A stretch of DNA of 64,000 nt from Prevotella fusca JCM 17724. GTDB taxonomy: Bacteria > Bacteroidota > Bacteroidia > Bacteroidales > Bacteroidaceae. Each line of letters begins with the position of its first letter. The first letter of the stretch is position 1. Positions 1-64,000 of this stretch are shown here, in pieces. The DNA lies in NCBI RefSeq assembly GCF_001262015.1, contig NZ_CP012074.1:1074501-1138500 (forward strand), written 5' to 3'. The translations under genes were made by a program, and so were the position numbers. The notes below the pieces were generated by a model, which was given only the letters and a program-made list of their open reading frames with translations, made no database searches and had not been told where the DNA came from.

Positions 1-189
1 GGACTCGGATGCGACTTCTACCTCCCTTATTTCAAACTGCGTCCAGAGCTGAAGTTCATGTATAGCCTTACTAACAGCCTCGACAAGAACCACGCCAAGA
101 ACCTTCGTGACAAGAACATGCTTATGTACACCAACTCTGTCAACGAAACACGTGCAAAGATGATTGCCCTCACTTTCTACTTTGAATAA
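1..189 (+). CDS. porT: PorT-family outer-membrane protein, 3' end only
   Basis: The frame is open from base 1 and ends at TAA 187-189, so only the last 62 residues are present. The tail has alternating hydrophobic beta-strand character and contains FYLPYFKLRPELKF and a closing strand ALTFYFE ending in an aromatic residue, as outer-membrane barrels do. The pattern of a strand, then a conserved RPELKF strand, then a short-loop NLRD segment fits the PorT barrel family that is required for type IX secretion in Bacteroidota. The family call comes from recognising the C-terminus alone. Another PorT-like (beta-barrel domain) protein remains possible. A 13-bp inverted repeat follows the stop. Confidence 0.55.
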   Translation, partial: GLGCDFYLPYFKLRPELKFMYSLTNSLDKNHAKNLRDKNMLMYTNSVNETRAKMIALTFYFE

Positions 190-249
190 CCCTTAAAACA
201 ACAACCACAGACTAAGGAAAGACCAAGGAAAGTATTTACAGAAACAACT

Positions 250-296
250 AAAATCCATGTGAATTTGAAGTTGAACTCCAAGCTCACATGGATTTT
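250..296 (+). terminator. Hairpin terminator after porT
   Basis: Perfect 13-bp arms AAAATCCATGTGA (250-262) and TCACATGGATTTT (284-296), with partial extra complementarity inside the loop. It lies 60 bp past the porT stop and just before the next promoter. Confidence 0.6.
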
Positions 297-309
297 AAGA
301 TAAAATTAG

Positions 310-317
310 TATCTTTG
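310..317 (+). promoter_or_regulatory. -7 promoter box TATCTTTG
   Basis: Exact match to the Bacteroidota -7 consensus TAnnTTTG, 31 bp before the ATG at 349. No clear -33 TTG box is seen at the usual 19-21 bp spacing. Confidence 0.6.
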
Positions 318-348
318 CAGCATTACAAAACCAAAAACTACACAACGC

Positions 349-681
349 ATGAGAAAATCTATCATCCTAATCATCGCACTGGCAGCAAGTTTGAATATGA
401 GTGCACAAACAGAAGAAAAGCAAGATAGCCTGAACATTCCTGTATATCTTGTAGATGGTGTTGAGGTTCAGAGTATCAATGATATTGACCAGAAGGACAT
501 CATCAGTGTAGATGTAATCAAGAACAGTGACCTCACAAGGCTGTTCTATCCACGTACCGGTGGTATCGTCAGAATTACAACCAAATCAAAGAAGTACTTG
601 AAGCCTATCGTTCAAAAACATCAGGAAGAGACGAAGAAGGCGAAGGACAACAAGAAGTCTGGACAGATTTACATAAGATAA
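349..681 (+). CDS. Small secreted protein with TonB-plug-like segment
   Basis: 110 residues. It starts with a clear signal peptide (MRKSIILIIALAASLNMSAQ, cleavage near residue 20). The mature part contains YLVDGVEV followed by DIISVDVIKNSDLTRLFYPRTGG and IVRITTK. This resembles the short plug-type fold of TonB receptors and carboxypeptidase-like lid domains (VDGvpv ... I.sI.Vlkd ... G.i.ITTK), but without a barrel. The C-terminus is lysine-rich. It is a single gene with its own -7 box and a downstream hairpin. Function is unknown. A periplasmic role is inferred from the signal peptide only. Confidence 0.75.
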   Translation: MRKSIILIIALAASLNMSAQTEEKQDSLNIPVYLVDGVEVQSINDIDQKDIISVDVIKNSDLTRLFYPRTGGIVRITTKSKKYLKPIVQKHQEETKKAKDNKKSGQIYIR

Positions 682-709
682 AGGTCATCACAACCATCTT
701 TAATGACAT

Positions 710-748
710 CCAATAGTAGTTGTAAAAACCACATTTTACAACTATTGG
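710..748 (+). terminator. Hairpin terminator
   Basis: CCAATAGTAGTTGTAAAA (710-727) pairs with TTTTACAACTATTGG (734-748), with one 3-nt bulge in the left arm. It sits 29 bp after the stop of the 110-residue gene. Confidence 0.55.
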
Positions 749-781
749 AATTGCTTCTTATACATCAAAAAGCCTGTAGTT

Positions 782-874
782 CCGAATTATTTTCACGAAT
801 AAAAGAATTTATTTTCATGAAAAGAAATATTTATTTTCATGAAAAGAAATATTTATTTTCATGAAAATAATTTG
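782..874. repeat. TTTTCATGAAAA palindromic element, copy A
   Basis: A 93-bp element bounded by CCGAATTATTTTCA on the left and TGAAAATAATTT on the right (mutual inverted repeats). Inside are about 2.5 tandem copies of a 22-bp unit ATTTTCATGAAAAGAAATATTT, each centred on the palindrome TTTTCATGAAAA. Three similar elements of 91-92 bp occur at 12699, 22074 and 35435. It lies between convergent genes. Confidence 0.85.
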
Positions 875-993
875 AAAAGAACTGCTTTCAATCTCTTCTA
901 TCATCCTCAAGCAGGTTGCATTACAAGTATGAGAACGCTGTACAATACGTATATTCGTATTCCCCAGCAACCTGTCAAAGGACATAAAAGACT

Positions 994-1044
994 GTGGGCT
1001 GCATCAATAAGATTGCCACTGACAACCTTATTGATGCAGCCCAC
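994..1044 (-). terminator. Strong terminator of the nucleotidase pair
   Basis: 18-bp perfect arms (994-1011 and 1027-1044, core GGGCTGCATCAATAAG) and a 15-nt loop. On the minus strand the hairpin is followed by CTTTTATG. It ends the operon whose last stop is at 1078. Confidence 0.8.
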
Positions 1045-1077
1045 ATTAATTCTATATTGGTCTGTCGAACGAAAGAC

Positions 1078-1917
1078 TTACTTTTTCTTCTTTAAATCAA
1101 GCACCAACTTACCTACGAAAATGGCATGCTTGCCGTTCTGGTCATTACCAATCATCTTGCCGTCAAGGTTTTTCACATACTCAAGTTTATTGAAGTAGGT
1201 GTGTGAATGACCGCCAAGAATAAGGTCAAGACCACGCGTGCCTGCCATAACTTCCTCATCGCTGACCCCTTCTATATTCCATCCAAGGTGAGAGATACAA
1301 ATTATAAGGTCACACTTCTTTGCTTTCAGCTCGTTGATAACCTTCTGCGCACAAGCTACAGGGTCGTTATAAACAATAGGACCGTAGTTCTTCTTCACAA
1401 CCAGACCGTCCAACTTTGGACCAAGCCCGAAGACACCGATTTTCAGTCCGTTGCGTTTCAAGATGATGTAGGGTTTAACCAGTTTCTCCAATTCTGTACC
1501 CTTGAAGTCATAATTGGCACAGACAATTGGGAAGTTAGCCTTCTTGAAAAGGCGTACCATATTGTCCAGGCCGAAGTCGAACTCATGATTACCAATCGTA
1601 ACAGCATCATAGTGCATCTGATTCATCAGTCCCACCTCGACATCACCCTTGAACATTGTATAATAAGGTGAGCCCTGCGAGAAGTCGCCACTATCAAAGA
1701 GCAGCAGGTCAGGTTGCTTTGCACGCTCTTCCTTGAGCATGGCAATTCGACGCACAAAACCACCACGACCAGCCTTCATCGTATCGGCAAGGTTAGGATT
1801 GAGCGGATAAATCTGACTATGCGTATCATTGGTATGAAGGATTGTCAGCTGCTTATTCTGTCCGAAAGCGACTACTGCCAAGAGACAGAAAGTAATCAAT
1901 AATATATTTCTTTTCAT
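1078..1917 (-). CDS. Periplasmic metallophosphatase, 5'-nucleotidase catalytic domain
   Basis: 279 residues with a signal peptide (cleavage near residue 19). The calcineurin-like metallophosphoesterase motifs of UshA-type nucleotidases are all present: NDTH (30-33), GDFSQG (77-82), GNHEFD (109-114), HLGW and GGHSH near residues 210 and 237. These supply the two-metal site. The usual UshA C-terminal substrate-binding domain is missing. It is encoded as a separate lipoprotein 20 bp upstream in the same direction. The likely role is dephosphorylation of nucleoside 5'-monophosphates or nucleotide sugars at the cell envelope, together with that partner. Confidence 0.85.
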   Translation of the reverse strand: MKRNILLITFCLLAVVAFGQNKQLTILHTNDTHSQIYPLNPNLADTMKAGRGGFVRRIAMLKEERAKQPDLLLFDSGDFSQGSPYYTMFKGDVEVGLMNQMHYDAVTIGNHEFDFGLDNMVRLFKKANFPIVCANYDFKGTELEKLVKPYIILKRNGLKIGVFGLGPKLDGLVVKKNYGPIVYNDPVACAQKVINELKAKKCDLIICISHLGWNIEGVSDEEVMAGTRGLDLILGGHSHTYFNKLEYVKNLDGKMIGNDQNGKHAIFVGKLVLDLKKKK

Positions 1918-1937
1918 TTTTCTAAGTCGTTAAATGT

Positions 1938-2702
1938 TTATTCCACACGGATACGTCCCTCTTTATGTGCATTGACTATCTTGCCTTGAGCCGTCTGTTC
2001 CTTAAAATAATTCATGATGATGAAACGTGTATTATTGCTACTCTCCTGTGGTGACACAACGCCTGTAGCTGACTTGAAAGCCTCCATCTTGTCATTGCCC
2101 TGCGCCAGATAATCAAGCGTAGAGATGCGGTAAGTTGCCTTCGGGTCGATTTCCTTACCATGCAGACGGGCTGACTTCAGCTTATGGTTACGGGTGAACA
2201 CAAGCTCTACGCCATGACTGACAGCCTCTCCACCAGTGTGTGCCATCTGCGAGAACAGCTCCAGGACTTTCTCGCCTGTAAGCGTCACAAAGCAGATTTT
2301 GTTCTCAAAAGGTGCTATATCAAGCACGTCACCAAATGTAACCTTACCCTTTGAGAGTGCTGCACGAATGCCTCCCATATTGTAAACACCAAAGTCAACT
2401 TTCTCATTATAGTCACGTGCTGCCCATACCATGATGTCTGCCAGCAGGTTTGACAGGTCGCTCTCCGGGCGGTATGCCATCATATCGTGGTCTACTTCGC
2501 CCACAACAGGTCCCATCACCGAGTCAACCTTATGCTTGAAGGGTTCCATAAACTTTGCAGCCTCAGCACTGGGAGCTGCATCATACCGTCTGTCAACCAA
2601 CACACGTGTGCGCTGAATGCCCGATAACTCATAATGCGAAGCACATCCAGTCGCCATGAGCAGTACGGACAATCCAAATAGATAAATCGTTTTCCTATAC
2701 AT
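1938..2702 (-). CDS. 5'-nucleotidase C-terminal-domain lipoprotein
   Basis: 254 residues. The lipobox is LMATGC (Cys20), so it is likely anchored to a membrane. The body matches the 5'-nucleotidase C-terminal domain: SDLSNLLADIMVWAARDYN, GVYNMGGIRAAL, ITFGD-like VTFGDVLDIAPFENK, and YRISTLDYLAQGND. In UshA this domain binds the nucleobase and follows the metallophosphatase domain in one chain. Here it is the first gene of a two-gene operon, with the catalytic domain downstream. This arrangement is known in Bacteroidales. The pair probably acts as one enzyme at the envelope. Confidence 0.85.
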   Translation of the reverse strand: MYRKTIYLFGLSVLLMATGCASHYELSGIQRTRVLVDRRYDAAPSAEAAKFMEPFKHKVDSVMGPVVGEVDHDMMAYRPESDLSNLLADIMVWAARDYNEKVDFGVYNMGGIRAALSKGKVTFGDVLDIAPFENKICFVTLTGEKVLELFSQMAHTGGEAVSHGVELVFTRNHKLKSARLHGKEIDPKATYRISTLDYLAQGNDKMEAFKSATGVVSPQESSNNTRFIIMNYFKEQTAQGKIVNAHKEGRIRVE

Positions 2703-2725
2703 ATTATATTATTATTATTGTTTTG

Positions 2726-2733
2726 CAAAAGTA
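2726..2733 (-). promoter_or_regulatory. -7 promoter box TACTTTTG for the nucleotidase pair
   Basis: Minus-strand match to TAnnTTTG, 24 bp before the ATG at 2702. No convincing -33 box was seen. Confidence 0.5.
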
Positions 2734-2960
2734 AGAAAAAAAAACGAAGAAGTCCATTTCTGTAAGGAAAAAGATGGTATAGGGGAAATATGAACAAAGC
2801 ATCTGATTCTCCATACAAAACGGCTCTTAACATGGGCTTTACGACCACCAGGCAGACAGAAAGTTCAGCCTTACCCTCCCTGCAAAGAGAGAGAGAACGG
2901 GAGCAGCATGACTTCTGCAAGTTCCGTAAAAGAAAGCCTTTCCTTCCTGACAGATAACAA

Positions 2961-2990
2961 AAAAGCCCGGAACCAAAAGTTCCGGACTTT
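2961..2990 (-). terminator. rplS terminator
   Basis: Stem GTCCGGAAC/GTTCCGGGC (2965-2973 with 2979-2987; one mismatch or wobble) and a 5-nt loop. On the minus strand it is followed by a run of T. It lies 24 bp after the rplS stop. Confidence 0.8.
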
Positions 2991-3013
2991 TATTTTCTTG
3001 GATTTCCAAGGGA

Positions 3014-3376
3014 TTACTTCGCAGCAGCAACAGTTCTTTTCTCCTTGATGCGTGCAGCCTTACCTGTGAGTTTGCGCAGGTAGTAGAGTTTCGTACGACG
3101 AACCTTACCATGCTTGTTCACCTCGATAGAATCGATGTTTGGTGACTCCAATGGGAAGATACGCTCAACACCTACGGTGCCAGACATCTTACGAACAGTG
3201 AAACGCTTCTTCTCACCATGACCAGAAATCTTGATAACTACGCCACGGTAGAGCTGAATACGATGCTTGTTACCCTCGACGATTTTGTAAGCGACAGTGA
3301 TAGTGTCACCAGCCTTGAACTCTGGGAACTGTTTGCCGGTTGCAAATGCTTCTTCAGCAACTTTAATTAAATCCAT
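3014..3376 (-). CDS. rplS: 50S ribosomal protein L19
   Basis: 120 residues, the normal length for L19. Family signatures visible are [18 protein letters not shown], the [10 protein letters not shown] strand, the [21 protein letters not shown] segment and the basic end [23 protein letters not shown]19 sits at the 30S-50S interface. It is a single-gene transcript with its own promoter and terminator. The leader is about 85 nt and contains a short GC-rich inverted repeat (GCGGTTACGCCGAAAAGCGG), which might matter for regulation but matches no leader motif I can name. Confidence 0.97.
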
Positions 3377-3462
3377 TTTTTGTTAATTAAATATTGTTTG
3401 TCGTTCCAACGTAACGTAATCCATGACTCTTCCACGATCAGCGGTTACGCCGAAAAGCGGTG

Positions 3463-3493
3463 CAAAGTTACTGCTTTTTTCTGAACCGACAAA
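3463..3493 (-). promoter_or_regulatory. rplS promoter, TTTG-19-TAACTTTG
   Basis: The minus strand shows TTTG (3493-3490), a 19-bp spacer and TAACTTTG (3470-3463). This is the best match in the window to the complete Bacteroidota -33/-7 promoter. Confidence 0.7.
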
Positions 3494-3507
3494 GTAATTC
3501 TGCGCTT

Positions 3508-4242
3508 TTATTTCTTCTTTGTACCCAACAGATTAGCAATCTCCTTCTTGGCTTTTGCCATCTGTTTCTGGAAAGCTTCTGATGCGTGAACGGCTGCATA
3601 GCCTACACTTGCGCAAAGGCGACCTGCGTCAACATCGCTCTGATAATGATAACCACAGATAACTCGGCTTTGACCATATTCGTAAGCGCGGGTCATAATC
3701 TCATTGCCACGTGCCGGGTTCAGCTCTGTCAGTGTAAGACCGAAGATCCATCCACGGCAAGTATGGCCAGAAGGGTATGAACCATTGTTAATCAACTCTG
3801 CTTCGAACTGTGGCTGGAGAGTATGCTCATGGAACTGTGCGAAAGGACGCTTACGCATATACTTTGCCTTTGCACGGTCTACAGCATGGTTACCATCCAT
3901 ACCAATCATGCAGATAAGTTTGTAAGTTTCTGGTGTCTTCTCTGGTGTGATAAGCATACCGAAAGCTGGCGCAAAGCCTACGAGAACTGAGTCAACATCA
4001 AAGTATGCATCGAACTTAGCCTGATCAGCACGTTCCTTATTCTCTCTCATCTTGCGACCCCACCAGTACTGACGGAAGTCATAATCAAAGTGGAAAGATG
4101 CTGTGTCGGGAGGTGCTGGAAGATAGATACCTGCGTCTGGCATGTCTGCCTCTGGGATGAATGACTGATTTTTGTAATCCTGAGCATTTACGGTCATGCA
4201 GATAAAGAGCATGATGACATTGATTAATAAACTTTTCTTCAT
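3508..4242 (-). CDS. phoN: Class A nonspecific acid phosphatase (PhoN/PAP2 family)
   Basis: 244 residues with a signal peptide (MKKSLLINVIMLFICMTVNA). It has the complete three-part PAP2 active-site signature: KX6RP (Lys125, Arg132-Pro133), PSGH (157-160) and SRX5HX3D (Ser192-Arg193, His199, Asp203). The length and order match class A bacterial acid phosphatases, which release phosphate from many organic phosphomonoesters in the periplasm. It lies 57 bp after the sugar permease in the same direction and may be the last gene of the ribokinase-permease transcript. A separate promoter was not recognised. The nearby 5'-nucleotidase pair and ribokinase fit nucleotide scavenging (inference). Confidence 0.9.
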   Translation of the reverse strand: MKKSLLINVIMLFICMTVNAQDYKNQSFIPEADMPDAGIYLPAPPDTASFHFDYDFRQYWWGRKMRENKERADQAKFDAYFDVDSVLVGFAPAFGMLITPEKTPETYKLICMIGMDGNHAVDRAKAKYMRKRPFAQFHEHTLQPQFEAELINNGSYPSGHTCRGWIFGLTLTELNPARGNEIMTRAYEYGQSRVICGYHYQSDVDAGRLCASVGYAAVHASEAFQKQMAKAKKEIANLLGTKKK

Positions 4243-4299
4243 AATAGTAATGTTTTAAATAATTTGATAAGTTATTTTAAATGAAGTTATATTCCTTGT

Positions 4300-5313
4300 T
4301 TAGTTTCCTCCAGCTGCAACGATAAAAGCTAATCCTGTGAGGAAGAAGATGAACATTAAAGCCAGCAGTCGGGTAACAGACTTGCCGCAACCTTTGAACT
4401 CCCGCCATATCAATACGCCCCACAGGGCTGCGATCATAGGAGCTCCCTGACCCAAGGCGTAGGAGATAGCTGCACCCGCCTTGCCTGCCGCAATGTAACT
4501 GAGAAGCGTTCCCAAGCCCCATACAACACCACCAAAGATGCCCACACTGTGTGTAGAAACTGAGCCTTTGAAGTATTCCTTGTAGCTTACAGGCGCACCT
4601 TCTACTGGACGACGCATAGCAATGGTATTGAAGAGGAGGTTGCTTATCACTATACCGAGCGAGAAGAGGAAGAATGCTGTATAAGGCGTTGCTTTGCCCG
4701 GCTCTGGTGAAACGAAGTTGTCAAGGTCCATCGCTGCAGCAACGAAACGATAGAAGAAGGACATCAGAACGCCTGAAAACATGGCAAGGAGGATTCCTTT
4801 ACGGCTGCGCCGCTTGTCAACAGTCGACTTGTTTCCTTTCCCGGCAGATGCCAGACCATTGAGTATAAGTGCGATGATGATAAGTCCGACGCCACAGAAG
4901 ATAAGCGTGGGGTCACCTTTTGGCGCACCAAAGTAGTTGATGAATACACCCAAGACCAATGCCAGACCCACACCAAGGGGGAAGGCTACGGACATACCTG
5001 CAATACTTGTGGAAGCAGACAGGAGGATATTTGAACCATTGAAGATTATACCACCAATGACAGCTGATACAACAACGGCTGTTGAAACCTGTCCTAAATC
5101 AGCAAGGAAAGGACGTCCATGCTGTCCAAAACTGCCTAAGGTAAGTCCCATAATAATGGAAAACAGGAAGATACCGATGACATAATCCCAGTAGTAAAGC
5201 TCATAACGCCATGACTTTCCTGCAAGTTTCAGGGTGTTACCCCATGAACCCCAACAGAACATAGTCACGATGCAGAGTATGATGGCTAACGAATAGCTGT
5301 TTACAATAAACAT
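4300..5313 (-). CDS. GRP/RbsU-type sugar permease
   Basis: 337 residues with about ten hydrophobic helices, including paired DMT-like halves. The N-terminal WGSWGNTLKL, the GGIIFNGSNILLSASTSIAGMSVAFPLGVGLAL stretch and GQGAPMIAALWGVLIWREFKG near the end are features of the glucose/ribose porter (GRP) family in the drug/metabolite transporter superfamily. Bacteroidota databases often call this family multidrug DMT transporter, but the position directly downstream of ribokinase and next to a LacI regulator argues for a pentose or nucleoside-sugar substrate, most simply ribose. Substrate is inferred from context. Confidence 0.75.
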   Translation of the reverse strand: MFIVNSYSLAIILCIVTMFCWGSWGNTLKLAGKSWRYELYYWDYVIGIFLFSIIMGLTLGSFGQHGRPFLADLGQVSTAVVVSAVIGGIIFNGSNILLSASTSIAGMSVAFPLGVGLALVLGVFINYFGAPKGDPTLIFCGVGLIIIALILNGLASAGKGNKSTVDKRRSRKGILLAMFSGVLMSFFYRFVAAAMDLDNFVSPEPGKATPYTAFFLFSLGIVISNLLFNTIAMRRPVEGAPVSYKEYFKGSVSTHSVGIFGGVVWGLGTLLSYIAAGKAGAAISYALGQGAPMIAALWGVLIWREFKGCGKSVTRLLALMFIFFLTGLAFIVAAGGN

Positions 5314-5388
5314 AATGAATAGGTTTTATTTTCAGATAGTTATCTTATTTATCTTATATTTCTTTCCTGACAGTTACCTTTATTCTTC

Positions 5389-6300
5389 TTACATTTCCAG
5401 TTCCTTTCGTTGTGGAATAGAGAGCTGTGCGCCTTTGCGTGTGACCGAAACAGACGAGGCTTTGTTGCCAAATCGGATAGCAGCTTCAATGTCTTTCCCC
5501 TCTGACAGGGCTACACAGAGCGCACCACAGAAGGTATCACCGGCTGCTGTTGTGTCTATAGCTTTCACCTTGAAGGCTGGAACCATAATCATTTTGCCAT
5601 CTACTTTGGCAATAGCACCTTTTGACCCAACGGTAATGATGACGTTCTTTACACCCATTCCCTGTATTACACTGATAGCTTCCATCGCTGTACTTTCATC
5701 CTTTATCTCGACACCCGAGATACTGCTGGCTTCAGTTTCATTGGGAATAAGCAGGTCAATATTCTCCAGCAATTCATGTGGCAGAGGAGATGCTGGGGCT
5801 GGGTTGAGAACCGTAAACGCTCCGTGCTTCTTTCCCAGCTTTGCAGCCTCAGTAAGGGCAGCAACAGGTGTTTCCAGCTGCATGAGTACCGTTCCGGCTT
5901 CGGCAATGACCTCCTCGGAATCCCTCACATCGTCAGCTGTCAGTTGTCCGTTAGCCCCGGCATTTACAATAATACTGTTCTCTCCGCTTGGTATGGTCGT
6001 AATAAGCGCCACACCAGTTGATGTCTTTTGAGTCGTATAGAGGTGGCTGACATTAATACCTTCCGATTCCAGATTGGAAATGATGGAAGTTCCGAAGTTG
6101 TCATTTCCCACCTTACCTATAAAGATGGTCTGTCCTCCCATTCGTGCTGCGGCAACAGCCTGATTGGCTCCTTTACCGCCAAAGTTGGTCATGAAGTTTG
6201 TTCCCATGAGCGTTTCCCCTGGAAGTGGGAAGTGGTCAGCACTGATTACCATATCGGTATTGGCACTGCCTACAATGACAATTTTCTTCTTATTATTCAT
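5389..6300 (-). CDS. rbsK: Ribokinase
   Basis: 303 residues, a normal ribokinase length. Visible PfkB-family signatures are GSANTDMVI at the start, NFGGKGANQAVAAARMGG near residue 40, NPAPA, PNETEA and the C-terminal anion-hole motif DTTAAGDTF (249-257; Asp255 is the expected catalytic base). It phosphorylates D-ribose to ribose 5-phosphate, feeding the pentose phosphate pathway and PRPP. It is first in a minus-strand unit with the permease (75 bp downstream) and divergent from the LacI regulator, which probably controls both. Confidence 0.92.
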   Translation of the reverse strand: MNNKKKIVIVGSANTDMVISADHFPLPGETLMGTNFMTNFGGKGANQAVAAARMGGQTIFIGKVGNDNFGTSIISNLESEGINVSHLYTTQKTSTGVALITTIPSGENSIIVNAGANGQLTADDVRDSEEVIAEAGTVLMQLETPVAALTEAAKLGKKHGAFTVLNPAPASPLPHELLENIDLLIPNETEASSISGVEIKDESTAMEAISVIQGMGVKNVIITVGSKGAIAKVDGKMIMVPAFKVKAIDTTAAGDTFCGALCVALSEGKDIEAAIRFGNKASSVSVTRKGAQLSIPQRKELEM

Positions 6301-6335
6301 ATTCTTGTTTTTGGTTAGTTATGCTGTTGGTTTTG

Positions 6336-6343
6336 CAAAAATA
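6336..6343 (-). promoter_or_regulatory. -7 promoter box TATTTTTG for rbsK
   Basis: Minus-strand TAnnTTTG match 36 bp before the rbsK ATG, in the 134-bp space shared with the divergent regulator. The overlapping TTTTGCAAAA palindrome (6331-6340) could be an operator, but the same word accompanies other -7 boxes here, so I do not claim it. Confidence 0.5.
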
Positions 6344-6434
6344 GATATTTCCTTTATTCTTTTCAAAGATTCGCCTTTCTTTTTTGACTCTTCAAAAAAA
6401 TATCGTAAATTAGCAGCATAAAATCTGTTGAACA

Positions 6435-7454
6435 ATGAGAAAAATTACGTTGGCTTATTTAGCAAAAATTGTTGGCTATTCCAAGACGACCGTATCACGT
6501 GTATTGAGCGGAAAGGGCGATAAATACAGGATTTCAATGGATGCACAGAAACTGATTATGTCAGTTGCCGAGCAGGAAAACTTCAAGCCAAAAACCGTTG
6601 CGCAATCTTTGCGCAACAAATTAAGCTGTAGTATCGCTCTTGTTGTTCCACAGATAAGTAATCCCTTCTTTGCAGAGCTTGCCAGTGCCACCCTTGCCGA
6701 GGCACAGAAGTATGACTACTCTGTCATGATTCTGGACACGCAGGAGAATGTCGACCTGGAAGAACGTGAGGTACGGAATGCCATCAAACGCGGTGTAGAC
6801 GGTATAATCCTCGTTCCTTGCGGAAATGATCCGGGCTATCTGGAAGATATGGCACGACAGATTCCACTCATTCTGGCAGACCGTTACTTCCCGTCTTCCT
6901 CCATCTCCTATATCTCAACCAATAATTATGATGGTGCTTACCAGATGATGAAGCATCTGCTGGAACAGGGGCATCGTGATGTGCTTTGCATCCAAGGCTC
7001 AACAGCATCCGTTACCTCAAAGGAACGTATCAGAGGATGCCAGCAGGCTGTGAAGGACTTCGGAGCAAAATGTAACCTCCACGTTAAGGGTAATGCCTAC
7101 TCCGTTGAGAACGGATATGTGGGGACTCGCATTGGCATAACCTACCAGCCTCGTCCCACGGCCGTCTTTGCCATGAGTTCCACCATTCTTCTTGGTGCCG
7201 TACAGGCATTGACAGAACAGCATGTCCGTGTCCCAGAAGAAATGTCATTAGTGAGTTTTGACAACAATCAATACATGGATTTTCTCAATCCACCCATCAC
7301 CCGTGTCAGCCAGCCCATCACCCGCATTGGGCAGACAGCAATGAAGATACTCTATGACTGCATCTGCAGTGGCAGGAAACCCTCCTCACAGATATTGATG
7401 ACGCCCACGATTGTCAAACGCAATTCAGTTTCACAGAATAGCACGAAAACATAA
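6435..7454 (+). CDS. LacI-family transcriptional regulator (RbsR-like)
   Basis: 339 residues. The N-terminal helix-turn-helix (ITLAYLAKIVGYSKTTVSRVL, residues 4-24) is followed by the hinge helix region KPKTVAQSLRNK. A periplasmic-binding-protein-like effector domain follows, containing IALVVPQISNPFFAEL, VDGIILVP, and the terminal PITRVSQPITRIGQTAMKIL typical of the family. Its position opposite ribokinase and a sugar permease makes it the likely ribose-responsive repressor of that unit. Target operators were not identified by eye. An imperfect box TAAATTAG lies 25 bp upstream and may be its promoter. Confidence 0.88.
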   Translation: MRKITLAYLAKIVGYSKTTVSRVLSGKGDKYRISMDAQKLIMSVAEQENFKPKTVAQSLRNKLSCSIALVVPQISNPFFAELASATLAEAQKYDYSVMILDTQENVDLEEREVRNAIKRGVDGIILVPCGNDPGYLEDMARQIPLILADRYFPSSSISYISTNNYDGAYQMMKHLLEQGHRDVLCIQGSTASVTSKERIRGCQQAVKDFGAKCNLHVKGNAYSVENGYVGTRIGITYQPRPTAVFAMSSTILLGAVQALTEQHVRVPEEMSLVSFDNNQYMDFLNPPITRVSQPITRIGQTAMKILYDCICSGRKPSSQILMTPTIVKRNSVSQNSTKT

Positions 7455-7504
7455 GTGGGACTTTCTTAAAGAATGTAATAAAAATTCATTACACACAAAA
7501 GCTA

Positions 7505-7655
7505 CTGACGCTTAATTGCACCCCAACTAAGCCTTGATTGGCGTCTAAAAGATGCTTAATTGAAGTCTTACTAAGGCTTAATTGAAGTACAATCAAGCAC
7601 CTTTTCTTACCCCATCTCACAACACACTGATGCGCTGATAGTTGCAGATGCGGTT
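7505..7655. repeat. CTTAATTGAAG-type dispersed repeat, copy 1 (forward)
   Basis: The 3' flank of the LacI gene holds clustered words GCTTAATTGAAG, ACTAAGGCTTAATTGAAG and CAATCAAGCACCTTTTCTT, then a less conserved tail with CTGATAGTTGCAGATGCGG. The same order occurs at 43209-43352, and its reverse complement at 29519 and 52748. It is non-coding, and no terminal inverted repeats or transposase are present. Confidence 0.8.
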
Positions 7656-7858
7656 TTCAAGCACGGTTTCTTATATTTCAAGCCATGCCATACAATAATT
7701 TATGTAAAGAAAAATCACAGCTAAAACATAAGAAACAAAGCCGATACCGTTCGCATGGGGTCTGGAAGAAGGAACGCCACAATCATCCCCCACTGCCTTC
7801 AATGAGCAGTCGTATGTACTGTTTACCAGCTTTCCTCACTCCTCACATCTACAGATTT

Positions 7859-8143
7859 TCAATCTTCATAATTCAGCTTTGCATCGCTCTCACCATGCAA
7901 AGCAGCATTTAAATCCTTCCAGTTCTGGAAGCCGGCAAAGAGAGCCAACCTGTCTAATGTCTTCTTAGACGGTTTCTCCTTTCCCGTGAAATAGCCAATC
8001 AACTTCTTTAATGATGCTGACTCCAAATGAATATGGTGAAGTGCTAACCTACCAGACAATCTCTCCAAATCAGAAGCCAGTTCTTTGCGTACATGCGTCT
8101 TCTGCCCAAGCTCCTCAATAATGGTCCTAAACTTCTTTTTCAT
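7859..8143 (-). CDS. Small conserved-looking hypothetical protein
   Basis: 94 residues, no signal peptide, highly charged and predicted helical. The C-terminal half (SLKKLIGYFTGKEKPSKKTLDRLALFAGF, then QNWKDLNAALHGE) looks like a small helical bundle such as an HTH-like or adaptor fold. I recognise no family. Support for reality: a good -7 box (TACTTTTG) 32 bp upstream of the ATG and an unbroken, well-composed frame. It is monocistronic, and its stop faces repeat copy 1. Confidence 0.7.
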   Translation of the reverse strand: MKKKFRTIIEELGQKTHVRKELASDLERLSGRLALHHIHLESASLKKLIGYFTGKEKPSKKTLDRLALFAGFQNWKDLNAALHGESDAKLNYED

Positions 8144-8174
8144 ACCTCATTTTTCAACATATACTAACGTGATG

Positions 8175-8182
8175 CAAAAGTA
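8175..8182 (-). promoter_or_regulatory. -7 promoter box TACTTTTG
   Basis: Minus-strand TAnnTTTG match upstream of the 94-residue gene. Confidence 0.5.
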
Positions 8183-8403
8183 ATAAAAGATTAGATAATT
8201 AAGTAATATCCAATGGCTTTTCTTAATGCCCCGACTGTTAATTAACATTTCACACACGAAGTGTCGGACAGAAACACACAAGCACCCCCTACTTATGCGA
8301 TAAGGATAGTACACACATAGAGAACGCTATCCGCAAAATCATAAATAATCAAAAATAGCGTTGAAAGTCGTTTAAAAGAAATAATATATAACACTAAAAT
8401 GAT

Positions 8404-8411
8404 TATCTTTG
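8404..8411 (+). promoter_or_regulatory. -7 promoter box TATCTTTG, long leader
   Basis: Plus-strand match to TAnnTTTG, 140 bp before the ATG at 8551. The interval 8412-8550 would be an unusually long leader for this window. No riboswitch was recognised in it. The stretch 8212-8403 upstream shows nothing else I can name. Confidence 0.5.
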
Positions 8412-8550
8412 TAGTCAGGTTGATATTCAAGAGATTGCCGAGTGTATGGCAACTGCCTTCAATTTATGATTAGACTTTAAGGATAACAGAGTACAACATA
8501 TTTATTAGAGAGATAATTAGTATTATTAATTTTACAACAAAACTGCAAAC

Positions 8551-9183
8551 ATGAACATTGTAAACAACAAATCCGTCCTCTTTTTAATAGCATTGCTTTT
8601 CCAAGTATTTACGGCAAAAGCACAGAGTAGTTTCAATAAACTTTACGGCACTTATAAAGGTTCTGCCGTAACAGAAACTGTAGCTACAGGCGGAGGAGCA
8701 GCATTTAAAAGTCAGAAGAAATTTGATGTAGTGATTGAAAAAACAGCTAATGATACAAAACTTATACTGAAAGATTACAAATTAGGTACATATACTTTCG
8801 AGGATATTGTATTTGACAATCTTACAGTAACCTACCAACCAGAGAACAAACGATGGAAATTCACTTTCAATCCTCTTTCTGGTGATTACGTCAATGCTAA
8901 AGGGACAGCATACAGTATACAACTCCATGGCTCACTAATTGGTAGCAACAACTATATCTATGACAATGGAACGATAGAATTCACTTTTGAAATTTATAAT
9001 AAACCAGAAAGCAAGACCAAGAATGCCTATAAAGGCAAGAATGACGTTGCAGCAGGTATTCGTTCTGTAGCAACAAAAAACAACAAGGATATTGTCTATG
9101 ACCTTCACGGCCGTCGTGTGCAGGATCCACGCAAGGGGTTGTATATCATCAATGGCAAGAAGGTGTTGCTGAACAACAAGTAA
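8551..9183 (+). CDS. Secreted protein with calycin-like body and T9SS-like tail
   Basis: 210 residues with a signal peptide (MNIVNNKSVLFLIALLFQVFTAKAQ). The middle (residues 30-165) is beta-rich and built like the calycin-like domains common in Prevotella surface proteins (LYGTYKGSAV, FDNLTVTYQPENKRWKFTF). The end (VYDLHGRRVQDPRKGLYIINGKKVLL) is the compact C-terminal signal seen on type IX secretion cargo. It is probably exported or surface-attached through T9SS, which agrees with PorT at the window start. Function is unknown. A strong terminator follows. Confidence 0.8.
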   Translation: MNIVNNKSVLFLIALLFQVFTAKAQSSFNKLYGTYKGSAVTETVATGGGAAFKSQKKFDVVIEKTANDTKLILKDYKLGTYTFEDIVFDNLTVTYQPENKRWKFTFNPLSGDYVNAKGTAYSIQLHGSLIGSNNYIYDNGTIEFTFEIYNKPESKTKNAYKGKNDVAAGIRSVATKNNKDIVYDLHGRRVQDPRKGLYIINGKKVLLNNK

Positions 9184-9269
9184 CCAGCAGAACAAAGCAA
9201 ACAAACAATGTGAAAGGCGTTTTCGAATATAGAATCCGAACATCACACCACATTAACACAATAAAACAA

Positions 9270-9320
9270 GAATCCCTTTATAATGGCATAAGCACCACGC
9301 TTACCATTATAAAGGGATTC
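9270..9320 (+). terminator. Strong 17-bp hairpin terminator
   Basis: Perfect arms 9270-9286 and 9304-9320 (core AATCCCTTTATAATGG), followed by TTCTGTTT. It lies between convergent genes (stop 9183 and ridA stop 9389) and could serve both. Confidence 0.8.
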
Positions 9321-9388
9321 TTCTGTTTAGCTCTATCAGCCAGAAAGACTGCCTACACAAAACCGACCGCCTGGCTTATCACCTATGT

Positions 9389-9763
9389 TTACTTCACAGC
9401 TATGCACTCAATCTCAACAAGTGCACCCTTTGGCAATGCCTTGACAGCGAAAGCTGAACGAGCAGGATAAGGCTCTTTGAAGAACTCAGCATAAACTTCA
9501 TTCATCGCAGCGAAGTTCTCCATATCTGAAAGGAACACCGTCGTCTTAACCACTTGAGACAGGTCTACACCTGCAGAAGCCAACACGTTGCGTGCATTGG
9601 TAAGTGACTGGCGGGTCTGTTCTTTCACACCACCTTCAACAAAAGCATTGGTAGCAGGGTCAATAGGAAGCGAACCAGATGCAAAGATGAAACCATTGGC
9701 TTCGATAGCCTGACTGTAAGGACCTACGGCAGCAGGTGCCTTGTCTGTGTGTAATGCTTGCAT
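9389..9763 (-). CDS. ridA: RidA family imine/enamine deaminase
   Basis: 124 residues, the normal length. Signatures are VGPYSQAI near the start, GFIFASGSLPIDP, the FLSDMENFAAMNEVYAEFF helix and the PARSAFAVKALPKGALVEIE strand that carries the substrate-carboxylate Arg and the closing Glu. RidA hydrolyses reactive 2-aminoacrylate and related imines released by PLP enzymes, protecting them from damage. It is a single gene. Confidence 0.93.
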   Translation of the reverse strand: MQALHTDKAPAAVGPYSQAIEANGFIFASGSLPIDPATNAFVEGGVKEQTRQSLTNARNVLASAGVDLSQVVKTTVFLSDMENFAAMNEVYAEFFKEPYPARSAFAVKALPKGALVEIECIAVK

Positions 9764-9951
9764 ATCTTTAAGAATTTAAAGGAGTTAGAGGAGTTCACGG
9801 GGAGTTAAGCCAACAGCAAACCCGCCCTATACACTCCACAGTTTATTTCTTTTCGAGTGTAAAAGTACTGCTTTTCTTCAAAAGAAACAAACCTGCACGG
9901 CTAATTTACTTAAAAACAACAAGCATATCGGCATATTCCATTATTTTTCCT

Positions 9952-9959
9952 TATCTTTG
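9952..9959 (+). promoter_or_regulatory. -7 promoter box TATCTTTG for the AICAR transformylase
   Basis: TAnnTTTG match 32 bp before the ATG at 9992. Confidence 0.6.
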
Positions 9960-9991
9960 CAGCACCAATTTACATATACCACATAAGTTAT

Positions 9992-11173
9992 ATGAAAGAA
10001 TTAGCACTTAAGTACGGATGCAATCCAAACCAAAAGCCTTCACGTATCTATATGGAGGAAGGCGAACTCCCAATCACAGTTCTCAGTGGTCGTCCCGGCT
10101 ACATTAACTTTCTTGATGCGCTCAACAGCTGGCAGCTCGTAAAGGAGCTGAAGGTCGCTACGGGTCTTCCTGCAGCTGCATCGTTCAAGCATGTCAGCCC
10201 AGCTGGTGCTGCAGTAGGTCTCCCTTTGAGTGATACACTCAAGAAGATTTACTTTGTCGATGACGTAGACTTCGAGCTTACACCGCTTGCCAGTGCCTAC
10301 GCACGTGCTCGTGGAGCCGACCGTATGTGTTCTTATGGCGACTTCTGTGCTCTTAGCGACATCTGCGACAAGGAGACTGCGTTGCTCATCAAACGTGAGG
10401 TCAGCGACGGTGTGATTGCACCTGACTATACCCCTGAGGCTTTGGAGATTCTGAAGGATAAGCGAAAGGGCGCATACAATGTTATCAAGGTTGACCCTAA
10501 CTATGTTCCTGCACCTATTGAGAAGAAGCAGGTTTTTGGCATTACATTTGAACAGGGCCGCAATGAGGTGAAGCTGGACGACCCGGCACTCTTCGAGAAT
10601 ATGCCTACAAAGAACAAGACATTCACCGAGGAGGCTAAGCGTGACCTCATCATTTCATTGATTACTTTGAAGTACACACAGAGTAATTCTGTCTGCTATG
10701 TAAAGGACGGACAGGCGATTGGTATTGGAGCAGGACAGCAGAGCCGCATCCATTGTACTCGCTTGGCTGGTAGCAAGGCTGACGAATGGTGGCTGCGCCA
10801 GTGCCCAAAGGTGATGAACCTCCCATTTAAAAAGGATATCCGCCGTGCTGACAGAGACAACACTATCAACATATACATCTCCGATGAATACGAAGATGTA
10901 TTGCAGGATGGTGTATGGCAGCAGTTCTTCACAGAGTGCCCAGAGCCTTTGACACGTGAGGAACGCAAGGAATGGATAGCCAAGAATACGGGTGTTGCAC
11001 TCGGTTCTGACGCATTCTTCCCATTTGGCGACAACATTGAGCGTGCGCACAAGAGCGGCGTAGAATATATTGCACAGGCTGGTGGAAGTATTCGTGACGA
11101 CCATGTTATTGACACTTGCGACAAATACAACATCGCAATGGCATTTACAGGCGTTCGCTTATTCCATCATTAA
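9992..11173 (+). CDS. AICAR transformylase, stand-alone (short PurH)
   Basis: 393 residues. The chain consists only of the AICAR formyltransferase part: LKYGCNPNQKPSRIY at the N-terminus, the catalytic SFKHVSPAGAAVG (Lys66-His67), TQSNSVCYVKDGQAIGIGAGQQSRI and the C-terminal SDAFFPFGDNIERAHKSGVEYIAQAGGS with DTCDKYNIAMAFTGVRLFHH. It adds the last formyl group in purine synthesis. The usual N-terminal MGS-like IMP cyclohydrolase domain (about 190 residues) is absent, and the ATG fits the family start, so it is not truncated by annotation. Another gene must close the ring. Confidence 0.9.
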   Translation: MKELALKYGCNPNQKPSRIYMEEGELPITVLSGRPGYINFLDALNSWQLVKELKVATGLPAAASFKHVSPAGAAVGLPLSDTLKKIYFVDDVDFELTPLASAYARARGADRMCSYGDFCALSDICDKETALLIKREVSDGVIAPDYTPEALEILKDKRKGAYNVIKVDPNYVPAPIEKKQVFGITFEQGRNEVKLDDPALFENMPTKNKTFTEEAKRDLIISLITLKYTQSNSVCYVKDGQAIGIGAGQQSRIHCTRLAGSKADEWWLRQCPKVMNLPFKKDIRRADRDNTINIYISDEYEDVLQDGVWQQFFTECPEPLTREERKEWIAKNTGVALGSDAFFPFGDNIERAHKSGVEYIAQAGGSIRDDHVIDTCDKYNIAMAFTGVRLFHH

Positions 11174-11184
11174 AAAGATTGTAT

Positions 11185-11370
11185 ATGAGTGAAATAGATG
11201 ATATTATCGAAAGCGGAATGGTTTTCCGAGGTTCTTCGAAGCCCAAAACCGATGACGGCAAGGTGAAAACCAAAGCCAAGAAAAAGAAGTATATTACTGG
11301 TGCACATGGCTCTGGCAGTGCAAAGCAAAAGGCTAAGTACCGCCAGCAACGTGCCAACCGACACAAGTAA
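11185..11370 (+). CDS. Small Lys/Arg-rich protein
   Basis: 61 residues starting at ATG 11185, 11 bp after the AICAR transformylase stop. An in-frame ATG lies upstream at 11116, inside that gene, but it would force overlap and gives an unrelated N-terminus. After an acidic MSEIDDIIES head the chain is strongly basic (KVKTKAKKKKYITGAHGSGSAKQKAKYRQQRANRHK), suggesting nucleic-acid or ribosome contact. I do not recognise the family. It is probably cotranscribed with the upstream gene, and a hairpin terminator follows 11 bp later. Confidence 0.7.
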   Translation: MSEIDDIIESGMVFRGSSKPKTDDGKVKTKAKKKKYITGAHGSGSAKQKAKYRQQRANRHK

Positions 11371-11381
11371 ACAAAACAACG

Positions 11382-11434
11382 AACGTCCTCGTTTGTCCGT
11401 CCCTATCAAGGGAATCGGAGAAACGAGGGCGTTT
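11382..11434. terminator. Bidirectional hairpin terminator
   Basis: AACGTCCTCGTTT (11382-11394) pairs with AAACGAGGGCGTTT (11421-11434), with one bulge. It separates convergent transcripts ending at 11370 and 11455. Confidence 0.65.
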
Positions 11435-11454
11435 GTTGTTGAGTTTATAACTAT

Positions 11455-12546
11455 TTATTCGTAGCCATCTTCGAAGTCATCACCAGGATATTTCTTTAAT
11501 AGACTTGCAAAGCGAGGGTTATAATGAGACAACATTGCTGACCGGAAGCCTGTTGCCATCGTACTATCAGAACTGTGTCCCTGCTTTAATTTCTTTAAGG
11601 ACAAGTCAAGAGTTTCGTCAATAAAGTTATATGCCCACCGATTGTCATAAGCCATTACTGCCTCAAATAGATATTTGTTACGTGGCGGCATACTACATTC
11701 ACTCTTGTAAATCTCATAGTCACGGATACGTTTCAGCAAAGGGATGAAATCCTCACAAGGCCAAACAGCAACTGCCAACAAAGCATTGTTTACTTCATTA
11801 TCTTCCCCATAAAAAGATTCATTCCCGTTATCATAATGCGACAAAGCATTCAATAAGATTGCTTTATCTCCTTCTCTGCGAAAGGCTGCCAAAGCCTTAA
11901 GTGCCTGATAGGTTCGTTCTTTAAGAGCTATCTCCTTTATTCTTGCATAATAACTTTCCTTTGGAGGCAGTCTCAACAATAGTTTCTTTGTATATTGATA
12001 CTTGGATAATCCCGCTGTAAAGAGTGCCAAAGAGTCATTACGCAAAGAATCCTCCCTGTTGGTGACGACCTTACCTTTGCACGACTGAATATTACGTAAA
12101 AACACACTACCCGTATGCTCTTCCCACCCGACATCGTCTGCACTGACATTAATCATTGTCGTATCTGCATAGTTTGACAACAATATCTGTTCTAAATGTG
12201 CATACTTTCTCCTTATTAAGGCGTCTGTGGCAGTGAGACGAACAACAGGAGAATATCGTCTGCCTGTGAACTCATAAAGCTCTTTGTCACTGCACAATGA
12301 ATCCAGAAGAGGCTGAACAACAGGAAGTGCTATCGCAGCTTTGCATGTTTTGATATAAGCCGTATCAATATGGTCCAACAGACTATCAACGTTCAGATAA
12401 TACCGCCTGCCTTTAGAAGTTGTCATTTCATAGTATGTTCCACTTCTATTCAACATAAAAAGAACTTTCTCTATCTGCCCCTGACGCTTATCTGCACAAG
12501 CAACCAGCAACATACACATTAAAAGGAAAAATAGGATTCTCTTCAT
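11455..12546 (-). CDS. Lipoprotein of unknown function
   Basis: 363 residues. The signal peptide ends in a lipobox LLVAC (Cys17). The mature protein is mixed alpha/beta and charged. The second half is helical with a repeat-like feel (AIALKERTYQALKALAAF, AILLNALSHYDNGNESF, ALLAVAVWPCEDFIPLLKRI), suggestive of a HEAT/TPR-like solenoid, but no family is recognised. It is a single gene with its own -7 box, located between a bidirectional terminator and repeat copy B. Confidence 0.8.
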   Translation of the reverse strand: MKRILFFLLMCMLLVACADKRQGQIEKVLFMLNRSGTYYEMTTSKGRRYYLNVDSLLDHIDTAYIKTCKAAIALPVVQPLLDSLCSDKELYEFTGRRYSPVVRLTATDALIRRKYAHLEQILLSNYADTTMINVSADDVGWEEHTGSVFLRNIQSCKGKVVTNREDSLRNDSLALFTAGLSKYQYTKKLLLRLPPKESYYARIKEIALKERTYQALKALAAFRREGDKAILLNALSHYDNGNESFYGEDNEVNNALLAVAVWPCEDFIPLLKRIRDYEIYKSECSMPPRNKYLFEAVMAYDNRWAYNFIDETLDLSLKKLKQGHSSDSTMATGFRSAMLSHYNPRFASLLKKYPGDDFEDGYE

Positions 12547-12592
12547 ACTGACAACTAATACTTTAGAACATCATAACCTCTACCTAAGACTG

Positions 12593-12600
12593 CAAAGGTA
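12593..12600 (-). promoter_or_regulatory. -7 promoter box TACCTTTG
   Basis: Minus-strand TAnnTTTG match 47 bp before the lipoprotein ATG. Confidence 0.55.
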
Positions 12601-12698
12601 GTAAAACAATTATCAAAAACGTGTCTTTCAAGCCCTTTTCTTCACTTTAATACACTTCAATCAGGACGCATTAAATCACTGAAAAGGGTATCCCTTTC

Positions 12699-12790
12699 AA
12701 ATTATTTTCATGAAAAAAAATATTTTTCTTCATGAAAGTAAATATTTATTTTCACGACAAAAAATATTTATTTACGTGAAAATAATTCCG
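12699..12790. repeat. TTTTCATGAAAA palindromic element, copy B
   Basis: A 92-bp element with ends AAATTATTTTCATGAA and TTTACGTGAAAATAATTCCG and internal degenerate 22-bp palindromic units (CTTCATGAAAGTAAATATTT, TTTTCACGACAAAAAATATT). It starts 22 bp past the pgeF stop. Confidence 0.85.
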
Positions 12791-12811
12791 TAATGACTAT
12801 AAAATAGGTAT

Positions 12812-13591
12812 TTATTTCAGGGCAATACCTGTGTAGATAGTGCCGAATCCTTCCTTTAGAATACGTGCAGAGAAGAAGTCGGAAGCATTGTCATAGGTAC
12901 AGATAGCGGACTGAAGGATATTAGCAGACGGCACACCGAGTTCTTCTAATTGAAGTTGATTGCAAAGTGGAAGGTCAATATGCCACTTTTCATACATACG
13001 TGCGATACGCTCCATTGGGAAACCTGCAGCAGCAAAAGCATCATAGACTTCCTGCCCTACCTCAAAATTCTTTTGGGAAATACAAGGACCTACAACCGCC
13101 TTGAGTTCCTTTGGGTCGGTGCCATACAGTTTTGTCATCTTGCGAAGCATATGCTGAACGATACGCTTCACCGTACCACGCCAACCGGCATGGGCTGCAC
13201 CAATGGCACGATGAACAGGGTCATAAAAAAGAACGGGAACACAATCAGCCGTATGAACACCGATGCAGACGTTACGACAATCGGTAACGACAGCATCCTT
13301 TCCTTCTTCCATCTCGTACTGCTCTGCAGCCGATAGTTGGAGAAAATCATCCGTCACGGTCAGACAATGCGTTTCATGTATCTGATGCAGACGGATAATC
13401 TTATCAGCCTCAACACCAATCTCAGCGGCTACAGCCTGTAAATTCTCTGCCACAGCAGAAGGTTCATCACCCCGATGAGGGTTGATATTCAGCGTAGCAA
13501 GCTGCCCCTTGCTGACACCGCCATGACGGGTAGTGCTAAAACTGACCACCTCGTCGGCAAGATTAAAGTAATGCAGAACTGGCTTAATCAT
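12812..13591 (-). CDS. pgeF: Purine nucleoside phosphorylase-type laccase-domain protein (YfiH/PgeF)
   Basis: 259 residues from ATG 13591. A longer in-frame start upstream would run through the obg tail and is rejected. Family landmarks are [38 protein letters not shown] and [13 protein letters not shown], which hold the Cys/His zinc-site residues, then [13 protein letters not shown] and the [20 protein letters not shown] end. Members are multicopper-polyphenol-oxidase-fold enzymes with purine nucleoside phosphorylase, adenosine deaminase or peptidoglycan-editing activity. The start overlaps the obg stop by 8 bp, indicating translational coupling. Confidence 0.9.
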
Positions 13592-14756
13592 CCGTATATT
13601 CAAAATCCTCGAGGTCATCCACCTCATCCAACTCGTCAATACCCACCTCTTCAACATCGTCAATATCAGCATCTTCAGCTGCTAATTCAGCAGCAAAACG
13701 TGTCATGTCCTTATCACGATGAACAAGGGTATCTTCAGCTATTATATCCTGTAACTTGTTGCTTTCAGCGTTCAGTTCCTTCCAAAGAACATCCTTCAGT
13801 TCGTCAATCCCCTGTCCTGTGACAGCTGAAATGAAGACAACAGGAAGGTCGGTTGGCAACGTCTCACGCAGCATCTCAATGAGTTCCTCGTCCAGCAGGT
13901 CGCATTTTGTGACCGCTAAGACACGATGCTTGTCGAGCATTTCCGGATTAAACTGCTGCAACTCATTCAGCAATATCTCATACTCACGCTTGATATCGTC
14001 TGTATCACCCGGTACCATAAAGAGCAGAAGGGAGTTACGCTCGATATGACGGAGGAAACGCAGGCCGAGTCCCTTACCTTCGCTGGCCCCCTCGATAATA
14101 CCAGGAATATCAGCCATAACGAAACTCTGGTTGTCACGATAGCTGACAATGCCCAGCGATGGTTCCATCGTCGTAAAAGGATAGTTGGCAATCTTTGGTT
14201 TCGCACTTGAAAGAGAAGACAGCAAAGTAGACTTACCCACATTCGGGAAGCCCACCAGGCCGACATCGGCCAGCAGCTTCAATTCAAGGATAACGGTCAT
14301 CTCCTGCATCGGCTCACCAGGCTGTGCATAGCGTGGAGCCTGATTGGTTGATGTACGGAACTGGAAGTTGCCCAATCCACCACGTCCACCTTTCAGCAAC
14401 ATCACCGTCTGTCCGTCGTGCATAACATCACAGACATACTTACCAGTCTCGGCATCGTAGACCACCGTACCACAAGGTACGTCGATATAAACATCCTTAC
14501 CGTCCGTGCCATGACACTTGTCACGCCCGCCATTACCTCCGTGTTCCGCATAGATGTGACGCTGGAACTTCAGGTGCAATAGCGTCCAGTAATTATGGTT
14601 ACCACGCAGATAAACACTTCCACCCTTACCACCATCGCCGCCATCAGGTCCGCCATTGGGGTTATATTTCACATGACGAAGGTGCATGGAACCTCTACCA
14701 CCCTTACCGGAGCGGCAGTATATCTTTACATAATCAACAAAATTCGAATCAGCCAT
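13584..14756 (-). CDS. obgE: GTPase Obg
   Basis: 390 residues. The glycine-rich Obg fold (residues 1-160: [45 protein letters not shown]) precedes the G domain with GFPNVGKS (G1), NYPFTTMEP (switch I), DIPGIIEGA (G3), TKCD (G4, in place of the common NKxD) and SAVTGQG (G5). The tail is strongly acidic ([20 protein letters not shown]). Obg associates with the large ribosomal subunit and controls growth and stress responses. It is followed by overlapping pgeF. Confidence 0.96.
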
Positions 14757-14840
14757 AGCAAATAATGGGTGTTAGGGGATGGGGTGAATAATAGTTTATA
14801 TCAACATAAAAGACCTATCTTTCTTCAAGGTCTAAATAAC

Positions 14841-14908
14841 AAAAAGCTGATAGGTTCTGGGAAGAAAAAGACACATCATGTATCCCTAAACACCCAACAC
14901 CTATCAGC
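14841..14908 (-). terminator. hpt-adk terminator
   Basis: GCTGATAGGT (14846-14855) pairs with ACCTATCAGC (14899-14908). On the minus strand it is followed by TTTTTG. It lies 9 bp past the adk stop and has a long loop with partial inner pairing. Confidence 0.65.
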
Positions 14909-14916
14909 CAGATATA

Positions 14917-15489
14917 TTAAATAGCGTCAATGACAGACTCAATACGTGCAAAGATTTCTTCTACTGTACCGAGACCTTCCACGTGGTGGTGAATCTTCTC
15001 ACTCTCATACCAGTCAATCAATGGAGAAGTCTGGTTGTTGTAAACATTGAGACGCTTCTTGATAGTCTCCTCGTTATCATCAGAACGACCGCTCTGCTGA
15101 CCACGGAGAAGCAGACGCTTCATCAATTCATCCTCTGGTACGAAAAGCTCAATCATAGCTGCTATGCTGTGACCTCGCTCAGCCAACATCTTCTTCAATG
15201 CCTCAGCTTGTGGGATAGTACGTGGGAAACCATCGAAGATAACACCCTTGTGTTCCTTGCCAAAGCCGTCGTACACGCTTGCAAGAATATCAATCATCAA
15301 CTCATCAGGAATGAGCTGCCCATTGTCAATGTATCCTTTTGCAGTCTTTCCAAGTTCCGTACCATTCTTGATTTCATTACGAAGTACGTCCCCTGTAGAG
15401 ATATGACCGAAGTCATACTTCTCAATCATCTTGTCGCTCTGAGTACCTTTGCCAGCACCTGGCGCACCGAAAATTACAATATTCTTCAT
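14917..15489 (-). CDS. adk: Adenylate kinase
   Basis: 190 residues, a short-lid form without a zinc lid. P-loop GAPGAGKGTQ (8-17), HISTGDVLRNEI (AMP site), GVIFDGFPRTIPQAEAL and LRGQQSGRSDDNEETIKKRL (lid arginines) are all present. It interconverts AMP, ADP and ATP. Its ATG shares one base with the hpt stop (TAATG), so the two purine-salvage genes are translated as a coupled pair. Confidence 0.96.
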   Translation of the reverse strand: MKNIVIFGAPGAGKGTQSDKMIEKYDFGHISTGDVLRNEIKNGTELGKTAKGYIDNGQLIPDELMIDILASVYDGFGKEHKGVIFDGFPRTIPQAEALKKMLAERGHSIAAMIELFVPEDELMKRLLLRGQQSGRSDDNEETIKKRLNVYNNQTSPLIDWYESEKIHHHVEGLGTVEEIFARIESVIDAI

Positions 15490-16028
15490 TATTCTTGTAC
15501 TAAAGTATAAATATCTCTCAAGTTGCGACCTTCCTGATCATAGTCGAGTCCATAGCCCACGATAAAATCATTCGGTATCTCAATTGCAGCATATTCTATG
15601 TTCAAAGGCACGGTGAGTTTGCCCGGCTTCAACAGCAAGGTTGTGATATGCAGGCCAGCAGGCTCACGTGTTCCGAGCGACTCGAGCATACGCATCATGG
15701 TTGCACCCGTATCAACAATGTCTTCAACAATGATAACCTCTCTTCCACGGATATCCTCATTCAGCCCGATAATCTCCTTAATGGTTCCTGTTGAAGTAGT
15801 ACCCTGATAAGAAGCTAACTTCACAAAGGAAATCTCACACGGTATGTTGATATTCTTCATCAAGTCCGAGGCATACATGAACGAGCCATTCAGCACCGCA
15901 AGAAAGAGCGGAGTCTTTCCTTCGAAATCCTTGTTTATGCGGTCTGCGACCAGCTTCACTCTCTCCAGAATCTTGGCTTCAGGAATAGAAATATCAAACG
16001 TTTTGTCCTTAATTGTTACTCGACTCAT
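15489..16028 (-). CDS. hpt: Hypoxanthine phosphoribosyltransferase
   Basis: 179 residues. The PRPP-binding loop VIIVEDIVDTGATM, the flexible-loop region SYQGTTSTGTI, the LNGSFMYASDLMK strand and the C-terminal IPNDFIVGYGLDYDQEGRNLRDIYTL all match HPRT. It converts hypoxanthine or guanine with PRPP to IMP or GMP. It is first in a two-gene unit with adk and divergent from nnr. Confidence 0.95.
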   Translation of the reverse strand: MSRVTIKDKTFDISIPEAKILERVKLVADRINKDFEGKTPLFLAVLNGSFMYASDLMKNINIPCEISFVKLASYQGTTSTGTIKEIIGLNEDIRGREVIIVEDIVDTGATMMRMLESLGTREPAGLHITTLLLKPGKLTVPLNIEYAAIEIPNDFIVGYGLDYDQEGRNLRDIYTLVQE

Positions 16029-16051
16029 GCTTCTTTATTTATAATTTAGCG

Positions 16052-16059
16052 CAAAATTA
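16052..16059 (-). promoter_or_regulatory. -7 promoter box TAATTTTG for hpt-adk
   Basis: Minus-strand TAnnTTTG match 24 bp before the hpt ATG. A plus-strand box for nnr lies 45 bp away. Confidence 0.55.
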
Positions 16060-16103
16060 CGAAAATAATACCAAACTATCCCATACGATTAGCATTTATT
16101 TTG

Positions 16104-16111
16104 TAAATTTG
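16104..16111 (+). promoter_or_regulatory. -7 promoter box TAAATTTG directly at the nnr start
   Basis: TAnnTTTG match with only 8 bp between the box and the ATG at 16120, so the expected transcript start falls within a few bases of the start codon. Confidence 0.55.
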
Positions 16112-16119
16112 CCATCGAT

Positions 16120-17637
16120 ATGAAGATATTTACAAGTGCCCAGATTCACGAACTGGACAGATACACTATAGAACACGAACCCATCAAGTCGGTTGACCTG
16201 ATGGAACGTGCAGCAAAAGCCATTACCCGTGCTATCACCGAGGAGTGGACCACGCATACGCCAGTTGTTGTCTTTGCCGGACCCGGCAACAATGGCGGTG
16301 ACGCCCTTGCCGTGGCACGTCTGCTGATAAACGAAGGCTATAAGGTAAGTACCTTCCTCTTCAACATCACCAATCATCTCTCTGATGACTGCGTGACGAA
16401 CCGTCAGCGACTGCTTGAAGGAAAGCACGCAAAGGACTTCACGGAGATTACTGCTAAGTTTGACCCACCCGAACTGACTGCTGACACACTGGTCATTGAC
16501 GGGCTTTTTGGCTCTGGACTCAACAAGCCATTGGCCGGCGGCTTTGCTTCATTAGTGAAGTATATCAATCAAAGTCCGGCAAAGGTTGTGAGTATTGATG
16601 TCCCATCTGGTCTGATGGCTGAGGATAACACGTATAACGTACGTGCTAATATTATCCATGCAACGCTCACACTGACACTCCACGAGAAAAAGCTCTCTTT
16701 CCTCTTCAGCGATGCACAGCAGTTCATAGGTAGAGTTAAGGTGCTGGATATTCGCCTGAGTCAGGAGTATATTCAGAAAACCGAGGCACAATATTACGTA
16801 TTGGAAGAGAGTGACATCCGCTCACGTCTGCTTCATCGGGACGACTTCGCACACAAAGGAGACATGGGAAATGCCCTTGTCATTGCCGGCAGTTACGGCA
16901 TGTCGGGAGCTGCTATCCTTACAACACGTGCCTGTTTGCGCAGCGGTGTGGGTAAGGTAACAGTGCATACACCGAAGAAGAACTATGACATCATGCAGGT
17001 TTCCGTACCAGAAGCTATCCTACAGATGGACCATGAGGAGACTGCTTTCACTGAAGCAGTTGATACTGACGACTTCGATGCACTGGCTATAGGTCCGGGA
17101 CTGGGCAGACAAGAGCCAACAGCGATTGCAATGATTGCCCAGATAAGACGTGCACAATGCCCTATCATTGCCGATGCTGATGCCTTGAACATTCTTGCAA
17201 GCCATCGTGCGTGGATGCAGCAACTGCCAAAGGGCATCATAATGACACCTCACGCTAAGGAGCTCGACCGCCTTACAGGTTCACCTGCCAATGCCGACTT
17301 CGAACGTCTGCACCGAACAAGGGAACTGGCAAGGTCATTGCAGGCTTATATCATCCTAAAGGGGCATAACAGCGCACTCTGTCTGCCAAACGGAAATGTT
17401 ATCTTCAACTCTACAGGCAACAGCGGTATGGCGACAGCTGGTAGTGGCGATGTACTCACAGGTATCATCACAGCATTGCTTGCACGCGGCTACCACCAGC
17501 AGAACGCATGTATGGCAGGCATGTATCTCCACGGTCTTGCAGGCGATTTAGCAGCAAAAGACCTTGGCAAGGAAAGCCTTGTTGCAGGAGACATCATCAA
17601 CTATCTCCCTAAAGCCTTCATGCTTCTGGACGACTAA
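16120..17637 (+). CDS. nnr: Bifunctional NAD(P)HX epimerase/dehydratase
   Basis: 505 residues in two domains. The N-terminal YjeF epimerase domain (about 1-215) has FAGPGNNGGDALAVARLL and VIDGLFGSGLNKPL. The C-terminal ADP-dependent NAD(P)HX dehydratase domain (about 230-505) has GALVIAGSYGMSGAAIL-like residues (NALVIAGSYGMSGAAI), AIGPGLG, PIIADADALN and the terminal GNSGMATAGSGDVLTGII. The enzyme repairs hydrated NADH and NADPH. The start matches the family (MKIFTSAQIHELDRYT), and the mRNA seems to have almost no leader. Confidence 0.95.
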   Translation: MKIFTSAQIHELDRYTIEHEPIKSVDLMERAAKAITRAITEEWTTHTPVVVFAGPGNNGGDALAVARLLINEGYKVSTFLFNITNHLSDDCVTNRQRLLEGKHAKDFTEITAKFDPPELTADTLVIDGLFGSGLNKPLAGGFASLVKYINQSPAKVVSIDVPSGLMAEDNTYNVRANIIHATLTLTLHEKKLSFLFSDAQQFIGRVKVLDIRLSQEYIQKTEAQYYVLEESDIRSRLLHRDDFAHKGDMGNALVIAGSYGMSGAAILTTRACLRSGVGKVTVHTPKKNYDIMQVSVPEAILQMDHEETAFTEAVDTDDFDALAIGPGLGRQEPTAIAMIAQIRRAQCPIIADADALNILASHRAWMQQLPKGIIMTPHAKELDRLTGSPANADFERLHRTRELARSLQAYIILKGHNSALCLPNGNVIFNSTGNSGMATAGSGDVLTGIITALLARGYHQQNACMAGMYLHGLAGDLAAKDLGKESLVAGDIINYLPKAFMLLDD

Positions 17638-17725
17638 AACGGACACAAACGGTTCTTTTTAGAGAGTAGTAACATCAAAATTAATATAACTCCATGTTCC
17701 TCAAATACGTAAAGAAACCCCTCAA

Positions 17726-18388
17726 ATGACAATAGAGGTCATAGAAGAAATAGGCTATAGCCTCATATTGGTAACACAAACATGGAAAATAGTATATAAT
17801 GAATTATATTTCCACGAATTGAGGAAGTATCAAAAGTCTGTAACAAATATCATTTATAGTATTTGAAATAATAAATGTTATTTTAAAGTTAGGGGTAATT
17901 CAAAATTTGCAAACAAACATAAGAATACAAGATTCGAACTACAGTTTAAAATTATTTGGAGTACATCCCCCAACTCAAATTGGAAAGTTTATATTCACAG
18001 AAAAGATACACGTAGCTATGTCAGATGGTATGCAAGAGAAATACATTTTGACTTATTTGACATAGACTTACAAGAAAAAACTGGCAGCGATGGAAACATC
18101 TTACAATATCCAGTTGCTCATGAGTTTGGTCATACAATAGGGCTTGTCAAATTCAGTCGTCCTCTTCTTTCTTTTAATCCCAATTATCCATGGGAAACTC
18201 TGCATGCTGATGAATATAAAACAAATTCGTCAAAAGAAAATAAGTTCCGTCTTCCATTTATAAATGACAGACGAAGCATTATGAATATAGGCAATGAGCT
18301 ACGAGAACGCCATATGGATTATATCCTCCAAGAATTAAACACTCTACTACTTGGTACAGAATTTTATATCAGCACTTTACTAAAATAA
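17726..18388 (+). pseudogene. Zinc-metallopeptidase gene with in-frame TGA, toxin-like
   Basis: From ATG 17726 the frame runs 46 codons to a TGA (17864-17866) and continues open in the same phase for 173 more codons to TAA 18386-18388. The second part has no usable start codon near its beginning. It contains a zincin motif HEFGHTIG (HExxHxxG), then HADEY and a Met-turn-like SIMNIGNELRERHM. These features are typical of small metallopeptidase effector domains at the ends of polymorphic toxins, which is family inference. The composition is AT-rich compared with flanking genes. A lipoprotein begins 4 bp later. It could also be a short intact gene with a non-standard start, but the TGA makes a disrupted gene the simplest reading. 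Confidence 0.6.
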
Positions 18389-18392
18389 ACAT

Positions 18393-18737
18393 ATGAAAAA
18401 ACTTTATTCTCTTCTTATAGTATTATGCCTTATGGGCTGCTCTAATCAAAATAAAGAACAAAAAAAAGTTCCCAAAAGCTATCTACCTTCAGAACTTGAT
18501 TCCATGTATAGTTTTTATGATAAAAGCCAATTTATCATCACAGAGCAACATAATGAATTTACGGAGCCCGTTGCAAAACTATTTTCAAAAGAGGAGCGTA
18601 AGAAGAGAAAACATAAAGTCTGGGAATACACTTGGAAGATATCAGCTGACAGCATGCTAACTGTATGGTATATAAAAAAAGGGGAGAAACTATACCCCAT
18701 ACAACACTATTACTATCCTTCTGATGCTTATTTTTAA
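18393..18737 (+). CDS. Small lipoprotein, possible immunity partner
   Basis: 114 residues. Signal peptide with lipobox LMGC (Cys16). The mature part is charged and rich in Lys/Tyr (KEERKKRKHKVWEYTWKISADSMLTVWYIKKGEKLYPIQHYYY), with no recognised family. It starts 4 bp after the metallopeptidase stop, so the two were one transcription unit. A periplasm-facing lipoprotein immediately downstream of a peptidase effector is the common layout of toxin-immunity pairs, but this function is only inferred. Confidence 0.7.
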   Translation: MKKLYSLLIVLCLMGCSNQNKEQKKVPKSYLPSELDSMYSFYDKSQFIITEQHNEFTEPVAKLFSKEERKKRKHKVWEYTWKISADSMLTVWYIKKGEKLYPIQHYYYPSDAYF

Positions 18738-18901
18738 CAAAGTATCATTTCATGATATGATATAAACATATCATAAATGTCCATTTAGAACAAATGAAAC
18801 ACTCTGAAAACCCTTTAACAACGGCAAATGTTCTGGATATTCAAATAGAACTTCTTAGTTTTTCTGAATAAGCCAATATCTTTCAATCTATATATAAATG
18901 A

Positions 18902-18932
18902 AGCGGCAGCTCTCCAAAGGAAAGCTGCCGCT
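18902..18932. terminator. Bidirectional hairpin between lipoprotein and fba
   Basis: AGCGGCAGCT (18902-18911) pairs with AGCTGCCGCT (18923-18932). GACGTTTTATC follows on the plus strand. It is placed 36 bp after the fba stop and serves convergent transcripts. Confidence 0.7.
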
Positions 18933-18968
18933 GACGTTTTATCTGGTCAAGCCGACCTCAACAAATGA

Positions 18969-19982
18969 TTAGTCGAGGTTAGCAAGCTTGTTCTCAGAAC
19001 CAAGAACGTCTGTGATCTTGTGCTTGTAAAGATCCTCCATGTACTCACGAGCCTTACCACAGTACTGACGTGGATCGAAGTACTCTGGGTGCTCATCGAA
19101 TGTCTGGCGAACACCTGCGGTGAATGCAAGACGAGAGTCAGAGTCGATGTTAATTTTACAAACAGCACTCTTAGCTGCCTTACGAAGCTGCTCCTCTGGG
19201 ATACCAACAGCGTTTGGCATCTTACCACCATGCTCGTTGATGATGTCAACATACTCCTGAGGAACTGAAGAAGAACCGTGGAGAACGATTGGGAAGCCTG
19301 GGAGCTGCTTCTCGATAGCTGCAAGAACATCGAATGCCAATGGAGGAGGAACAAGACGACCAGTCTTTGGGTCACGTGTACACTGCTCTGGAGTGAACTT
19401 GTAAGCACCGTGAGAAGTACCGATAGAGATAGCCAATGAGTCGCAACCTGTACGAGTAGCGAAATCAACAACCTCCTCTGGCTTTGTATAGTGAGAAACC
19501 TCAGCTACAACGTCATCCTCAACACCAGCAAGTACACCAAGCTCAGCCTCAACAGTTACGTCGAACTGATGAGCATACTCAACAACCTTCTTTGTGAGTG
19601 CGATATTCTCCTCGTAAGGAAGAGCAGAACCGTCAATCATTACAGAAGAGAAACCGAAGTCTACACAGCTCTTGCAAGTCTCGAAGCTGTCACCGTGGTC
19701 AAGGTGAAGTGCAATCTCAGGATGGTTGCAACCCAACTCCTTTGCATACTCTACTGCACCCTCTGCGAGGTAACGGAGAAGAGTCTGGTTAGCATACTTG
19801 CGTGCACCCTTAGATACCTGAAGGATAACAGGTGACTTCAAATCAGAAGAAGCCTTGATGATAGCCTGAAGCTGCTCGAGGTTATTGAAGTTGAATGCTG
19901 GGATAGCGTAACCGCCGTCAATTGCTCTCTTGAACATATCGCGTGTGTTCACGAGACCTAATTTCTTGTAATCTACTGCCAT
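18969..19982 (-). CDS. fba: Class II fructose-bisphosphate aldolase
   Basis: 337 residues. Zinc-site and substrate motifs are clear: LHLDHGDSFETCKSCVDFGFSSVMIDGSALP split over the two class II signatures, EAELGVLAG, AISIGTSHGAYKF, VLHGSSSVP and INIDSDSRLAFTAG. It cleaves or forms fructose 1,6-bisphosphate in glycolysis and gluconeogenesis. Codon use is strongly biased, as expected for a highly expressed gene, and the mRNA has its own -7 box 49 bp upstream. Confidence 0.96.
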   Translation of the reverse strand: MAVDYKKLGLVNTRDMFKRAIDGGYAIPAFNFNNLEQLQAIIKASSDLKSPVILQVSKGARKYANQTLLRYLAEGAVEYAKELGCNHPEIALHLDHGDSFETCKSCVDFGFSSVMIDGSALPYEENIALTKKVVEYAHQFDVTVEAELGVLAGVEDDVVAEVSHYTKPEEVVDFATRTGCDSLAISIGTSHGAYKFTPEQCTRDPKTGRLVPPPLAFDVLAAIEKQLPGFPIVLHGSSSVPQEYVDIINEHGGKMPNAVGIPEEQLRKAAKSAVCKINIDSDSRLAFTAGVRQTFDEHPEYFDPRQYCGKAREYMEDLYKHKITDVLGSENKLANLD

Positions 19983-20031
19983 AATTTCTATTATGTTTTA
20001 AAATTAATAAATCAATACCTATTTACATCTG

Positions 20032-20039
20032 CAAATGTA
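20032..20039 (-). promoter_or_regulatory. -7 promoter box TACATTTG for fba
   Basis: Minus-strand TAnnTTTG match upstream of the fba ATG at 19982. Confidence 0.6.
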
Positions 20040-20154
20040 CGGTTTTATTTTCTGATAGCCAAAACATGATACACATTTAATGACCACAAAGTGTTAAAAT
20101 CCGTAATAACCAGCAATAGCATTCAAGAAACAGGAATGTAATCCTTGGAGGAAT

Positions 20155-20250
20155 TGAGCCGATAGGACTAAGTGAGCTTATTAGGCTAATTAGCCAAATA
20201 AGCCCTACAAGCCTAACAAAGCAAATAAGCCTTATTGGATTAATCAGCCC
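20155..20250. repeat. Cluster of AATAAGCC/GGCTTATT words
   Basis: Between aqpZ and fba the sequence repeats short words in both orientations: GAGCTTATTAGGCTAATTAGCC, AAATAAGCCCTACAAGCCTAAC, AAATAAGCCTTATTGG. It can fold into alternative hairpins and lies just after the aqpZ stop, so it may act in termination. No coding sense is evident. Confidence 0.5.
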
Positions 20251-20265
20251 AACACTCTCATCCAA

Positions 20266-20973
20266 TTACTTTTCAGCAGGCTCGACAACACGCCAAAGGA
20301 CAGCAGCAAGTGCACCACCCACCAATGGACCTACGATGAAGATCCACAGATTACTCAATGCCGCAACAGGACCGCCGGCAAACTGTGCGAAGACAGCAGG
20401 ACCGAAAGAACGTGCTGGATTAACGGATGTACCTGTGTAACGGATGCAAGCAAGGTGTACAAGGATAAGTGACAAGCCGATTGCCAGACCTGCAAAATTG
20501 TTTGTTGCACCGTTAGTCTTTGAGGTTGCACCCAACACAACGAGTACAAACACACAAGTAAAAATAATCTCAGCCAGCAGACCACCTGCTACACTGATGC
20601 CATCCTGCAAACCATTGGCACCCAGACCGGCACCGGCTGTGGCAAAGCTGCTGTCAGAACTGGGAACAAGGAGGAACAATAACGCTGCACCGATCAAGCC
20701 GCCGAGGAACTGAAACACAACATACATAAGGCAATCCTTTGCACTCATACGACCGCTAAGGAACACGCCTAAGCTAATGGCAGGGTTGATATGGCAGCCG
20801 GATATACCACCAATAGCGTATGCCATTGCTACTACAGAAAGACCAAATGCCATTGCTGTACCAACTACTGCAGCCTGATTATTAACCGGGTCGCAACCCA
20901 AAGATACCGCTGCACCACAGCCCATAAGGACTAATATCATTGTGCCGATCATTTCGGCTAAATACTTCTTCAT
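20266..20973 (-). CDS. aqpZ: Aquaporin (MIP family)
   Basis: 235 residues with six membrane helices and two NPA half-helices (CHINPAISLGVF near residue 62 and TSVNPARSFGPAVF near residue 185). The sequence before the second NPA, CIRYTGTSVNPARS, has the selectivity-filter Arg after NPA, and the short loops point to a water-specific AqpZ-like channel rather than a glycerol facilitator. It lies in the inner membrane and is monocistronic. Confidence 0.9.
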   Translation of the reverse strand: MKKYLAEMIGTMILVLMGCGAAVSLGCDPVNNQAAVVGTAMAFGLSVVAMAYAIGGISGCHINPAISLGVFLSGRMSAKDCLMYVVFQFLGGLIGAALLFLLVPSSDSSFATAGAGLGANGLQDGISVAGGLLAEIIFTCVFVLVVLGATSKTNGATNNFAGLAIGLSLILVHLACIRYTGTSVNPARSFGPAVFAQFAGGPVAALSNLWIFIVGPLVGGALAAVLWRVVEPAEK

Positions 20974-21139
20974 AACTCTCTACAATTAAGTTAATTTTAT
21001 TCTACATTTAATCAAATGCCTTTAAACGGGTTAATTCTTCATAAGAACGCAAGCGTTAACGATTTATTATACCAGTCCGATACTTTTTGAAATAATCGTT
21101 TTATATCTGACAAACAGACCCTTAATCAGCAAAAAACAC

Positions 21140-21147
21140 TACCTTTG
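21140..21147 (+). promoter_or_regulatory. -7 promoter box TACCTTTG for the HAD gene
   Basis: TAnnTTTG match 79 bp before the ATG at 21227. No other feature was seen in the 253-bp divergent spacer. Confidence 0.55.
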
Positions 21148-21226
21148 CAGAAAACAATCAGTACTCAGCAAAAAGAAACTGTACCAAAAGCTGAGATTAC
21201 AATAAGGAAAAAGAACAGAAAACAAC

Positions 21227-22051
21227 ATGAAGTACAAGATGATTGTGCTGGATTTGGACGGCACTCTGACAAATAACAAGAAGGTTATCACCCCTCGCAC
21301 AAAACAAGCTCTTATGCAGGCACAGGCAGCTGGAGTGCATGTCGTACTGGCGTCTGGGCGTCCTACTTATGGAATTATCCCTTTAGCAAAAGAATTGGAA
21401 CTAAAAGAAAACGGAGGTTTCATCCTCGCCTTCAACGGAGGAAAGATAATCGACTGCGCTAACAACAAGGTTATTTTTGAACAGAAACTGGATGAACAGC
21501 TCGTCCCATTGCTCTACGAAGAAGCTGTGAAAGCTGGAATGGAAATACTGACTTACCAAGGAGAGGGCATTGCTGCTACCAACAAGGACGACAAGTATGT
21601 ACAGGAGGAGGCGTTCATCAACAAGATGCCCGTCATGCAATATGACGATTTCCTCAACCAGTTGGTCTACCCTATTAACAAGTGTCTGATTGTCGGCAAT
21701 CCCACTCCACTCCATGAACTGGAATTACGATTAGCAAAAGAACTGGAAGGAAAGATGGAAGTGTATCGCTCTGCCGATTTCTTCCTTGAGTGTGTACCGC
21801 TCGGCATCGACAAGGCACGCTCCCTTGACCGACTTATCGCTTCACTCGGCATTCGCCGGGAAGGGATTATAGCCTGTGGAGACGGCTATAACGACCTCAG
21901 TATGATTCGCTTTGCAGGGCTCGGCGTTGCCATGGCAAATGCAGCTGAAGACATCCAAAGCGAGGCTGATTTCGTTACATCATCGAATGAAGAAGATGGT
22001 GTGGCACACGTCGTCGAGCACTTTATTCTTTCCCCGGAGAATGTCGATTAA
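21227..22051 (+). CDS. Cof-type HAD-IIB sugar-phosphatase-like hydrolase
   Basis: 274 residues. HAD motif I LDLDGTL (8-14; nucleophile Asp9, Asp11), motif II ASGRPT near 44, a C2B-type cap, the conserved LGIDKARSLDRLI with the motif III Lys, and motif IV GDGYNDLSMI near 222. Members dephosphorylate sugar phosphates, FMN or pyridoxal phosphate. The substrate here cannot be told from sequence. It is a single gene; palindromic repeat copy C begins 22 bp after the stop. Confidence 0.9.
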   Translation: MKYKMIVLDLDGTLTNNKKVITPRTKQALMQAQAAGVHVVLASGRPTYGIIPLAKELELKENGGFILAFNGGKIIDCANNKVIFEQKLDEQLVPLLYEEAVKAGMEILTYQGEGIAATNKDDKYVQEEAFINKMPVMQYDDFLNQLVYPINKCLIVGNPTPLHELELRLAKELEGKMEVYRSADFFLECVPLGIDKARSLDRLIASLGIRREGIIACGDGYNDLSMIRFAGLGVAMANAAEDIQSEADFVTSSNEEDGVAHVVEHFILSPENVD

Positions 22052-22073
22052 GCTCGTATTCAACTATCAATAA

Positions 22074-22165
22074 CGAATTCTTTTCATGATGAGAAATATT
22101 TTTCTTCATGAACATAAATATTTTTTTTCGTGAAAAGAAATATTTTTTTTCATGAAAAGAATTCG
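22074..22165. repeat. TTTTCATGAAAA palindromic element, copy C
   Basis: A 92-bp element. Its ends CGAATTCTTTTCATGA and TCATGAAAAGAATTCG are a perfect 16-bp inverted repeat. Inside are CTTCATGAACATAAATATTT and TTTTCGTGAAAAGAAATATT units. It lies between convergent genes. Confidence 0.9.
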
Positions 22166-22276
22166 GCAACAACCCAAATCAAACCTTTCCGAACAATCAT
22201 TTTGGACTACCATTTTCCATCATAAGACGTCTTAGAAACAACATAGTCGCCTGTAAACGTTCTATCATATCACCCA

Positions 22277-24112
22277 TTACTCCAAGCCACCCTTTCTGGT
22301 ATGGCTTGGGCTCAAGATACCTTTCAACAAGAACGTAGCATTCTGATTACGTGCTACTCCCTCCGTAATCTTATAAGAATAAGTGATATTCTCGCCTAAC
22401 TCTATCTCGAAGCAATAGTTATGGAAACGCCCTGTGTATTCCTCTTCCATCTTTGAAAGCTCAAGGTCATGGGTAGCAATAACGCCCGTTACATTGCGCT
22501 CAGCGATATACTGTAGGAAAAGACGTGAGCCATTCAGCTTATCGAGTGAGTTTGTTCCCTTCAAAATCTCATCCAAAATAATCAGGCTTGGCACATCGTC
22601 ACGCAACGAGCCTAACAGCTTCTTCAAACGAAGCAATTCTGCATTAAAGTAAGAGATACCATGCGTGAGGTCATCCGTAGTGCGCATACTCGTAAAAAGA
22701 TGGAACACCGATACCTTCAACTGATTAGCAAAGACTGGCAAACCGTTCATAGCCAAGAGGTAATTGATGCCCAACGAGCGCAGGAAGGTACTCTTGCCTG
22801 CCATATTCGCACCCGTGATAATATAATACTCATGGTCGAGGATATTGAAGTCGTTTGCCACAGCCTGCTCGCCGAGGAAAGGATGATAAAGACCTTTCGC
22901 TTCATAAACCACCTTGTCATCCTCGATGATTTCAGCCTGTACAGCCTTGTCTTCATTCAAGCGATAGTTGCCCATTGACACCAGTGCATCAAAGAGATTC
23001 AAGGTGTCAACCCACTTGTTTGTACGCTGTTCATAAGCATGCTGCCAGCGCAGGAAGAGCCTTACGATGGTAACGTCTATCAAGGCAAAGCTGTTGAAAA
23101 CGAACACACCTATCTCGTTACTCCTGTTATCAATCTTTTGTAGGATAAGTCCTAACTGTTCAAAAGATTCTACTGCGCCCGAAAGTTCTTCTTTCAAAGC
23201 CTGAAGTTCAGCCGACTTAAACTCAATGCTGTTAATCAACTTCAATACTTGCAAGTAGCCATCTACCTGTGTATGTACCTTTGCTATCAGCTCGGAAATA
23301 ACACGCATGTGCTTATGCCCGCTAAGGAAGGAGAACATAAAGTTGAACATTCCCCACCACACGGGCAGCAAGGATGGAACCAATCCCATGATAGAAAGGA
23401 CGATACTCACGTAGAAACCAAGCAGGTCAGCATAACAGAAATAACGAAACAGCGGACTGTGGAAGACCTTTGGGAAGGTCTGATGATGAACAGCTGTCAG
23501 TGCTTTCAACACCTCTTCCGTATTGATACGCTCCTTAACGCCCAAAGATTTGAACTCAGACAGGAATGTTTCCTCTTGTCCCAGTTCGTCAACAGCTTCC
23601 GTTCTCCGTCGAATCTGCCCGACAAGTTCTTCTCTCTTTGCACTTCCCCATTCCGTAGACAGACAGGCTGCCAAACGGTCACTGCCACCCGTTGAGATAC
23701 TACGGTTCATCCTTTGGAACAGCGAACCTGTACCGAAGACATCCATATCGAAGGTATAGGAATGTTGCGGACAGACATATTGCTCGCCAGCTTCAAAGCC
23801 CGAGAAATTACCATGCTGATAGTCTATCTCATTCTGATAAACCTGCAGCAACGCTTCCCCGGCTTTTATCTTGCGGTCGTTCCGCACATCAAGACGCCGG
23901 ATGTAAAGATATAAAAACAATGCAGCCAAGGCACAAAGAAGTGCCCAGGCTGCATTATCCAATAAGGTGTAGAGAACTACAAATCCTATTGCAAGTAAAA
24001 AAGAACCTATCTCCGTCAGGATAAAAGCCCGACTATGATTGCGGAGAGAGATGAGCATCCTGCCTGTCTCCTCTGCCTTCTGCTGATATAAAACAGTCAA
24101 ATCTTTATTCAT
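22277..24112 (-). CDS. Membrane-anchored MutS-family ATPase
   Basis: 611 residues. The N-terminus carries two helices (about 30-51 and 54-70), and a second hydrophobic pair lies near residues 228-262. The C-terminal part is the MutS domain V: Walker A ITGANMAGKSTFLR (GKS at 439-441), FTSMRTTDDLTHGISYFNAELLRLK, Walker B LIILDEILKGTNSLD and TGVIATHDLELS. The mismatch-recognition and connector domains of true MutS are absent. Such membrane MutS-like proteins are frequent in Bacteroidota and of unknown role. The gene is probably the last of, or independent from, the minus-strand envelope operon upstream (30-bp gap). Confidence 0.85.
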   Translation of the reverse strand: MNKDLTVLYQQKAEETGRMLISLRNHSRAFILTEIGSFLLAIGFVVLYTLLDNAAWALLCALAALFLYLYIRRLDVRNDRKIKAGEALLQVYQNEIDYQHGNFSGFEAGEQYVCPQHSYTFDMDVFGTGSLFQRMNRSISTGGSDRLAACLSTEWGSAKREELVGQIRRRTEAVDELGQEETFLSEFKSLGVKERINTEEVLKALTAVHHQTFPKVFHSPLFRYFCYADLLGFYVSIVLSIMGLVPSLLPVWWGMFNFMFSFLSGHKHMRVISELIAKVHTQVDGYLQVLKLINSIEFKSAELQALKEELSGAVESFEQLGLILQKIDNRSNEIGVFVFNSFALIDVTIVRLFLRWQHAYEQRTNKWVDTLNLFDALVSMGNYRLNEDKAVQAEIIEDDKVVYEAKGLYHPFLGEQAVANDFNILDHEYYIITGANMAGKSTFLRSLGINYLLAMNGLPVFANQLKVSVFHLFTSMRTTDDLTHGISYFNAELLRLKKLLGSLRDDVPSLIILDEILKGTNSLDKLNGSRLFLQYIAERNVTGVIATHDLELSKMEEEYTGRFHNYCFEIELGENITYSYKITEGVARNQNATFLLKGILSPSHTRKGGLE

Positions 24113-24142
24113 AACGCAAATAAGTAATAAACTGAAGCTGCA

Positions 24143-25465
24143 TCAACGTGTTACAACTTCTTTACACACACGTCCGTCGCTGTACTTCACAATGTTGATA
24201 CCCTTCTGTGGAGTCGTAATACGACGACCGTCAAGTGTGTAGCGTGCTGTTTCAACAACAGTCTCTTTTCCTTCTGAAACAGAAGAGATAGCAGTGGTAT
24301 TGGCAGGAGAAATAGTGCACTTTGCTGCATTCTCAATTTGTCCTGTCTTGATGTTAATCAGCAATACACAGACTTTCAGCTTTGCCTTGTCCTGTATAAG
24401 TTTCTTACTGGGAATATTCCTGAAGACGTATGTATGGCTCTGTGCCTCATCTGCCTTAATCGGAGTTTGGATGTAACCTGTCAAAGGAGCTTTGACACCT
24501 TCTGCTGCAATAGCAACAAAGTTGTTCTCAAGACCTTTAACAGTATAATCAGCCTTGATAAAGTAATCAAGTTCATCCGACACGCCAAGTTCTTCCGTTC
24601 TTCCCGCATAATAGTTGTTTTGATACCATTCGGGACTTGACATTCCGTCTTCCGTCAGCACGTATGCAAAGCCGTATGTAACATCTTCCTTATCAACACA
24701 AAACGTAACACGAGGAGTAACCGTGATGTTCTCCTGCCGAGCATCCCACGTAGCTGTGACATCTATGTCCATATCAGCCCCTCTTGACCGTTCCTCTTCA
24801 AACTCGGTTATAGCCTTGACATAACCCAGTAAAAGATTTCTGTTCATGTGAAGTGTGGGGCGACTCCTGTAATCTGCAGCTTTCCAGGCATAGTCCAGAC
24901 AACTTAATGGATCTGCTCTACCTCCTGTATGAACTGCAATACCAATGAAGTCGTCGGGATAATTCTTTGCAAGATTCTCCATAAGAGCGATACCACGTGG
25001 GCAGTATCCACACCACATTGCCGTGTACTCCTCAACAACAACTCTACGGTGAGGAACTTTCGTAACCGTAACTCTCGGAAGCGTAGCATGGTTAACTGAA
25101 GTACCATTAACCTCACCGTTCACTTTGGTAATCGTAAACAGAAGGTCTGTTTCCGAAACCTGCGTGTGAGGTGGTACATCCACCTCTATCGTCGTTCCCT
25201 CCATGCGGTTCAAAGGTTTCGGAAGGACATAGTTCTTCGATACCAAGTCCTCTCCATTGAAGGACAGCGTGTAATCGAAATCACGGATAGTTGTACTGCC
25301 GTAATTGGTAATCAGCAGCTTTCCTTTTGCACTTTTTGCCGTGATAGGAACATATACTTTCTGTCCTGTAGAAGGTATCAGACTATGATTCTGGGCACTG
25401 GAATTACCTGCATAACAGATTACAGCGACGAGAAAAAGGAACTGTAGATAAAGTTTTTTTGACAT
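24143..25465 (-). CDS. Omp28-like secreted thioredoxin-fold protein with T9SS-type tail
   Basis: 440 residues with a signal peptide ending in NSSAQ. Residues 30-130 form a beta-sandwich-like region, followed by a thioredoxin-like domain with EEYTAMWCGYCPRG (Cys152-Gly-Tyr-Cys155), as in Omp28-type proteins. The C-terminal end (ARYTLDGRRITTPQKGINIVKYSDGRVCKEVVTR) resembles a type IX secretion signal. It is likely an extracytoplasmic disulfide-handling or structural protein. It is fifth in the unit that starts with TlpA at 29136. Confidence 0.8.
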   Translation of the reverse strand: MSKKLYLQFLFLVAVICYAGNSSAQNHSLIPSTGQKVYVPITAKSAKGKLLITNYGSTTIRDFDYTLSFNGEDLVSKNYVLPKPLNRMEGTTIEVDVPPHTQVSETDLLFTITKVNGEVNGTSVNHATLPRVTVTKVPHRRVVVEEYTAMWCGYCPRGIALMENLAKNYPDDFIGIAVHTGGRADPLSCLDYAWKAADYRSRPTLHMNRNLLLGYVKAITEFEEERSRGADMDIDVTATWDARQENITVTPRVTFCVDKEDVTYGFAYVLTEDGMSSPEWYQNNYYAGRTEELGVSDELDYFIKADYTVKGLENNFVAIAAEGVKAPLTGYIQTPIKADEAQSHTYVFRNIPSKKLIQDKAKLKVCVLLINIKTGQIENAAKCTISPANTTAISSVSEGKETVVETARYTLDGRRITTPQKGINIVKYSDGRVCKEVVTR

Positions 25466-25495
25466 ATCAAATAGCGGGTTATATGAGGTGAAAAC

Positions 25496-26170
25496 TTAAC
25501 GGACAATGTACTTGCGGGTAGAAACAATCCCCTTTGCATCTTTCTGCTTTACGATATAAATTCCTTTGGAGAGCGTTGGGAGAGAAAGTACCTGCTTGTG
25601 CAACAACACACCATGGACATTGAAAACATCGTAAGTACTGCCGCTCTGCAGAGCTGCAGAAGCAATGCCAGTTGCATCGGCATCAAACTTAATTGTAACC
25701 GTTGGACCTTCCTTTTCAACGTCTGAACCTTTCTTTTTCATAGTAATTTTCAGCGTTATCGTACACTTCTCGTCATTCTCAAAAGAGCGTTCTATCGAGA
25801 TTTCTTTCTTATCAGATGCAGCAGACAACACCTGGCTGACCACCTCATAAGTGCCGTCCTCATCGTAAGAGTTGCATTCATCAAGTGCACAGACCTGCAC
25901 ATCACCGTCATTAAGACCGCTGACGGTACAGTCAAGAGTTACTGTCAGTTCCTCTCCAGACTTGTTGAGAATGAACAACTTTGAAGCGATTTCTTTCATA
26001 CCTGGAGGAAACTTGGCATCTTCTATCTTGCTCAAGACAAGCGTTGTATTGTTTGCAAGGACTTTGCCATCAGCATCAACGAACACAACTTCATTAGAAT
26101 TTGTCTGTGCCTGTGCACTAACAAAAAGACTGGTCAGCAGACCGAAAATCATCAGTAATCGTAATTTCAT
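25496..26170 (-). CDS. Secreted protein with T9SS type A-like C-terminal domain
   Basis: 224 residues with a signal peptide (ending SAQA). A beta-rich middle (residues 25-165; EVVFVDADGKVLANNTTLVLSKIED, CTITLKITMKKK) is followed by a clear T9SS-like domain: STYDVFNVHGVLLHKQ, GIYIVKQKDAKGIVSTRKYIVR. It is probably surface-displayed cargo. It sits between two Omp28-like genes in one operon, with gaps of 44 bp upstream and 30 bp downstream. Function is otherwise unknown. Confidence 0.8.
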   Translation of the reverse strand: MKLRLLMIFGLLTSLFVSAQAQTNSNEVVFVDADGKVLANNTTLVLSKIEDAKFPPGMKEIASKLFILNKSGEELTVTLDCTVSGLNDGDVQVCALDECNSYDEDGTYEVVSQVLSAASDKKEISIERSFENDEKCTITLKITMKKKGSDVEKEGPTVTIKFDADATGIASAALQSGSTYDVFNVHGVLLHKQVLSLPTLSKGIYIVKQKDAKGIVSTRKYIVR

Positions 26171-26214
26171 TTTGAATATAATTAATGTTTATGTTTTTAT
26201 TATCTGTAATTCAC

Positions 26215-27003
26215 CTATGAGAGAGAAATCTTTTGGCGCACAGCCTGCAACACTCCGCTATCGTTATAGAAGAATGCTACCACCCATGCCCTGTCAGGAA
26301 CGATACCATCAGGAAGTGTGTAAGTGGTCTTTTCCTTCTGTACATTCTTGGTAGTGAGCGTTAATTCCGTTCCCCAATCCCCATTAATGGCAGCACGGAG
26401 CACATGATTATGCGTATATTCCTTATCCAACTCATCCCCAGGGAAAAGCTGTGGGGCAACGACTCCATCCTCCACCAGCCAGAACTGCAGCCTTCCCTGC
26501 ACATCTTCAGACAGTGTCTTCAAGTCGGTTTCTATCTCCACACGGCGTTTATCAGCGTCATACTGACATTTAAGGTCTATACCAACCGTTGTCGTCCGAG
26601 CAAACTCATCATACACACGACCAGCCCAAGCTTCCTTGGAGAACACTCCCCCCCGACGATTGATAATGGCTTTCGGCACATTCGGCACAGCCCATTTCTT
26701 ATAATAGGCATCACCCACATCTGTGCGCAGACCCGTAAAACCAGACTTGCTCTTCAGTGCGAGCGGTCCTGCATGGATGGCTACAGCAATCAGCTTGTCA
26801 TCACTATAGCGAGCTTGCAGCTGTGCAATGGCATCAGAAGCATCTGGACAGAAGATGCAACGCTGACCCGTGAAGTCTTCAATCAGTACATTACGCTGGA
26901 CAGTAGCAGCCGGAACTTCAATAAAACGGTCATCAGACGCAACAGGATCGCAGCCTGCCAGAAGCACAGCAGCAGCCAGGAGAAAGATATATAAACTTTT
27001 CAT
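26215..27003 (-). CDS. Omp28-family outer-membrane lipoprotein
   Basis: 262 residues. The lipobox LLAGC gives Cys18. An Omp28-type thioredoxin-like domain has LIEDFTGQRCIFCPDA (Cys49-Ile-Phe-Cys52) and VPNVPKAIINRRGG (the cis-Pro segment). The second half is a beta domain ending VVAFFYNDSGVLQAVRQKISL, the normal Omp28 closing strand. Members are surface lipoproteins in Porphyromonas and Prevotella with adhesin or redox roles suggested. It starts 5 bp after the DUF6029-like stop. Confidence 0.85.
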   Translation of the reverse strand: MKSLYIFLLAAAVLLAGCDPVASDDRFIEVPAATVQRNVLIEDFTGQRCIFCPDASDAIAQLQARYSDDKLIAVAIHAGPLALKSKSGFTGLRTDVGDAYYKKWAVPNVPKAIINRRGGVFSKEAWAGRVYDEFARTTTVGIDLKCQYDADKRRVEIETDLKTLSEDVQGRLQFWLVEDGVVAPQLFPGDELDKEYTHNHVLRAAINGDWGTELTLTTKNVQKEKTTYTLPDGIVPDRAWVVAFFYNDSGVLQAVRQKISLS

Positions 27004-27008
27004 TTCTA

Positions 27009-28640
27009 TCAGAAGTTATAATTATAAGAGAGTGTAAGTCCTTTGGTAGCAGGAATATAACGACATACTCCACCCGAACAGTTAAACCCAGCGCGGGTAC
27101 GACCATAGCCCAGTTGCAACCGATGTGCCCCACCACTGTAAGTTACATAGCCCTGATAATAATGAACATGAGTATTGCCTACATTATAGAGGTCGCTCAC
27201 TGTGAGCATCCAATGCGGTGCAAGCGACAATTCTGCAAGCCCGAACGCCCAGTCCTTGTCACCATCTTTCGAGGAAAGGTACTGCCCCTCCACACGCAAG
27301 GTTGTCTTGGGTGCCAGCTTCTGCTTCACATCCGCCACGAAGATATGCGAACGCAACATGCCGCCATGTCCTTCGAGGAGGGTCTGGTTGTAACGCTGGT
27401 TCATGTACATAAGGTTTAGCTTCGTATCTTTACAGAGTCGTTTCTCCAGCTGTACATCAATATCCTGATAATAGGTGGATGCCCCCCACACCCAGAACGG
27501 ACTTCCGTAGCCGTCGGTACCACTGTCACCTGTGTCATTCCTGCGCACTGAATGAACATGGGAGAAGTTCACTTTTGCCGTTGTACCATACTTACCTCCC
27601 ATCATAGAACCTTTCGGAAAGGTATAGGCTGCCATCGCCTGGTAAGCCCACTCGCCCTCGGGGCGTGTAGCATAGGGATAGAGTGCTGCCAGGGTATAAG
27701 TGTGTTCCATCGTGAATGGCGGCAGGTGATTGACGAAGGATGAGCTTCCCTCCATGCTTCTACTACTGCGAAAAGCCATATTCGTACTGCGTTTGGCTTG
27801 CAGGAGCAGACTCATTCCACGCTTCGAATAAGAACCCGAAAGCATTGCCACATAGCCATTGCGATAGATATAACCATTGTCATGGGAAGGATCTTGCGAC
27901 TTCATTGCCATCTCTGCCAATACATTAAACGCACGATGCTGCACACGCAAGCGCACATCGAAGGCATTGACATAGAGAGGAAGGTGCAAACGGTGAGTCG
28001 GATCGGTCATTATCACCTCATCTTTCTCATACTTATTGACATAGGAGACACCCAGCGTAACATAGGTGTTATGCTGTCGGAGGAACTTACAATGCTCATC
28101 AATGCTCCATTCCACATCAGCTCCTGTCATCCAACTTTTGTTGTGATTCCAGTATCTACGCTGACGACCAGTGAGTGCCTTGATTGCAATACCAGACCAA
28201 GGACGGTAGCTTAAGCGCACACCCTGTAGGGAATTGTCAACACCGAGACTGCGCTCTTCATAGGAACGGAGAATGAAACCCGACCCGAACTGTTCGTAAA
28301 AACTACCCAGGGTCAGCTCCGCATTCTTATAACGACCTTTCAGATAAGCGTAAGGCACGCCCCAGCCTTTAAAATCGTTCTCGTATCCGGGAAGCGGATG
28401 CTTCAGATACTCCAGTCTTGCTCCAGCCTCTACATAACGGCTTGTAGCTTTCAGGTCAAGATAAGTGTTTGTCAGAAAACGTCCGTCAGGAGTATCAGCT
28501 CCCGTTTTATCATCCTTTTCAGGCAGGAGAATATCGCTCTGAATACTCCCGGAAAGCCGCAACTTATCCGACTGTTCTTGTGCACAGAGCGAGACGTTGC
28601 CTATGCCTGCAAGAAGTCCTATCAGTATATATGTTTTCAT
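27009..28640 (-). CDS. DUF6029-like outer-membrane protein
   Basis: 543 residues from ATG 28640. A 6-codon longer frame would overlap the upstream gene. Signal peptide (MKTYILIGLLAGIGNVSLCAQ). The rest is dense in amphipathic beta strands and aromatic residues and ends in LTLSYNYNF, a terminal aromatic typical of outer-membrane barrels. A Bacteroidales family of this size and neighbourhood is known to me as DUF6029. No enzyme motif was seen. It begins 4 bp after tlpA and ends 5 bp before Omp28, so it is tightly coupled. Confidence 0.75.
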   Translation of the reverse strand: MKTYILIGLLAGIGNVSLCAQEQSDKLRLSGSIQSDILLPEKDDKTGADTPDGRFLTNTYLDLKATSRYVEAGARLEYLKHPLPGYENDFKGWGVPYAYLKGRYKNAELTLGSFYEQFGSGFILRSYEERSLGVDNSLQGVRLSYRPWSGIAIKALTGRQRRYWNHNKSWMTGADVEWSIDEHCKFLRQHNTYVTLGVSYVNKYEKDEVIMTDPTHRLHLPLYVNAFDVRLRVQHRAFNVLAEMAMKSQDPSHDNGYIYRNGYVAMLSGSYSKRGMSLLLQAKRSTNMAFRSSRSMEGSSSFVNHLPPFTMEHTYTLAALYPYATRPEGEWAYQAMAAYTFPKGSMMGGKYGTTAKVNFSHVHSVRRNDTGDSGTDGYGSPFWVWGASTYYQDIDVQLEKRLCKDTKLNLMYMNQRYNQTLLEGHGGMLRSHIFVADVKQKLAPKTTLRVEGQYLSSKDGDKDWAFGLAELSLAPHWMLTVSDLYNVGNTHVHYYQGYVTYSGGAHRLQLGYGRTRAGFNCSGGVCRYIPATKGLTLSYNYNF

Positions 28641-28644
28641 AGAA

Positions 28645-29136
28645 CTATCTTCCGGCAACGTCTTTCACCTTTTCATAAAGTTCTACTTCTGCACCATCGG
28701 TATAGCCGTTGTGCCTATAGACGATATTCCCCTGTCCATCAAGCAGTACAGTATAGGGAACTGACTGGATGCCTAATGTACGGCGTAACTCGCCGTTGGG
28801 GTCAAGCAGCACATCATATCGCCATCCGTTCTGATCGACCAGTGGTTTCACCTTATTGATATTCTGTGCCTGATCGATAGATACAGCCACAAGACGCACA
28901 CCCGTTTCGCGCTGCCAATCATCGTAAAGCTCATCTATACTCTTGAGTTCACGATTACAAGGCTTGCACCAAGTAGCAAAAAAAGCAATAATAAGGGGCT
29001 TCCCATTATTAGAAATAGTGTCGGTTTGTACTGTTTTCCCTTCTATGTCTTTGAGGATTACTTTAGGCAGGCGTTCTTGTGCACCAGCCACAAAGCTGAC
29101 CATCAGTAAACAAAGGGACAAAAATAACTTATTCAT
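28645..29136 (-). CDS. TlpA-like thioredoxin family protein
   Basis: 163 residues with a signal peptide (ending VAGAQ). Thioredoxin fold with FFATWCKPCNREL (Cys57, Cys60), VAVSIDQAQNINKVKPLVDQNGW and the cis-Pro segment GIQSVPYTVLLDGQGNIVYRHNGY. It is a periplasmic thiol-disulfide oxidoreductase, probably reducing partners made in the same operon (two Omp28-like CxxC proteins). It is the first gene of a five-gene minus-strand run. Confidence 0.9.
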   Translation of the reverse strand: MNKLFLSLCLLMVSFVAGAQERLPKVILKDIEGKTVQTDTISNNGKPLIIAFFATWCKPCNRELKSIDELYDDWQRETGVRLVAVSIDQAQNINKVKPLVDQNGWRYDVLLDPNGELRRTLGIQSVPYTVLLDGQGNIVYRHNGYTDGAEVELYEKVKDVAGR

Positions 29137-29159
29137 CTCTTTTATTTATAATGCGGTTA

Positions 29160-29167
29160 CAAAATTA
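29160..29167 (-). promoter_or_regulatory. -7 promoter box TAATTTTG for the tlpA-omp28 operon
   Basis: Minus-strand TAnnTTTG match 23 bp before the tlpA ATG. The interval 29168-29518 upstream holds no gene I can support. Confidence 0.55.
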
Positions 29168-29518
29168 CGAAAAAAAAGCGAATTCACAAAGAACGAGCAG
29201 ATTAAACCGAGTTTTTCACACTTCCATACTGACTGCCTGTTGATTGGACTGGGACGAACAATGCACAAGGAAGATTACCAGCAAACAAACTCAAGGTCAG
29301 AAGTTAGCAGTCATTACATCCTCCGAAGGATTTTCCTTTTGCTGAACCTGCAGACAGAAGTGAAATTAAGAGGACTGCAAGATTATTGTTTCTGCAAACC
29401 CCCAACTTTTTTATGCTATCCCAAGAGAATAAGAATCCGCTTGAAACCCTGAAATATATTTACATAATTCACTCTCACCATCGTGTGAAAACAGAGACAG
29501 AAAGAAACCAAATATCGA

Positions 29519-29664
29519 CTTTGCAACCCTCAATCAATCAGACGATTATAGCATTACGCCAAAAACATGCCCTTAATAGGACTTCAATTAAGCACTACTT
29601 AGGCTTCAACCAAGCACCTATTGGACGTCAACTGGGCGTTAATTGGAGTGCTGTTAAGCATCTG
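29519..29664. repeat. CTTAATTGAAG-type dispersed repeat, copy 2 (reverse)
   Basis: Reverse-complement arrangement of the family: TTTGCAACCCTCAATCAATC, then GGACTTCAATTAAGCAC, CTTAGGCTTCAACCAAGCAC, CTATTGGACGTCAACTGGGCG, TTAATTGGAG. It lies between the tlpA promoter and the HmuY operon 3' end. Confidence 0.8.
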
Positions 29665-29713
29665 TATTTTCCCTGCAACGAATTTATTTTTACATAATCC
29701 GAGCCGAAGCTGG

Positions 29714-29755
29714 CAACTGACAGGGGTATATCAGCAGTCTACCCCTGTCAAGTTC
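29714..29755 (-). terminator. Hairpin downstream of the HmuY operon
   Basis: GACAGGGGTA (29719-29728) pairs perfectly with TACCCCTGTC (29740-29749), with extra flanking pairing. There is no T-run, so the terminator role is tentative. The 236 bp between it and the stop at 29992 shows no other feature. Confidence 0.4.
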
Positions 29756-29991
29756 CTATCCCTCCACACACACTTAAAGTCCGTGCGGATTACCCCTTTC
29801 AATCTTTTCATTCGTGTAATCAATATTGAGACAGAATGCTCCTATAAACAGCCGTGCATAAAACACAGCCATGTTCCCACCTTGTTCCTCCCCGAACGGT
29901 ATGCGGCTTTGCGTGAGCCTACAATATATCCCGCAGTCTATCATCCGCCTGACACACCGCCCTCACGCAGTGCCACCATTGCAGTGAGGCA

Positions 29992-30858
29992 TCAGCTACG
30001 TTTCTTCTTAGAGCCCTTTAACCACATAAAGCCCAACAGAAAGAGGAAACCAGCAAGGATGCAAAGCAGTGGGAAAGCGTACTCCTGTGGATGTGTCCAG
30101 AACTCCTTGAAGAAGTTAATACGTCCAAGAATCTCTATCGGAACCCAAAAGACAACCACGGTAGCCACCGACATACGGATATTCGCTCCCCATGAAGCAA
30201 TGTAAAGCTGCTTTTGGAAGATAAACAGAGCACCAATAAAACATCCGACACCTACAAGGTATGTAACAGGATGGTGGTCGCCAAGGAAGTTCTTGTCATA
30301 ACAGAACATCAGCAAAAGATAGGAAGCCCAGAGAATCATATTCACCTCCATAAAGGTGACGATAGACGTGTGGCGGGTCATCGGCTGGACAACAATCTGA
30401 TTTTTACGCTCCCTGAAAAGCCGCTTCTGAATCCATGTGATAAAATTACAGCCGTTGCGGGTGCTGAATATATACATCGTCATCATCATCATCCAGAAAC
30501 CGAATGAGGCTGGGAGAATAAGATATTCCGGCTTGGTTACAACCACGCCGTTTTCAATCTCTGGCTGTACACCAAAGCGATGTGCATAATATTGGAAGAG
30601 AAACTCCACCCAACCGGTCCAGAAAAGCAGACCGCCGATAAGTCCCCAGAGTGTCTGACGGGTGTCACCTTTGACAAACACACCGACAATCACCATTACC
30701 AATCCCACGAATCCCATTGTAAAGCCTGCATAATGCACAGCTTCTGGAGTCATGGTCTTTTCCATAATAATCATAAGTGCATGACCTAAAGGCATCGTGA
30801 ATAACACGAGGATAAACGAGGCAAGTGCCTGCAAAAAATAGACTTTACTTTTTCCCAT
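29992..30858 (-). CDS. Polytopic membrane protein of the HmuY locus
   Basis: 288 residues from ATG 30858 (a TTG two codons upstream is a weaker start). Seven or so hydrophobic helices, for example VYFLQALASFILVLFTMPLG, GFVGLVMVIVGVFVKG and YAFPLLCILAGFLFLLGFMW, and a Lys/Arg-rich C-terminus. There is a Met-rich helix (FGFWMMMMTMYIF). No family is recognised. It is the last gene of the minus-strand HmuY/TonB-receptor operon (24-bp gap), so a role in haem or metal handling in the inner membrane is an inference. Confidence 0.8.
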   Translation of the reverse strand: MGKSKVYFLQALASFILVLFTMPLGHALMIIMEKTMTPEAVHYAGFTMGFVGLVMVIVGVFVKGDTRQTLWGLIGGLLFWTGWVEFLFQYYAHRFGVQPEIENGVVVTKPEYLILPASFGFWMMMMTMYIFSTRNGCNFITWIQKRLFRERKNQIVVQPMTRHTSIVTFMEVNMILWASYLLLMFCYDKNFLGDHHPVTYLVGVGCFIGALFIFQKQLYIASWGANIRMSVATVVVFWVPIEILGRINFFKEFWTHPQEYAFPLLCILAGFLFLLGFMWLKGSKKKRS

Positions 30859-30881
30859 AAACAATAAAAGGTATTGAGAGC

Positions 30882-32852
30882 TTAAAATAGTTTATCAACA
30901 TCTACCGACAGTCCTACCATAAGGTTAGTTCCGTCAGTCAGTGGACAGTTCAGATAATAATATTCTGGTTTGTAATTGAAGACATTGTCGAGTATAACAC
31001 TCAGCTTCACACTCTTGCCAATACGCTGTACCAACGAGAGTTTGAACAGTGCATAAGATGGGTAATGGATGGTCTTTATTCCCTTGGAGATGTCATAGTA
31101 GTCAACAAACTCCAGATTGTCAACAGCTGACAGGAAGCGACCGTCAAGCCCGATGTTCGTCCCGTAGTTCTTTGCCCACTGGTGGTCCCAGTCTATATGT
31201 CCCGTCATGGAATGCTTGCGTGCCGGGATATACTGGTTGTTCACAGCGTTGCTGTTCTTGTCCTTGGGCAGACGCTCGTTGGTATAAGAATAGGCAAGGC
31301 GTGCCGTCAGACCATTAGTCCAACGAGCCTGTGCCGTTGCTTCTCCTCCGATGACAGAATAATCGTCCAGATTAAGATAGGGAAGATGAGGGATGATGTC
31401 CGAAGCATTCTTGTAGAAAGGAGCTCCTGTAGCAATCTTGTTTTCTATTTTGTTACAATAAGCACTTACCGTAAAGTTATACCGTCCCTTTGTATAATCA
31501 GCCGAAACATTGAAGTTCTGACTTACTTCCGGCTTCAAAGACGGGTTGCCTTCAACTATCCATATTCCCGACATATCAAAGTTATAATACTTCTCTTTCA
31601 AGGTGGGAGCACGGAAACCCATTCCATAACTGAGACGAAGATTAAGATTATGTACCGGCTGGTAACGTGCACTGACCTTCGGCGTCAACCGTGAAATGCG
31701 TCCATCAGAGAAATAATCGTAGCGCAAGGCACCCACAACTTCCCACTGCTTGCTGATATTCCAGTCATATTGCGCAAAAGCATCAAAGGAGTCCTGCTTG
31801 CGGCTTCGCCCCTCGAGGTTCGTATTGAAAAGGTAATCATGCATATAGTCTGCCCCCACAGAAAGGACATTTTCACCTTCAAAAGTATGGCTATAAAGCA
31901 ATCGGAGACTATTCTGAACATTGGAATAGTCACGTATGTCAAGACCTGTGACGCGCTGGTAGTCTGACTTGTCATACTGGTCAAAGGAGTAAGAGAAGTC
32001 AACACTATTGAATTGATCAGGTGTCCACACTCCACGAAGACCACCCATAAAATCACGATAGCGTTCCGGCACTTCCGATGTACGTACCAGCTGGCGATAG
32101 AAATAGCCTGCTCGTCCTGTCAGACGGAGCTTCTCATTCAAGGTATAAGTAAGCTGTTCCTTGAAGTTCCAAACAGCGTCACCATAGATGGTTGTGACCA
32201 CCCGTGTTACAGGATTGTCCCCATTACGCACGTTGAAGTTGTCCGAACTGTTCCGATTTACGGTCAACAGGTTGCTCCATTTACCCCTCCCCAATTGCCA
32301 CGAAAGTCCATAACGCTGGCTGTTGTGACGCCCAAGCCGTGTATTAAGGTTGAGTGAGAACGGACGAATACCCTTCTTGGTAATAATATTAATGACACCA
32401 CCGGCTGCATTTGAGCCATAGAGTGCCGATGCTGCACCCTTCACAATCTCAATATGGTCCACGTTATCCATTCCAATACGTGTAAAGTCAACATCGTCCA
32501 TGGTCTCACCAGCGAGCCGTTCACCATCCACGAGTATCAACATACTTTGTCCGCCAAACCCCGAAAAGTTCATGTGAACCTGCTGATTCATCGCATATGA
32601 AAACTCAACACCGGGTATAACCTGCTGGAGGAGGTCACAAAGATTAGTCGCATCAGTCTTCACGATGTCATCTGCTGTGATGATTTTTGTCAGCACAGGA
32701 GTATTGGCAAGCAGCTTGGGTGTACGTGTTCCCGTCACTACTACCTGCTCTAACTCAAAGGACTTATAGATGGAGTCAGGCAACTCATCAGCCCACAGCA
32801 TTGCAGGAAGCAGACCGAAGAAAGCTGACAGTATAATGGTATTACGTTTCAT
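30882..32852 (-). CDS. TonB-dependent receptor of the HmuR type
   Basis: 656 residues from ATG 32852. After the signal peptide comes a TonB-box-like stretch (ELEQVVVTGTRTPKLL), the plug domain (LCDLLQQVIPGVEFSY, LILVDGERLAG, DHIEIVKGAASALYGSNAAGGVINIITKK split by loops) and a 22-strand barrel ending in a family-typical C-terminus (LSVILDNVFNYKPEYY ... LMVGLSVDVDKLF). It follows a HmuY-like lipoprotein by 75 bp, which is the arrangement of HmuY-HmuR haem uptake in Porphyromonas. The exact ligand is inferred from context. Confidence 0.88.
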   Translation of the reverse strand: MKRNTIILSAFFGLLPAMLWADELPDSIYKSFELEQVVVTGTRTPKLLANTPVLTKIITADDIVKTDATNLCDLLQQVIPGVEFSYAMNQQVHMNFSGFGGQSMLILVDGERLAGETMDDVDFTRIGMDNVDHIEIVKGAASALYGSNAAGGVINIITKKGIRPFSLNLNTRLGRHNSQRYGLSWQLGRGKWSNLLTVNRNSSDNFNVRNGDNPVTRVVTTIYGDAVWNFKEQLTYTLNEKLRLTGRAGYFYRQLVRTSEVPERYRDFMGGLRGVWTPDQFNSVDFSYSFDQYDKSDYQRVTGLDIRDYSNVQNSLRLLYSHTFEGENVLSVGADYMHDYLFNTNLEGRSRKQDSFDAFAQYDWNISKQWEVVGALRYDYFSDGRISRLTPKVSARYQPVHNLNLRLSYGMGFRAPTLKEKYYNFDMSGIWIVEGNPSLKPEVSQNFNVSADYTKGRYNFTVSAYCNKIENKIATGAPFYKNASDIIPHLPYLNLDDYSVIGGEATAQARWTNGLTARLAYSYTNERLPKDKNSNAVNNQYIPARKHSMTGHIDWDHQWAKNYGTNIGLDGRFLSAVDNLEFVDYYDISKGIKTIHYPSYALFKLSLVQRIGKSVKLSVILDNVFNYKPEYYYLNCPLTDGTNLMVGLSVDVDKLF

Positions 32853-32927
32853 AACCAATCAAAAAAAGACTCAAAACCTCTTCCTTTTCAAAGAGAGAAC
32901 CACTGCAGGAAAGGGGTTACGAATTAT

Positions 32928-33719
32928 CTAATATGGATATTTATAATTGATTTTCAGCCAACACTTGGTGCCATCGGCACCAATATAGTTCTCAAGCTGC
33001 ACAGCAACATACTTCCCGTTACTCAAACGGACGATGAACACGTGGCTTTTATGTGTAAAGGCAGGCGGCATTGGCGGTATTTCGAGCTTCAGCCAGGAAG
33101 ACAACACCTTATTGAGCATTATCCCCTGGCATCCTATCAGGCTTTGAAGCATCTGCGATCTGTCCACCCAGACCTCGTTCTCTGTCCATTCATCAGGCTG
33201 GAAAACAGCTCCAAGAAAAGCCGCACTGTTCTTCGGGAGATCATTCATTGAGGTATAGTTCGTTTCCAGTACAGCCCCATTGTTTGTCCTTACATTGTTA
33301 CGGTGAAAGGCCAGACTCCACGACTGCGGTTCCGGCTGTACGTCAGCTGGCGCAAAGGAACGCTTTTCATTGACCGAGATGCCCTTTCCGAAGACATCAA
33401 ACCAGTAAGTGTATATACCTGTCTGTCCGTCACCTGTACCCGATGAAAGACTTGTAGGAATGCCACAACGCACAAACCTGGTCTGCGCTTTCAGAAGTCC
33501 GGCAGTATCCTTGCGCTCAACATACGCATGCAGCGAGTCAAAATCAACATAACACCAGTCCTTCCAGCTGGTGGCATCAACAAGAAGCTGCCCCTCCATA
33601 ATACTCGGAGTGGCAGGCACTTCATCATATATACCATCAAAAACACCATTGCAGGCTGTCACCATCAGCATGACGGTGAAACCTGCAAGCATAGAAATCG
33701 GGTTAAATACTTTACGCAT
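32928..33719 (-). CDS. hmuY: HmuY-family haemophore-like lipoprotein
   Basis: 263 residues. Lipobox MVTAC (Cys23). Family landmarks: a YVDFDS strand near residue 60, PQSWSLAFHRNNVRTNNGAV (HmuY W.iaFhR.dvRtN.G), and the closing HVFIVRLSNGKYVAVQLENY followed by WLKINYKYPY. HmuY-type proteins capture haem at the cell surface and hand it to a TonB receptor. The haem-ligand residues differ between homologues and cannot be assigned here by eye. Confidence 0.82.
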   Translation of the reverse strand: MRKVFNPISMLAGFTVMLMVTACNGVFDGIYDEVPATPSIMEGQLLVDATSWKDWCYVDFDSLHAYVERKDTAGLLKAQTRFVRCGIPTSLSSGTGDGQTGIYTYWFDVFGKGISVNEKRSFAPADVQPEPQSWSLAFHRNNVRTNNGAVLETNYTSMNDLPKNSAAFLGAVFQPDEWTENEVWVDRSQMLQSLIGCQGIMLNKVLSSWLKLEIPPMPPAFTHKSHVFIVRLSNGKYVAVQLENYIGADGTKCWLKINYKYPY

Positions 33720-33726
33720 TACCTTT

Positions 33727-34668
33727 TTACTTAGATACCGAACCTGTAAAGACAGCAGATAATGGGAGCGGCATACCTTTAAGGCTATAGTTGTTCGTGA
33801 CAGTTATCGCACCATTCTCACCAAGTGTTACAACCATCTTACTTGTTGCTTGGAACGGATAGTCTTTATCCACAGCCATCATCCCGCCTTCCGATTTAAG
33901 ATGAACCTTGATGCCGTCATTGCTATAATCACGAACAAAGCTGTGAGTAGCCTCATCGTAAGCAAGATTCTTCACAGTGTATGTCCCTAAAGTCAAGTTA
34001 CCCATCATGGTCACACCTGTGTATTTCTCCTCAGAAACAATAACGTTGATGGTTCCATCTTCATTAGCAGCAATATTATAATCTACAGTAGCCGAAGTGA
34101 AAGGACCAAAGGATCCACCAACCTTCAACTGGTTTTTACCAGAATATGTCCCTGGAATTTTCACTATAGCCGGTGCCGGGCCATAATGCCAGTTAACAAC
34201 GGTACCACCCATCAGTGAAGGAATATTGATAGTTATATCCCTCATAGAACCACTCATCGTAGCATCATATTCCTTAGGCTCAACGCCTGCATTTGGATTA
34301 ACCACCTTGATCTTTCCAGAGCCACTTATTTCTTTTCCCTTCAAAGTGATATTGAAAGAACCGGTACCCCACTGTACATCACTGAAGTTTGCAATGTACT
34401 GGTCGCCGTCCTTAATCACCTTTATTTTAGCGGCTTCACCAAAGTACATATTGGTGAACATGCGAGTTGTGACCGTAAGATAACCCGTAAACTCATGCAA
34501 AACGGTTGGACCAGGAGGAGTCGTTGCTGGTAAAAACTCTATTTGGGAAATATCTGTTACATTATAAGTTACAACGCTACCGTCCGTCTTGGTTACCTTT
34601 AATGTCTGTGCCTGTACTGCGAGTGCACTCAGAAAAGATACGATTACTAAAGTAAATAACTTTTTCAT
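33727..34668 (-). CDS. Secreted protein with two calycin-like repeats
   Basis: 313 residues with a signal peptide (MKKLFTLVIVSFLSALAVQAQ), then a short domain KVTKTDGSVVTYNVTDISQIEF common at the N-terminus of Prevotella and Bacteroides surface proteins. Two similar beta-barrel units follow (about 60-160 and 170-310), each with GTYSGKNQLK-like or EFTGYLTVT-like starts. Its start overlaps the preceding gene by 4 bp (ATGA) and it is 7 bp before HmuY, so it is a member of that operon. The role may be ligand binding at the surface. Confidence 0.75.
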   Translation of the reverse strand: MKKLFTLVIVSFLSALAVQAQTLKVTKTDGSVVTYNVTDISQIEFLPATTPPGPTVLHEFTGYLTVTTRMFTNMYFGEAAKIKVIKDGDQYIANFSDVQWGTGSFNITLKGKEISGSGKIKVVNPNAGVEPKEYDATMSGSMRDITINIPSLMGGTVVNWHYGPAPAIVKIPGTYSGKNQLKVGGSFGPFTSATVDYNIAANEDGTINVIVSEEKYTGVTMMGNLTLGTYTVKNLAYDEATHSFVRDYSNDGIKVHLKSEGGMMAVDKDYPFQATSKMVVTLGENGAITVTNNYSLKGMPLPLSAVFTGSVSK

Positions 34669-35144
34669 TTACGAATAAATTTAAATGTCTTGGATAATGA
34701 TTTAACTACAAAAACGCCAGTCTGTCCATTGAGAGGAATCTCAACAGAACCACTTTGGCTTACAATGGCACGACCAACCAACTGTCCGTTGATTGTGTAA
34801 ACAGCCACTTGGCTACCTGCCTTCAGACCTTCTCCCTTCAAGGAGTTTCCAAAAGTGAACACAGCATTATTGCCCTCTACATCAAGAGATCCAATACCTG
34901 TTGGCTGATTAGCAAAAGCAAAAGCACGGAAATCTGTCAGAGGATACTCTACTCTTTGGCTTCCAGCTGTCAAGATTAAATGGTCGGAAGTGAAAGTAAC
35001 AGTAGGTTTTTCAGACAGAGCGAAATAAGTGTCTTTGCCATCTTTGTCACTTACTTTCACATAGTCAGCCGCAGAAGCAGAGAGTGTGCTCATGGAAGCT
35101 AACAATGTAACAACAAGTGAAAGAAATAAAGTTTTAATTCTCAT
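34665..35144 (-). CDS. Secreted T9SS-tail protein, first gene of HmuY operon
   Basis: 159 residues with a signal peptide (ending LSASAA). The N-terminal YVKVSDKDGKDTYFALSEKPTVTF motif is like that of the next gene. The C-terminal part is a T9SS-type domain (GSQVAVYTINGQLVGRAIV, GVFVVKSLSKTFKFIRK). It leads the HmuY operon behind a -7 box. Function is unknown. Confidence 0.75.
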   Translation of the reverse strand: MRIKTLFLSLVVTLLASMSTLSASAADYVKVSDKDGKDTYFALSEKPTVTFTSDHLILTAGSQRVEYPLTDFRAFAFANQPTGIGSLDVEGNNAVFTFGNSLKGEGLKAGSQVAVYTINGQLVGRAIVSQSGSVEIPLNGQTGVFVVKSLSKTFKFIRK

Positions 35145-35182
35145 GTTACTGATTCTGTTTATAATAATTTCTAATCTGTGTG

Positions 35183-35190
35183 CAAAGTTA
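35183..35190 (-). promoter_or_regulatory. -7 promoter box TAACTTTG for the HmuY operon
   Basis: Minus-strand TAnnTTTG match 38 bp before the ATG at 35144. No Fur-like inverted repeat was recognised next to it. Confidence 0.55.
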
Positions 35191-35434
35191 TAAGTATCAG
35201 CCTTATATCACAATACCTAATAATTATGATTTTAGACAAAAGGATGACAAAAAAGTGCTTACGAATACCTACAAAAAGATTTTCAGACCACAGAAAGAGT
35301 CATAATAAATCCCTGGCATCAAGGAATTTTCGAAGGAGCTATAGCGATTTAATTTGCCGTATCTATTGCGTCATATAACGATAGAAAAAGTATTAAAAGC
35401 ACGCTTAAAATAACGAAGTTTATTATCTAATATC

Positions 35435-35525
35435 AAATTATTTTCATGAAGAAAAATATTTATTTTCACGAACAGAAATATTTATTTTCATGAAGAAAAA
35501 TATTTTTCTTCATGAAAATAATTCG
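35435..35525. repeat. TTTTCATGAAAA palindromic element, copy D
   Basis: A 91-bp element with ends AAATTATTTTCATGAAG and CTTCATGAAAATAATTCGG (inverted repeats) and internal units TTTTCACGAACAGAAATATT and TTTTCATGAAGAAAAATATT. It lies between the DUF58 terminator and the HmuY promoter. Confidence 0.9.
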
Positions 35526-35668
35526 GCAAAGTTACTCTTTACTGTCTTGTAATGAGCCACTACTCCTATTCATTTATTACTAATAGAATCGTTTTTTGTC
35601 GTTTCTTCTATTTCATTTAACCCAAATATAACCCACAACATTCATCTTTTTCTTCGCAAAAACAATAA

Positions 35669-35698
35669 AGGCTGAAATCCAATATCAGATTTCAGCCT
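35669..35698 (-). terminator. DUF58-cluster terminator
   Basis: AGGCTGAAATC (35669-35679) pairs perfectly with GATTTCAGCCT (35688-35698). On the minus strand it is followed by TTATTGTTTTT. Confidence 0.8.
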
Positions 35699-35762
35699 AT
35701 AACTTTTATGAATAAAAGACAAGTCCACTCTCTATCTACCGCAGTCGGTCGTGGATAGAAAA

Positions 35763-37076
35763 CTACGTTAAGATTTGTCTTTGTTTCATTTCTAAATATT
35801 TATTGATAACATCAACACTAAGTTTATCTGGTGTGGTCAACACACTATATATACCGTGCTGACGAAGTGTTGACACAATAAGACGCTTTTCATAAGCGAA
35901 TTTCTCAGCGATAACGTGCTGATAATATTCCTCTGTCGAATGCTTCGGCGAATGGATATAATCATTCATTTCAGCATCTTCAAAGAACACCACAAGCACA
36001 CGATGCCACTGGCTAAGCAACTTCAGGTAAGCCAGCTGGCGGTTAAGTGCCGTCATACCCGAGAAGTTCGTATAGACGATGAACAGACTGCGCTTGCTAA
36101 CCTGCTTATGCACATTGGCACAAAGACCGCTGAAATCACTCTCACCGAAGTCGGTTTCCTGTGCATAAAGTGCCTCTAAGAGATTCTGCATCTGCCCTGT
36201 ACGGCGTGAAGGGGCTATGAATGTATCCATCTTATCAGCAAAAGTTATCAGTCCCGCCTTGTCATCACGGTGCATGGCAACGTATGACAGCACCAACGAA
36301 GCATTGATACTGTAATCCAAGAGCGTCATTCCACGGAACGACTGCTGCATGACACGTCCCTTGTCGATAACCGAGAATATCTGCTGCGAACGCTCGTCAC
36401 GATAGACATTCACCATCAGCTGATTCCGGCGTGCACTCGCCTTCCAGTTGATGGTTCGGTAATCATCGCCTTGCACATAGTCCTTTATCTGTTCAAACTC
36501 GGTATTATTGCCCACCCTGCGGATACGCTTTATACCCATCTCAGTGAGGTTGTTGCTCATAGCAAGAAATTCATAGCGGTTCAGCATGAGATAAGAAGGA
36601 TACACCTTCACATCTTCCGCACTGCCAAAGGTGTACCGCCGTTCCACGAGTCCTGTGATGGTACGTGCAAAACAGCGGATGCGCCCGAAGGAATAAGTAC
36701 CACGTTTCACGGGTGTGAGCGTGTAACGTATCACATTCCTGCCTCTTTCAGCAAGATGACTGGGATAGCTGATGTCCCTGCGCTGGAACACTTCGGGAGC
36801 CTCATCTATAACTGTTAACCTTACAGGGAAGGAGTACTGACTCTCCAAGTTTATCTTGACAACATTCTTGTCACCATTCGAGAAACGCTCGGAACAGGTT
36901 CGCTTTGCTGTTATCCCACGACGATGATAGAGCATGACAGCATCAACCACAACCAGGACGGCAAAGATAAGCAGAAGTATCTTTGCGCCCATGAAGAGCT
37001 GTGGGAAGACATATCCGAACCCTGCAAGCAGTGTCAGGCATGCCAATATGATATAAAACCTTTTTGTCAGGAACAT
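35763..37076 (-). CDS. DUF58 protein
   Basis: 437 residues. Two membrane helices at the N-terminus (8-45) are followed by a beta domain and the DUF58 hallmark DDYRTINWKASAR. A vWA-like region follows, with VIDKGRVMQ, SLVLSYVAMHRDDKAGLITFADK and IVYTNFSG. DUF58 proteins work with MoxR AAA+ ATPases encoded next door, and the role (envelope or metal-site assembly, stress) is not settled. It is last in a six-gene minus-strand cluster. The 212 bp before it, back to the MoxR stop, has no feature. Confidence 0.85.
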   Translation of the reverse strand: MFLTKRFYIILACLTLLAGFGYVFPQLFMGAKILLLIFAVLVVVDAVMLYHRRGITAKRTCSERFSNGDKNVVKINLESQYSFPVRLTVIDEAPEVFQRRDISYPSHLAERGRNVIRYTLTPVKRGTYSFGRIRCFARTITGLVERRYTFGSAEDVKVYPSYLMLNRYEFLAMSNNLTEMGIKRIRRVGNNTEFEQIKDYVQGDDYRTINWKASARRNQLMVNVYRDERSQQIFSVIDKGRVMQQSFRGMTLLDYSINASLVLSYVAMHRDDKAGLITFADKMDTFIAPSRRTGQMQNLLEALYAQETDFGESDFSGLCANVHKQVSKRSLFIVYTNFSGMTALNRQLAYLKLLSQWHRVLVVFFEDAEMNDYIHSPKHSTEEYYQHVIAEKFAYEKRLIVSTLRQHGIYSVLTTPDKLSVDVINKYLEMKQRQILT

Positions 37077-37288
37077 TTCTTGTTTCTATTCGGGAGTTAG
37101 GGAAAGGAGAGAAGGAATGTAAAGGAATACTTAAAAAGCAACAGGCATCAACTGTCAAAGGCTCATCCCTGACAAGCAGGAACGCACGGTTCGCATATTC
37201 GGCACGTGATCTTACTTACAAAGATACAAGCTGTGCGTCCCGACATTTGGGTGGCGTTGCTTCAAGCTCCTTATCTCCTCTGGCATCA

Positions 37289-38311
37289 TTACTTAGGCAC
37301 TTCCACCTTGTCAATCAATTTCTGTGCAACCCTCAACGGTGTATAACCCTCCATTTCGGCTTCAGCAGTAAGAATCAGACGGTGCTGGAGGACGCTCGGA
37401 GTAACGAACTTGATGTCTTCCGGCGTCACAAAATCTCGCCCGCCCAACAAGGCAGAAGCCTTGGAGGCATTAAGGATGGCTACAGAGGCACGTGGACTGG
37501 CACCAAGATAGACAGCCTTCGAAGTGCGTGTCAGCTGCACGATGGTCGCAATATAACGCAGGAGGCTTTCTTCAATATAGACAGTTTCCAACTTCTTACG
37601 CATCTGCAGAAGTTCGTCGAGGGTCAGCACGGGCTTGACATCTTCCAACTTGATGAGTTTTCTCTTTTCCTGATGGCGCTTGAGGATATTCATTTCCTCG
37701 TCAAGAGAAGGGTATCCCATACTTATCTTGAAGAGGAAACGGTCGAGCTGGGCTTCCGGCAGCCGATAGGTTCCCTCCTGTTCTACCGGGTTCTGCGTGG
37801 CGATAATCGAATACACATCACCCATACGGTGCGTTGTACCGTCAATCGTCACCTGACGTTCCTCCATCACCTCGAAAAGGGCAGCCTGCGTCTTGGCTGG
37901 CGCACGGTTGATTTCATCCACAAGAACAAGGTCGGAGAACACAGGACCTTCATGGAAGTCGAATTCGGAAGTCTTCATATTGAATACCGTCGTACCGAGC
38001 ACGTCGCTTGGCATAAGGTCTGGCGTGAATTGAATACGGCTGAAGCGGGCATCAATCATGCGCGACAGCAGTCGGGCAAGCAAGGTTTTTGCCACTCCCG
38101 GCACACCTTCAATCAGCACATGACCATCTGCAAGGATTGCTGTCAGCAACAGGGCAACAGCCTCCTGCTGACCTACGATGACCTTACTTATCTCGCCTCG
38201 CAGCTGCATAACTTTCTTACTGAAGACAGCAAGGTCGGTTCTTTCTTCTTTATGTTCTTCCATCTTGTCTGTTATTTGCTCATCAGTTACATTTCTTTTC
38301 TGCTCGTCCAT
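37289..38311 (-). CDS. MoxR-family AAA+ ATPase
   Basis: 340 residues. Walker A GVPGVAKT (69-76), Walker [16 protein letters not shown] (Asp132-Glu133), then [22 protein letters not shown] (sensor 1 and arginine finger region) and [16 protein letters not shown] (sensor 2). These are the family hallmarks. MoxR proteins act as chaperone-like ATPases for vWA-domain partners. Here the partner is probably the DUF58 protein downstream. It starts 6 bp after the DUF4350 gene stop. Confidence 0.93.
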
Positions 38312-38316
38312 AGTGC

Positions 38317-39567
38317 TTAAAGATTATTGATTATCATATCCAAACCGTCTATCGCCTTACGCAGTGCAGCGTCTGTCAGTTCGTTATTATGCTGCAGATG
38401 ACTGTCAACACGGTCCAGTATCATTCGCACTTCAGCCTCAGCCATACCGGCACGGAGGGCTAACTGTGCGATATTCTCTTTCCTCGACTCCACCTCTTCC
38501 AGGTCAATCATCAGTCCGCGACGCAATGTCTCAGTAAAGTAACCATACTTCTTCTGCAACAGGTCACGGTTGATATGCTTCTGATGATAGAGGGTTCCTA
38601 TTAGTTTCACAAACTCCAATGAACGGTTCACGGGCTCTTTCACCACAGGGATAACACGCTGTCGCCTTCGTGCATAGAACACACAGAAAAGCAGAAGTCC
38701 TGTCATCGTGAGATAGATTGCCCACCGCAGCGGCTCATGCTGCAGCCAGAAACGCAACGGACTCTCATCTACAATCTCTGTCTTAGGTGTATATGCTTCG
38801 GTACGGACTATCGGCAAACCCCGGAACTGCGACATCAGACGGAATACGAGTCCATTGGTTTCCTTGTCAAGGATGCCATAATTGGTCATCATCAACGGTT
38901 CGGAAGAAACAAACAGTTCGCCCTTTCCTCGCTTCAGGCTGACCACACGTGCCTGCCAGTAGCCTTCAACGCTATCAGCATACTCTTCACTTACCCATCT
39001 CTTGACCAAAGTATCACACACAGCCCCGCCTTCTACACACACATTGACACCTGTCATTGCCGAATAGAGAAGGTATACCTTTTCATGATAAGGCGACTGC
39101 CGACACCACAACAATGTATCATAGGGAATCGACTGGTTCTCTATTGATGCCTGAACTTGTAAGGGGGAGAACCTGGCAGAACCATCGAGTGTTATGTGTA
39201 AGTTCGGAGCCAAGGAGTCAGGATCCAAATAAGATGCAGTGAGAAAAACCTTATTACCTGCCTTCAAAAGCCTGTTCAAGGCACGAATGTCTGTAGCTGT
39301 CAGCTGCAAACGGACCGCCTGAACCAGAAAAACATGTGGTTTCTTACCGTAACCTTCACGTTCCAGCTGTGCAAAAGTCTTCTTTGTGACCTCATACCCG
39401 GCTGGTACTGACCTGCTCATCAGCGAATCAAACACCGCACATCCAAAGGGTTGTTCATCCCGATGATTGAAGGTTGGATTCCAGACAAAACGTGCCGGAA
39501 CACTCCACTCCATGATAAAGACGAAGACAAGAAAGGCTGCTACAAAGAAGAGAAACCGTTTGTTCAT
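38317..39567 (-). CDS. DUF4350 membrane protein
   Basis: 416 residues. N-terminal helix (5-21), a large outside domain with VFLVQAVRLQLTATDIRALNRLLKAGNKVFLTA (DUF4350-type), a second helix near 285-302 (IYLTMTGLLLFCVFYARRRQ), then a cytoplasmic helical end. DUF4350 proteins recur in MoxR-DUF58 operons of Bacteroidota. The start overlaps the DUF4129 stop by 4 bp (ATGA). Confidence 0.8.
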   Translation of the reverse strand: MNKRFLFFVAAFLVFVFIMEWSVPARFVWNPTFNHRDEQPFGCAVFDSLMSRSVPAGYEVTKKTFAQLEREGYGKKPHVFLVQAVRLQLTATDIRALNRLLKAGNKVFLTASYLDPDSLAPNLHITLDGSARFSPLQVQASIENQSIPYDTLLWCRQSPYHEKVYLLYSAMTGVNVCVEGGAVCDTLVKRWVSEEYADSVEGYWQARVVSLKRGKGELFVSSEPLMMTNYGILDKETNGLVFRLMSQFRGLPIVRTEAYTPKTEIVDESPLRFWLQHEPLRWAIYLTMTGLLLFCVFYARRRQRVIPVVKEPVNRSLEFVKLIGTLYHQKHINRDLLQKKYGYFTETLRRGLMIDLEEVESRKENIAQLALRAGMAEAEVRMILDRVDSHLQHNNELTDAALRKAIDGLDMIINNL

Positions 39568-40175
39568 GCCGTTCCTCCTTTCTTTATCTTGCTTTCCAGG
39601 TCAATCATCAATCTTACAAGCTCTTCCGATGACTGGTAATTACCGTATCTCACACGCATAAAAGCAGTGGTCATACGCTGGAAGTCAACAGAAAGGAATT
39701 CACGGGTGTACTGTGTCGGGGTCTTATAGAGCTGCCACATGATCTTATTATTATCTGACAGCCACCGAAGCATGCGCAGATAAACAATCCGAACCGCCTT
39801 GTAATAATCCTTCTGCGCCATTGCCTTGGCATATATAGCTTCGAAGTCAACACCATAGATATTGTCTTCTTCATCATCCTCATTGGTTACGCTACCAGTA
39901 CGTCCGAAGAGTTTGAACCTACAACGATACAGAAGAAAGACCACCAGTGCCACAAAAGCCAATGCAATAATAATATAAATGACTATGCGGAAGTCACTGT
40001 TTCCATGGATGCTGAACAGATCTGACAAGAACCTTTCTATCTTTGACATCGACCAATCCCACCAGCCAAGGTCGGGTGCCTGCAACTCCCGCACATAGTC
40101 GTATGCTTCATCAGAACGGAACTGATGAAGCAATGCGGAATCACATGACAGGGTATCGGTCAATGGCTGTAACAT
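39564..40175 (-). CDS. DUF4129-type membrane protein
   Basis: 203 residues with a single membrane helix (about 64-84, IVIYIIIALAFVALVVFLLY). A cytoplasmic C-terminal part has a DYYKAVRIVYLRMLRWLSDNN helix and TPTQYTREF, the usual DUF4129 signature. There is no signal peptide. It lies 12 bp after the upstream membrane gene and overlaps DUF4350. Confidence 0.8.
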   Translation of the reverse strand: MLQPLTDTLSCDSALLHQFRSDEAYDYVRELQAPDLGWWDWSMSKIERFLSDLFSIHGNSDFRIVIYIIIALAFVALVVFLLYRCRFKLFGRTGSVTNEDDEEDNIYGVDFEAIYAKAMAQKDYYKAVRIVYLRMLRWLSDNNKIMWQLYKTPTQYTREFLSVDFQRMTTAFMRVRYGNYQSSEELVRLMIDLESKIKKGGTA

Positions 40176-40187
40176 AGAAAAGAATTA

Positions 40188-41180
40188 TCAGAGTTTATCA
40201 AAGTTGGCAATGTCGGTATCTTTCTCTGCCAACTGCTCAAAATTCTGTATATCATCTTCAACTGAGAAGCCATCATTCTCCTCTGCTACGCTTCCATAAT
40301 GATAAGCAACAGCAAATGTAGAGAGTGACATCGTGATATACATACCGAAGTTCATTAACACGGAAAACAGATACAAGCCAAAGCTATAGATAGGGGAACT
40401 TACCATAGTACCCTGCTCTTCACCAGTAAGCGTAAACGCTGTCCGTATCATGGTCAGCACATACCAGGGAATGGTCGTGACTGTTGAAAGGATATTGGCA
40501 AGGAACCCCATAACAAACAACAGTCCAAACAATGGCCAGAATGACTTGAATCCAAGTCTCATACCACGAAGAATAGCCCCATACACTGTCTGTTTATCCT
40601 CAAAGATATAGACCGGCATCACCATGGCAAGTGGTATGAAACATACGAATAATGCAAAAAACATCAGAACAGCCAGCAATGCGATGCCAGTGGAAACAGA
40701 AAACATAATCAAGGAGATGGTGATAAGCAGAGTGCTTATAAAGAGTACGACACTCATAACCAATGCACGCTTACCTGCCTGGACGATCAACGGCTTCAAG
40801 TCATTGAACGACGCTTTACGCAGTCTGTCAGGACTCTTCTGGTAATATTTCATCATACTATAACAGATAGAGACCAGTAATATTGCCCCTATCACCACAC
40901 AAATGATATATCCTATATAGGAAGCCAGCAACCGAAAAAGTGTCATCTTTGAAGTGTCAACACCCATCGTGCCAATCGCCATCTGGGAATAAAACGGCAT
41001 TAGTATACCCATCAACACCTCCATGACAAAGCCCTGAATCATACAAAGAGGCAGGAGAAGATAAGTACACAGGCGCAACCATAGCTTGTAATTCTCACGG
41101 ATAAAGTCAAATGTCGCCGAGAATTTATTACCGAAGTTGCGTACCTTATACAGTTCAATCTTAGGTCTTTCTATTTGCAT
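40188..41180 (-). CDS. Polytopic membrane protein of the MoxR cluster
   Basis: 330 residues, about six helices (LWLRLCTYLLLPLCMIQGFV, IGYIICVVIGAILLVSICYSM, ALVMSVVLFISTLLITISLIM and others), resembling the glycerophosphodiesterase-type or DUF975-like integral membrane domains. No catalytic motif. The end is acidic (VEDDIQNFEQLAEKDTDIANFDKL). Its start overlaps the SpoIIM-like stop by 20 bp. Confidence 0.75.
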   Translation of the reverse strand: MQIERPKIELYKVRNFGNKFSATFDFIRENYKLWLRLCTYLLLPLCMIQGFVMEVLMGILMPFYSQMAIGTMGVDTSKMTLFRLLASYIGYIICVVIGAILLVSICYSMMKYYQKSPDRLRKASFNDLKPLIVQAGKRALVMSVVLFISTLLITISLIMFSVSTGIALLAVLMFFALFVCFIPLAMVMPVYIFEDKQTVYGAILRGMRLGFKSFWPLFGLLFVMGFLANILSTVTTIPWYVLTMIRTAFTLTGEEQGTMVSSPIYSFGLYLFSVLMNFGMYITMSLSTFAVAYHYGSVAEENDGFSVEDDIQNFEQLAEKDTDIANFDKL

Positions 41181-42135
41181 TGCTTAAATGATGATTACGT
41201 TTATATGGTAAATAAATAAAATAATACACGACAAATACCAGTGACGCAAAGATGACGCCGAGGCGGACAAAGTCATTCAACTCCGTATGACGGGTAATAA
41301 ATCCCTCTATAAAACCAGCCAGAACGAAAATCGGAACAGTCCCGACAATAATCTTCATCCCTCTCTTTGCACCACGCTGAAAGCTGACTATGCGCGAGTA
41401 GGTGCCTGGAAACAGCCAGCCGTTACCCATGGCAAAACCGGCAGCCCCTGCCACGACAATGGCTGAAAGCTCCAACGTTCCGTGTAACATGGTAGCTAAA
41501 AGGCTCTCGCCCAACAAACCATGCTGATAAAAGAATGTGTCGAAACAGCCCACCATTACACCGTTCTGGAACAAGAGGAAGCCCGGCATGAAACTTGTCA
41601 GCACACCTGACACAAACATATTGAACGACACCATAACATTATTCAGCGTGATTCCAAGGAACATTCCCGTTTCTTCTTCATTTCCATACACTCCCATCGG
41701 CTTGCCCTTGGCAATGTTCTCAAGCGTCATATCCATGTAGCCGTCACCGAGTATCAGCCGTGGAAAGGACTCATCGCCCAAGGTTGAAACCACGCCAATC
41801 AGCACACTCACCATGAAGACAAGAAATGACAGAAGCAGCATCCTACGCTCTTTCCACATCACGTCAGGCACCTCCTGCGTCCAGAAAGTCACTATGCGTG
41901 TCCACTTCTCCCGCTTGTTACGGTAGATTTCATTATGAAGTGCAGAAGCAAGGTTGTTGAGATAGATGGTAATACGTGAGTTAGGATAATGTGTCTGTGC
42001 AAAGGCAAGGTCGGCTGTAAGCTCCGAATAGGCATCAGCCAGCTGGTCGGGCATCTCAAAACTGACATTATCTATCAGTCCTTCCATTGTCCGCCATTTC
42101 TCTATATTATTACGTATGAAAAGTATCTCTTTCAT
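41161..42135 (-). CDS. SpoIIM-like membrane protein
   Basis: 324 residues. A cytoplasmic helical head is followed by five or so helices. The SpoIIM-type features are visible in ITLNNVMVSFNMFVSGVLTSF, GMLHGTLELSAIVVAGAAGF-like TMLHGTLELSAIVVAGAAGF and the conserved HGTLEL motif. First gene of the minus-strand cluster, divergent from RDD. Non-sporulating bacteria carry this family in MoxR operons; its function there is unknown. Confidence 0.85.
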   Translation of the reverse strand: MKEILFIRNNIEKWRTMEGLIDNVSFEMPDQLADAYSELTADLAFAQTHYPNSRITIYLNNLASALHNEIYRNKREKWTRIVTFWTQEVPDVMWKERRMLLLSFLVFMVSVLIGVVSTLGDESFPRLILGDGYMDMTLENIAKGKPMGVYGNEEETGMFLGITLNNVMVSFNMFVSGVLTSFMPGFLLFQNGVMVGCFDTFFYQHGLLGESLLATMLHGTLELSAIVVAGAAGFAMGNGWLFPGTYSRIVSFQRGAKRGMKIIVGTVPIFVLAGFIEGFITRHTELNDFVRLGVIFASLVFVVYYFIYLPYKRNHHLSNANRKT

Positions 42136-42178
42136 GAAATCAGCACACGTTCTCTACACATTATTCTAAATTAGGAAA

Positions 42179-42186
42179 CAAAAGTA
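42179..42186 (-). promoter_or_regulatory. -7 promoter box TACTTTTG for the SpoIIM-MoxR-DUF58 cluster
   Basis: Minus-strand TAnnTTTG match 43 bp before the SpoIIM ATG, back-to-back with the RDD promoter. Confidence 0.55.
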
Positions 42187-42198
42187 GACTTTTTTTCT

Positions 42199-42206
42199 TA
42201 CATTTG
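42199..42206 (+). promoter_or_regulatory. -7 promoter box TACATTTG for the RDD gene
   Basis: Plus-strand TAnnTTTG match 31 bp before the ATG at 42238. Confidence 0.6.
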
Positions 42207-42237
42207 CAACAGAAACAACATTTAATTATCAAGAAAA

Positions 42238-42963
42238 ATGTCTGAAGCCAATATCATCACAGGACAATACGTGCAAATCAGCCAGTCACCGGCAAGCATC
42301 GGAGAGCGCATCATAGCACAAATCATAGATATATTTCTGCTTATCTCCTATATCACCGGCACTTCAATCCTGATCAATTATTTTGAGACAACCATCTTCG
42401 AGTTTAGGATTTTCTTCCTGCTCGGCATCTATCTTCCTGCCCTCTTTTACCCCTTTCTGATGGAACTCTTCAACCACGGACAGAGCATAGGAAAGATGGC
42501 AATGCGTATCCGTGTGGTGAAGAAAGACGGAACAACACCGGGTATCGGAGAGTTCTTCATGCGCTGGCTCCTGCAACTTGTCGACATCGGTTTCTCGGGC
42601 ATAGGTGTACTCGTCATCCTCCTGTCCAAGAATTCACAGCGGCTTGGCGACCTTGCTGCAGGAACAATGGTCATCCGCATCAATGACTATCGGAAGATCC
42701 AGGTGTCACTTGACGAGTTCTCTTATCTTGACCGCAAATACAAACCTGTCTATCCGCAGGCTGAAGACCTGTCGCTCAACCAGCTTGACGTTATCCAACG
42801 CACCCTCAATTCCGACTATGGGGACGACCGCAGCCGTCGTATCACAGCCCTTGCCTCCAAGGTGCGCACACATCTGAACATCTCTGACACCTCAACTGCT
42901 GACGAGAAATTCCTCTATACTATCGTCCGTGATTACCAGCATTATACCCTGGAGATTGTGTAA
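42238..42963 (+). CDS. RDD family membrane protein
   Basis: 241 residues. The RDD pattern is seen at GERIIAQIIDIFLLISYI (R and D in helix 1), GQSIGKMAMRIRVVKKDG after helix 2 and SQRLGDLAAGTMVIR after helix 3. A cytoplasmic tail of about 90 residues follows. RDD proteins are usually transport-related or accessory. Here it is divergent from the SpoIIM-MoxR cluster, a constant neighbour in this phylum. Confidence 0.88.
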   Translation: MSEANIITGQYVQISQSPASIGERIIAQIIDIFLLISYITGTSILINYFETTIFEFRIFFLLGIYLPALFYPFLMELFNHGQSIGKMAMRIRVVKKDGTTPGIGEFFMRWLLQLVDIGFSGIGVLVILLSKNSQRLGDLAAGTMVIRINDYRKIQVSLDEFSYLDRKYKPVYPQAEDLSLNQLDVIQRTLNSDYGDDRSRRITALASKVRTHLNISDTSTADEKFLYTIVRDYQHYTLEIV

Positions 42964-43090
42964 GGGAACTAAGAAAAAGGGAGTTTTTTAAAAGTAAAAA
43001 AGTATAAGGGTAAAAAGTAAAGATTTAAAAGAGATTGAAGCAATATATGAACTCATAGGGGTATCACAGTATTCACGCCCCTCTCCACTC

Positions 43091-43170
43091 GGAGAGGGAT
43101 TGGGGGTGAGGCTTCTATTAGGAGAGTGATTGGGGGGACGAGGCTTCTATAGTGATTGAGGGGGCAAGGC
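43091..43170. repeat. G-rich imperfect tandem repeat
   Basis: Three degenerate units: GGAGAGGGATTGGGGGTGAG then GCTTCTAT (43091-43118), GGAGAGTGATTGGGGGGACG then AGGCTTCTAT (43121-43150), and AGTGATTGAGGGGGCAAGGC (43151-43170). A related C-rich stretch on the opposite strand (CTCCAATCAGAAGCCTCAG) lies at about 52948, next to repeat copy 4. It is non-coding. Confidence 0.7.
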
Positions 43171-43208
43171 TTTTTGTCATACTTTTTCATACCCTTACTC
43201 TCAACCCA

Positions 43209-43352
43209 CGCCCTTTTCCACTTGAATCAAGCCTTACTTGCCTCACAAAAGGGCGTTAATTGAAGCCTAACTAAGGCTTAATTGAAGTCCAATTAAGCAC
43301 CTTTTCTTGCAGGATATCATAACATCACTGATAATCTGATAGTTACAAACAC
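43209..43352. repeat. CTTAATTGAAG-type dispersed repeat, copy 3 (forward)
   Basis: The clearest copy: GGGCGTTAATTGAAGCCTAA, CTAAGGCTTAATTGAAGTCC, AATTAAGCACCTTTTCTTGC and then ATCACTGATAATCTGATAG. Same order as copy 1, with the conserved tail. Confidence 0.85.
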
Positions 43353-43585
43353 GACCTAACGAGTCCATTCTCCCTCGTTTCCAAGTATGAAGAGAGAGAA
43401 CATGTGTAAAGATATTTCAGTGCCACAAGCAACAGAAACCTTCCTCCACTTAGCCCTATAAAAGACTTGACCCTGTCCGCTACGCATTCGTTACAAAAGT
43501 ACTATTGGGAACTTTAACCTTTGTACACGAAGAAGTAATCCCGACAATAGTACTTCCACAGCTGTCACATAAGAAAAAGTTTTTA

Positions 43586-43593
43586 TACCTTTG
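43586..43593 (+). promoter_or_regulatory. -7 promoter box TACCTTTG directly at the SDR start
   Basis: TAnnTTTG match with 5 bp between the box and the ATG at 43599, implying a leaderless or nearly leaderless mRNA. Confidence 0.55.
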
Positions 43594-43598
43594 CATTC

Positions 43599-44444
43599 AT
43601 GACTACAATCAGAAGCAAGATTACAGCCATCGGAGGCACTTTGGCTTACCCACCTATACGATTACGAACAGAAGTAACAAGAAAACACTTCTGTGGGAAA
43701 TGGGTTGTCGTGACGGGTGCATCGCACGGAATTGGCAGAGCCTTAACCGAGAAACTCATTGCTGCAGGTGCAAACATCTTCCTTGTCGCACGCAGCAAGG
43801 AGGACTTACAGCTGCTATGTACAAAGGCAAAACAGCAGGGATACCAGGCTGAATACCATGCAACAGACCTGCGAAACAGGGAAGATATGGAGTTGCTCTG
43901 CCAGAGACTGAAGAAAGCACTGCCACAACTGGACTACTTCTTCTGCAATGCTGGCAAGTCCATCCACCGAAATATCACGGATGCCGTGAATCGCCTGCAC
44001 GACTACGACCGCACAATGGACCTCAACTATCGTGCCTTGGTGGCACTGTCATTGACCCTTCTGCCAGCTTTGAAGGCTGGAAAAGGGCGCATCATCTATT
44101 CATCATCAGTAAGTACACTCTACCCGATGGCTCCTGGCTGGTCGGCTTACCATGCCTCTAAAAGTGCTGCCAACGCATGGTGTGAGACCGCAAGCAGCGA
44201 GATCGAACGGTCAGGCATCCGTGTACATGTAGCTTATCTGCCCTTGGTTCATACTGCAATGTCGGATGTTAACGAGCAATATTGCAGTCTGCCTGGATAC
44301 AGTCCTGCCGATGCAGCCAACATTCTCTTGAGACTCTGCATGCGAAAGGGCTACTGCTATAAACCCTGGTGGGCTAAGCTGTCTGCCCCGATAGCCTACC
44401 TCTTCGCCCCAGTCATTCGTCTATGCTATAAGAAAATACGATGA
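43599..44444 (+). CDS. SDR family oxidoreductase
   Basis: 281 residues. The Rossmann glycine motif is VVVTGASHGIGRAL (about 36-49), with FFCNAGKS (NAG), IIYSSSVSTLYPMAPGWSAYHASKSAANAWC (Ser, Tyr and Lys of the catalytic triad) and a hydrophobic C-terminal helix. The 30-residue N-terminal lead is longer than in most SDRs, yet no later ATG precedes the Rossmann motif, so the start at 43599 stands. Substrate is unknown. It overlaps the ligase-like gene by 4 bp (ATGA), so the two act in one pathway. Confidence 0.88.
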   Translation: MTTIRSKITAIGGTLAYPPIRLRTEVTRKHFCGKWVVVTGASHGIGRALTEKLIAAGANIFLVARSKEDLQLLCTKAKQQGYQAEYHATDLRNREDMELLCQRLKKALPQLDYFFCNAGKSIHRNITDAVNRLHDYDRTMDLNYRALVALSLTLLPALKAGKGRIIYSSSVSTLYPMAPGWSAYHASKSAANAWCETASSEIERSGIRVHVAYLPLVHTAMSDVNEQYCSLPGYSPADAANILLRLCMRKGYCYKPWWAKLSAPIAYLFAPVIRLCYKKIR

Positions 44445-45952
44445 AAAGTAAATCCTTCTCTATCCTTCCCATTCTCTACTGCTTACATATACTATCACCA
44501 AAGGGCTTGTTTGTGTGGGCTGAAAGCCTCATCTGTGAAGGAATCAGCCTGATGGCAATGCTCCGCTTTGCTGCCCGCTTCTATCCAGAACGCTGTGCCA
44601 TCATTGACGAGGACGGAACTGTTACCTATCAGCAGCTCTACTCTCGTGCCCGTCAGCTCGCCCAAAGGCTCTACACCGATTACCAACTTCGCCCGGGAAT
44701 GAGTGTGGCATTGACAGGACGCAACAGTCTGACGTTTGCCATCCTCCTGCATGCACTGTCACGACTGGGCACACGCATCACCTTACTGAGCACTGACCTG
44801 GGTGCAGAGCAGATAATGGCAACGCTGGAAAAGCATCACTATCAATTCTTTGTCTACGACTCCGACCTCAAGCAGATTCCTCGGAAACTTCCCTGCCCAG
44901 CTACCACAACCGACACTTTACGCCACCTTATCATATATAGAAGTTCCAAAATGCAGGAGGTGAAATTACCTCGCATAGGACGAGGAAGAGACATCATCAT
45001 CCATTCAGGAGGCTCTGGCGGAGAATTCAAAACTGTTGCCCGTCGACCATCCCTCATGTCTTTCCTACCTCCACTGTTTGCCTTGCTACGCGACATCAGA
45101 ATTTACAAATATGAGAGTGTACTTGTTTCATTGCCCTTCTATCATGGATTCGGACTTTCAACACTTATCATCTCCCTGCTGATGGGTAAGAAGATATGCC
45201 TGCAAAAACGCTTCGATGCACTCAAAACGTTAGAGATTATCCAGCAGGAAAAGGTGGAAGTGATGCCCATTGTGCCTGCCATGCTGTCTCGCTTCTGGCA
45301 GACTGAGGGCGCAAAGGAAAAGATGAGGAGTCTGCAATGCCTTATAAGCGGTGGCGACAGACTGCCTAAAAGTCTCATCAACACAACCCATAAGGAAATA
45401 GGAGAAATCCTCTTCAACCTTTACGGTACTTCCGAGGCAGGATTCTTTATGCTTGCAACGCCCATGGAACTGGCGGCATTTGACGAAACAACCTTAGGAA
45501 AACCAATCCAAGGAGTGACTTGTAAAGTGCAAGACACTGATAACCAAGGAACGGGGACTCTCTGGGTACGCTCCCGATGGGCTATGAACGGGAAACGGAA
45601 TCAATGGCAAAATACGGGAGATCTGGTTTACAAGAACGACGAAGGTTATTATTTTCATCGTGGAAGAGCCGACCGGATGATTGTGTGTGGAGGTGAGAAT
45701 GTCCATCCAGAGCACATCGAGCAGGTGCTTCTCTCCCACCCCATGATTGTTGCCGCACATGCCTTCCCCACTCCACACCCATGCTTCGGAAACGTAATCC
45801 ACGCTGACATAGAGTGTACACAAAATGCTACACTCACCGAGCCAGCCCTCCTTGACTGGCTCCGCCCACATCTTTCACGTGCCGAAATGCCACACGCTAT
45901 CACATTCAAGACCATTGAATTGCTCTCGACAGGTAAGCAGAAATCGTACTGA
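44441..45952 (+). CDS. AMP-binding (acyl-CoA synthetase-like) enzyme
   Basis: 503 residues of the ANL superfamily: the phosphate-loop region IIIHSGGSGGEFKTVARRP (unusual, see findings), VSLPFYHGFGLSTLI, CLISGGDRLPKSL, NLYGTSEAGFFML (A5), NTGDLVY (A7), GRADRMIVCGGENVHPEHIE (A8 hinge) and the terminal LLSTGKQKSY, whose Lys matches the A10 catalytic Lys. It should activate a carboxylic acid as acyl-AMP, probably for CoA or carrier-protein transfer. The partner SDR would reduce or oxidise the product. No carrier protein lies nearby. Confidence 0.82.
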   Translation: MKSKSFSILPILYCLHILSPKGLFVWAESLICEGISLMAMLRFAARFYPERCAIIDEDGTVTYQQLYSRARQLAQRLYTDYQLRPGMSVALTGRNSLTFAILLHALSRLGTRITLLSTDLGAEQIMATLEKHHYQFFVYDSDLKQIPRKLPCPATTTDTLRHLIIYRSSKMQEVKLPRIGRGRDIIIHSGGSGGEFKTVARRPSLMSFLPPLFALLRDIRIYKYESVLVSLPFYHGFGLSTLIISLLMGKKICLQKRFDALKTLEIIQQEKVEVMPIVPAMLSRFWQTEGAKEKMRSLQCLISGGDRLPKSLINTTHKEIGEILFNLYGTSEAGFFMLATPMELAAFDETTLGKPIQGVTCKVQDTDNQGTGTLWVRSRWAMNGKRNQWQNTGDLVYKNDEGYYFHRGRADRMIVCGGENVHPEHIEQVLLSHPMIVAAHAFPTPHPCFGNVIHADIECTQNATLTEPALLDWLRPHLSRAEMPHAITFKTIELLSTGKQKSY

Positions 45953-46235
45953 AAAATGCTTTTTGACAAGAAGATTAGGACTACAAAACAACTTTCAAAG
46001 AACAAGAAGATAAACACAGATTGGCAATTGAGAATATGATTCTACAGCGAACAGTTTACAACTCATTGCTAATCTGGCTATACTTCCACAACTACTGACG
46101 CACGATTTGGAATTACCATGCTTCTTATGAAGTCCGTATGAAATGGCACTATAGCTAACTATTGAACAACAATAGAGACGTTTCTGAATGGGACAAGAGT
46201 GTTCTTGAACGCATATCAATCACTGGCAACGCTAT
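45953..46235. other. Intergenic stretch, no gene supported
   Basis: It has short open frames only (for example a fragment ending just inside the 22-bp tandem repeat). None has a signal, promoter or recognisable motif. The region may be a decayed gene but nothing specific supports that. The stretch 46303-46647 is likewise empty. Confidence 0.4.
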
Positions 46236-46302
46236 GTGCTGTTGGTAAACACATGTTGTGCTGTTGGTAAACACATGTTGTGTTGTTGGTAAACACCGAT
46301 GG
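46236..46302. repeat. 22-bp tandem repeat, three copies
   Basis: The unit GTGCTGTTGGTAAACACATG plus TT occurs at 46236-46257 and 46258-46279 (identical), and a third, degraded copy follows from 46280 (GTGTTGTTGGTAAACACCGA). A near-copy in reverse complement (ACCAACAGCACCACATGTGC) is found at 56389-56408. Confidence 0.85.
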
Positions 46303-46647
46303 TGTTGAGGGCTAATCACGTTACAATATGTTACTGGGAAAGGAGCAACTTTTAAAATGTAAGTAAGATAGAATTGATTAAAGAGCTGATTATCCCAAAG
46401 ACAATACGATATTATCTATTTAAAAAAGAAAATGGGGGAGTATGCTGTCCGGTTTTATCAAACAGTAATAATCTCAAATAGTAACCGATGCAAAAAATAT
46501 CATCTCAATGACACATGACTGATTCTTCTGGAAATAACATTTCAAATAATACTTTTAGAGGCATTCCTCCTTACAATAAATTGAAAATTAAAGTTTAACG
46601 TATCAACAACTTGGTTTGAAAGTCGACTGTTCTATTCTAACACGGAA

Positions 46648-46692
46648 AAGGGCCATATCAGAACCCTAATAATGCGTTCCGATATGGCTCTT
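46648..46692 (-). terminator. Hairpin terminator downstream of rlpA
   Basis: AAGGGCCATATCAGAAC (46648-46664) pairs with GTTCCGATATGGCTCTT (46676-46692), two mismatched pairs. On the minus strand CCCTTTTCCG follows. It lies 92 bp after the rlpA stop. Confidence 0.65.
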
Positions 46693-46783
46693 TAAATCTT
46701 TATGCTTATAAACTGTAAATTTTCGGAGTGTTCATTATAGCCTTGACACACCCCCAACGACCCTTTCTGACTTGGTATGATGG

Positions 46784-47590
46784 TTACTCAAAGAGTCCTG
46801 TCACACCGTCTTTAATACGTTTGAAGAAGTTGGTCCAGCTACTGCTTGACTCGTTCTTCGAGTTGGCAGGCTGTGTATTCTGCTTGTTCTGCTGCGTTGG
46901 CTGCTGGCGGTTTGTTGCCGGTTGTGTTGTGCGTGCAGTTGCAGTTTGAGGTTTCGCCTTGGCAGACTGTTGATTGACAGGGGCAGAAGCCTGTGTCTGC
47001 TTGTGTGTCTCAGAGGCATTTTCCTTGTTTTCCTTGTCTACCTTTGCCTGCTGTGGGAGTTTTTTATTGTTCAAATGTGTATCTACCTTGCGCTCGATTT
47101 CCTTGGGCTTGTCCTCCTCAACCTTCTCCCATTCAGGAATAAACTCATAGCATACGCCAGCAGTACCGTATTCGATTTCAGGCATTTCAATACCACCAGT
47201 TGACTCAGACGGGAATGGAATCTCCGTTTCTTTTGGTACCACCTCAACCTTCACGTATGCCACACCGCAGGCGATAGTCCTCAATTCACGTGCTGCAGCA
47301 TAAGACAAGTCGACGACACGCCCACGAACAAAAGGACCACGATCCGTTACACGGACTATGACCGACTTACCATTGCGAGGATTTGTAACCCTCAGGCGTG
47401 TACCAAAGGGAAGTGTGCGGTGTGCACAAGTAAAAGCATTACGGTCGTAACGTTCACCATTACTCATCCGGCGACCGTGTAATCCGTTACTGTAATAAGA
47501 TGCCTTACCATCTGACTGGGCTTGTACGGTCAGTGTAAAGACGCTGAATAGCGAGAATAACGCTATCAGGAGAAGTCTGGTTCTATACAT
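46784..47590 (-). CDS. rlpA: RlpA-like septal lytic transglycosylase
   Basis: 268 residues. A signal peptide (ending VQAQ) is followed by the double-psi beta-barrel: GKASYYSNGLHGRRMSNGERYD, FTCAHRTLPFGTRLRVTNPRNGKSVIVRVTDRGPF across the Asp/His site, and GRVVDLSYAAARELR. The remainder is a low-complexity linker rich in Gln, Thr, Ala and Lys (residues 165-245), ending SWTNFFKRIKDGVTGLFE. A SPOR domain, present at the C-terminus of E. coli RlpA, is absent. It probably trims denuded glycans at division. Confidence 0.88.
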   Translation of the reverse strand: MYRTRLLLIALFSLFSVFTLTVQAQSDGKASYYSNGLHGRRMSNGERYDRNAFTCAHRTLPFGTRLRVTNPRNGKSVIVRVTDRGPFVRGRVVDLSYAAARELRTIACGVAYVKVEVVPKETEIPFPSESTGGIEMPEIEYGTAGVCYEFIPEWEKVEEDKPKEIERKVDTHLNNKKLPQQAKVDKENKENASETHKQTQASAPVNQQSAKAKPQTATARTTQPATNRQQPTQQNKQNTQPANSKNESSSSWTNFFKRIKDGVTGLFE

Positions 47591-47607
47591 AATAATTGTT
47601 TAATATC

Positions 47608-47678
47608 ACCAGTCTTCTCCTGTAGGGTTTATCCCCTTCCTGCCATGATGGGCAGGAAAGGGGGAAGAAAAGACTGGT
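47608..47678 (-). terminator. gdhA terminator, nested hairpins
   Basis: Outer stem ACCAGTCTT/AAGACTGGT (47608-47616 with 47670-47678) and inner stem CCCCTTCCTGCC/GGCAGGAAAGGGG (47633-47644 with 47651-47663, one bulge), 4 bp past the gdhA stop. Confidence 0.75.
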
Positions 47679-47682
47679 CTTA

Positions 47683-49020
47683 TTATACGACACCCTGGGC
47701 AAGCATAGCCTTCGCTACCTTCATGAAGCCCGCAATATTGGCGCCCTTGATATAATCAATATGACCGTCAGCCTGCTTACCATACGTCACGCACTGCTCG
47801 TGGATAGAGCTCATGATGTAATGGAGCTTCTGGTCAACCTCTTCCGGACTCCATGAGAGGCGGAGAGAGTTCTGTGACATTTCGAGACCAGAGGTTGCAA
47901 CACCACCTGCATTGACAGCCTTGCCAGGAGCGAAGAGCTGCTTGGCAGCAGTGAACTTGTCGGCAGCCTCAGCTGTACAACCCATGTTTGAAACTTCAGC
48001 TACGCACAATGGCTTGTATGCAAGAATCTTGTCAGCATCCTCACCGTTGAGCTCGTTCTGTGTAGCACATGGCAAGTAAATGTCCGCTTTCTGCTCCCAA
48101 GGTTTGCGACCCTTGAAGAACTGTGCGCCAGGATACTTCTCTGCGTATGGCTCACAAACGTCATTACCACTGCTGCGGAGTTCGAGCATATACTCAATCT
48201 TCTCACCGCTGATGCCATCCGGATCATAGATGTAACCGTCAGGACCGCTCAGTGTGATAACCTTTGCACCGAGTTCGGTAGCCTTCTTGGCAGCACCCCA
48301 TGCAACGTTACCGAAGCCAGAGAGCGCAACTGTCTTACCCTTGATGTCGAGACCGTGGGTCTCCATCATCTGATGAACGAAGTAGAGCGCACCATAACCA
48401 GTTGCCTCTGGACGGAGAATAGAGCCACCCCATTCTCTGCCCTTACCTGTGAGCATACCCTGGAACTGGTGAGTCAGCTTACGATACTGACCGAAGAGAT
48501 AACCGATCTCACGACCACCAACACCGATGTCACCTGCAGGAACGTCCTCATCAGGACCGACGTGGCGGTAAAGTTCGTTCATGAAGGCTTGGCAGAAACG
48601 CATGATTTCAGCATCACTCTTGCCACGTGGAGAGAAGTCAGAACCTCCCTTGCCACCGCCCATAGGCAATGTGGTGAGCGCATTCTTGAAAGTCTGCTCG
48701 AAACCGAGGAACTTAAGGATGCTAAGGTTTACTGACGCATGGAAACGCAGACCACCCTTGTACGGACCAATTGCACCGTTGAACTGCACACGGTAACCGA
48801 TGTTCACCTGAACCTTGCCCTGGTCATCAACCCAAGGTACACGGAACGTGATGACACGCTCAGGTTCCACAATGCGCTCAATGATACTTGCACGCTCGAA
48901 CTCTGGGTGCTGGTTGTAAACATCCTTCACAGAAACAAGCACTTCACGTACTGCCTGCAAATACTCTGACTCACCTGGATGCTTCTGCTCCAGTGCCTGC
49001 ATGATTTTTTCGACTTCCAT
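47683..49020 (-). CDS. gdhA: NADP-specific glutamate dehydrogenase
   Basis: 445 residues, the usual length of hexameric bacterial GDH. Key motifs are VNIGYRVQFNGAIGPYKGGLRFH, LPMGGGKGGSDFSPRGKSDAE (catalytic Lys), PAGDIGVGGREIG, the NADP-binding KTVALSGFGNVAWGAA and VAEVSNMGCTAEA/NAGGVATSGLEMSQNS at the C-terminus. It fixes ammonium onto 2-oxoglutarate, a main nitrogen entry route in Bacteroidales. It has its own promoter and terminator. Confidence 0.97.
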   Translation of the reverse strand: MEVEKIMQALEQKHPGESEYLQAVREVLVSVKDVYNQHPEFERASIIERIVEPERVITFRVPWVDDQGKVQVNIGYRVQFNGAIGPYKGGLRFHASVNLSILKFLGFEQTFKNALTTLPMGGGKGGSDFSPRGKSDAEIMRFCQAFMNELYRHVGPDEDVPAGDIGVGGREIGYLFGQYRKLTHQFQGMLTGKGREWGGSILRPEATGYGALYFVHQMMETHGLDIKGKTVALSGFGNVAWGAAKKATELGAKVITLSGPDGYIYDPDGISGEKIEYMLELRSSGNDVCEPYAEKYPGAQFFKGRKPWEQKADIYLPCATQNELNGEDADKILAYKPLCVAEVSNMGCTAEAADKFTAAKQLFAPGKAVNAGGVATSGLEMSQNSLRLSWSPEEVDQKLHYIMSSIHEQCVTYGKQADGHIDYIKGANIAGFMKVAKAMLAQGVV

Positions 49021-49078
49021 AGTAAATTGACTTTTATTTGTTTATGTTAGTTAGTATCATTCGGTTAGAATGGTACGG

Positions 49079-49086
49079 CAAATATA
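49079..49086 (-). promoter_or_regulatory. -7 promoter box TATATTTG for gdhA
   Basis: Minus-strand TAnnTTTG match 58 bp before the gdhA ATG. Confidence 0.55.
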
Positions 49087-49247
49087 TCCAAAATCTGTCA
49101 AACCGCCAAATGAAAATCGATTTTTTTATTTTCGTTCTTACTTTCCAGCACTTGCTTTTGGTTGATAAAGACAGGAGTCAGTATGCAAAGTAATAAAAAA
49201 TATATTATTTAAGTAGCTAAAAGATAGGTCGACTTGTAATTATTTTG

Positions 49248-49255
49248 TATTTTTG
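49248..49255 (+). promoter_or_regulatory. -7 promoter box TATTTTTG
   Basis: Plus-strand TAnnTTTG match 20 bp before the ATG at 49276. Confidence 0.55.
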
Positions 49256-49275
49256 TCGAAAATTAAGTTTTGTCC

Positions 49276-52200
49276 ATGAGTGAACAAGTTCCTGCACAAT
49301 GGGGTAATTTTTACCTGAAGGATGTAAGTTTTGTCAATCTGATGATGCGACGGATTTACAACGTCCTGATTGTAGCCAATCCATACGATGCCTTCATGCT
49401 GGAGGATGACGGACGTGTAGAAGAGAAGATCTACAATGAGTATATGGAATTGGGGCTGCGCTATCCGCCAACCTTCACACAGGTTTCAACAACTGAAGAG
49501 GCTTCCAGAATACTCAATTCAGTAGACATCGACCTCGTCATCTGCATGCCAGGCAATGCCGATAATGATGCCTTTGACGTGGCGAGGGCTGTAAAGGCAG
49601 AGTTCCCAGATATCCACTGCGTGGTGCTGACTCCGTTCTCCCACGGTATCACGAAGCGAATACAACACGAGGACCTCAGCATCTTCGATTACGTATTCTG
49701 CTGGTTGGGGAATACTAACCTCATCCTCTCTATCATCAAACTGATGGAGGACAAGATGAATATAGACAACGACATCCGCGAGGTGGGGGTACAGATGATA
49801 TTGCTTGTAGAGGACTCTATCCGTTTCTATTCGTCCATCCTACCTAATTTATATAGCTACATTCTCACACAGAGCCAGAACTTTGCCACCGAAGCACTGA
49901 CCCGCCACGACGCCTCACTGCGCCAACGTGGACGACCAAAGGTAGTCTTGGCTCGTACATACGAAGAGGCATGGGAGATTTACCAGCGTTACAAGGACAA
50001 CTGCCTGGGCGTTATTTCTGATGTAAGGTTCCCTATTAATAATGTGAAAGAGAAAGAGCGAACTGCGACAGAAGGGAACATTCCCGTTATAGAGAAAGAC
50101 CCCGAAGCGGGATTGAAGCTGCTCCGTGCCATACGGCAAGAGGATGAATACCTCCCTTTGATTATAGAAAGCTCGGAGAGCGACAACCGTGAAAAGGCTG
50201 AGGCAGAAGGCTTCCGCTTTGTCGACAAGAACTCGAAGAAGATGAGCGTAGACCTCCGCCACCTGCTCGAAGAGCACATGGGATTCGGCGACTTCATCTT
50301 CCGAAACCCCAAGACACGTGAGGAGGTGATGCGTATCCGCAGCCTGAAGGACTTACAGGACAACATCTTTACGATTCCGCGCGACTCCATGCTTTATCAC
50401 ATCTCACGCAACCATGTGAGCCGTTGGCTCTCCGCCCGTGCCATCTTCCCCGTATCTTCTTTCCTCAAGGGCATTACCTGGCACAAGCTGCAGGATGTGG
50501 ATATGCACCGGCAGATTATCTTTGACGCCATCGTTGCCTACCGAAAGATGCGCAACGTGGGTGTAGTAGCTGTGTTCGACAGACATAAATTCGACCGTTA
50601 TGCCCACTTTGCTCGTATCGGTGACGGTTCACTGGGTGGCAAGGGACGTGGTCTGGCTTTCCTCGACAACGTCATCAAGCGTCGTCCCGACTTCAACCGC
50701 TTCCCGAATGCCAAGGTTCAGATACCGAAGACGGTCGTTCTTTGTACGGATGTCTTCGACAGCTTCATGGAGCAGAATAACCTTTACCATATTGCCTTGA
50801 GCGATGCAAGCGACGAAGAGATACTCCATGCCTTCCTCCGTGCCCAGCTGCCCGATGAGTACATAGGCGACTTCTTCACCTTCTTCGAGGCGACACGCTC
50901 ACCGATTGCCGTCCGCTCCAGTTCATTGTTGGAAGACAGTCACTACCAGCCTTTCGCAGGTATCTACTCTACTTATATGATTCCTTATCTTGAGGACAAG
51001 TATGAAATGCTGCGTATGCTGGCTTGTGCCATCAAGGCCGTCTATGCCTCGGTTTATTATCGTGACTCCAAGGCCTATATGACTGCCACAAGCAATGTCA
51101 TTGATCAGGAGAAGATGGCGGTCATCCTGCAGCAGGTTGTCGGCAAGGAATATGGCGACCATTTCTACCCGAACATCTCCGGCGTCCTCCGTTCTCTAAA
51201 CTACTATCCGATAGGAGAAGAGAAAGCAGAGGAAGGTATCGCCTCTTTGGCACTGGGACTGGGCAAGTACATCGTAGATGGTGGTCAGACCTTGCGTGTA
51301 TGTCCGTTCCATCCGCACCAGATTTTGCAGATGAGCGAAATGGAAATAGCCTTGCGAGAAACGCAGACCCAGTTCTATGCGCTTGACATGAAACGTATCA
51401 GTGAGGATTTCAAGGTGGATGATGGTTTTAATATCCTCAAACTGCGTGTGAAAGATGCCGAGGTGGATGGCAGCCTGCAGTATATCGCCTCCACTTACTC
51501 GCCTGAAGACAATGCTATTTACAATGGTCTCTATGATGGCGGACGGAAGGTTATCTCCTTTTGCGGTGTGCTTCAGCAGGATGTTTTCCCTCTCCCTGAA
51601 CTGTTGCAGATGGCAATGAACTATGGTGCCGAGGCGATGCGGCGTCCTGTGGAGATTGAATTTGCGGCCAATCTGAACAGCGACCGTACGGGGGAACTTT
51701 ATCTCCTGCAGATTCGCCCGATAGTCGATTCCAAGCAGATGCTGGATGAAGACCTCACGGAAATACCTGATGAGCAATGTCTGCTGCGGAGCCATAACTC
51801 CTTGGGACACGGCGTGTCGGACGACGTACAGGATGTTGTATATATAAAGACCGACAGCTCTTTTACGGCATCCAACAATCCTGCTATTGCTGACGAGATA
51901 GAACGGATAAACCGCAAGTTCCTTGATACTGATAAGAACTATGTACTCATTGGTCCCGGTCGTTGGGGTTCAAGCGACCCTTGGCTGGGTATTCCAGTGA
52001 AGTGGTCGCACATTTCGGCTGCCCGTGTCATCGTGGAGGAGGGACTTGAACACTACCGGGTTGACCCAAGTCAGGGAACGCATTTCTTCCAGAACCTCAC
52101 CTCTTTCGGCGTAGGTTATTTCACCGTAAATCCTTATAAGGAAGATGGATTCTATCAGCGGAGTGTACTTGATGCCCTGCCAGCTGTGGAGGAAACAAAA

Positions 52201-52311
52201 TGGGTGCGCCACGTTCGTTTCCCAAAGCCATTGAGCATAATGATGGATGGCAAGAAACAGGAAGGTGTGGTATTGCTTCCTTCTGTTTCACATACGGAAA
52301 CTGACGTTTGA
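49276..52311 (+). CDS. Receiver-PPDK_N (PEP/pyruvate-binding) fusion protein
   Basis: 1011 residues from ATG 49276 (a TTG two codons earlier is less likely). Residues about 25-155 form a receiver-like fold without obvious phospho-site. Residues about 172-335 form a second, complete receiver: acidic Glu179-Asp180, phospho-acceptor Asp249 (VISDVRFP), Ser299 and Lys318 (DKNS). Residues about 440-840 are an ATP-grasp PPDK_N domain (GDGSLGGKGRGLAF, PIAVRSSSLLEDSHYQPFAG, GELYLLQIRPI). A C-terminal region of unknown type follows (GPGRWGSSDPWLG). The swivelling His domain and TIM-barrel domain of PEP synthase are missing, so it is not a standard PEP synthase. Phosphorylation-controlled phosphotransfer is inferred. 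Confidence 0.82.
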   Translation: MSEQVPAQWGNFYLKDVSFVNLMMRRIYNVLIVANPYDAFMLEDDGRVEEKIYNEYMELGLRYPPTFTQVSTTEEASRILNSVDIDLVICMPGNADNDAFDVARAVKAEFPDIHCVVLTPFSHGITKRIQHEDLSIFDYVFCWLGNTNLILSIIKLMEDKMNIDNDIREVGVQMILLVEDSIRFYSSILPNLYSYILTQSQNFATEALTRHDASLRQRGRPKVVLARTYEEAWEIYQRYKDNCLGVISDVRFPINNVKEKERTATEGNIPVIEKDPEAGLKLLRAIRQEDEYLPLIIESSESDNREKAEAEGFRFVDKNSKKMSVDLRHLLEEHMGFGDFIFRNPKTREEVMRIRSLKDLQDNIFTIPRDSMLYHISRNHVSRWLSARAIFPVSSFLKGITWHKLQDVDMHRQIIFDAIVAYRKMRNVGVVAVFDRHKFDRYAHFARIGDGSLGGKGRGLAFLDNVIKRRPDFNRFPNAKVQIPKTVVLCTDVFDSFMEQNNLYHIALSDASDEEILHAFLRAQLPDEYIGDFFTFFEATRSPIAVRSSSLLEDSHYQPFAGIYSTYMIPYLEDKYEMLRMLACAIKAVYASVYYRDSKAYMTATSNVIDQEKMAVILQQVVGKEYGDHFYPNISGVLRSLNYYPIGEEKAEEGIASLALGLGKYIVDGGQTLRVCPFHPHQILQMSEMEIALRETQTQFYALDMKRISEDFKVDDGFNILKLRVKDAEVDGSLQYIASTYSPEDNAIYNGLYDGGRKVISFCGVLQQDVFPLPELLQMAMNYGAEAMRRPVEIEFAANLNSDRTGELYLLQIRPIVDSKQMLDEDLTEIPDEQCLLRSHNSLGHGVSDDVQDVVYIKTDSSFTASNNPAIADEIERINRKFLDTDKNYVLIGPGRWGSSDPWLGIPVKWSHISAARVIVEEGLEHYRVDPSQGTHFFQNLTSFGVGYFTVNPYKEDGFYQRSVLDALPAVEETKWVRHVRFPKPLSIMMDGKKQEGVVLLPSVSHTETDV

Positions 52312-52336
52312 AGAAGTCACAGGTACTTACAGAAAC

Positions 52337-52377
52337 CAAGCCATCATCTGCGGAAACCGTCCGTGAATGATGGCTTG
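52337..52377 (+). terminator. Hairpin terminator of the PPDK gene
   Basis: CAAGCCATCAT (52337-52347) pairs with ATGATGGCTTG (52367-52377), plus an inner CGG/CCG, and is followed by CTTTTGCC. Confidence 0.75.
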
Positions 52378-52747
52378 CTTTTGCCTGTCAACAGAAGAAT
52401 GACAATCTCGTAAAACAGACAACTTTTGATTGATGCGTGAGGCAAGCATTGGTCACAATGTAGATATACTATGGAGTTTATGACCGAATGAAAGAGACAT
52501 CTACTGATGACCCACTGGGGATTACCAATGTTTAATAATCATGAGATAAGTTTTTATTACCCTGGTGTCAACATTGACAGACAACCGTTGTGCGGCAAAG
52601 TACACGTTAACAAGAACCGGAGTCAACACCCACATCTTTCCATATAGAATCCATATCGGATTTCCTCATGCTGACAACTGCGAAACATCTTTACATAAAC
52701 CGCTTTGATTCTGACATAAAATGAAAGGAAATGACAAACTTTCCGCA
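52378..52747. other. Intergenic stretch, nothing recognised
   Basis: No gene, RNA or clear promoter was seen. It lies between the PPDK terminator and repeat copy 4. Confidence 0.4.
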
Positions 52748-52895
52748 CACCCATAACAGTCAATCAGACAGATGGTTATAATCCCAAGAAAACAAAAGGT
52801 GCCAAATCGGACTTCAATTAAGCCTTAATAAGCCTTCAATTAAGCACCTATTGGACGTCAATTAGTGCTTGATTTGAATGCAAGTTAGCATAGAT
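52748..52895. repeat. CTTAATTGAAG-type dispersed repeat, copy 4 (reverse)
   Basis: Reverse orientation: AACAGTCAATCAGACAGATG, CAAAAGGTGCCAAATCGGAC, TTCAATTAAGCCTTAATAAG, CCTTCAATTAAGCACCTATT, GGACGTCAATTAGTGC. It is followed at about 52930-52975 by a C-rich stretch (CCTCATCCTCACCCTTCTCC) that mirrors the G-rich repeat near copy 3. Confidence 0.8.
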
Positions 52896-52975
52896 TGAAA
52901 ACCAAAGTGGGAAAAAACAGGACAAAACACCTCATCCTCACCCTTCTCCAATCAGAAGCCTCAGCCCAAGAGGGT

Positions 52976-53386
52976 GTGTCAAGAACTTTTTGCATACCCT
53001 CCTCCGTGCATTTATTTCCCATAACAACTCCGTGAACTCCGTGCGCTCTGTGAGAGATTATCCCATGCTGAACTTGCTGCGTTGTCTCACACCGAGAAAC
53101 CCAAAGGTTTATAGAGAGTACAGAGACAGAGGAAATAAAGAGGCAAAACGGTTATTATGTCTTTCTCTTATCCTGTCCTTTTGCTGTCTTTCTGTCTTTC
53201 CATTAATCTTCTGTGTGCTTTATCTTTACCGTTCAACCTGTCTAACCTGCCCTTACATCCTACAGCTTCGTTCCAAAGATTAAACAAGATTCCGACAAGG
53301 AAATATAAGATGTCAGGAAACAATACGACTTATAAGAACAATAGGCAATGTGGGCTAATGCCCAATTGTGGTTAATCAACGCAATA
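52976..53386. other. Intergenic stretch, no gene supported
   Basis: A 97-codon open frame (52990-53283) has mixed, unconvincing composition and no promoter, so it is not called. A small hairpin TGGGCTAATGCCCA (53351-53364) lies near the end. Confidence 0.4.
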
Positions 53387-53416
53387 GGGGGTGCATCAGA
53401 TTCCTGATGCACCCCC
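53387..53416. terminator. GC-rich hairpin, possible bidirectional terminator
   Basis: GGGGGTGCATCAG (53387-53399) pairs perfectly with CTGATGCACCCCC (53404-53416) around a 4-nt loop. It is very stable but lacks a T-run on either side. The next stop on the minus strand is at 53529. Confidence 0.6.
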
Positions 53417-53528
53417 ATTCCATCAAAGTTTAGTTATCAGAGTCAGTACTTACACAATAATATCTTGTTGCATCGCAAACAGGCAGACAACCCATTGACT
53501 TGGTCATACAACCTGTCTGACAATCATT

Positions 53529-54377
53529 TTACTTGCTGGTTCTTATATTAAACTCCGTCACTTTACTTATACTCTTCTGCCCCTGCAGAACTGTCAAGGC
53601 GAAATGTGCCATACCGTTCTTCAGCTTCTTGTCAGCCTTCACGAGTGCTGTATAACGAATGCCCTTGCCCGGCTCTATACTCTCAATGTGAATAGAAGGA
53701 CTAATATAAATATGTGCATTGCCAGTTGTTTCCAACACCGACGGCTGCACATCGCCGACAGGTCTGTCGCCACGGTTCATCACCTCAAAGATAATCTTGC
53801 CGACCTCATTGCGTGACAGCACCCCATCCTGGTTGTCGTCTACAAAACGGGCATTGACAATCTCGATATTCGGAGCATACAGGTAACCACCTGCCAGCTT
53901 GTCAACGCTTGACTCTGCCGGAACTCTTGTATCAGGCTGAGCCGCACTGTAATCGCCTGTGTAATCACTGCCTTGGAAATCATAAATGCGGTCGTCACCA
54001 GAGTTTGAGTTGTCAAAACCACTGCTGTTCGTTCCGTTTGAATAGGCATAGTCATCCGTCTGGTTATAATAATCGTAGTCCCTTCGGTTCCTTCTTTCAC
54101 GTGCCTTTCGTCGCTGCACCTTCTCATAGTGGTCGTGCACGTCTTCCCTGGCACGTTTGTCAGCCTTTGCACCGGCAGAAGCACCAATGATTGCGCCACC
54201 AGCCATACCGACTATCGAACCGATATCTGAACCTCTCGGACCACCGGCAATACCACCGATAGCACTTCCGAGGATACTTCCTAACGAACCACCCGTTACG
54301 GCGCCAGAGCCTGTGTATGTGCCGCAACTACTCAGAACGATGGCCGTAGAGACTGAGAGAATAAAACACTTCTTCAT
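53529..54377 (-). CDS. Glycine-zipper lipoprotein with EF-hand-like motif
   Basis: 282 residues. Lipobox LSSC (Cys18). Residues 22-72 are a glycine zipper (GAVTGGSLGSILGSAIGG, GSIVGMAGGAIIGASAGAKA) that likely packs in a membrane. Then come a basic helix (KVQRRKARERRNRRDY), a Ser/Asn/Tyr-rich linker and, from about 165, a beta domain that contains DDNQDGVLSRNE (a calcium-binding-loop-like DxDxDG pattern, here DDNQDG) and a CARDB-like fold (GKIIFEVMNRGDRPVGDVQPSV). Envelope function unknown. Confidence 0.8.
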   Translation of the reverse strand: MKKCFILSVSTAIVLSSCGTYTGSGAVTGGSLGSILGSAIGGIAGGPRGSDIGSIVGMAGGAIIGASAGAKADKRAREDVHDHYEKVQRRKARERRNRRDYDYYNQTDDYAYSNGTNSSGFDNSNSGDDRIYDFQGSDYTGDYSAAQPDTRVPAESSVDKLAGGYLYAPNIEIVNARFVDDNQDGVLSRNEVGKIIFEVMNRGDRPVGDVQPSVLETTGNAHIYISPSIHIESIEPGKGIRYTALVKADKKLKNGMAHFALTVLQGQKSISKVTEFNIRTSK

Positions 54378-54525
54378 AACTTACAGATTTCTTTATGTGG
54401 ACAAAATTAACTACATTTTTTTACTTGCACAAAGAAATTTCCCTACTTGATGAGGGGAAACCCCTAAAACACCAACGACTACTCGCCGGCACGCCGTATC
54501 TCAACACAAAGAACGACTATACTTC

Positions 54526-55962
54526 TTACTCTTCTATCGGAATATACAGCATCAGATTGTCAAAAGCAATATAACGCTTATCGCGCCAGGTAATAATGCC
54601 AATGGCATCATCCAGCGTGCAACTTCTCAGTTCTTCGTGTTCCGACACTGGCACTTGATGTGAAACACCGTCCTCATCCTTTACTGAGATATATGTAGGC
54701 GTAATCGCTTCCAGGCACAGATAGAAAGTATAGGAATAGGCTTCAAAATCGTTTATCACCTCCATCCCTTCTCCTGTCGGAGGCAGCCAGCCTTCCTTTG
54801 CACGCACCAGTCGCATCGGACGAAACCACGACACATCCATCATAAACGAATCAAAAGCTATCTCCGAAGGCGTATCTCCCCCACTGAAAACAAAATGCGG
54901 ATAAGTGACATCATCCTTTGACAGCTTTTCATTGTTCAACCATTGCGATACAGAACGGGGATGCTGAACGCAGGCATAATCTTCACCATTACTAAAGAAG
55001 TTGACAGAAAACTCCTGCTGATGTATCTTTCCTGCCTCTGTCTCCTTCTGAAAATAATGATAGAAAACATATCCTGTCACAGTTTCTTCCACTCTCCAAT
55101 AATCAGGATGCTGCTCGCTATGATGCTCACCCAGCCAGTAACCGTCAAGTTCTGGATAAACTTGATTCCACTGCTCACGCCGTCCGATCTCTGCAACCTG
55201 CTCTGCGCTGGCAAGAACAGACAGATTGCTTAGCACGTCAGCCGTGAGCTTGATTAGCCGGATACGGGTCAGCTTCTCTTCCACTTCCTTCAGTGCCTTA
55301 TGGAAGAGGGTCATCCGTGGCGTCTGTATAAAGAGTATATTCCGATGGCATACCCCAAGAAAGAATTTATAGACCTGCTCGTATTGCACCTTAATTCCCG
55401 TCACATCGCCCTGCCGGCTTTCGACAGACGGGGGAAGGACACCGAGTAGCATCAGCAAAAAGACGGTCAGACAACAAACGTCCTCTTCCATCAGCTGGTG
55501 AAAAAGTTCCCGTTTTTTCGCACTGTATTCATCGCTGACAGCATCACCGAAAACACAAACATTGACTATCTGCACACAACATTCCCTATACGTGCCTGCT
55601 CGCATCTCTCCCTCCAGTAAGGTCCGAAACTTCTCCATCAGCCCTGCAGCCAACACGTAAGATTCCAACAGCCAGCCAAGGCTTATGCCCATTTCGTCAT
55701 ACCATTCACGCTCTAATTCATGAAAAACGGCTCTGCGCAAAAAAGCATCTTTTCCACCGACACGACCAAAGGAGTTGTTACCACTACCCGACTTTCCTAT
55801 ATGCCTCCAAAGTTCTTCACCACTATTATACAGCAGTCTGAGCCGATACACAGTGTTCAGCTTCTCCTTCATCGCCTCGTCTTCTGCATCAGCCTTGACC
55901 GACATCACCTGGGCTTCTCCTCTCTCATCCTCTAACCTTACTGTCTTATCGTCTTTATTCAT
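54526..55962 (-). CDS. Orphan cytoplasmic protein of unknown function
   Basis: 478 residues with no signal peptide or membrane helix. The N-terminal half is helical and charged (MKEKLNTVYRLRLLYNSGEELW, FHELEREWYDEMGISLGWLLESYVLAAGLMEKF, LHKALKEVEEKLTRIRLIKL-like HKALKEVEEKLTRIRLIKLT). The C-terminal half is richer in beta and aromatic residues (YWRVEETVTGYVFYHYFQKE, HFVFSGGDTPSEIAFDSFMM, GIITWRDKRYIAFDNLMLYIP). No family is recognised. It is a single gene with a -7 box 182 bp upstream. Confidence 0.75.
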   Translation of the reverse strand: MNKDDKTVRLEDERGEAQVMSVKADAEDEAMKEKLNTVYRLRLLYNSGEELWRHIGKSGSGNNSFGRVGGKDAFLRRAVFHELEREWYDEMGISLGWLLESYVLAAGLMEKFRTLLEGEMRAGTYRECCVQIVNVCVFGDAVSDEYSAKKRELFHQLMEEDVCCLTVFLLMLLGVLPPSVESRQGDVTGIKVQYEQVYKFFLGVCHRNILFIQTPRMTLFHKALKEVEEKLTRIRLIKLTADVLSNLSVLASAEQVAEIGRREQWNQVYPELDGYWLGEHHSEQHPDYWRVEETVTGYVFYHYFQKETEAGKIHQQEFSVNFFSNGEDYACVQHPRSVSQWLNNEKLSKDDVTYPHFVFSGGDTPSEIAFDSFMMDVSWFRPMRLVRAKEGWLPPTGEGMEVINDFEAYSYTFYLCLEAITPTYISVKDEDGVSHQVPVSEHEELRSCTLDDAIGIITWRDKRYIAFDNLMLYIPIEE

Positions 55963-56143
55963 ATCTTTCTTAGCTTTATCATCTCCTGTCTGACAGCCTT
56001 ACTGTCTTGACGTCTTACATCTTCAACACTTATTACAACCCTGAACCTCAGTCCATAGAGAAAAACCTATAAGACAATTCCCACTGTACCGAACTTCTCT
56101 TTCTTCATATATTACTAATCGTAGCAATAAAGCTACGCTGTCG

Positions 56144-56151
56144 CAAAAATA
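56144..56151 (-). promoter_or_regulatory. -7 promoter box TATTTTTG, long leader to 55962
   Basis: Minus-strand TAnnTTTG match. The predicted leader of about 175 nt begins with a small hairpin GTAGC/GCTAC (56121-56136). No known riboswitch was recognised. The rest of 55963-56500 has no supported gene. Confidence 0.5.
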
Positions 56152-56500
56152 CAAATTAAATCCTTTGTGCCTCTCACAATTAAGCATTTATTTTGTAGAC
56201 AGAAACAAAACAGTTGAAGAAAAATGAACAAAAACCAAACATTACTCGTAAGCAAATATATCTTGACAGGCAAAAGCAATCAATCAGTTGAGACGTATTT
56301 TCAAAGCTGCAAGATAAGTCCTGCCAACTGGTTGTACCCTAACCCCACAACATCTTGCGACGTGCTAAGCCCCCGCACCATTGGTGCTAACCAACAGCAC
56401 CACATGTGCTGGGCAAGAGCACGACAGCAGTAGATGGTGAGAGAGGCTCTTCATTATCACAACATCTTATACAAATATTCATATTCTAAATTCTACACTT

Positions 56501-56794
56501 ATGTTTTTAGGTTTTACAACTTTCAAATGTGACGACTGCAACAACATCTTCAGCGGACTACATATTGAGTCAGAAGCTACTTTTTATCCTATGCCTATGA
56601 CCTGTCCTAAATGCAATGGTCAACACACATATCCTCCCGGTCGGAAACTATCCGGCATTCGCTTTGGGGGATGCAGTCGTGACTTCTATAAAAAATATGG
56701 AAAGAAACGGATAAAAACAAAAGGCAACAAGATAGTCAATAGATTCCCATACAAAATGCACACCGTAGTCAAAAATAATGATTCAATCTTCTGA
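56501..56794 (+). CDS. Small zinc-ribbon protein (paralogue 1)
   Basis: 97 residues. FKCDDCNNIFSGLHIESEA and MTCPKCNGQHTYPPGR provide two CxxC pairs (zinc ribbon). The C-terminus is basic (DFYKKYGKKRIKTKGNKIVNRF). The pattern FkC..C...F.Gl..e..A....P..CP.C...HTYP.G is repeated in the 77-residue protein at 59034, so the two are paralogues. Function is unknown; they may bind nucleic acid or act as accessory proteins. The 5' flank contains short repeats related to the 22-bp unit. Confidence 0.72.
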   Translation: MFLGFTTFKCDDCNNIFSGLHIESEATFYPMPMTCPKCNGQHTYPPGRKLSGIRFGGCSRDFYKKYGKKRIKTKGNKIVNRFPYKMHTVVKNNDSIF

Positions 56795-56926
56795 TAAATC
56801 CAACTTTACAGAAGAAAGACTGTCATTATCGCGCTTAGGGGAGAGTATTAGCACACACTTTTCGTTGTGTTTTCTTCACTTTATTTCATTATTATTTTGC
56901 CATTTCCAATAAATTACCTACATTTG

Positions 56927-57170
56927 TGCCATGTTTGGTGGATGATTTACGAATCACTCGCCATTCATTGCACAAAACTTGCAAACGAGGTTATTCGACC
57001 CGGTTAAATCTGGAAAATTCAACTAAGGAGTCGTCAGTAATCGAGTTTAGGCAGGTTCTGTGCCCCTATCCTATATGGGGGCATGGACTGTCTTTACTTT
57101 ATTTTGACTCTAAGGTGTTTTCCAGAACCGAATCGGATAAATAAAGATAAAGCGGGCGTGCCCCCTTTTT
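56927..57170 (+). ncRNA. Candidate structured RNA or attenuator leader
   Basis: It is preceded by a -7 box TACATTTG (56919-56926) and has no plausible gene. Self-complementary segments are: TGATT/AATCA (56943-56956), GGTTCTG (57054-57060) with CAGAACC (57123-57129), and TGCCCC (57061-57066) with GGGGCA (57078-57083). GGGGGCA (57077-57083) can instead pair with TGCCCCC (57159-57165), which is followed by TTTTT, so a terminator/antiterminator switch is possible. The IS1380 element begins 7 bp after the T-run. Without the IS the segment would sit about 45 bp upstream of the small membrane-protein gene. No known RNA family is recognised. Confidence 0.4.
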
Positions 57171-57176
57171 CTATAA

Positions 57177-58777
57177 CCTCAATTCCGCAGCGTTTTTCCT
57201 TGTGAGGCGATTTTATATGTTGAGATGTCTTTTTGTGGCTCTATATGTTGTTATGAGGATTATCGGGGCTTCCCGGGTCTTGCCGAAGCATGAAATCCCC
57301 CACCCAAACCAATGGGGAATATGAGAACCACAAAGAAATGCTGCTTATTCAAGGAATACTTCAGAATAGTATGCTTTATTTGTATACAGGTTCAGAACGT
57401 TCCGCCTTCCTGTTCGCACCCATTTTGCCGGCACGCTGACGAAATGCAGGATAAAGGCTTTCAGTCTGCTTGTCTTTTTCAACGGCTTGACCTTTTCGCT
57501 GATATGTCGGACGAGATAGAGATAGAAGTTCTTCAGCATGGCGGTAACCATCATGAAAACCATGTTCTCAGCCATGAAGGAAAAGGGCAGATGTGCCCAG
57601 CCGAAGTCATTGTTCTGTATGTCGAAGTTCTTTTCGCTCGCTCCACGTTCATTGTAGAATGTAATGATGTCCTTCTCTGTGGATGTCCGGTTGTTGGTAA
57701 GGATACAGCGGTATGTGTATATCACTCCGAACATATCGGTCTGTACCCTGCCGTGCCTGTCTTTCAAGGGAGTACGCTGTACGACAAGCCTGTATGACTT
57801 TCCTTCGATGAGGTTGTCCATGCTGACGGAGGTGACATCGCACCTCTCATAACCAACCTCAACGCTCTTCCATTCTTCCAGCTGGCGGAACTCCCCGTAC
57901 CGGCTGCCGCAGTTGGCAGCACGTATATAGAACGTGTTGCAGCGTGACTCTACGGTCTGGATGATTTCCTTCGAGAACGACCCGCAGTCGGCACGGAAAC
58001 GCTCTGTCACAACACCAAGTTCGGAGGTCACACGGTCCATAATTCGGCGAAGCGTGTCCTCCTGATGGAATTTCACATTGGTGTTCCCGTCACGGTTCTC
58101 ACCTCCGACTATGATGCCCCCGATGGAAGCCCAGCCCGGAAATAGCCATGGTCCTGCTTGTAGGAATACTTTGCATCGAACTTACGGGCAGGAACAAACT
58201 GGTGGTCAAAGTCCAGGTCAACATGGCTGCCCGCCTTTATAAGCCCCATCCTACGTATCATACGTAAAAGTAAGGTGTTCAGCTTCTCTGCAGTGTTGAA
58301 ACTGTAGGACCTGCCGGAGGTTTCGCTCTTATAGACAATGTTCTCTTCAGCAAGCTCCTTCAGTCCGCGCCCCACAGTGTCGGCGCCGGGTAACAGCGTA
58401 CCAGGTCTCTGCCTGAACTGCCCTGTAAGCGCATTGATGTCCTCAAGGCAATCCCCACCGCAAAGGTAGCTGAAGAAGAGAGAGCCCAGGATGCTTCCAT
58501 GGCTGAATGCCTTGCCGCTGCATCCGCGTCTGCCCAACACGGATTCGGTAAGTTTTTCAAAGCCCAACCTTGAAAAAACGTCCATGATGTGATAAATTCC
58601 TCCGAAGGAAGTGATATTCTCGTTTTTAATTGCTACCTTTGTCATGTCAGATTTTTGCTTGCTTGTTATGTTTGTTGCACTAAGATAGGTGAAAATTCTG
58701 ACATATCCAAGTGTTTTGAGGACTTTGTTTCTCAGGCACTTGGATTTCTCACAAGATTTTATGCTGCGGAATTAAGG
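57177..58777 (-). mobile_element. IS1380-family insertion sequence with 5-bp target duplication
   Basis: 1601 bp. Imperfect terminal inverted repeats begin CCTCAATTCCGCAG (57177) and, reading inward from the other end, CCTTAATTCCGCAG (58777). They are flanked by identical 5-bp direct repeats TATAA (57172-57176 and 58778-58782), the expected target duplication. A subterminal hairpin CCAAGTG/CACTTGG (58707-58713 with 58737-58743) lies upstream of the transposase. The transposase frame is broken once. The intact target duplication says insertion in place, not recombination. Confidence 0.88.
57345..58645 (-). pseudogene. IS1380-family transposase, frameshifted
   Basis: The N-terminal part (178 codons from ATG 58645) includes GILGSLFFSYLCGGDCLEDIN-type residues (SILGSLFFSYLCGGDCLEDI) and HVDLDFDHQFV. 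It shifts frame near 58136-58142 in a CCGGG run. The C-terminal part reads GWASIGGIIVGGENRDGN, RFRADCGSFSKEIIQ and FYNERGASEKNFDIQNNDFGW with LPFSFMAENMVFMMVTAML, the DDE transposase of the IS1380 family. Adding one C restores GYFPGWASIGG. It is either a real frameshift or a sequencing indel. The gene runs opposite to its neighbours. Confidence 0.85.
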
Positions 58778-58822
58778 TATAATTTCGTTTGACAAGACAT
58801 AACTAAAAACAATATAACGACA

Positions 58823-59005
58823 ATGGAAGACTTCGCACATAGCTATGTTCAACTTTTTGATGAACATTGGCTCATCATCTTCATCCTGTGGGCTATTAAT
58901 ATCATTTGGATGTACAATCAAGATGAAACAAGGCAGTCTGCTGGATGTGGGTGCATAACACCCATAATAGCATTTATACTTTATATTTTATTTAAAACTC
59001 ACTAA
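58823..59005 (+). CDS. Small two-helix membrane protein
   Basis: 60 residues. Two hydrophobic segments (LIIFILWAINIIWMY, residues 17-31, and CITPIIAFILYILF, 44-57) with a GCGC pair between. No family is recognised. It starts 40 bp after the IS right end and 28 bp before the second zinc-ribbon gene, so the two probably share a transcript. It could be a membrane effector or anchor of the accessory island, which is only speculation. Confidence 0.6.
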   Translation: MEDFAHSYVQLFDEHWLIIFILWAINIIWMYNQDETRQSAGCGCITPIIAFILYILFKTH

Positions 59006-59033
59006 CAAGTTTCAAACAGATAAGAATTACATT

Positions 59034-59267
59034 ATGATTAGAGGAATCACAAGATTTAAGTGCAACGAGTGTTCTAAGAAGTTTTGGGGACTTGCGTTTG
59101 AATGGAGAGCTACTGCACTCACCGCACCATTACAATGTCCCCAATGCAAAAGCTACCATACATATCCCGTTGGAATATTAGGTTTGGGGACGGGAAAGGC
59201 AAAACTTTATAAAGAAATATGGGAAAGTATAGACGAAGATAAAAACAGCATAATACCCGACAGATAG
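59034..59267 (+). CDS. Small zinc-ribbon protein (paralogue 2)
   Basis: 77 residues. FKCNECSKKFWGLAFEWRA and LQCPQCKSYHTYPVG give two CxxC pairs in the same frame and spacing as the protein at 56501, with an acidic rather than basic C-terminus (YKEIWESIDEDKNSIIPDR). Clear duplication, on either side of the IS. It is 372 bp upstream of the dynamin-like pair, same strand. Confidence 0.72.
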   Translation: MIRGITRFKCNECSKKFWGLAFEWRATALTAPLQCPQCKSYHTYPVGILGLGTGKAKLYKEIWESIDEDKNSIIPDR

Positions 59268-59639
59268 CTATTCAAGAAGGGCTAAAAGAAGAGCGAAAGG
59301 CATCACATACTTCTGACAAAATTAACTGTACAGAAGAATGAGCTTTCCCTCCTCCCAAAGAGGTATACCCTACACCTCCTTTGTTATATAATTATTATGC
59401 AATTTACAACAAAGTCTTTACGTTCTATAATAACTGTTGCAAATGCGCAAGTTCAACATAGAATTGTAATCCCAAGGACAGGGATATAACTTAAAAACTC
59501 TAAATATGTAAGTATAAACAAATAAATCCTTAGCAACATGAATTTAATTTACAATACAAATTAGGTAGACGTTTAAGTATAATATACTACAAATGTTATT
59601 ATTATTTATGAAAAATTGAATCGACATCTTACAGTAAAC
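59268..59639. other. AT-rich spacer before the GTPase pair
   Basis: No gene is supported. A short ATG-started frame at 59608 ends after three codons. No exact TAnnTTTG box was found, so the promoter of the GTPase pair is unresolved. Confidence 0.4.
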
Positions 59640-61409
59640 ATGACAGAAGCCCAGTTATTAGTAGAAGAAAAGGTTCAACAGTATTTACATATTCTGAACC
59701 AATCCTTGGATAGAATCCGCAAATTAAAAGGAAGCAACACAGATTTTATCAACATACAGAATGCATTTCAGCAAGCTTTTGAAACATCAATAATTAGAGC
59801 AAAGCAAAGAATTGAAGATGTTAGAAATGGGGCAGTATGGGATAATTTAGTTATTGCTTTATTTGGAGAAACCAATGCAGGAAAAAGTACGATAATTGAA
59901 ACATTTAGAATATTATTGGCAGAACAGGAAAGAGCAGATAAACTTCGTTCTTCAAAAGAAGGTATTGACGGACTGATTATCGGGAATGGTGAAAGTGATT
60001 GTACTCAGATATATAAAGAATACAAAATGACTATATCAGGAGTACCTGTCACCCTTATAGATGTTCCTGGAATAGAAGGGAATGAAGTAAAATATGAAGA
60101 TGAAATTAAATCTGCATTAAACAGAACTCACTATGTTTTCTACGTTCAAGGCCAAAATAAAAAGCCTGATGATGGTACTGCTGGTAAAATAAAGAAGTAT
60201 CTTAGAGACTGGGTAAAAGTATACTCAATATTTAATGTGCGAGCTGTCGCAGCGAGCTATGAAGAAGAAGACGAACGTAAGTGTTTACTTAATGAAAGTC
60301 AAAAAAAAATTGAGTCACAAATAAAAAACACATTTACTAAAATTTTGGGTGACACATATATGGGCAATATTACAATTCAGGCTCATCTAGCATTGTGTTC
60401 AAAAGCTGTTTTCGCCCCTGAACGAAAAGATCTACAAAGAGGACAAAATAAATTACTAATGTATTTTGGAGATAGTGAGTCTATTCTATCGTTTAGTCAA
60501 TTTCAAACATTAATAAATACTATCAATGAGAAAGCTTCAAACTTTACAAATGAAATCATTGAAGCTAATAAAGAAAAGCATAAGGCATTATTGCAGTTTA
60601 TTTATTATACTTCCAAAAACATATTATCTCAAGAAAATCAGAAGATGGCAAAGTTAAAACAATCCATTAATGATTTTCGACAAAAAACTAAAGAAGATTT
60701 TGCAGCAGCCAAACGTTCAATAAAGAACAAATCTTTACTAAGATATTCATCACTGTTTGACCAAATCTACAAAGAATCAGTTCTTTCTATTGATATAGAT
60801 ATAGAAAATAAAGAAGTATATTGTAAGAAATGTACTGAACAAATAATAAGAGAAACAACAAATAATATTCATAAAGATATTTCAACAGTAATTAAGAACC
60901 TCAATAAGAATATTAATAAAAGGAAACGGTCATTAGATCAAATCTTATCTGAGATAAATATGGATACTGATTCACCAAAGCTATTAATAGCACCTTCTTT
61001 TGGAGAAGCTTTAGAAAAATTAGACTTTAATTCTGCAGATTTCGGGAACATGGTTTCAGTATCTATTACGACAGTTCTTGCCTTAGTAAATTACTGGAAT
61101 CCAATTGGATGGATTATTGCTATTAGTAGTATTCTTATGTGGCTTTTAGATGGTCGCAACAAGAAGGCAGAAGCAAAAGAAGAAATGCGTAAACAAATAA
61201 ACAAGGTGAAGAGTGAAAACTATCAAGAATTCGTTTCTTCTATAACACAAATTTGTAAAAAACTTGATGATTCATACAATCAGTTAGCAAATTCTATCAA
61301 GATAGACTATACTAATATTGTTAAACTAAACCGTGAATTAGATTCTTTTATAATAAAAATAAACATAGAAATATCTAAATTAAAGATTTCAGATTATGGA
61401 AAAATATAA
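59640..61409 (+). CDS. Dynamin-like large GTPase, first of pair (Eleos-like)
   Basis: 589 residues from ATG 59640 (a TTG 8 codons earlier is weaker). G1 GETNAGKST (76-84) and G3 DVPGIEG (141-147). The G4 region is degenerate, with no NKxD seen. Long predicted coiled coils (about 330-460 and 510-589) flank a hydrophobic hairpin (about 471-505, VSITTVLALVNYWNPIGWII) that may insert in membrane, the usual paddle of bacterial dynamins. It overlaps the next gene by 14 bp. The pairing of two dynamin-like genes is the composition of the Eleos (LeoA/LeoBC) anti-phage system. AT-rich codons contrast with the core genes. Confidence 0.8.
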   Translation: MTEAQLLVEEKVQQYLHILNQSLDRIRKLKGSNTDFINIQNAFQQAFETSIIRAKQRIEDVRNGAVWDNLVIALFGETNAGKSTIIETFRILLAEQERADKLRSSKEGIDGLIIGNGESDCTQIYKEYKMTISGVPVTLIDVPGIEGNEVKYEDEIKSALNRTHYVFYVQGQNKKPDDGTAGKIKKYLRDWVKVYSIFNVRAVAASYEEEDERKCLLNESQKKIESQIKNTFTKILGDTYMGNITIQAHLALCSKAVFAPERKDLQRGQNKLLMYFGDSESILSFSQFQTLINTINEKASNFTNEIIEANKEKHKALLQFIYYTSKNILSQENQKMAKLKQSINDFRQKTKEDFAAAKRSIKNKSLLRYSSLFDQIYKESVLSIDIDIENKEVYCKKCTEQIIRETTNNIHKDISTVIKNLNKNINKRKRSLDQILSEINMDTDSPKLLIAPSFGEALEKLDFNSADFGNMVSVSITTVLALVNYWNPIGWIIAISSILMWLLDGRNKKAEAKEEMRKQINKVKSENYQEFVSSITQICKKLDDSYNQLANSIKIDYTNIVKLNRELDSFIIKINIEISKLKISDYGKI

Positions 61410-63054
61410 AGATTTTGAAGTACTTAAATCCCTGCTCTTAGAAGGGGCTAATTACGACCTTGACTTATCCGAGCTTTCCCAAAAACTTGAAGAGTATACA
61501 GCTTCATCATCTGAGGGATTGATAAAAGTCGTACTTTTAGGTTCCTTTTCCGATGGAAAGACTACTGCTATTGCTGGCTTACTGAACCAATTAGAAGATA
61601 ATATGAAAATTGACGAGGATGAGTCTACTGACGACCTTGTTGTATATTATATGGATGGATTAGGTCACCAGTATCAAATTATAGACACTCCTGGACTATT
61701 TGGTACAGAAGAGAAGAATATCAACGGCAAAACTATTAGGATTTCTGACATTACAGAAAAATACATATCCGAAGCTCATATTGTAATCTACGTTTGCAAT
61801 TCTGTTAATACATTGAAAGATAGTCACAAAGAAGTTCTTCAAAAAGTTCTTAGAGAGTATGGAAAACTACGGTCTGCTATCTTTGTTATTAATAAGATGG
61901 ACGATGTTGCTGATACAAACGATGAAGAAGAATATATGGAAGTTTCTGCTATCAAAATGAAAACATTCACTGATAGACTAAAACAAGTTATTGGATTAAC
62001 ACCAGATGAGGAAAAGCAATTAAAGATAGCATGTGTTTCTGCAAATCCTAAAGGGAAAGGTCTGCACGAATGGTTTACAAAAAAGGAAGAATACGATAGA
62101 AGATCCCATTTACAACAATTAAAAGAGTATGTATCAAGCACCATAAAAGAATCTGATATAAAGATTTTATCAACACAAGTAGATGAAGCTGTTATTAAAG
62201 ACATTGGGTTTGAATTGAAACTTTCTCTTACAGAAAAAATTGCTCAACTAGACGAAACGGTAAGCAAAATAAAGGATTCCTTAGATCAGATGGAGTCAAA
62301 CTTAGCTATCTTGAAGAGTGATATTATTCAAAATAAAGGTATAATGCGTAATGGCATAGAACAGTTACAAAAATATTATAATCATGAGTTAAATAATGTC
62401 GGAAACCTTACGGCAATGGGAACTTTAGTTGAGGATGAATTTGGAATAAAGAATGATAAGATTGATTTTAATATTCTTGAAAGAAAGGTAAATCAGATTC
62501 TCGAAGAATGTTGCGAATCCAACAATTCTAAAATAAAGGCGAACGAAACCACATTTAAACAACAGTTTGAAACTCAAAACGAGATTCTCAATAAAGTACT
62601 AAAGGGTGGATTACAAGGAATGCATAAAGTAACTAGAAAAAACGTTTTACAAGCTAGAGATTTACTCTTCAAGGGGTATAAATTCAAACCTTGGGGAGCT
62701 ACTAAGGTTGCAAAAAATATTAGAACGGCTGCAGCTGTTATAGGAGTTTTACTAGATGGCTGGGCTCTTTATAAAAAAAACAAAAATAACAAGAAACTTA
62801 ATGAAATTATAAAAAATATCAAGGAGATTCTCAGGTGCTATTTTTCTGAAATTTTTAATATGTTTAAGGAAAATGATACTTACTTTAAAAATTTTGCTCC
62901 TTCTTATGTGGAACTTTCAAAAACTGTAACAGACAGGAAAGATGAATTACATGTCCTTGAAGTCAATATTTTATCTTTGAAGAAATATAAGGAAAAAATT
63001 CAACGATGGTTTGGCGAGGATATAGAGGATGCTGTTTTTGAAGAAATCAATTAA
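61396..63054 (+). CDS. Dynamin-like large GTPase, second of pair (Eleos-like)
   Basis: 552 residues. G1 GSFSDGKTT (49-57), G3 DTPGLFG (97-103) and an intact G4 NKMD (166-169). A helical middle domain of about 250-440 follows, with a hydrophobic stretch AAAVIGVLLDGWALY (445-459) flanked by basic residues, and a helical, mostly charged C-terminus. The G1 with Phe-Ser and Thr replacing the second Ser is like LeoA-type GTPases. The 14-bp overlap with the previous gene implies coupled translation. Both are probably membrane-acting partners. Assignment to Eleos is inferred from domain pairing and size. Confidence 0.8.
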   Translation: MEKYKDFEVLKSLLLEGANYDLDLSELSQKLEEYTASSSEGLIKVVLLGSFSDGKTTAIAGLLNQLEDNMKIDEDESTDDLVVYYMDGLGHQYQIIDTPGLFGTEEKNINGKTIRISDITEKYISEAHIVIYVCNSVNTLKDSHKEVLQKVLREYGKLRSAIFVINKMDDVADTNDEEEYMEVSAIKMKTFTDRLKQVIGLTPDEEKQLKIACVSANPKGKGLHEWFTKKEEYDRRSHLQQLKEYVSSTIKESDIKILSTQVDEAVIKDIGFELKLSLTEKIAQLDETVSKIKDSLDQMESNLAILKSDIIQNKGIMRNGIEQLQKYYNHELNNVGNLTAMGTLVEDEFGIKNDKIDFNILERKVNQILEECCESNNSKIKANETTFKQQFETQNEILNKVLKGGLQGMHKVTRKNVLQARDLLFKGYKFKPWGATKVAKNIRTAAAVIGVLLDGWALYKKNKNNKKLNEIIKNIKEILRCYFSEIFNMFKENDTYFKNFAPSYVELSKTVTDRKDELHVLEVNILSLKKYKEKIQRWFGEDIEDAVFEEIN

Positions 63055-63220
63055 ACACTAGCTAAGTTTAACGGACAAATTTATTTTTCATTAATTTTCA
63101 GGGTGTATGGAGGGTTTCCAACACCCTAAGTGTTTGACAATAAGTTCTAGCATTTTAAAAAGAGGAGCAAAATCTGATTTGTAGGACACCAGCATATCAT
63201 TTTTTTATTACTTTGTACCC

Positions 63221-63481
63221 ATGCACGCAAATGTAAAATTATTAGCTCTGTTAGGTAATCAACCCATCAACGCTGCTACTATCCGTAACATCACGTATAC
63301 ACTCATACGCGAAGAATTAGCACGTTTATACGGAACATCTGTACAAGAAGCTGCAGACATCATAGGAAACCAACTTGACTGCGCTCCACACGAGGACATC
63401 TCTGGCTATATCTTCATGGTACCCAACTGGGCGCATAAATGGTTTCGGCACAAGGGCTATGTATCAAAAATGCTAAAGTAG
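63221..63481 (+). CDS. Small hypothetical protein
   Basis: 86 residues, no signal peptide. The sequence (NAATIRNITYTLIREELARLYGTSVQEAADIIGNQLDCAPHEDISGYIFMV and a basic end) is well composed, mostly helical, with no known family. A near -7 box TACTTTG (one base short of consensus) ends 5 bp before the ATG, so the mRNA may be leaderless. It converges on rplQ through a shared hairpin. Confidence 0.6.
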   Translation: MHANVKLLALLGNQPINAATIRNITYTLIREELARLYGTSVQEAADIIGNQLDCAPHEDISGYIFMVPNWAHKWFRHKGYVSKMLK

Positions 63482-63501
63482 AAAGCCTAATCTACAACAA
63501 A

Positions 63502-63534
63502 AAAACTCCCGATACATTAAGTACCGGGAGTTTT
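63502..63534. terminator. Bidirectional terminator between hypothetical and rplQ
   Basis: AAAACTCCCGATAC (63502-63515) pairs with GTACCGGGAGTTTT (63521-63534), one mismatch. A/T runs on both sides serve both strands. Confidence 0.8.
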
Positions 63535-63561
63535 CTATTATAGAAATAAATTCTATTCGGA

Positions 63562-64000
63562 TTATTCAGCCTTTGCCTCTTCAGCAACGTTCTCAACAGC
63601 CTTTGCAGGAACATCAGCCTTCTTTGTAGAACGACGGCTACGACGAGTCTTCTTAGCATCAGCCTTTGGAGACTTAGCCATATTCTCATTGTAGTCAACC
63701 AACTCGATGAATGCTATCTGAGCAGCGTCACCCTGACGAGTACCGAGCTTGATAACACGTGTATAACCGCCTGGACGATCAGCTACCTTTACAGAAATCT
63801 CCTTGAAGAGCTCAGTGACAGCCTCCTTGTTCTGAAGATAACGGAAAACAACACGACGTGAGTTGGTTGTATCGTTCTTAGAACGTGTAATCAGCGGCTC
63901 TACATACTTCTTAAGAGCCTTTGCCTTAGCGAGAGTCGTAGTGATTCTTTTGTGCTGAATCAGAGCAACTGCCAAGTTTGAAAGCAATGCAGCGCGATGG
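63562..64000 (-). CDS. rplQ: 50S ribosomal protein L17, 5' end outside window
   Basis: The minus-strand frame is open to the window edge (reading [19 protein letters not shown]), so the first dozen or so residues lie beyond base 64000. L17 features are [43 protein letters not shown] and [17 protein letters not shown] with FIELVDYN. The chain has a long basic and Ala-rich extension ([29 protein letters not shown]) common in Bacteroidales. It is normally the last gene of the alpha operon. Confidence 0.96.

What the first reader, a model, noticed from the sequence alone, without database searches (positions are those of the whole stretch)
59640..63054. Overlapping pair of dynamin-like GTPases resembling the Eleos anti-phage system
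Seen: two large genes, 14-bp overlap, both with G1 and G3 motifs of large GTPases, one with degenerate G4, each with a hydrophobic membrane segment amid long coiled coils. AT-rich and next to an IS and small unknown genes. Established: Eleos (LeoA plus LeoBC-type dynamins) is a two-gene defence system. Inference: this locus is a Prevotella Eleos-like system, possibly a divergent subtype since the first protein lacks NKxD.
Basis: partly seen in the sequence, partly recalled or inferred. Interest (0 to 1): 0.75.

Follow-up and report, generated by a model that had tools for sequence, protein, structure and literature searches.

The report
Eleos anti-phage dynamin gene pair
Two overlapping genes encode a pair of membrane-acting dynamin-like proteins that match a known bacterial anti-phage system called Eleos, and the missing motif that made the pair look unusual turns out to be missing throughout that protein family.

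Summary
Window 59640-61409 and 61396-63054 are two dynamin-like genes overlapping by 14 bp. The first is a fused LeoBC (PADLOC LeoBC, E 2.5e-106), the second LeoA (PADLOC LeoA, E 1.3e-129; NCBIfam LeoA subfamily, 439 bits against a cutoff of 325). So this is an Eleos locus, order leoBC-leoA. The 'divergent subtype' inference fails: Asp at the fourth place of NKxD occurs in 0 of 59 readable LeoBC rows (60 named loci plus window), but in 60 of 60 readable LeoA rows. A LeoA start at the 14-bp position recurs in 22 of 60 loci. LeoA occurs in 6 of 299 genomes of the genus, own included. The locus lies in a variable interval beside rplQ, under 1 kb long in 7 of 12 relatives compared, between an IS and an IS-end-like repeat. 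Most likely it works as a heterotypic dynamin pair acting on membranes during phage infection; that mechanism is inferred. New member of a known kind, low surprise; the family-wide asymmetry of the two nucleotide sites is the most interesting part.

The parts
59640..61409 (+). leoBC, fused LeoBC dynamin-like protein, 589 aa
   Evidence: PADLOC PDLC03841 LeoBC E 2.5e-106, residues 8-584, profile 11-598 of 601; dynamin-like model
61396..63054 (+). leoA, dynamin-like GTPase, 552 aa
   Evidence: PADLOC PDLC03840 LeoA E 1.3e-129; NCBIfam NF041922 439.3 bits, cutoff 325; PDB 4aur E 6.6e-79
61396..61409 (+). 14-bp overlap of leoBC end and leoA start
   Evidence: an in-frame start at the same place in 22 of 60 named loci
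59865..59888 (+). LeoBC G1 (P-loop) GETNAGKS
60060..60080 (+). LeoBC G3, DVPGIEG
60234..60245 (+). LeoBC G4 position, NVRA instead of NKxD
61026..61148 (+). LeoBC putative membrane paddle (residues 463-503)
   Evidence: hydropathy peaks; low-confidence tip of the model
61540..61563 (+). LeoA G1 (P-loop) GSFSDGKT
61891..61902 (+). LeoA G4, NKMD
57177..58779 (-). insertion sequence on the left; its transposase lies in two ORFs (57345-58076, 58109-58645)
   Evidence: DDE_Tnp_1_4; nine near-full-length copies elsewhere in the genome; terminal inverted repeat. IS1380-type is recalled.
63064..63235 (+). repeat on the right edge, probably the end of another mobile element
   Evidence: 84-85% over 143 bp and 92-95% over 38 bp at two other places of the genome, there in front of an ORF with the same start
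63221..63481 (+). 86-aa ORF, remnant of the C-terminal part of a 172-aa gene that is whole at this site in genome G026; flank, not shown to belong to Eleos
   Evidence: 91% over 80 residues
59034..59267 (+). small zinc-ribbon-like ORF (77 aa); flank, membership in Eleos not shown
   Evidence: relative found in 45 of 60 genomes of the genus

Best explanation
A horizontally acquired two-gene Eleos anti-phage system, leoBC-leoA. The two proteins are made together from overlapping genes and probably assemble into a heterotypic dynamin complex. LeoA carries a complete guanine-binding site; LeoBC keeps the P-loop and DxxG but lacks the guanine-specifying Asp. I think damage or signals at the membrane during phage infection trigger co-assembly through paired G domains and long helical trunks; the paddles then bind the membrane, and the complex either shores it up or remodels it, so that phage release is delayed or the infected cell dies early. 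Shown here: family membership, dynamin-like fold of LeoBC, gene coupling, the G4 asymmetry, the sporadic location. Inferred: the complex, the trigger, the membrane action and the defence outcome. Membership alone I would put near 0.97; the confidence given is for the whole statement.
For: Full-length LeoBC and LeoA profile matches; all 28 members of the LeoBC alignment also match PADLOC's LeoBC model; in 60 of 60 named loci leoBC, fused or in pieces, lies upstream of leoA on the same strand; conserved 14-bp start position in 22 of 60; dynamin-like fold; sporadic presence and a variable, IS-bracketed site. From papers: a Campylobacter dynamin pair is monomeric apart and gains GTPase and lipid binding as a 2:2 complex, and its authors extend this to LeoA with LeoB and LeoC (PMC6104087, abstract and passages); E. 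coli LeoA alone bound no nucleotide (PMC4159319, passages and sections); DynA of B. subtilis delays phage lysis (PMC8844932, abstract).
Against: No phage test exists for this locus, and the primary Eleos paper was not readable, so the link from Eleos to phage defence rests on PADLOC's naming, on passages in surveys and on recall. The E. coli LeoABC paper reports a role in vesicle release, not defence. Foldseek TM-scores of the LeoBC model are low (0.2-0.4) with large rmsd, and VIA-align's best rows are generic GTPases over the G domain only. Pfam Dynamin_N scores 26.5 bits for LeoBC, just under its cutoff of 27.
Confidence: 0.6

Rival explanations
1. A LeoABC-type membrane-vesicle system: the pair drives outer-membrane vesicle release, and any effect on phages is secondary (for example vesicles as decoys).
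For: Deletion of leoA, leoB or both in E. coli H10407 cut vesicle cargo by about half (PMC4159319, passages).
Against: Sporadic presence and presence in a variable, IS-bracketed site suit a defence or other accessory module better than a general secretion function, but do not exclude this.
Confidence: 0.13
2. A membrane-stress repair pair, as proposed for DynA under antibiotics, kept for reasons other than phages.
For: [quoted passage not shown]
Against: No own evidence; rarity (6 of 299 genomes) argues against a general repair role.
Confidence: 0.1
3. A three-part system in some Bacteroidales: leoBC-leoA plus a small HNH-like gene directly downstream as nuclease effector; the window copy would have lost the third part.
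For: An LHH ORF 152 bp (L071) and 286 bp (L089) after leoA, and the 172-aa family 183 bp (L070) and 256 bp (L090) after leoA, all on the same strand; both families are rare in relatives (2 of 60 and 4 of 60 genomes).
Against: Only 4 of the 23 loci L068-L090 have it; G026 has the 172-aa gene at this site without Eleos; the nuclease reading of the 172-aa family is weak (WHH 13.5 bits against a cutoff of 25.1 for the window remnant; nothing for the whole relatives). No control for other mobile neighbours.
Confidence: 0.06
4. A decaying remnant without function.
For: IS on the left, IS-end-like repeat on the right, truncated neighbouring ORF.
Against: Both frames are whole with intact P-loop and G3; metagenomic relatives 92-96% identical over the whole LeoBC exist (P0001-P0007).
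Confidence: 0.05

Closest known systems
Eleos defence system, fused LeoBC + LeoA form (PADLOC PDLC03841 and PDLC03840)
   Same: Both proteins match over nearly full length, adjacent, leoBC first
   Different: Nothing tested here sets it apart; LeoBC has no N-terminal extension such as some gut Bacteroidales relatives carry
LeoABC of E. coli H10407 (LeoA, PDB 4AUR)
   Same: LeoA homologous over 504 residues; the upstream partner is dynamin-like (PMC4159319, section 16)
   Different: In E. coli the partner is split into leoC and leoB with a hydrophobic anchor at the end of LeoC; here it is one gene, with no strong hydrophobic segment found in the G domain
Paired or fused bacterial dynamins: Campylobacter DLP1/2, B. 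subtilis DynA, Nostoc BDLP
   Same: Dynamin pair; LeoBC model matches BDLP and Cj-DLP (5owv) by fold
   Different: Low identity (12-13% in those rows); PADLOC and NCBIfam place the window pair with Leo proteins

Membership tests
Eleos (LeoA + LeoBC) | LeoA protein | tested here: met
   PADLOC E 1.3e-129; NCBIfam NF041922 over its cutoff
Eleos (LeoA + LeoBC) | LeoBC protein, or LeoB plus LeoC | tested here: met
   PADLOC LeoBC E 2.5e-106 over 577 of 589 residues
Eleos (LeoA + LeoBC) | the two genes adjacent, same strand | tested here: met
   14-bp overlap; same order in 60 of 60 named loci
Eleos (LeoA + LeoBC) | protects against phages | not testable with these tools
   needs a phage challenge
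   0 of 59 LeoBC rows from named loci plus window, and 0 of 117 metagenomic rows, have Asp at the fourth place (3 of the 117 have Glu)
Bacterial dynamin-like proteins | G domain followed by a long helical trunk with a membrane paddle | tested here: met
   LeoBC model and Foldseek ranks 1-6 BDLP, IniA, LeoA; LeoA by Pfam DLP_helical E 1.3e-44. Membrane binding itself was not tested.
   Dynamins rank first; IRG entries appear from rank 23 (E 4.1e-5) in Foldseek, and no septin is among the 50 rows shown; absence from a capped list is not exclusion
GIMAP / AIG1 GTPases | AIG1 domain | tested here: inconclusive
   LeoA scores 32.6 bits against PF04548, cutoff 27, over the G domain only; DLP_helical (153.4 bits) and the LeoA models score far higher

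The most novel reading that the evidence does not exclude
Eleos is built on a fixed division of labour: LeoA is the guanine-reading GTPase, while LeoBC is an obligate partner whose nucleotide site has lost guanine specificity, so that it either reads another nucleotide (for example ATP or a pool altered by the phage) or forms a half-site completed by LeoA. The pair would be a nucleotide-gated heterodimeric dynamin, with the varied N-terminal extensions of some Bacteroidales LeoBC proteins as exchangeable infection sensors.
Probability: 0.3. Interest if true: 0.6.

Novelty: new member of a known kind. Interest (0 to 1): 0.25.

Why it matters
It places one more intact, compact Eleos pair and removes a false lead about a subtype. 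The asymmetry of the two nucleotide sites (Asp at G4 in 60 of 60 readable LeoA rows, 0 of 59 readable LeoBC rows) makes the open question of why bacterial dynamins come in pairs directly testable: does LeoBC bind GTP at all, and only with LeoA? The fused form in the window may be easier to purify than split LeoB and LeoC, which the 2014 authors could not obtain in sufficient quantity (PMC4159319, passage).

Tried and rejected
Divergent subtype: rejected. Septin- or IRG-like filing: not favoured. Phage-borne Eleos: in viral contigs 30 stretches matched a pattern and none was confirmed; no match in phage records; plasmids gave 9 records with partial, low-identity matches, none covering 80% of the query. 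Rfam: nothing at gathering threshold in 56000-64000. Promoter scan: 24 sites against 18.4 expected, terminators 0 against 1.2; not used. The first genome-contig scan, with the single protein, confirmed nothing; the scan with the alignment confirmed 60 of 91 stretches. Its two patterns lie on G3 and just before G4, so those 60 are chosen by these stretches, not by the G4 residues themselves.

A long LeoBC relative with an N-terminal extension (P0071) was folded with a 17-row alignment: mean pLDDT 53.9, the extension mostly under 50, so it is unusable.

Rows dropped or void: the script count of G1 at the end returned 0, which I take to be an alignment gap in those columns; it is void, and G1 is read. 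In one search, six of the 51 'readable' LeoBC rows are N-terminal LeoC halves without a real G4 and were dropped, leaving 45 with the window. Fourteen rows (L113-L126) are gapped there and were read by eye (NK, NQ or NH first, no Asp fourth). L089 and L127 are interrupted and have no readable G4. One of 61 LeoA rows (L107, cut by the contig end) is unreadable. In one search the third match (G053, E 5.8e-4, 26% over 152 residues) was not counted as LeoA. In one search at most four candidates per genome were scored. Some leo genes counted as 'in pieces' (L086, L089, L127) may be interrupted rather than naturally split. ORF lengths in the census use the longest start.

Do the small neighbours belong to Eleos? 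Not shown: G026 has a zinc-ribbon relative and the whole 172-aa gene at this site without Eleos.

Full report

THE MISSING G4. I tested this in two sets. Among 116 metagenomic relatives (of 120 listed, those over 540 aa) plus the window, 0 of 117 have [NT]KxD; 95 have NVRG and 3 have Glu at the fourth place. A scan of one genome per species confirmed 60 named loci, from Bacteroidales to Pseudomonas, Acinetobacter and Helicobacter. With the window that is 61 LeoBC; 59 have a readable G4 and none has Asp at the fourth place (45 by script; 14 by eye). In LeoA 60 of 60 readable rows have Asp there, and 45 of the 60 have [NT]KxD. So the asymmetry belongs to the family. In the 2014 LeoABC paper the string NKxD does not occur, and sections 16 and 17, the abstract and the passages I read name P-loop, switch 1 and switch 2 for LeoC and LeoB but not G4. 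No paper of the library holds both 'Eleos' and 'LeoBC', or 'Eleos', 'phage' and 'GTPase'. The primary Eleos paper is not held, so I cannot say that the asymmetry is unpublished.

GENE COUPLING. In 60 of 60 named loci leoBC (38 as one ORF, 21 in two pieces, 1 in three) lies upstream of leoA on the same strand; in L098 the listed LeoA ORF starts 2.8 kb further on. In 22 of 60 an in-frame LeoA start codon stands at exactly the 14-bp position. The overlap is thus an inherited feature; translational coupling is an inference.

LOCATION. Among 60 relatives, own genome included, LeoBC is found in 2 and LeoA convincingly in the same 2; LeoA is found in 6 of 299 genomes of the genus, own included. The pair lies next to rplQ. 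I fetched rplQ surroundings from 13 of the 44 other genomes with an rplQ match. None of the 13 stretches carries leo genes. In 12 of the 13 the glycine-zipper gene that lies to the left in the window (53529-54377) was found: in 7 it is under 1 kb from rplQ, in 5 it is 2.9-11.8 kb away with other genes between; in the window the gap is 9.2 kb. The thirteenth, G026 (rplQ 96% identical), has a radical-SAM protein and unknown ORFs at this place, with 93% identical DNA at window 56844-57172 and 92% at 63237-64000. The right edge of the insert, 63064-63235, is a repeat present at two other places of the genome in front of an ORF with the same start, probably the end of a mobile element. Behind it the window keeps only the C-terminal part of a 172-aa gene that is whole in G026. 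On the left is an IS with nine near-full-length and many partial copies in the genome. GC falls to 0.31. All this fits horizontal gain at a variable site.

NEIGHBOURS ELSEWHERE. G028's Eleos, at another site, also has the 14-bp overlap and is followed about 2.6 kb on by a SIR2-TIR gene and an nSTAND1 gene. Around the 60 loci, clusters of WYL-type regulators (6 and 4 loci, one member of each checked by Pfam) and HsdM (4 loci, one checked) recur. There was no control set, so I give this no weight.

MECHANISM. From papers: monomeric E. coli LeoA neither bound nor hydrolysed nucleotide, against an earlier report, and a heterodimer with LeoBC was proposed (PMC4159319, passages). A Campylobacter dynamin pair is monomeric until mixed, then forms a 2:2 complex with GTPase and membrane-tethering activity, and its authors extend this to LeoA with LeoB and LeoC (PMC6104087, abstract and passages). 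B. subtilis DynA clusters on the membrane after phage infection and delays lysis (PMC8844932, abstract). I infer that the window pair works as such a complex, with LeoA supplying the complete guanine site. Whether the outcome is delayed lysis or cell death is unknown, and the vesicle role reported for E. coli LeoABC stays a live rival.

VERDICT. New member of a known kind. The conserved asymmetry of the nucleotide sites is the part worth a bench test.

Noticed in passing
P0040, P0060, P0063, P0068, P0071, P0088, P0092, P0097, P0118; L071, L072, L074, L075, L082, L090: Some Bacteroidales LeoBC relatives are 692-1016 aa long because of N-terminal extensions that differ between groups: Sel1 repeat over its cutoff in P0088, bPH_3 only under its cutoff in P0071 and P0068. 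The extensions of the six named loci gave no Pfam domain. Possible exchangeable sensors; the window copy has none.
   Followed up: partly
L070:10667-11107, L090:10482-10925 and 11502-12014, L071:10582-11106, L089:7403-7924, window 63221-63481: Small ORFs follow leoA within 300 bp on the same strand: an LHH nuclease family member in L071 and L089 (only L071 checked by Pfam) and the 172-aa family in L070 and L090; the window keeps a remnant of the latter. LHH in 2 of 60 and the 172-aa family in 4 of 60 relatives.
   Followed up: partly
window 56501-56794 and 59034-59267; L041, L069, L071, L072, L074: Two related zinc-ribbon-like small ORFs lie on either side of the IS; relatives lie near Eleos in four named loci and at this site in G026 without Eleos, while only 3 of 60 relatives have one at E 0.001.
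   Followed up: partly
window 57177-58779: The IS copy has its transposase in two separate minus-strand ORFs; nine near-full-length copies and many fragments lie elsewhere in the genome. Not examined further.
   Followed up: no
L044, L048, L050, L051, L053 (rplQ to glycine-zipper gene in relatives): This interval is variable across the genus: 2.9-11.8 kb of other genes in 5 of 12 genomes, including very large ORFs (up to 1746 aa in L053), under 1 kb in the other 7.
   Followed up: partly
L049 (G028:C30): Near the Eleos pair of G028 lie a SIR2-TIR gene and an nSTAND1 ATPase gene, possibly a second defence system.
   Followed up: no
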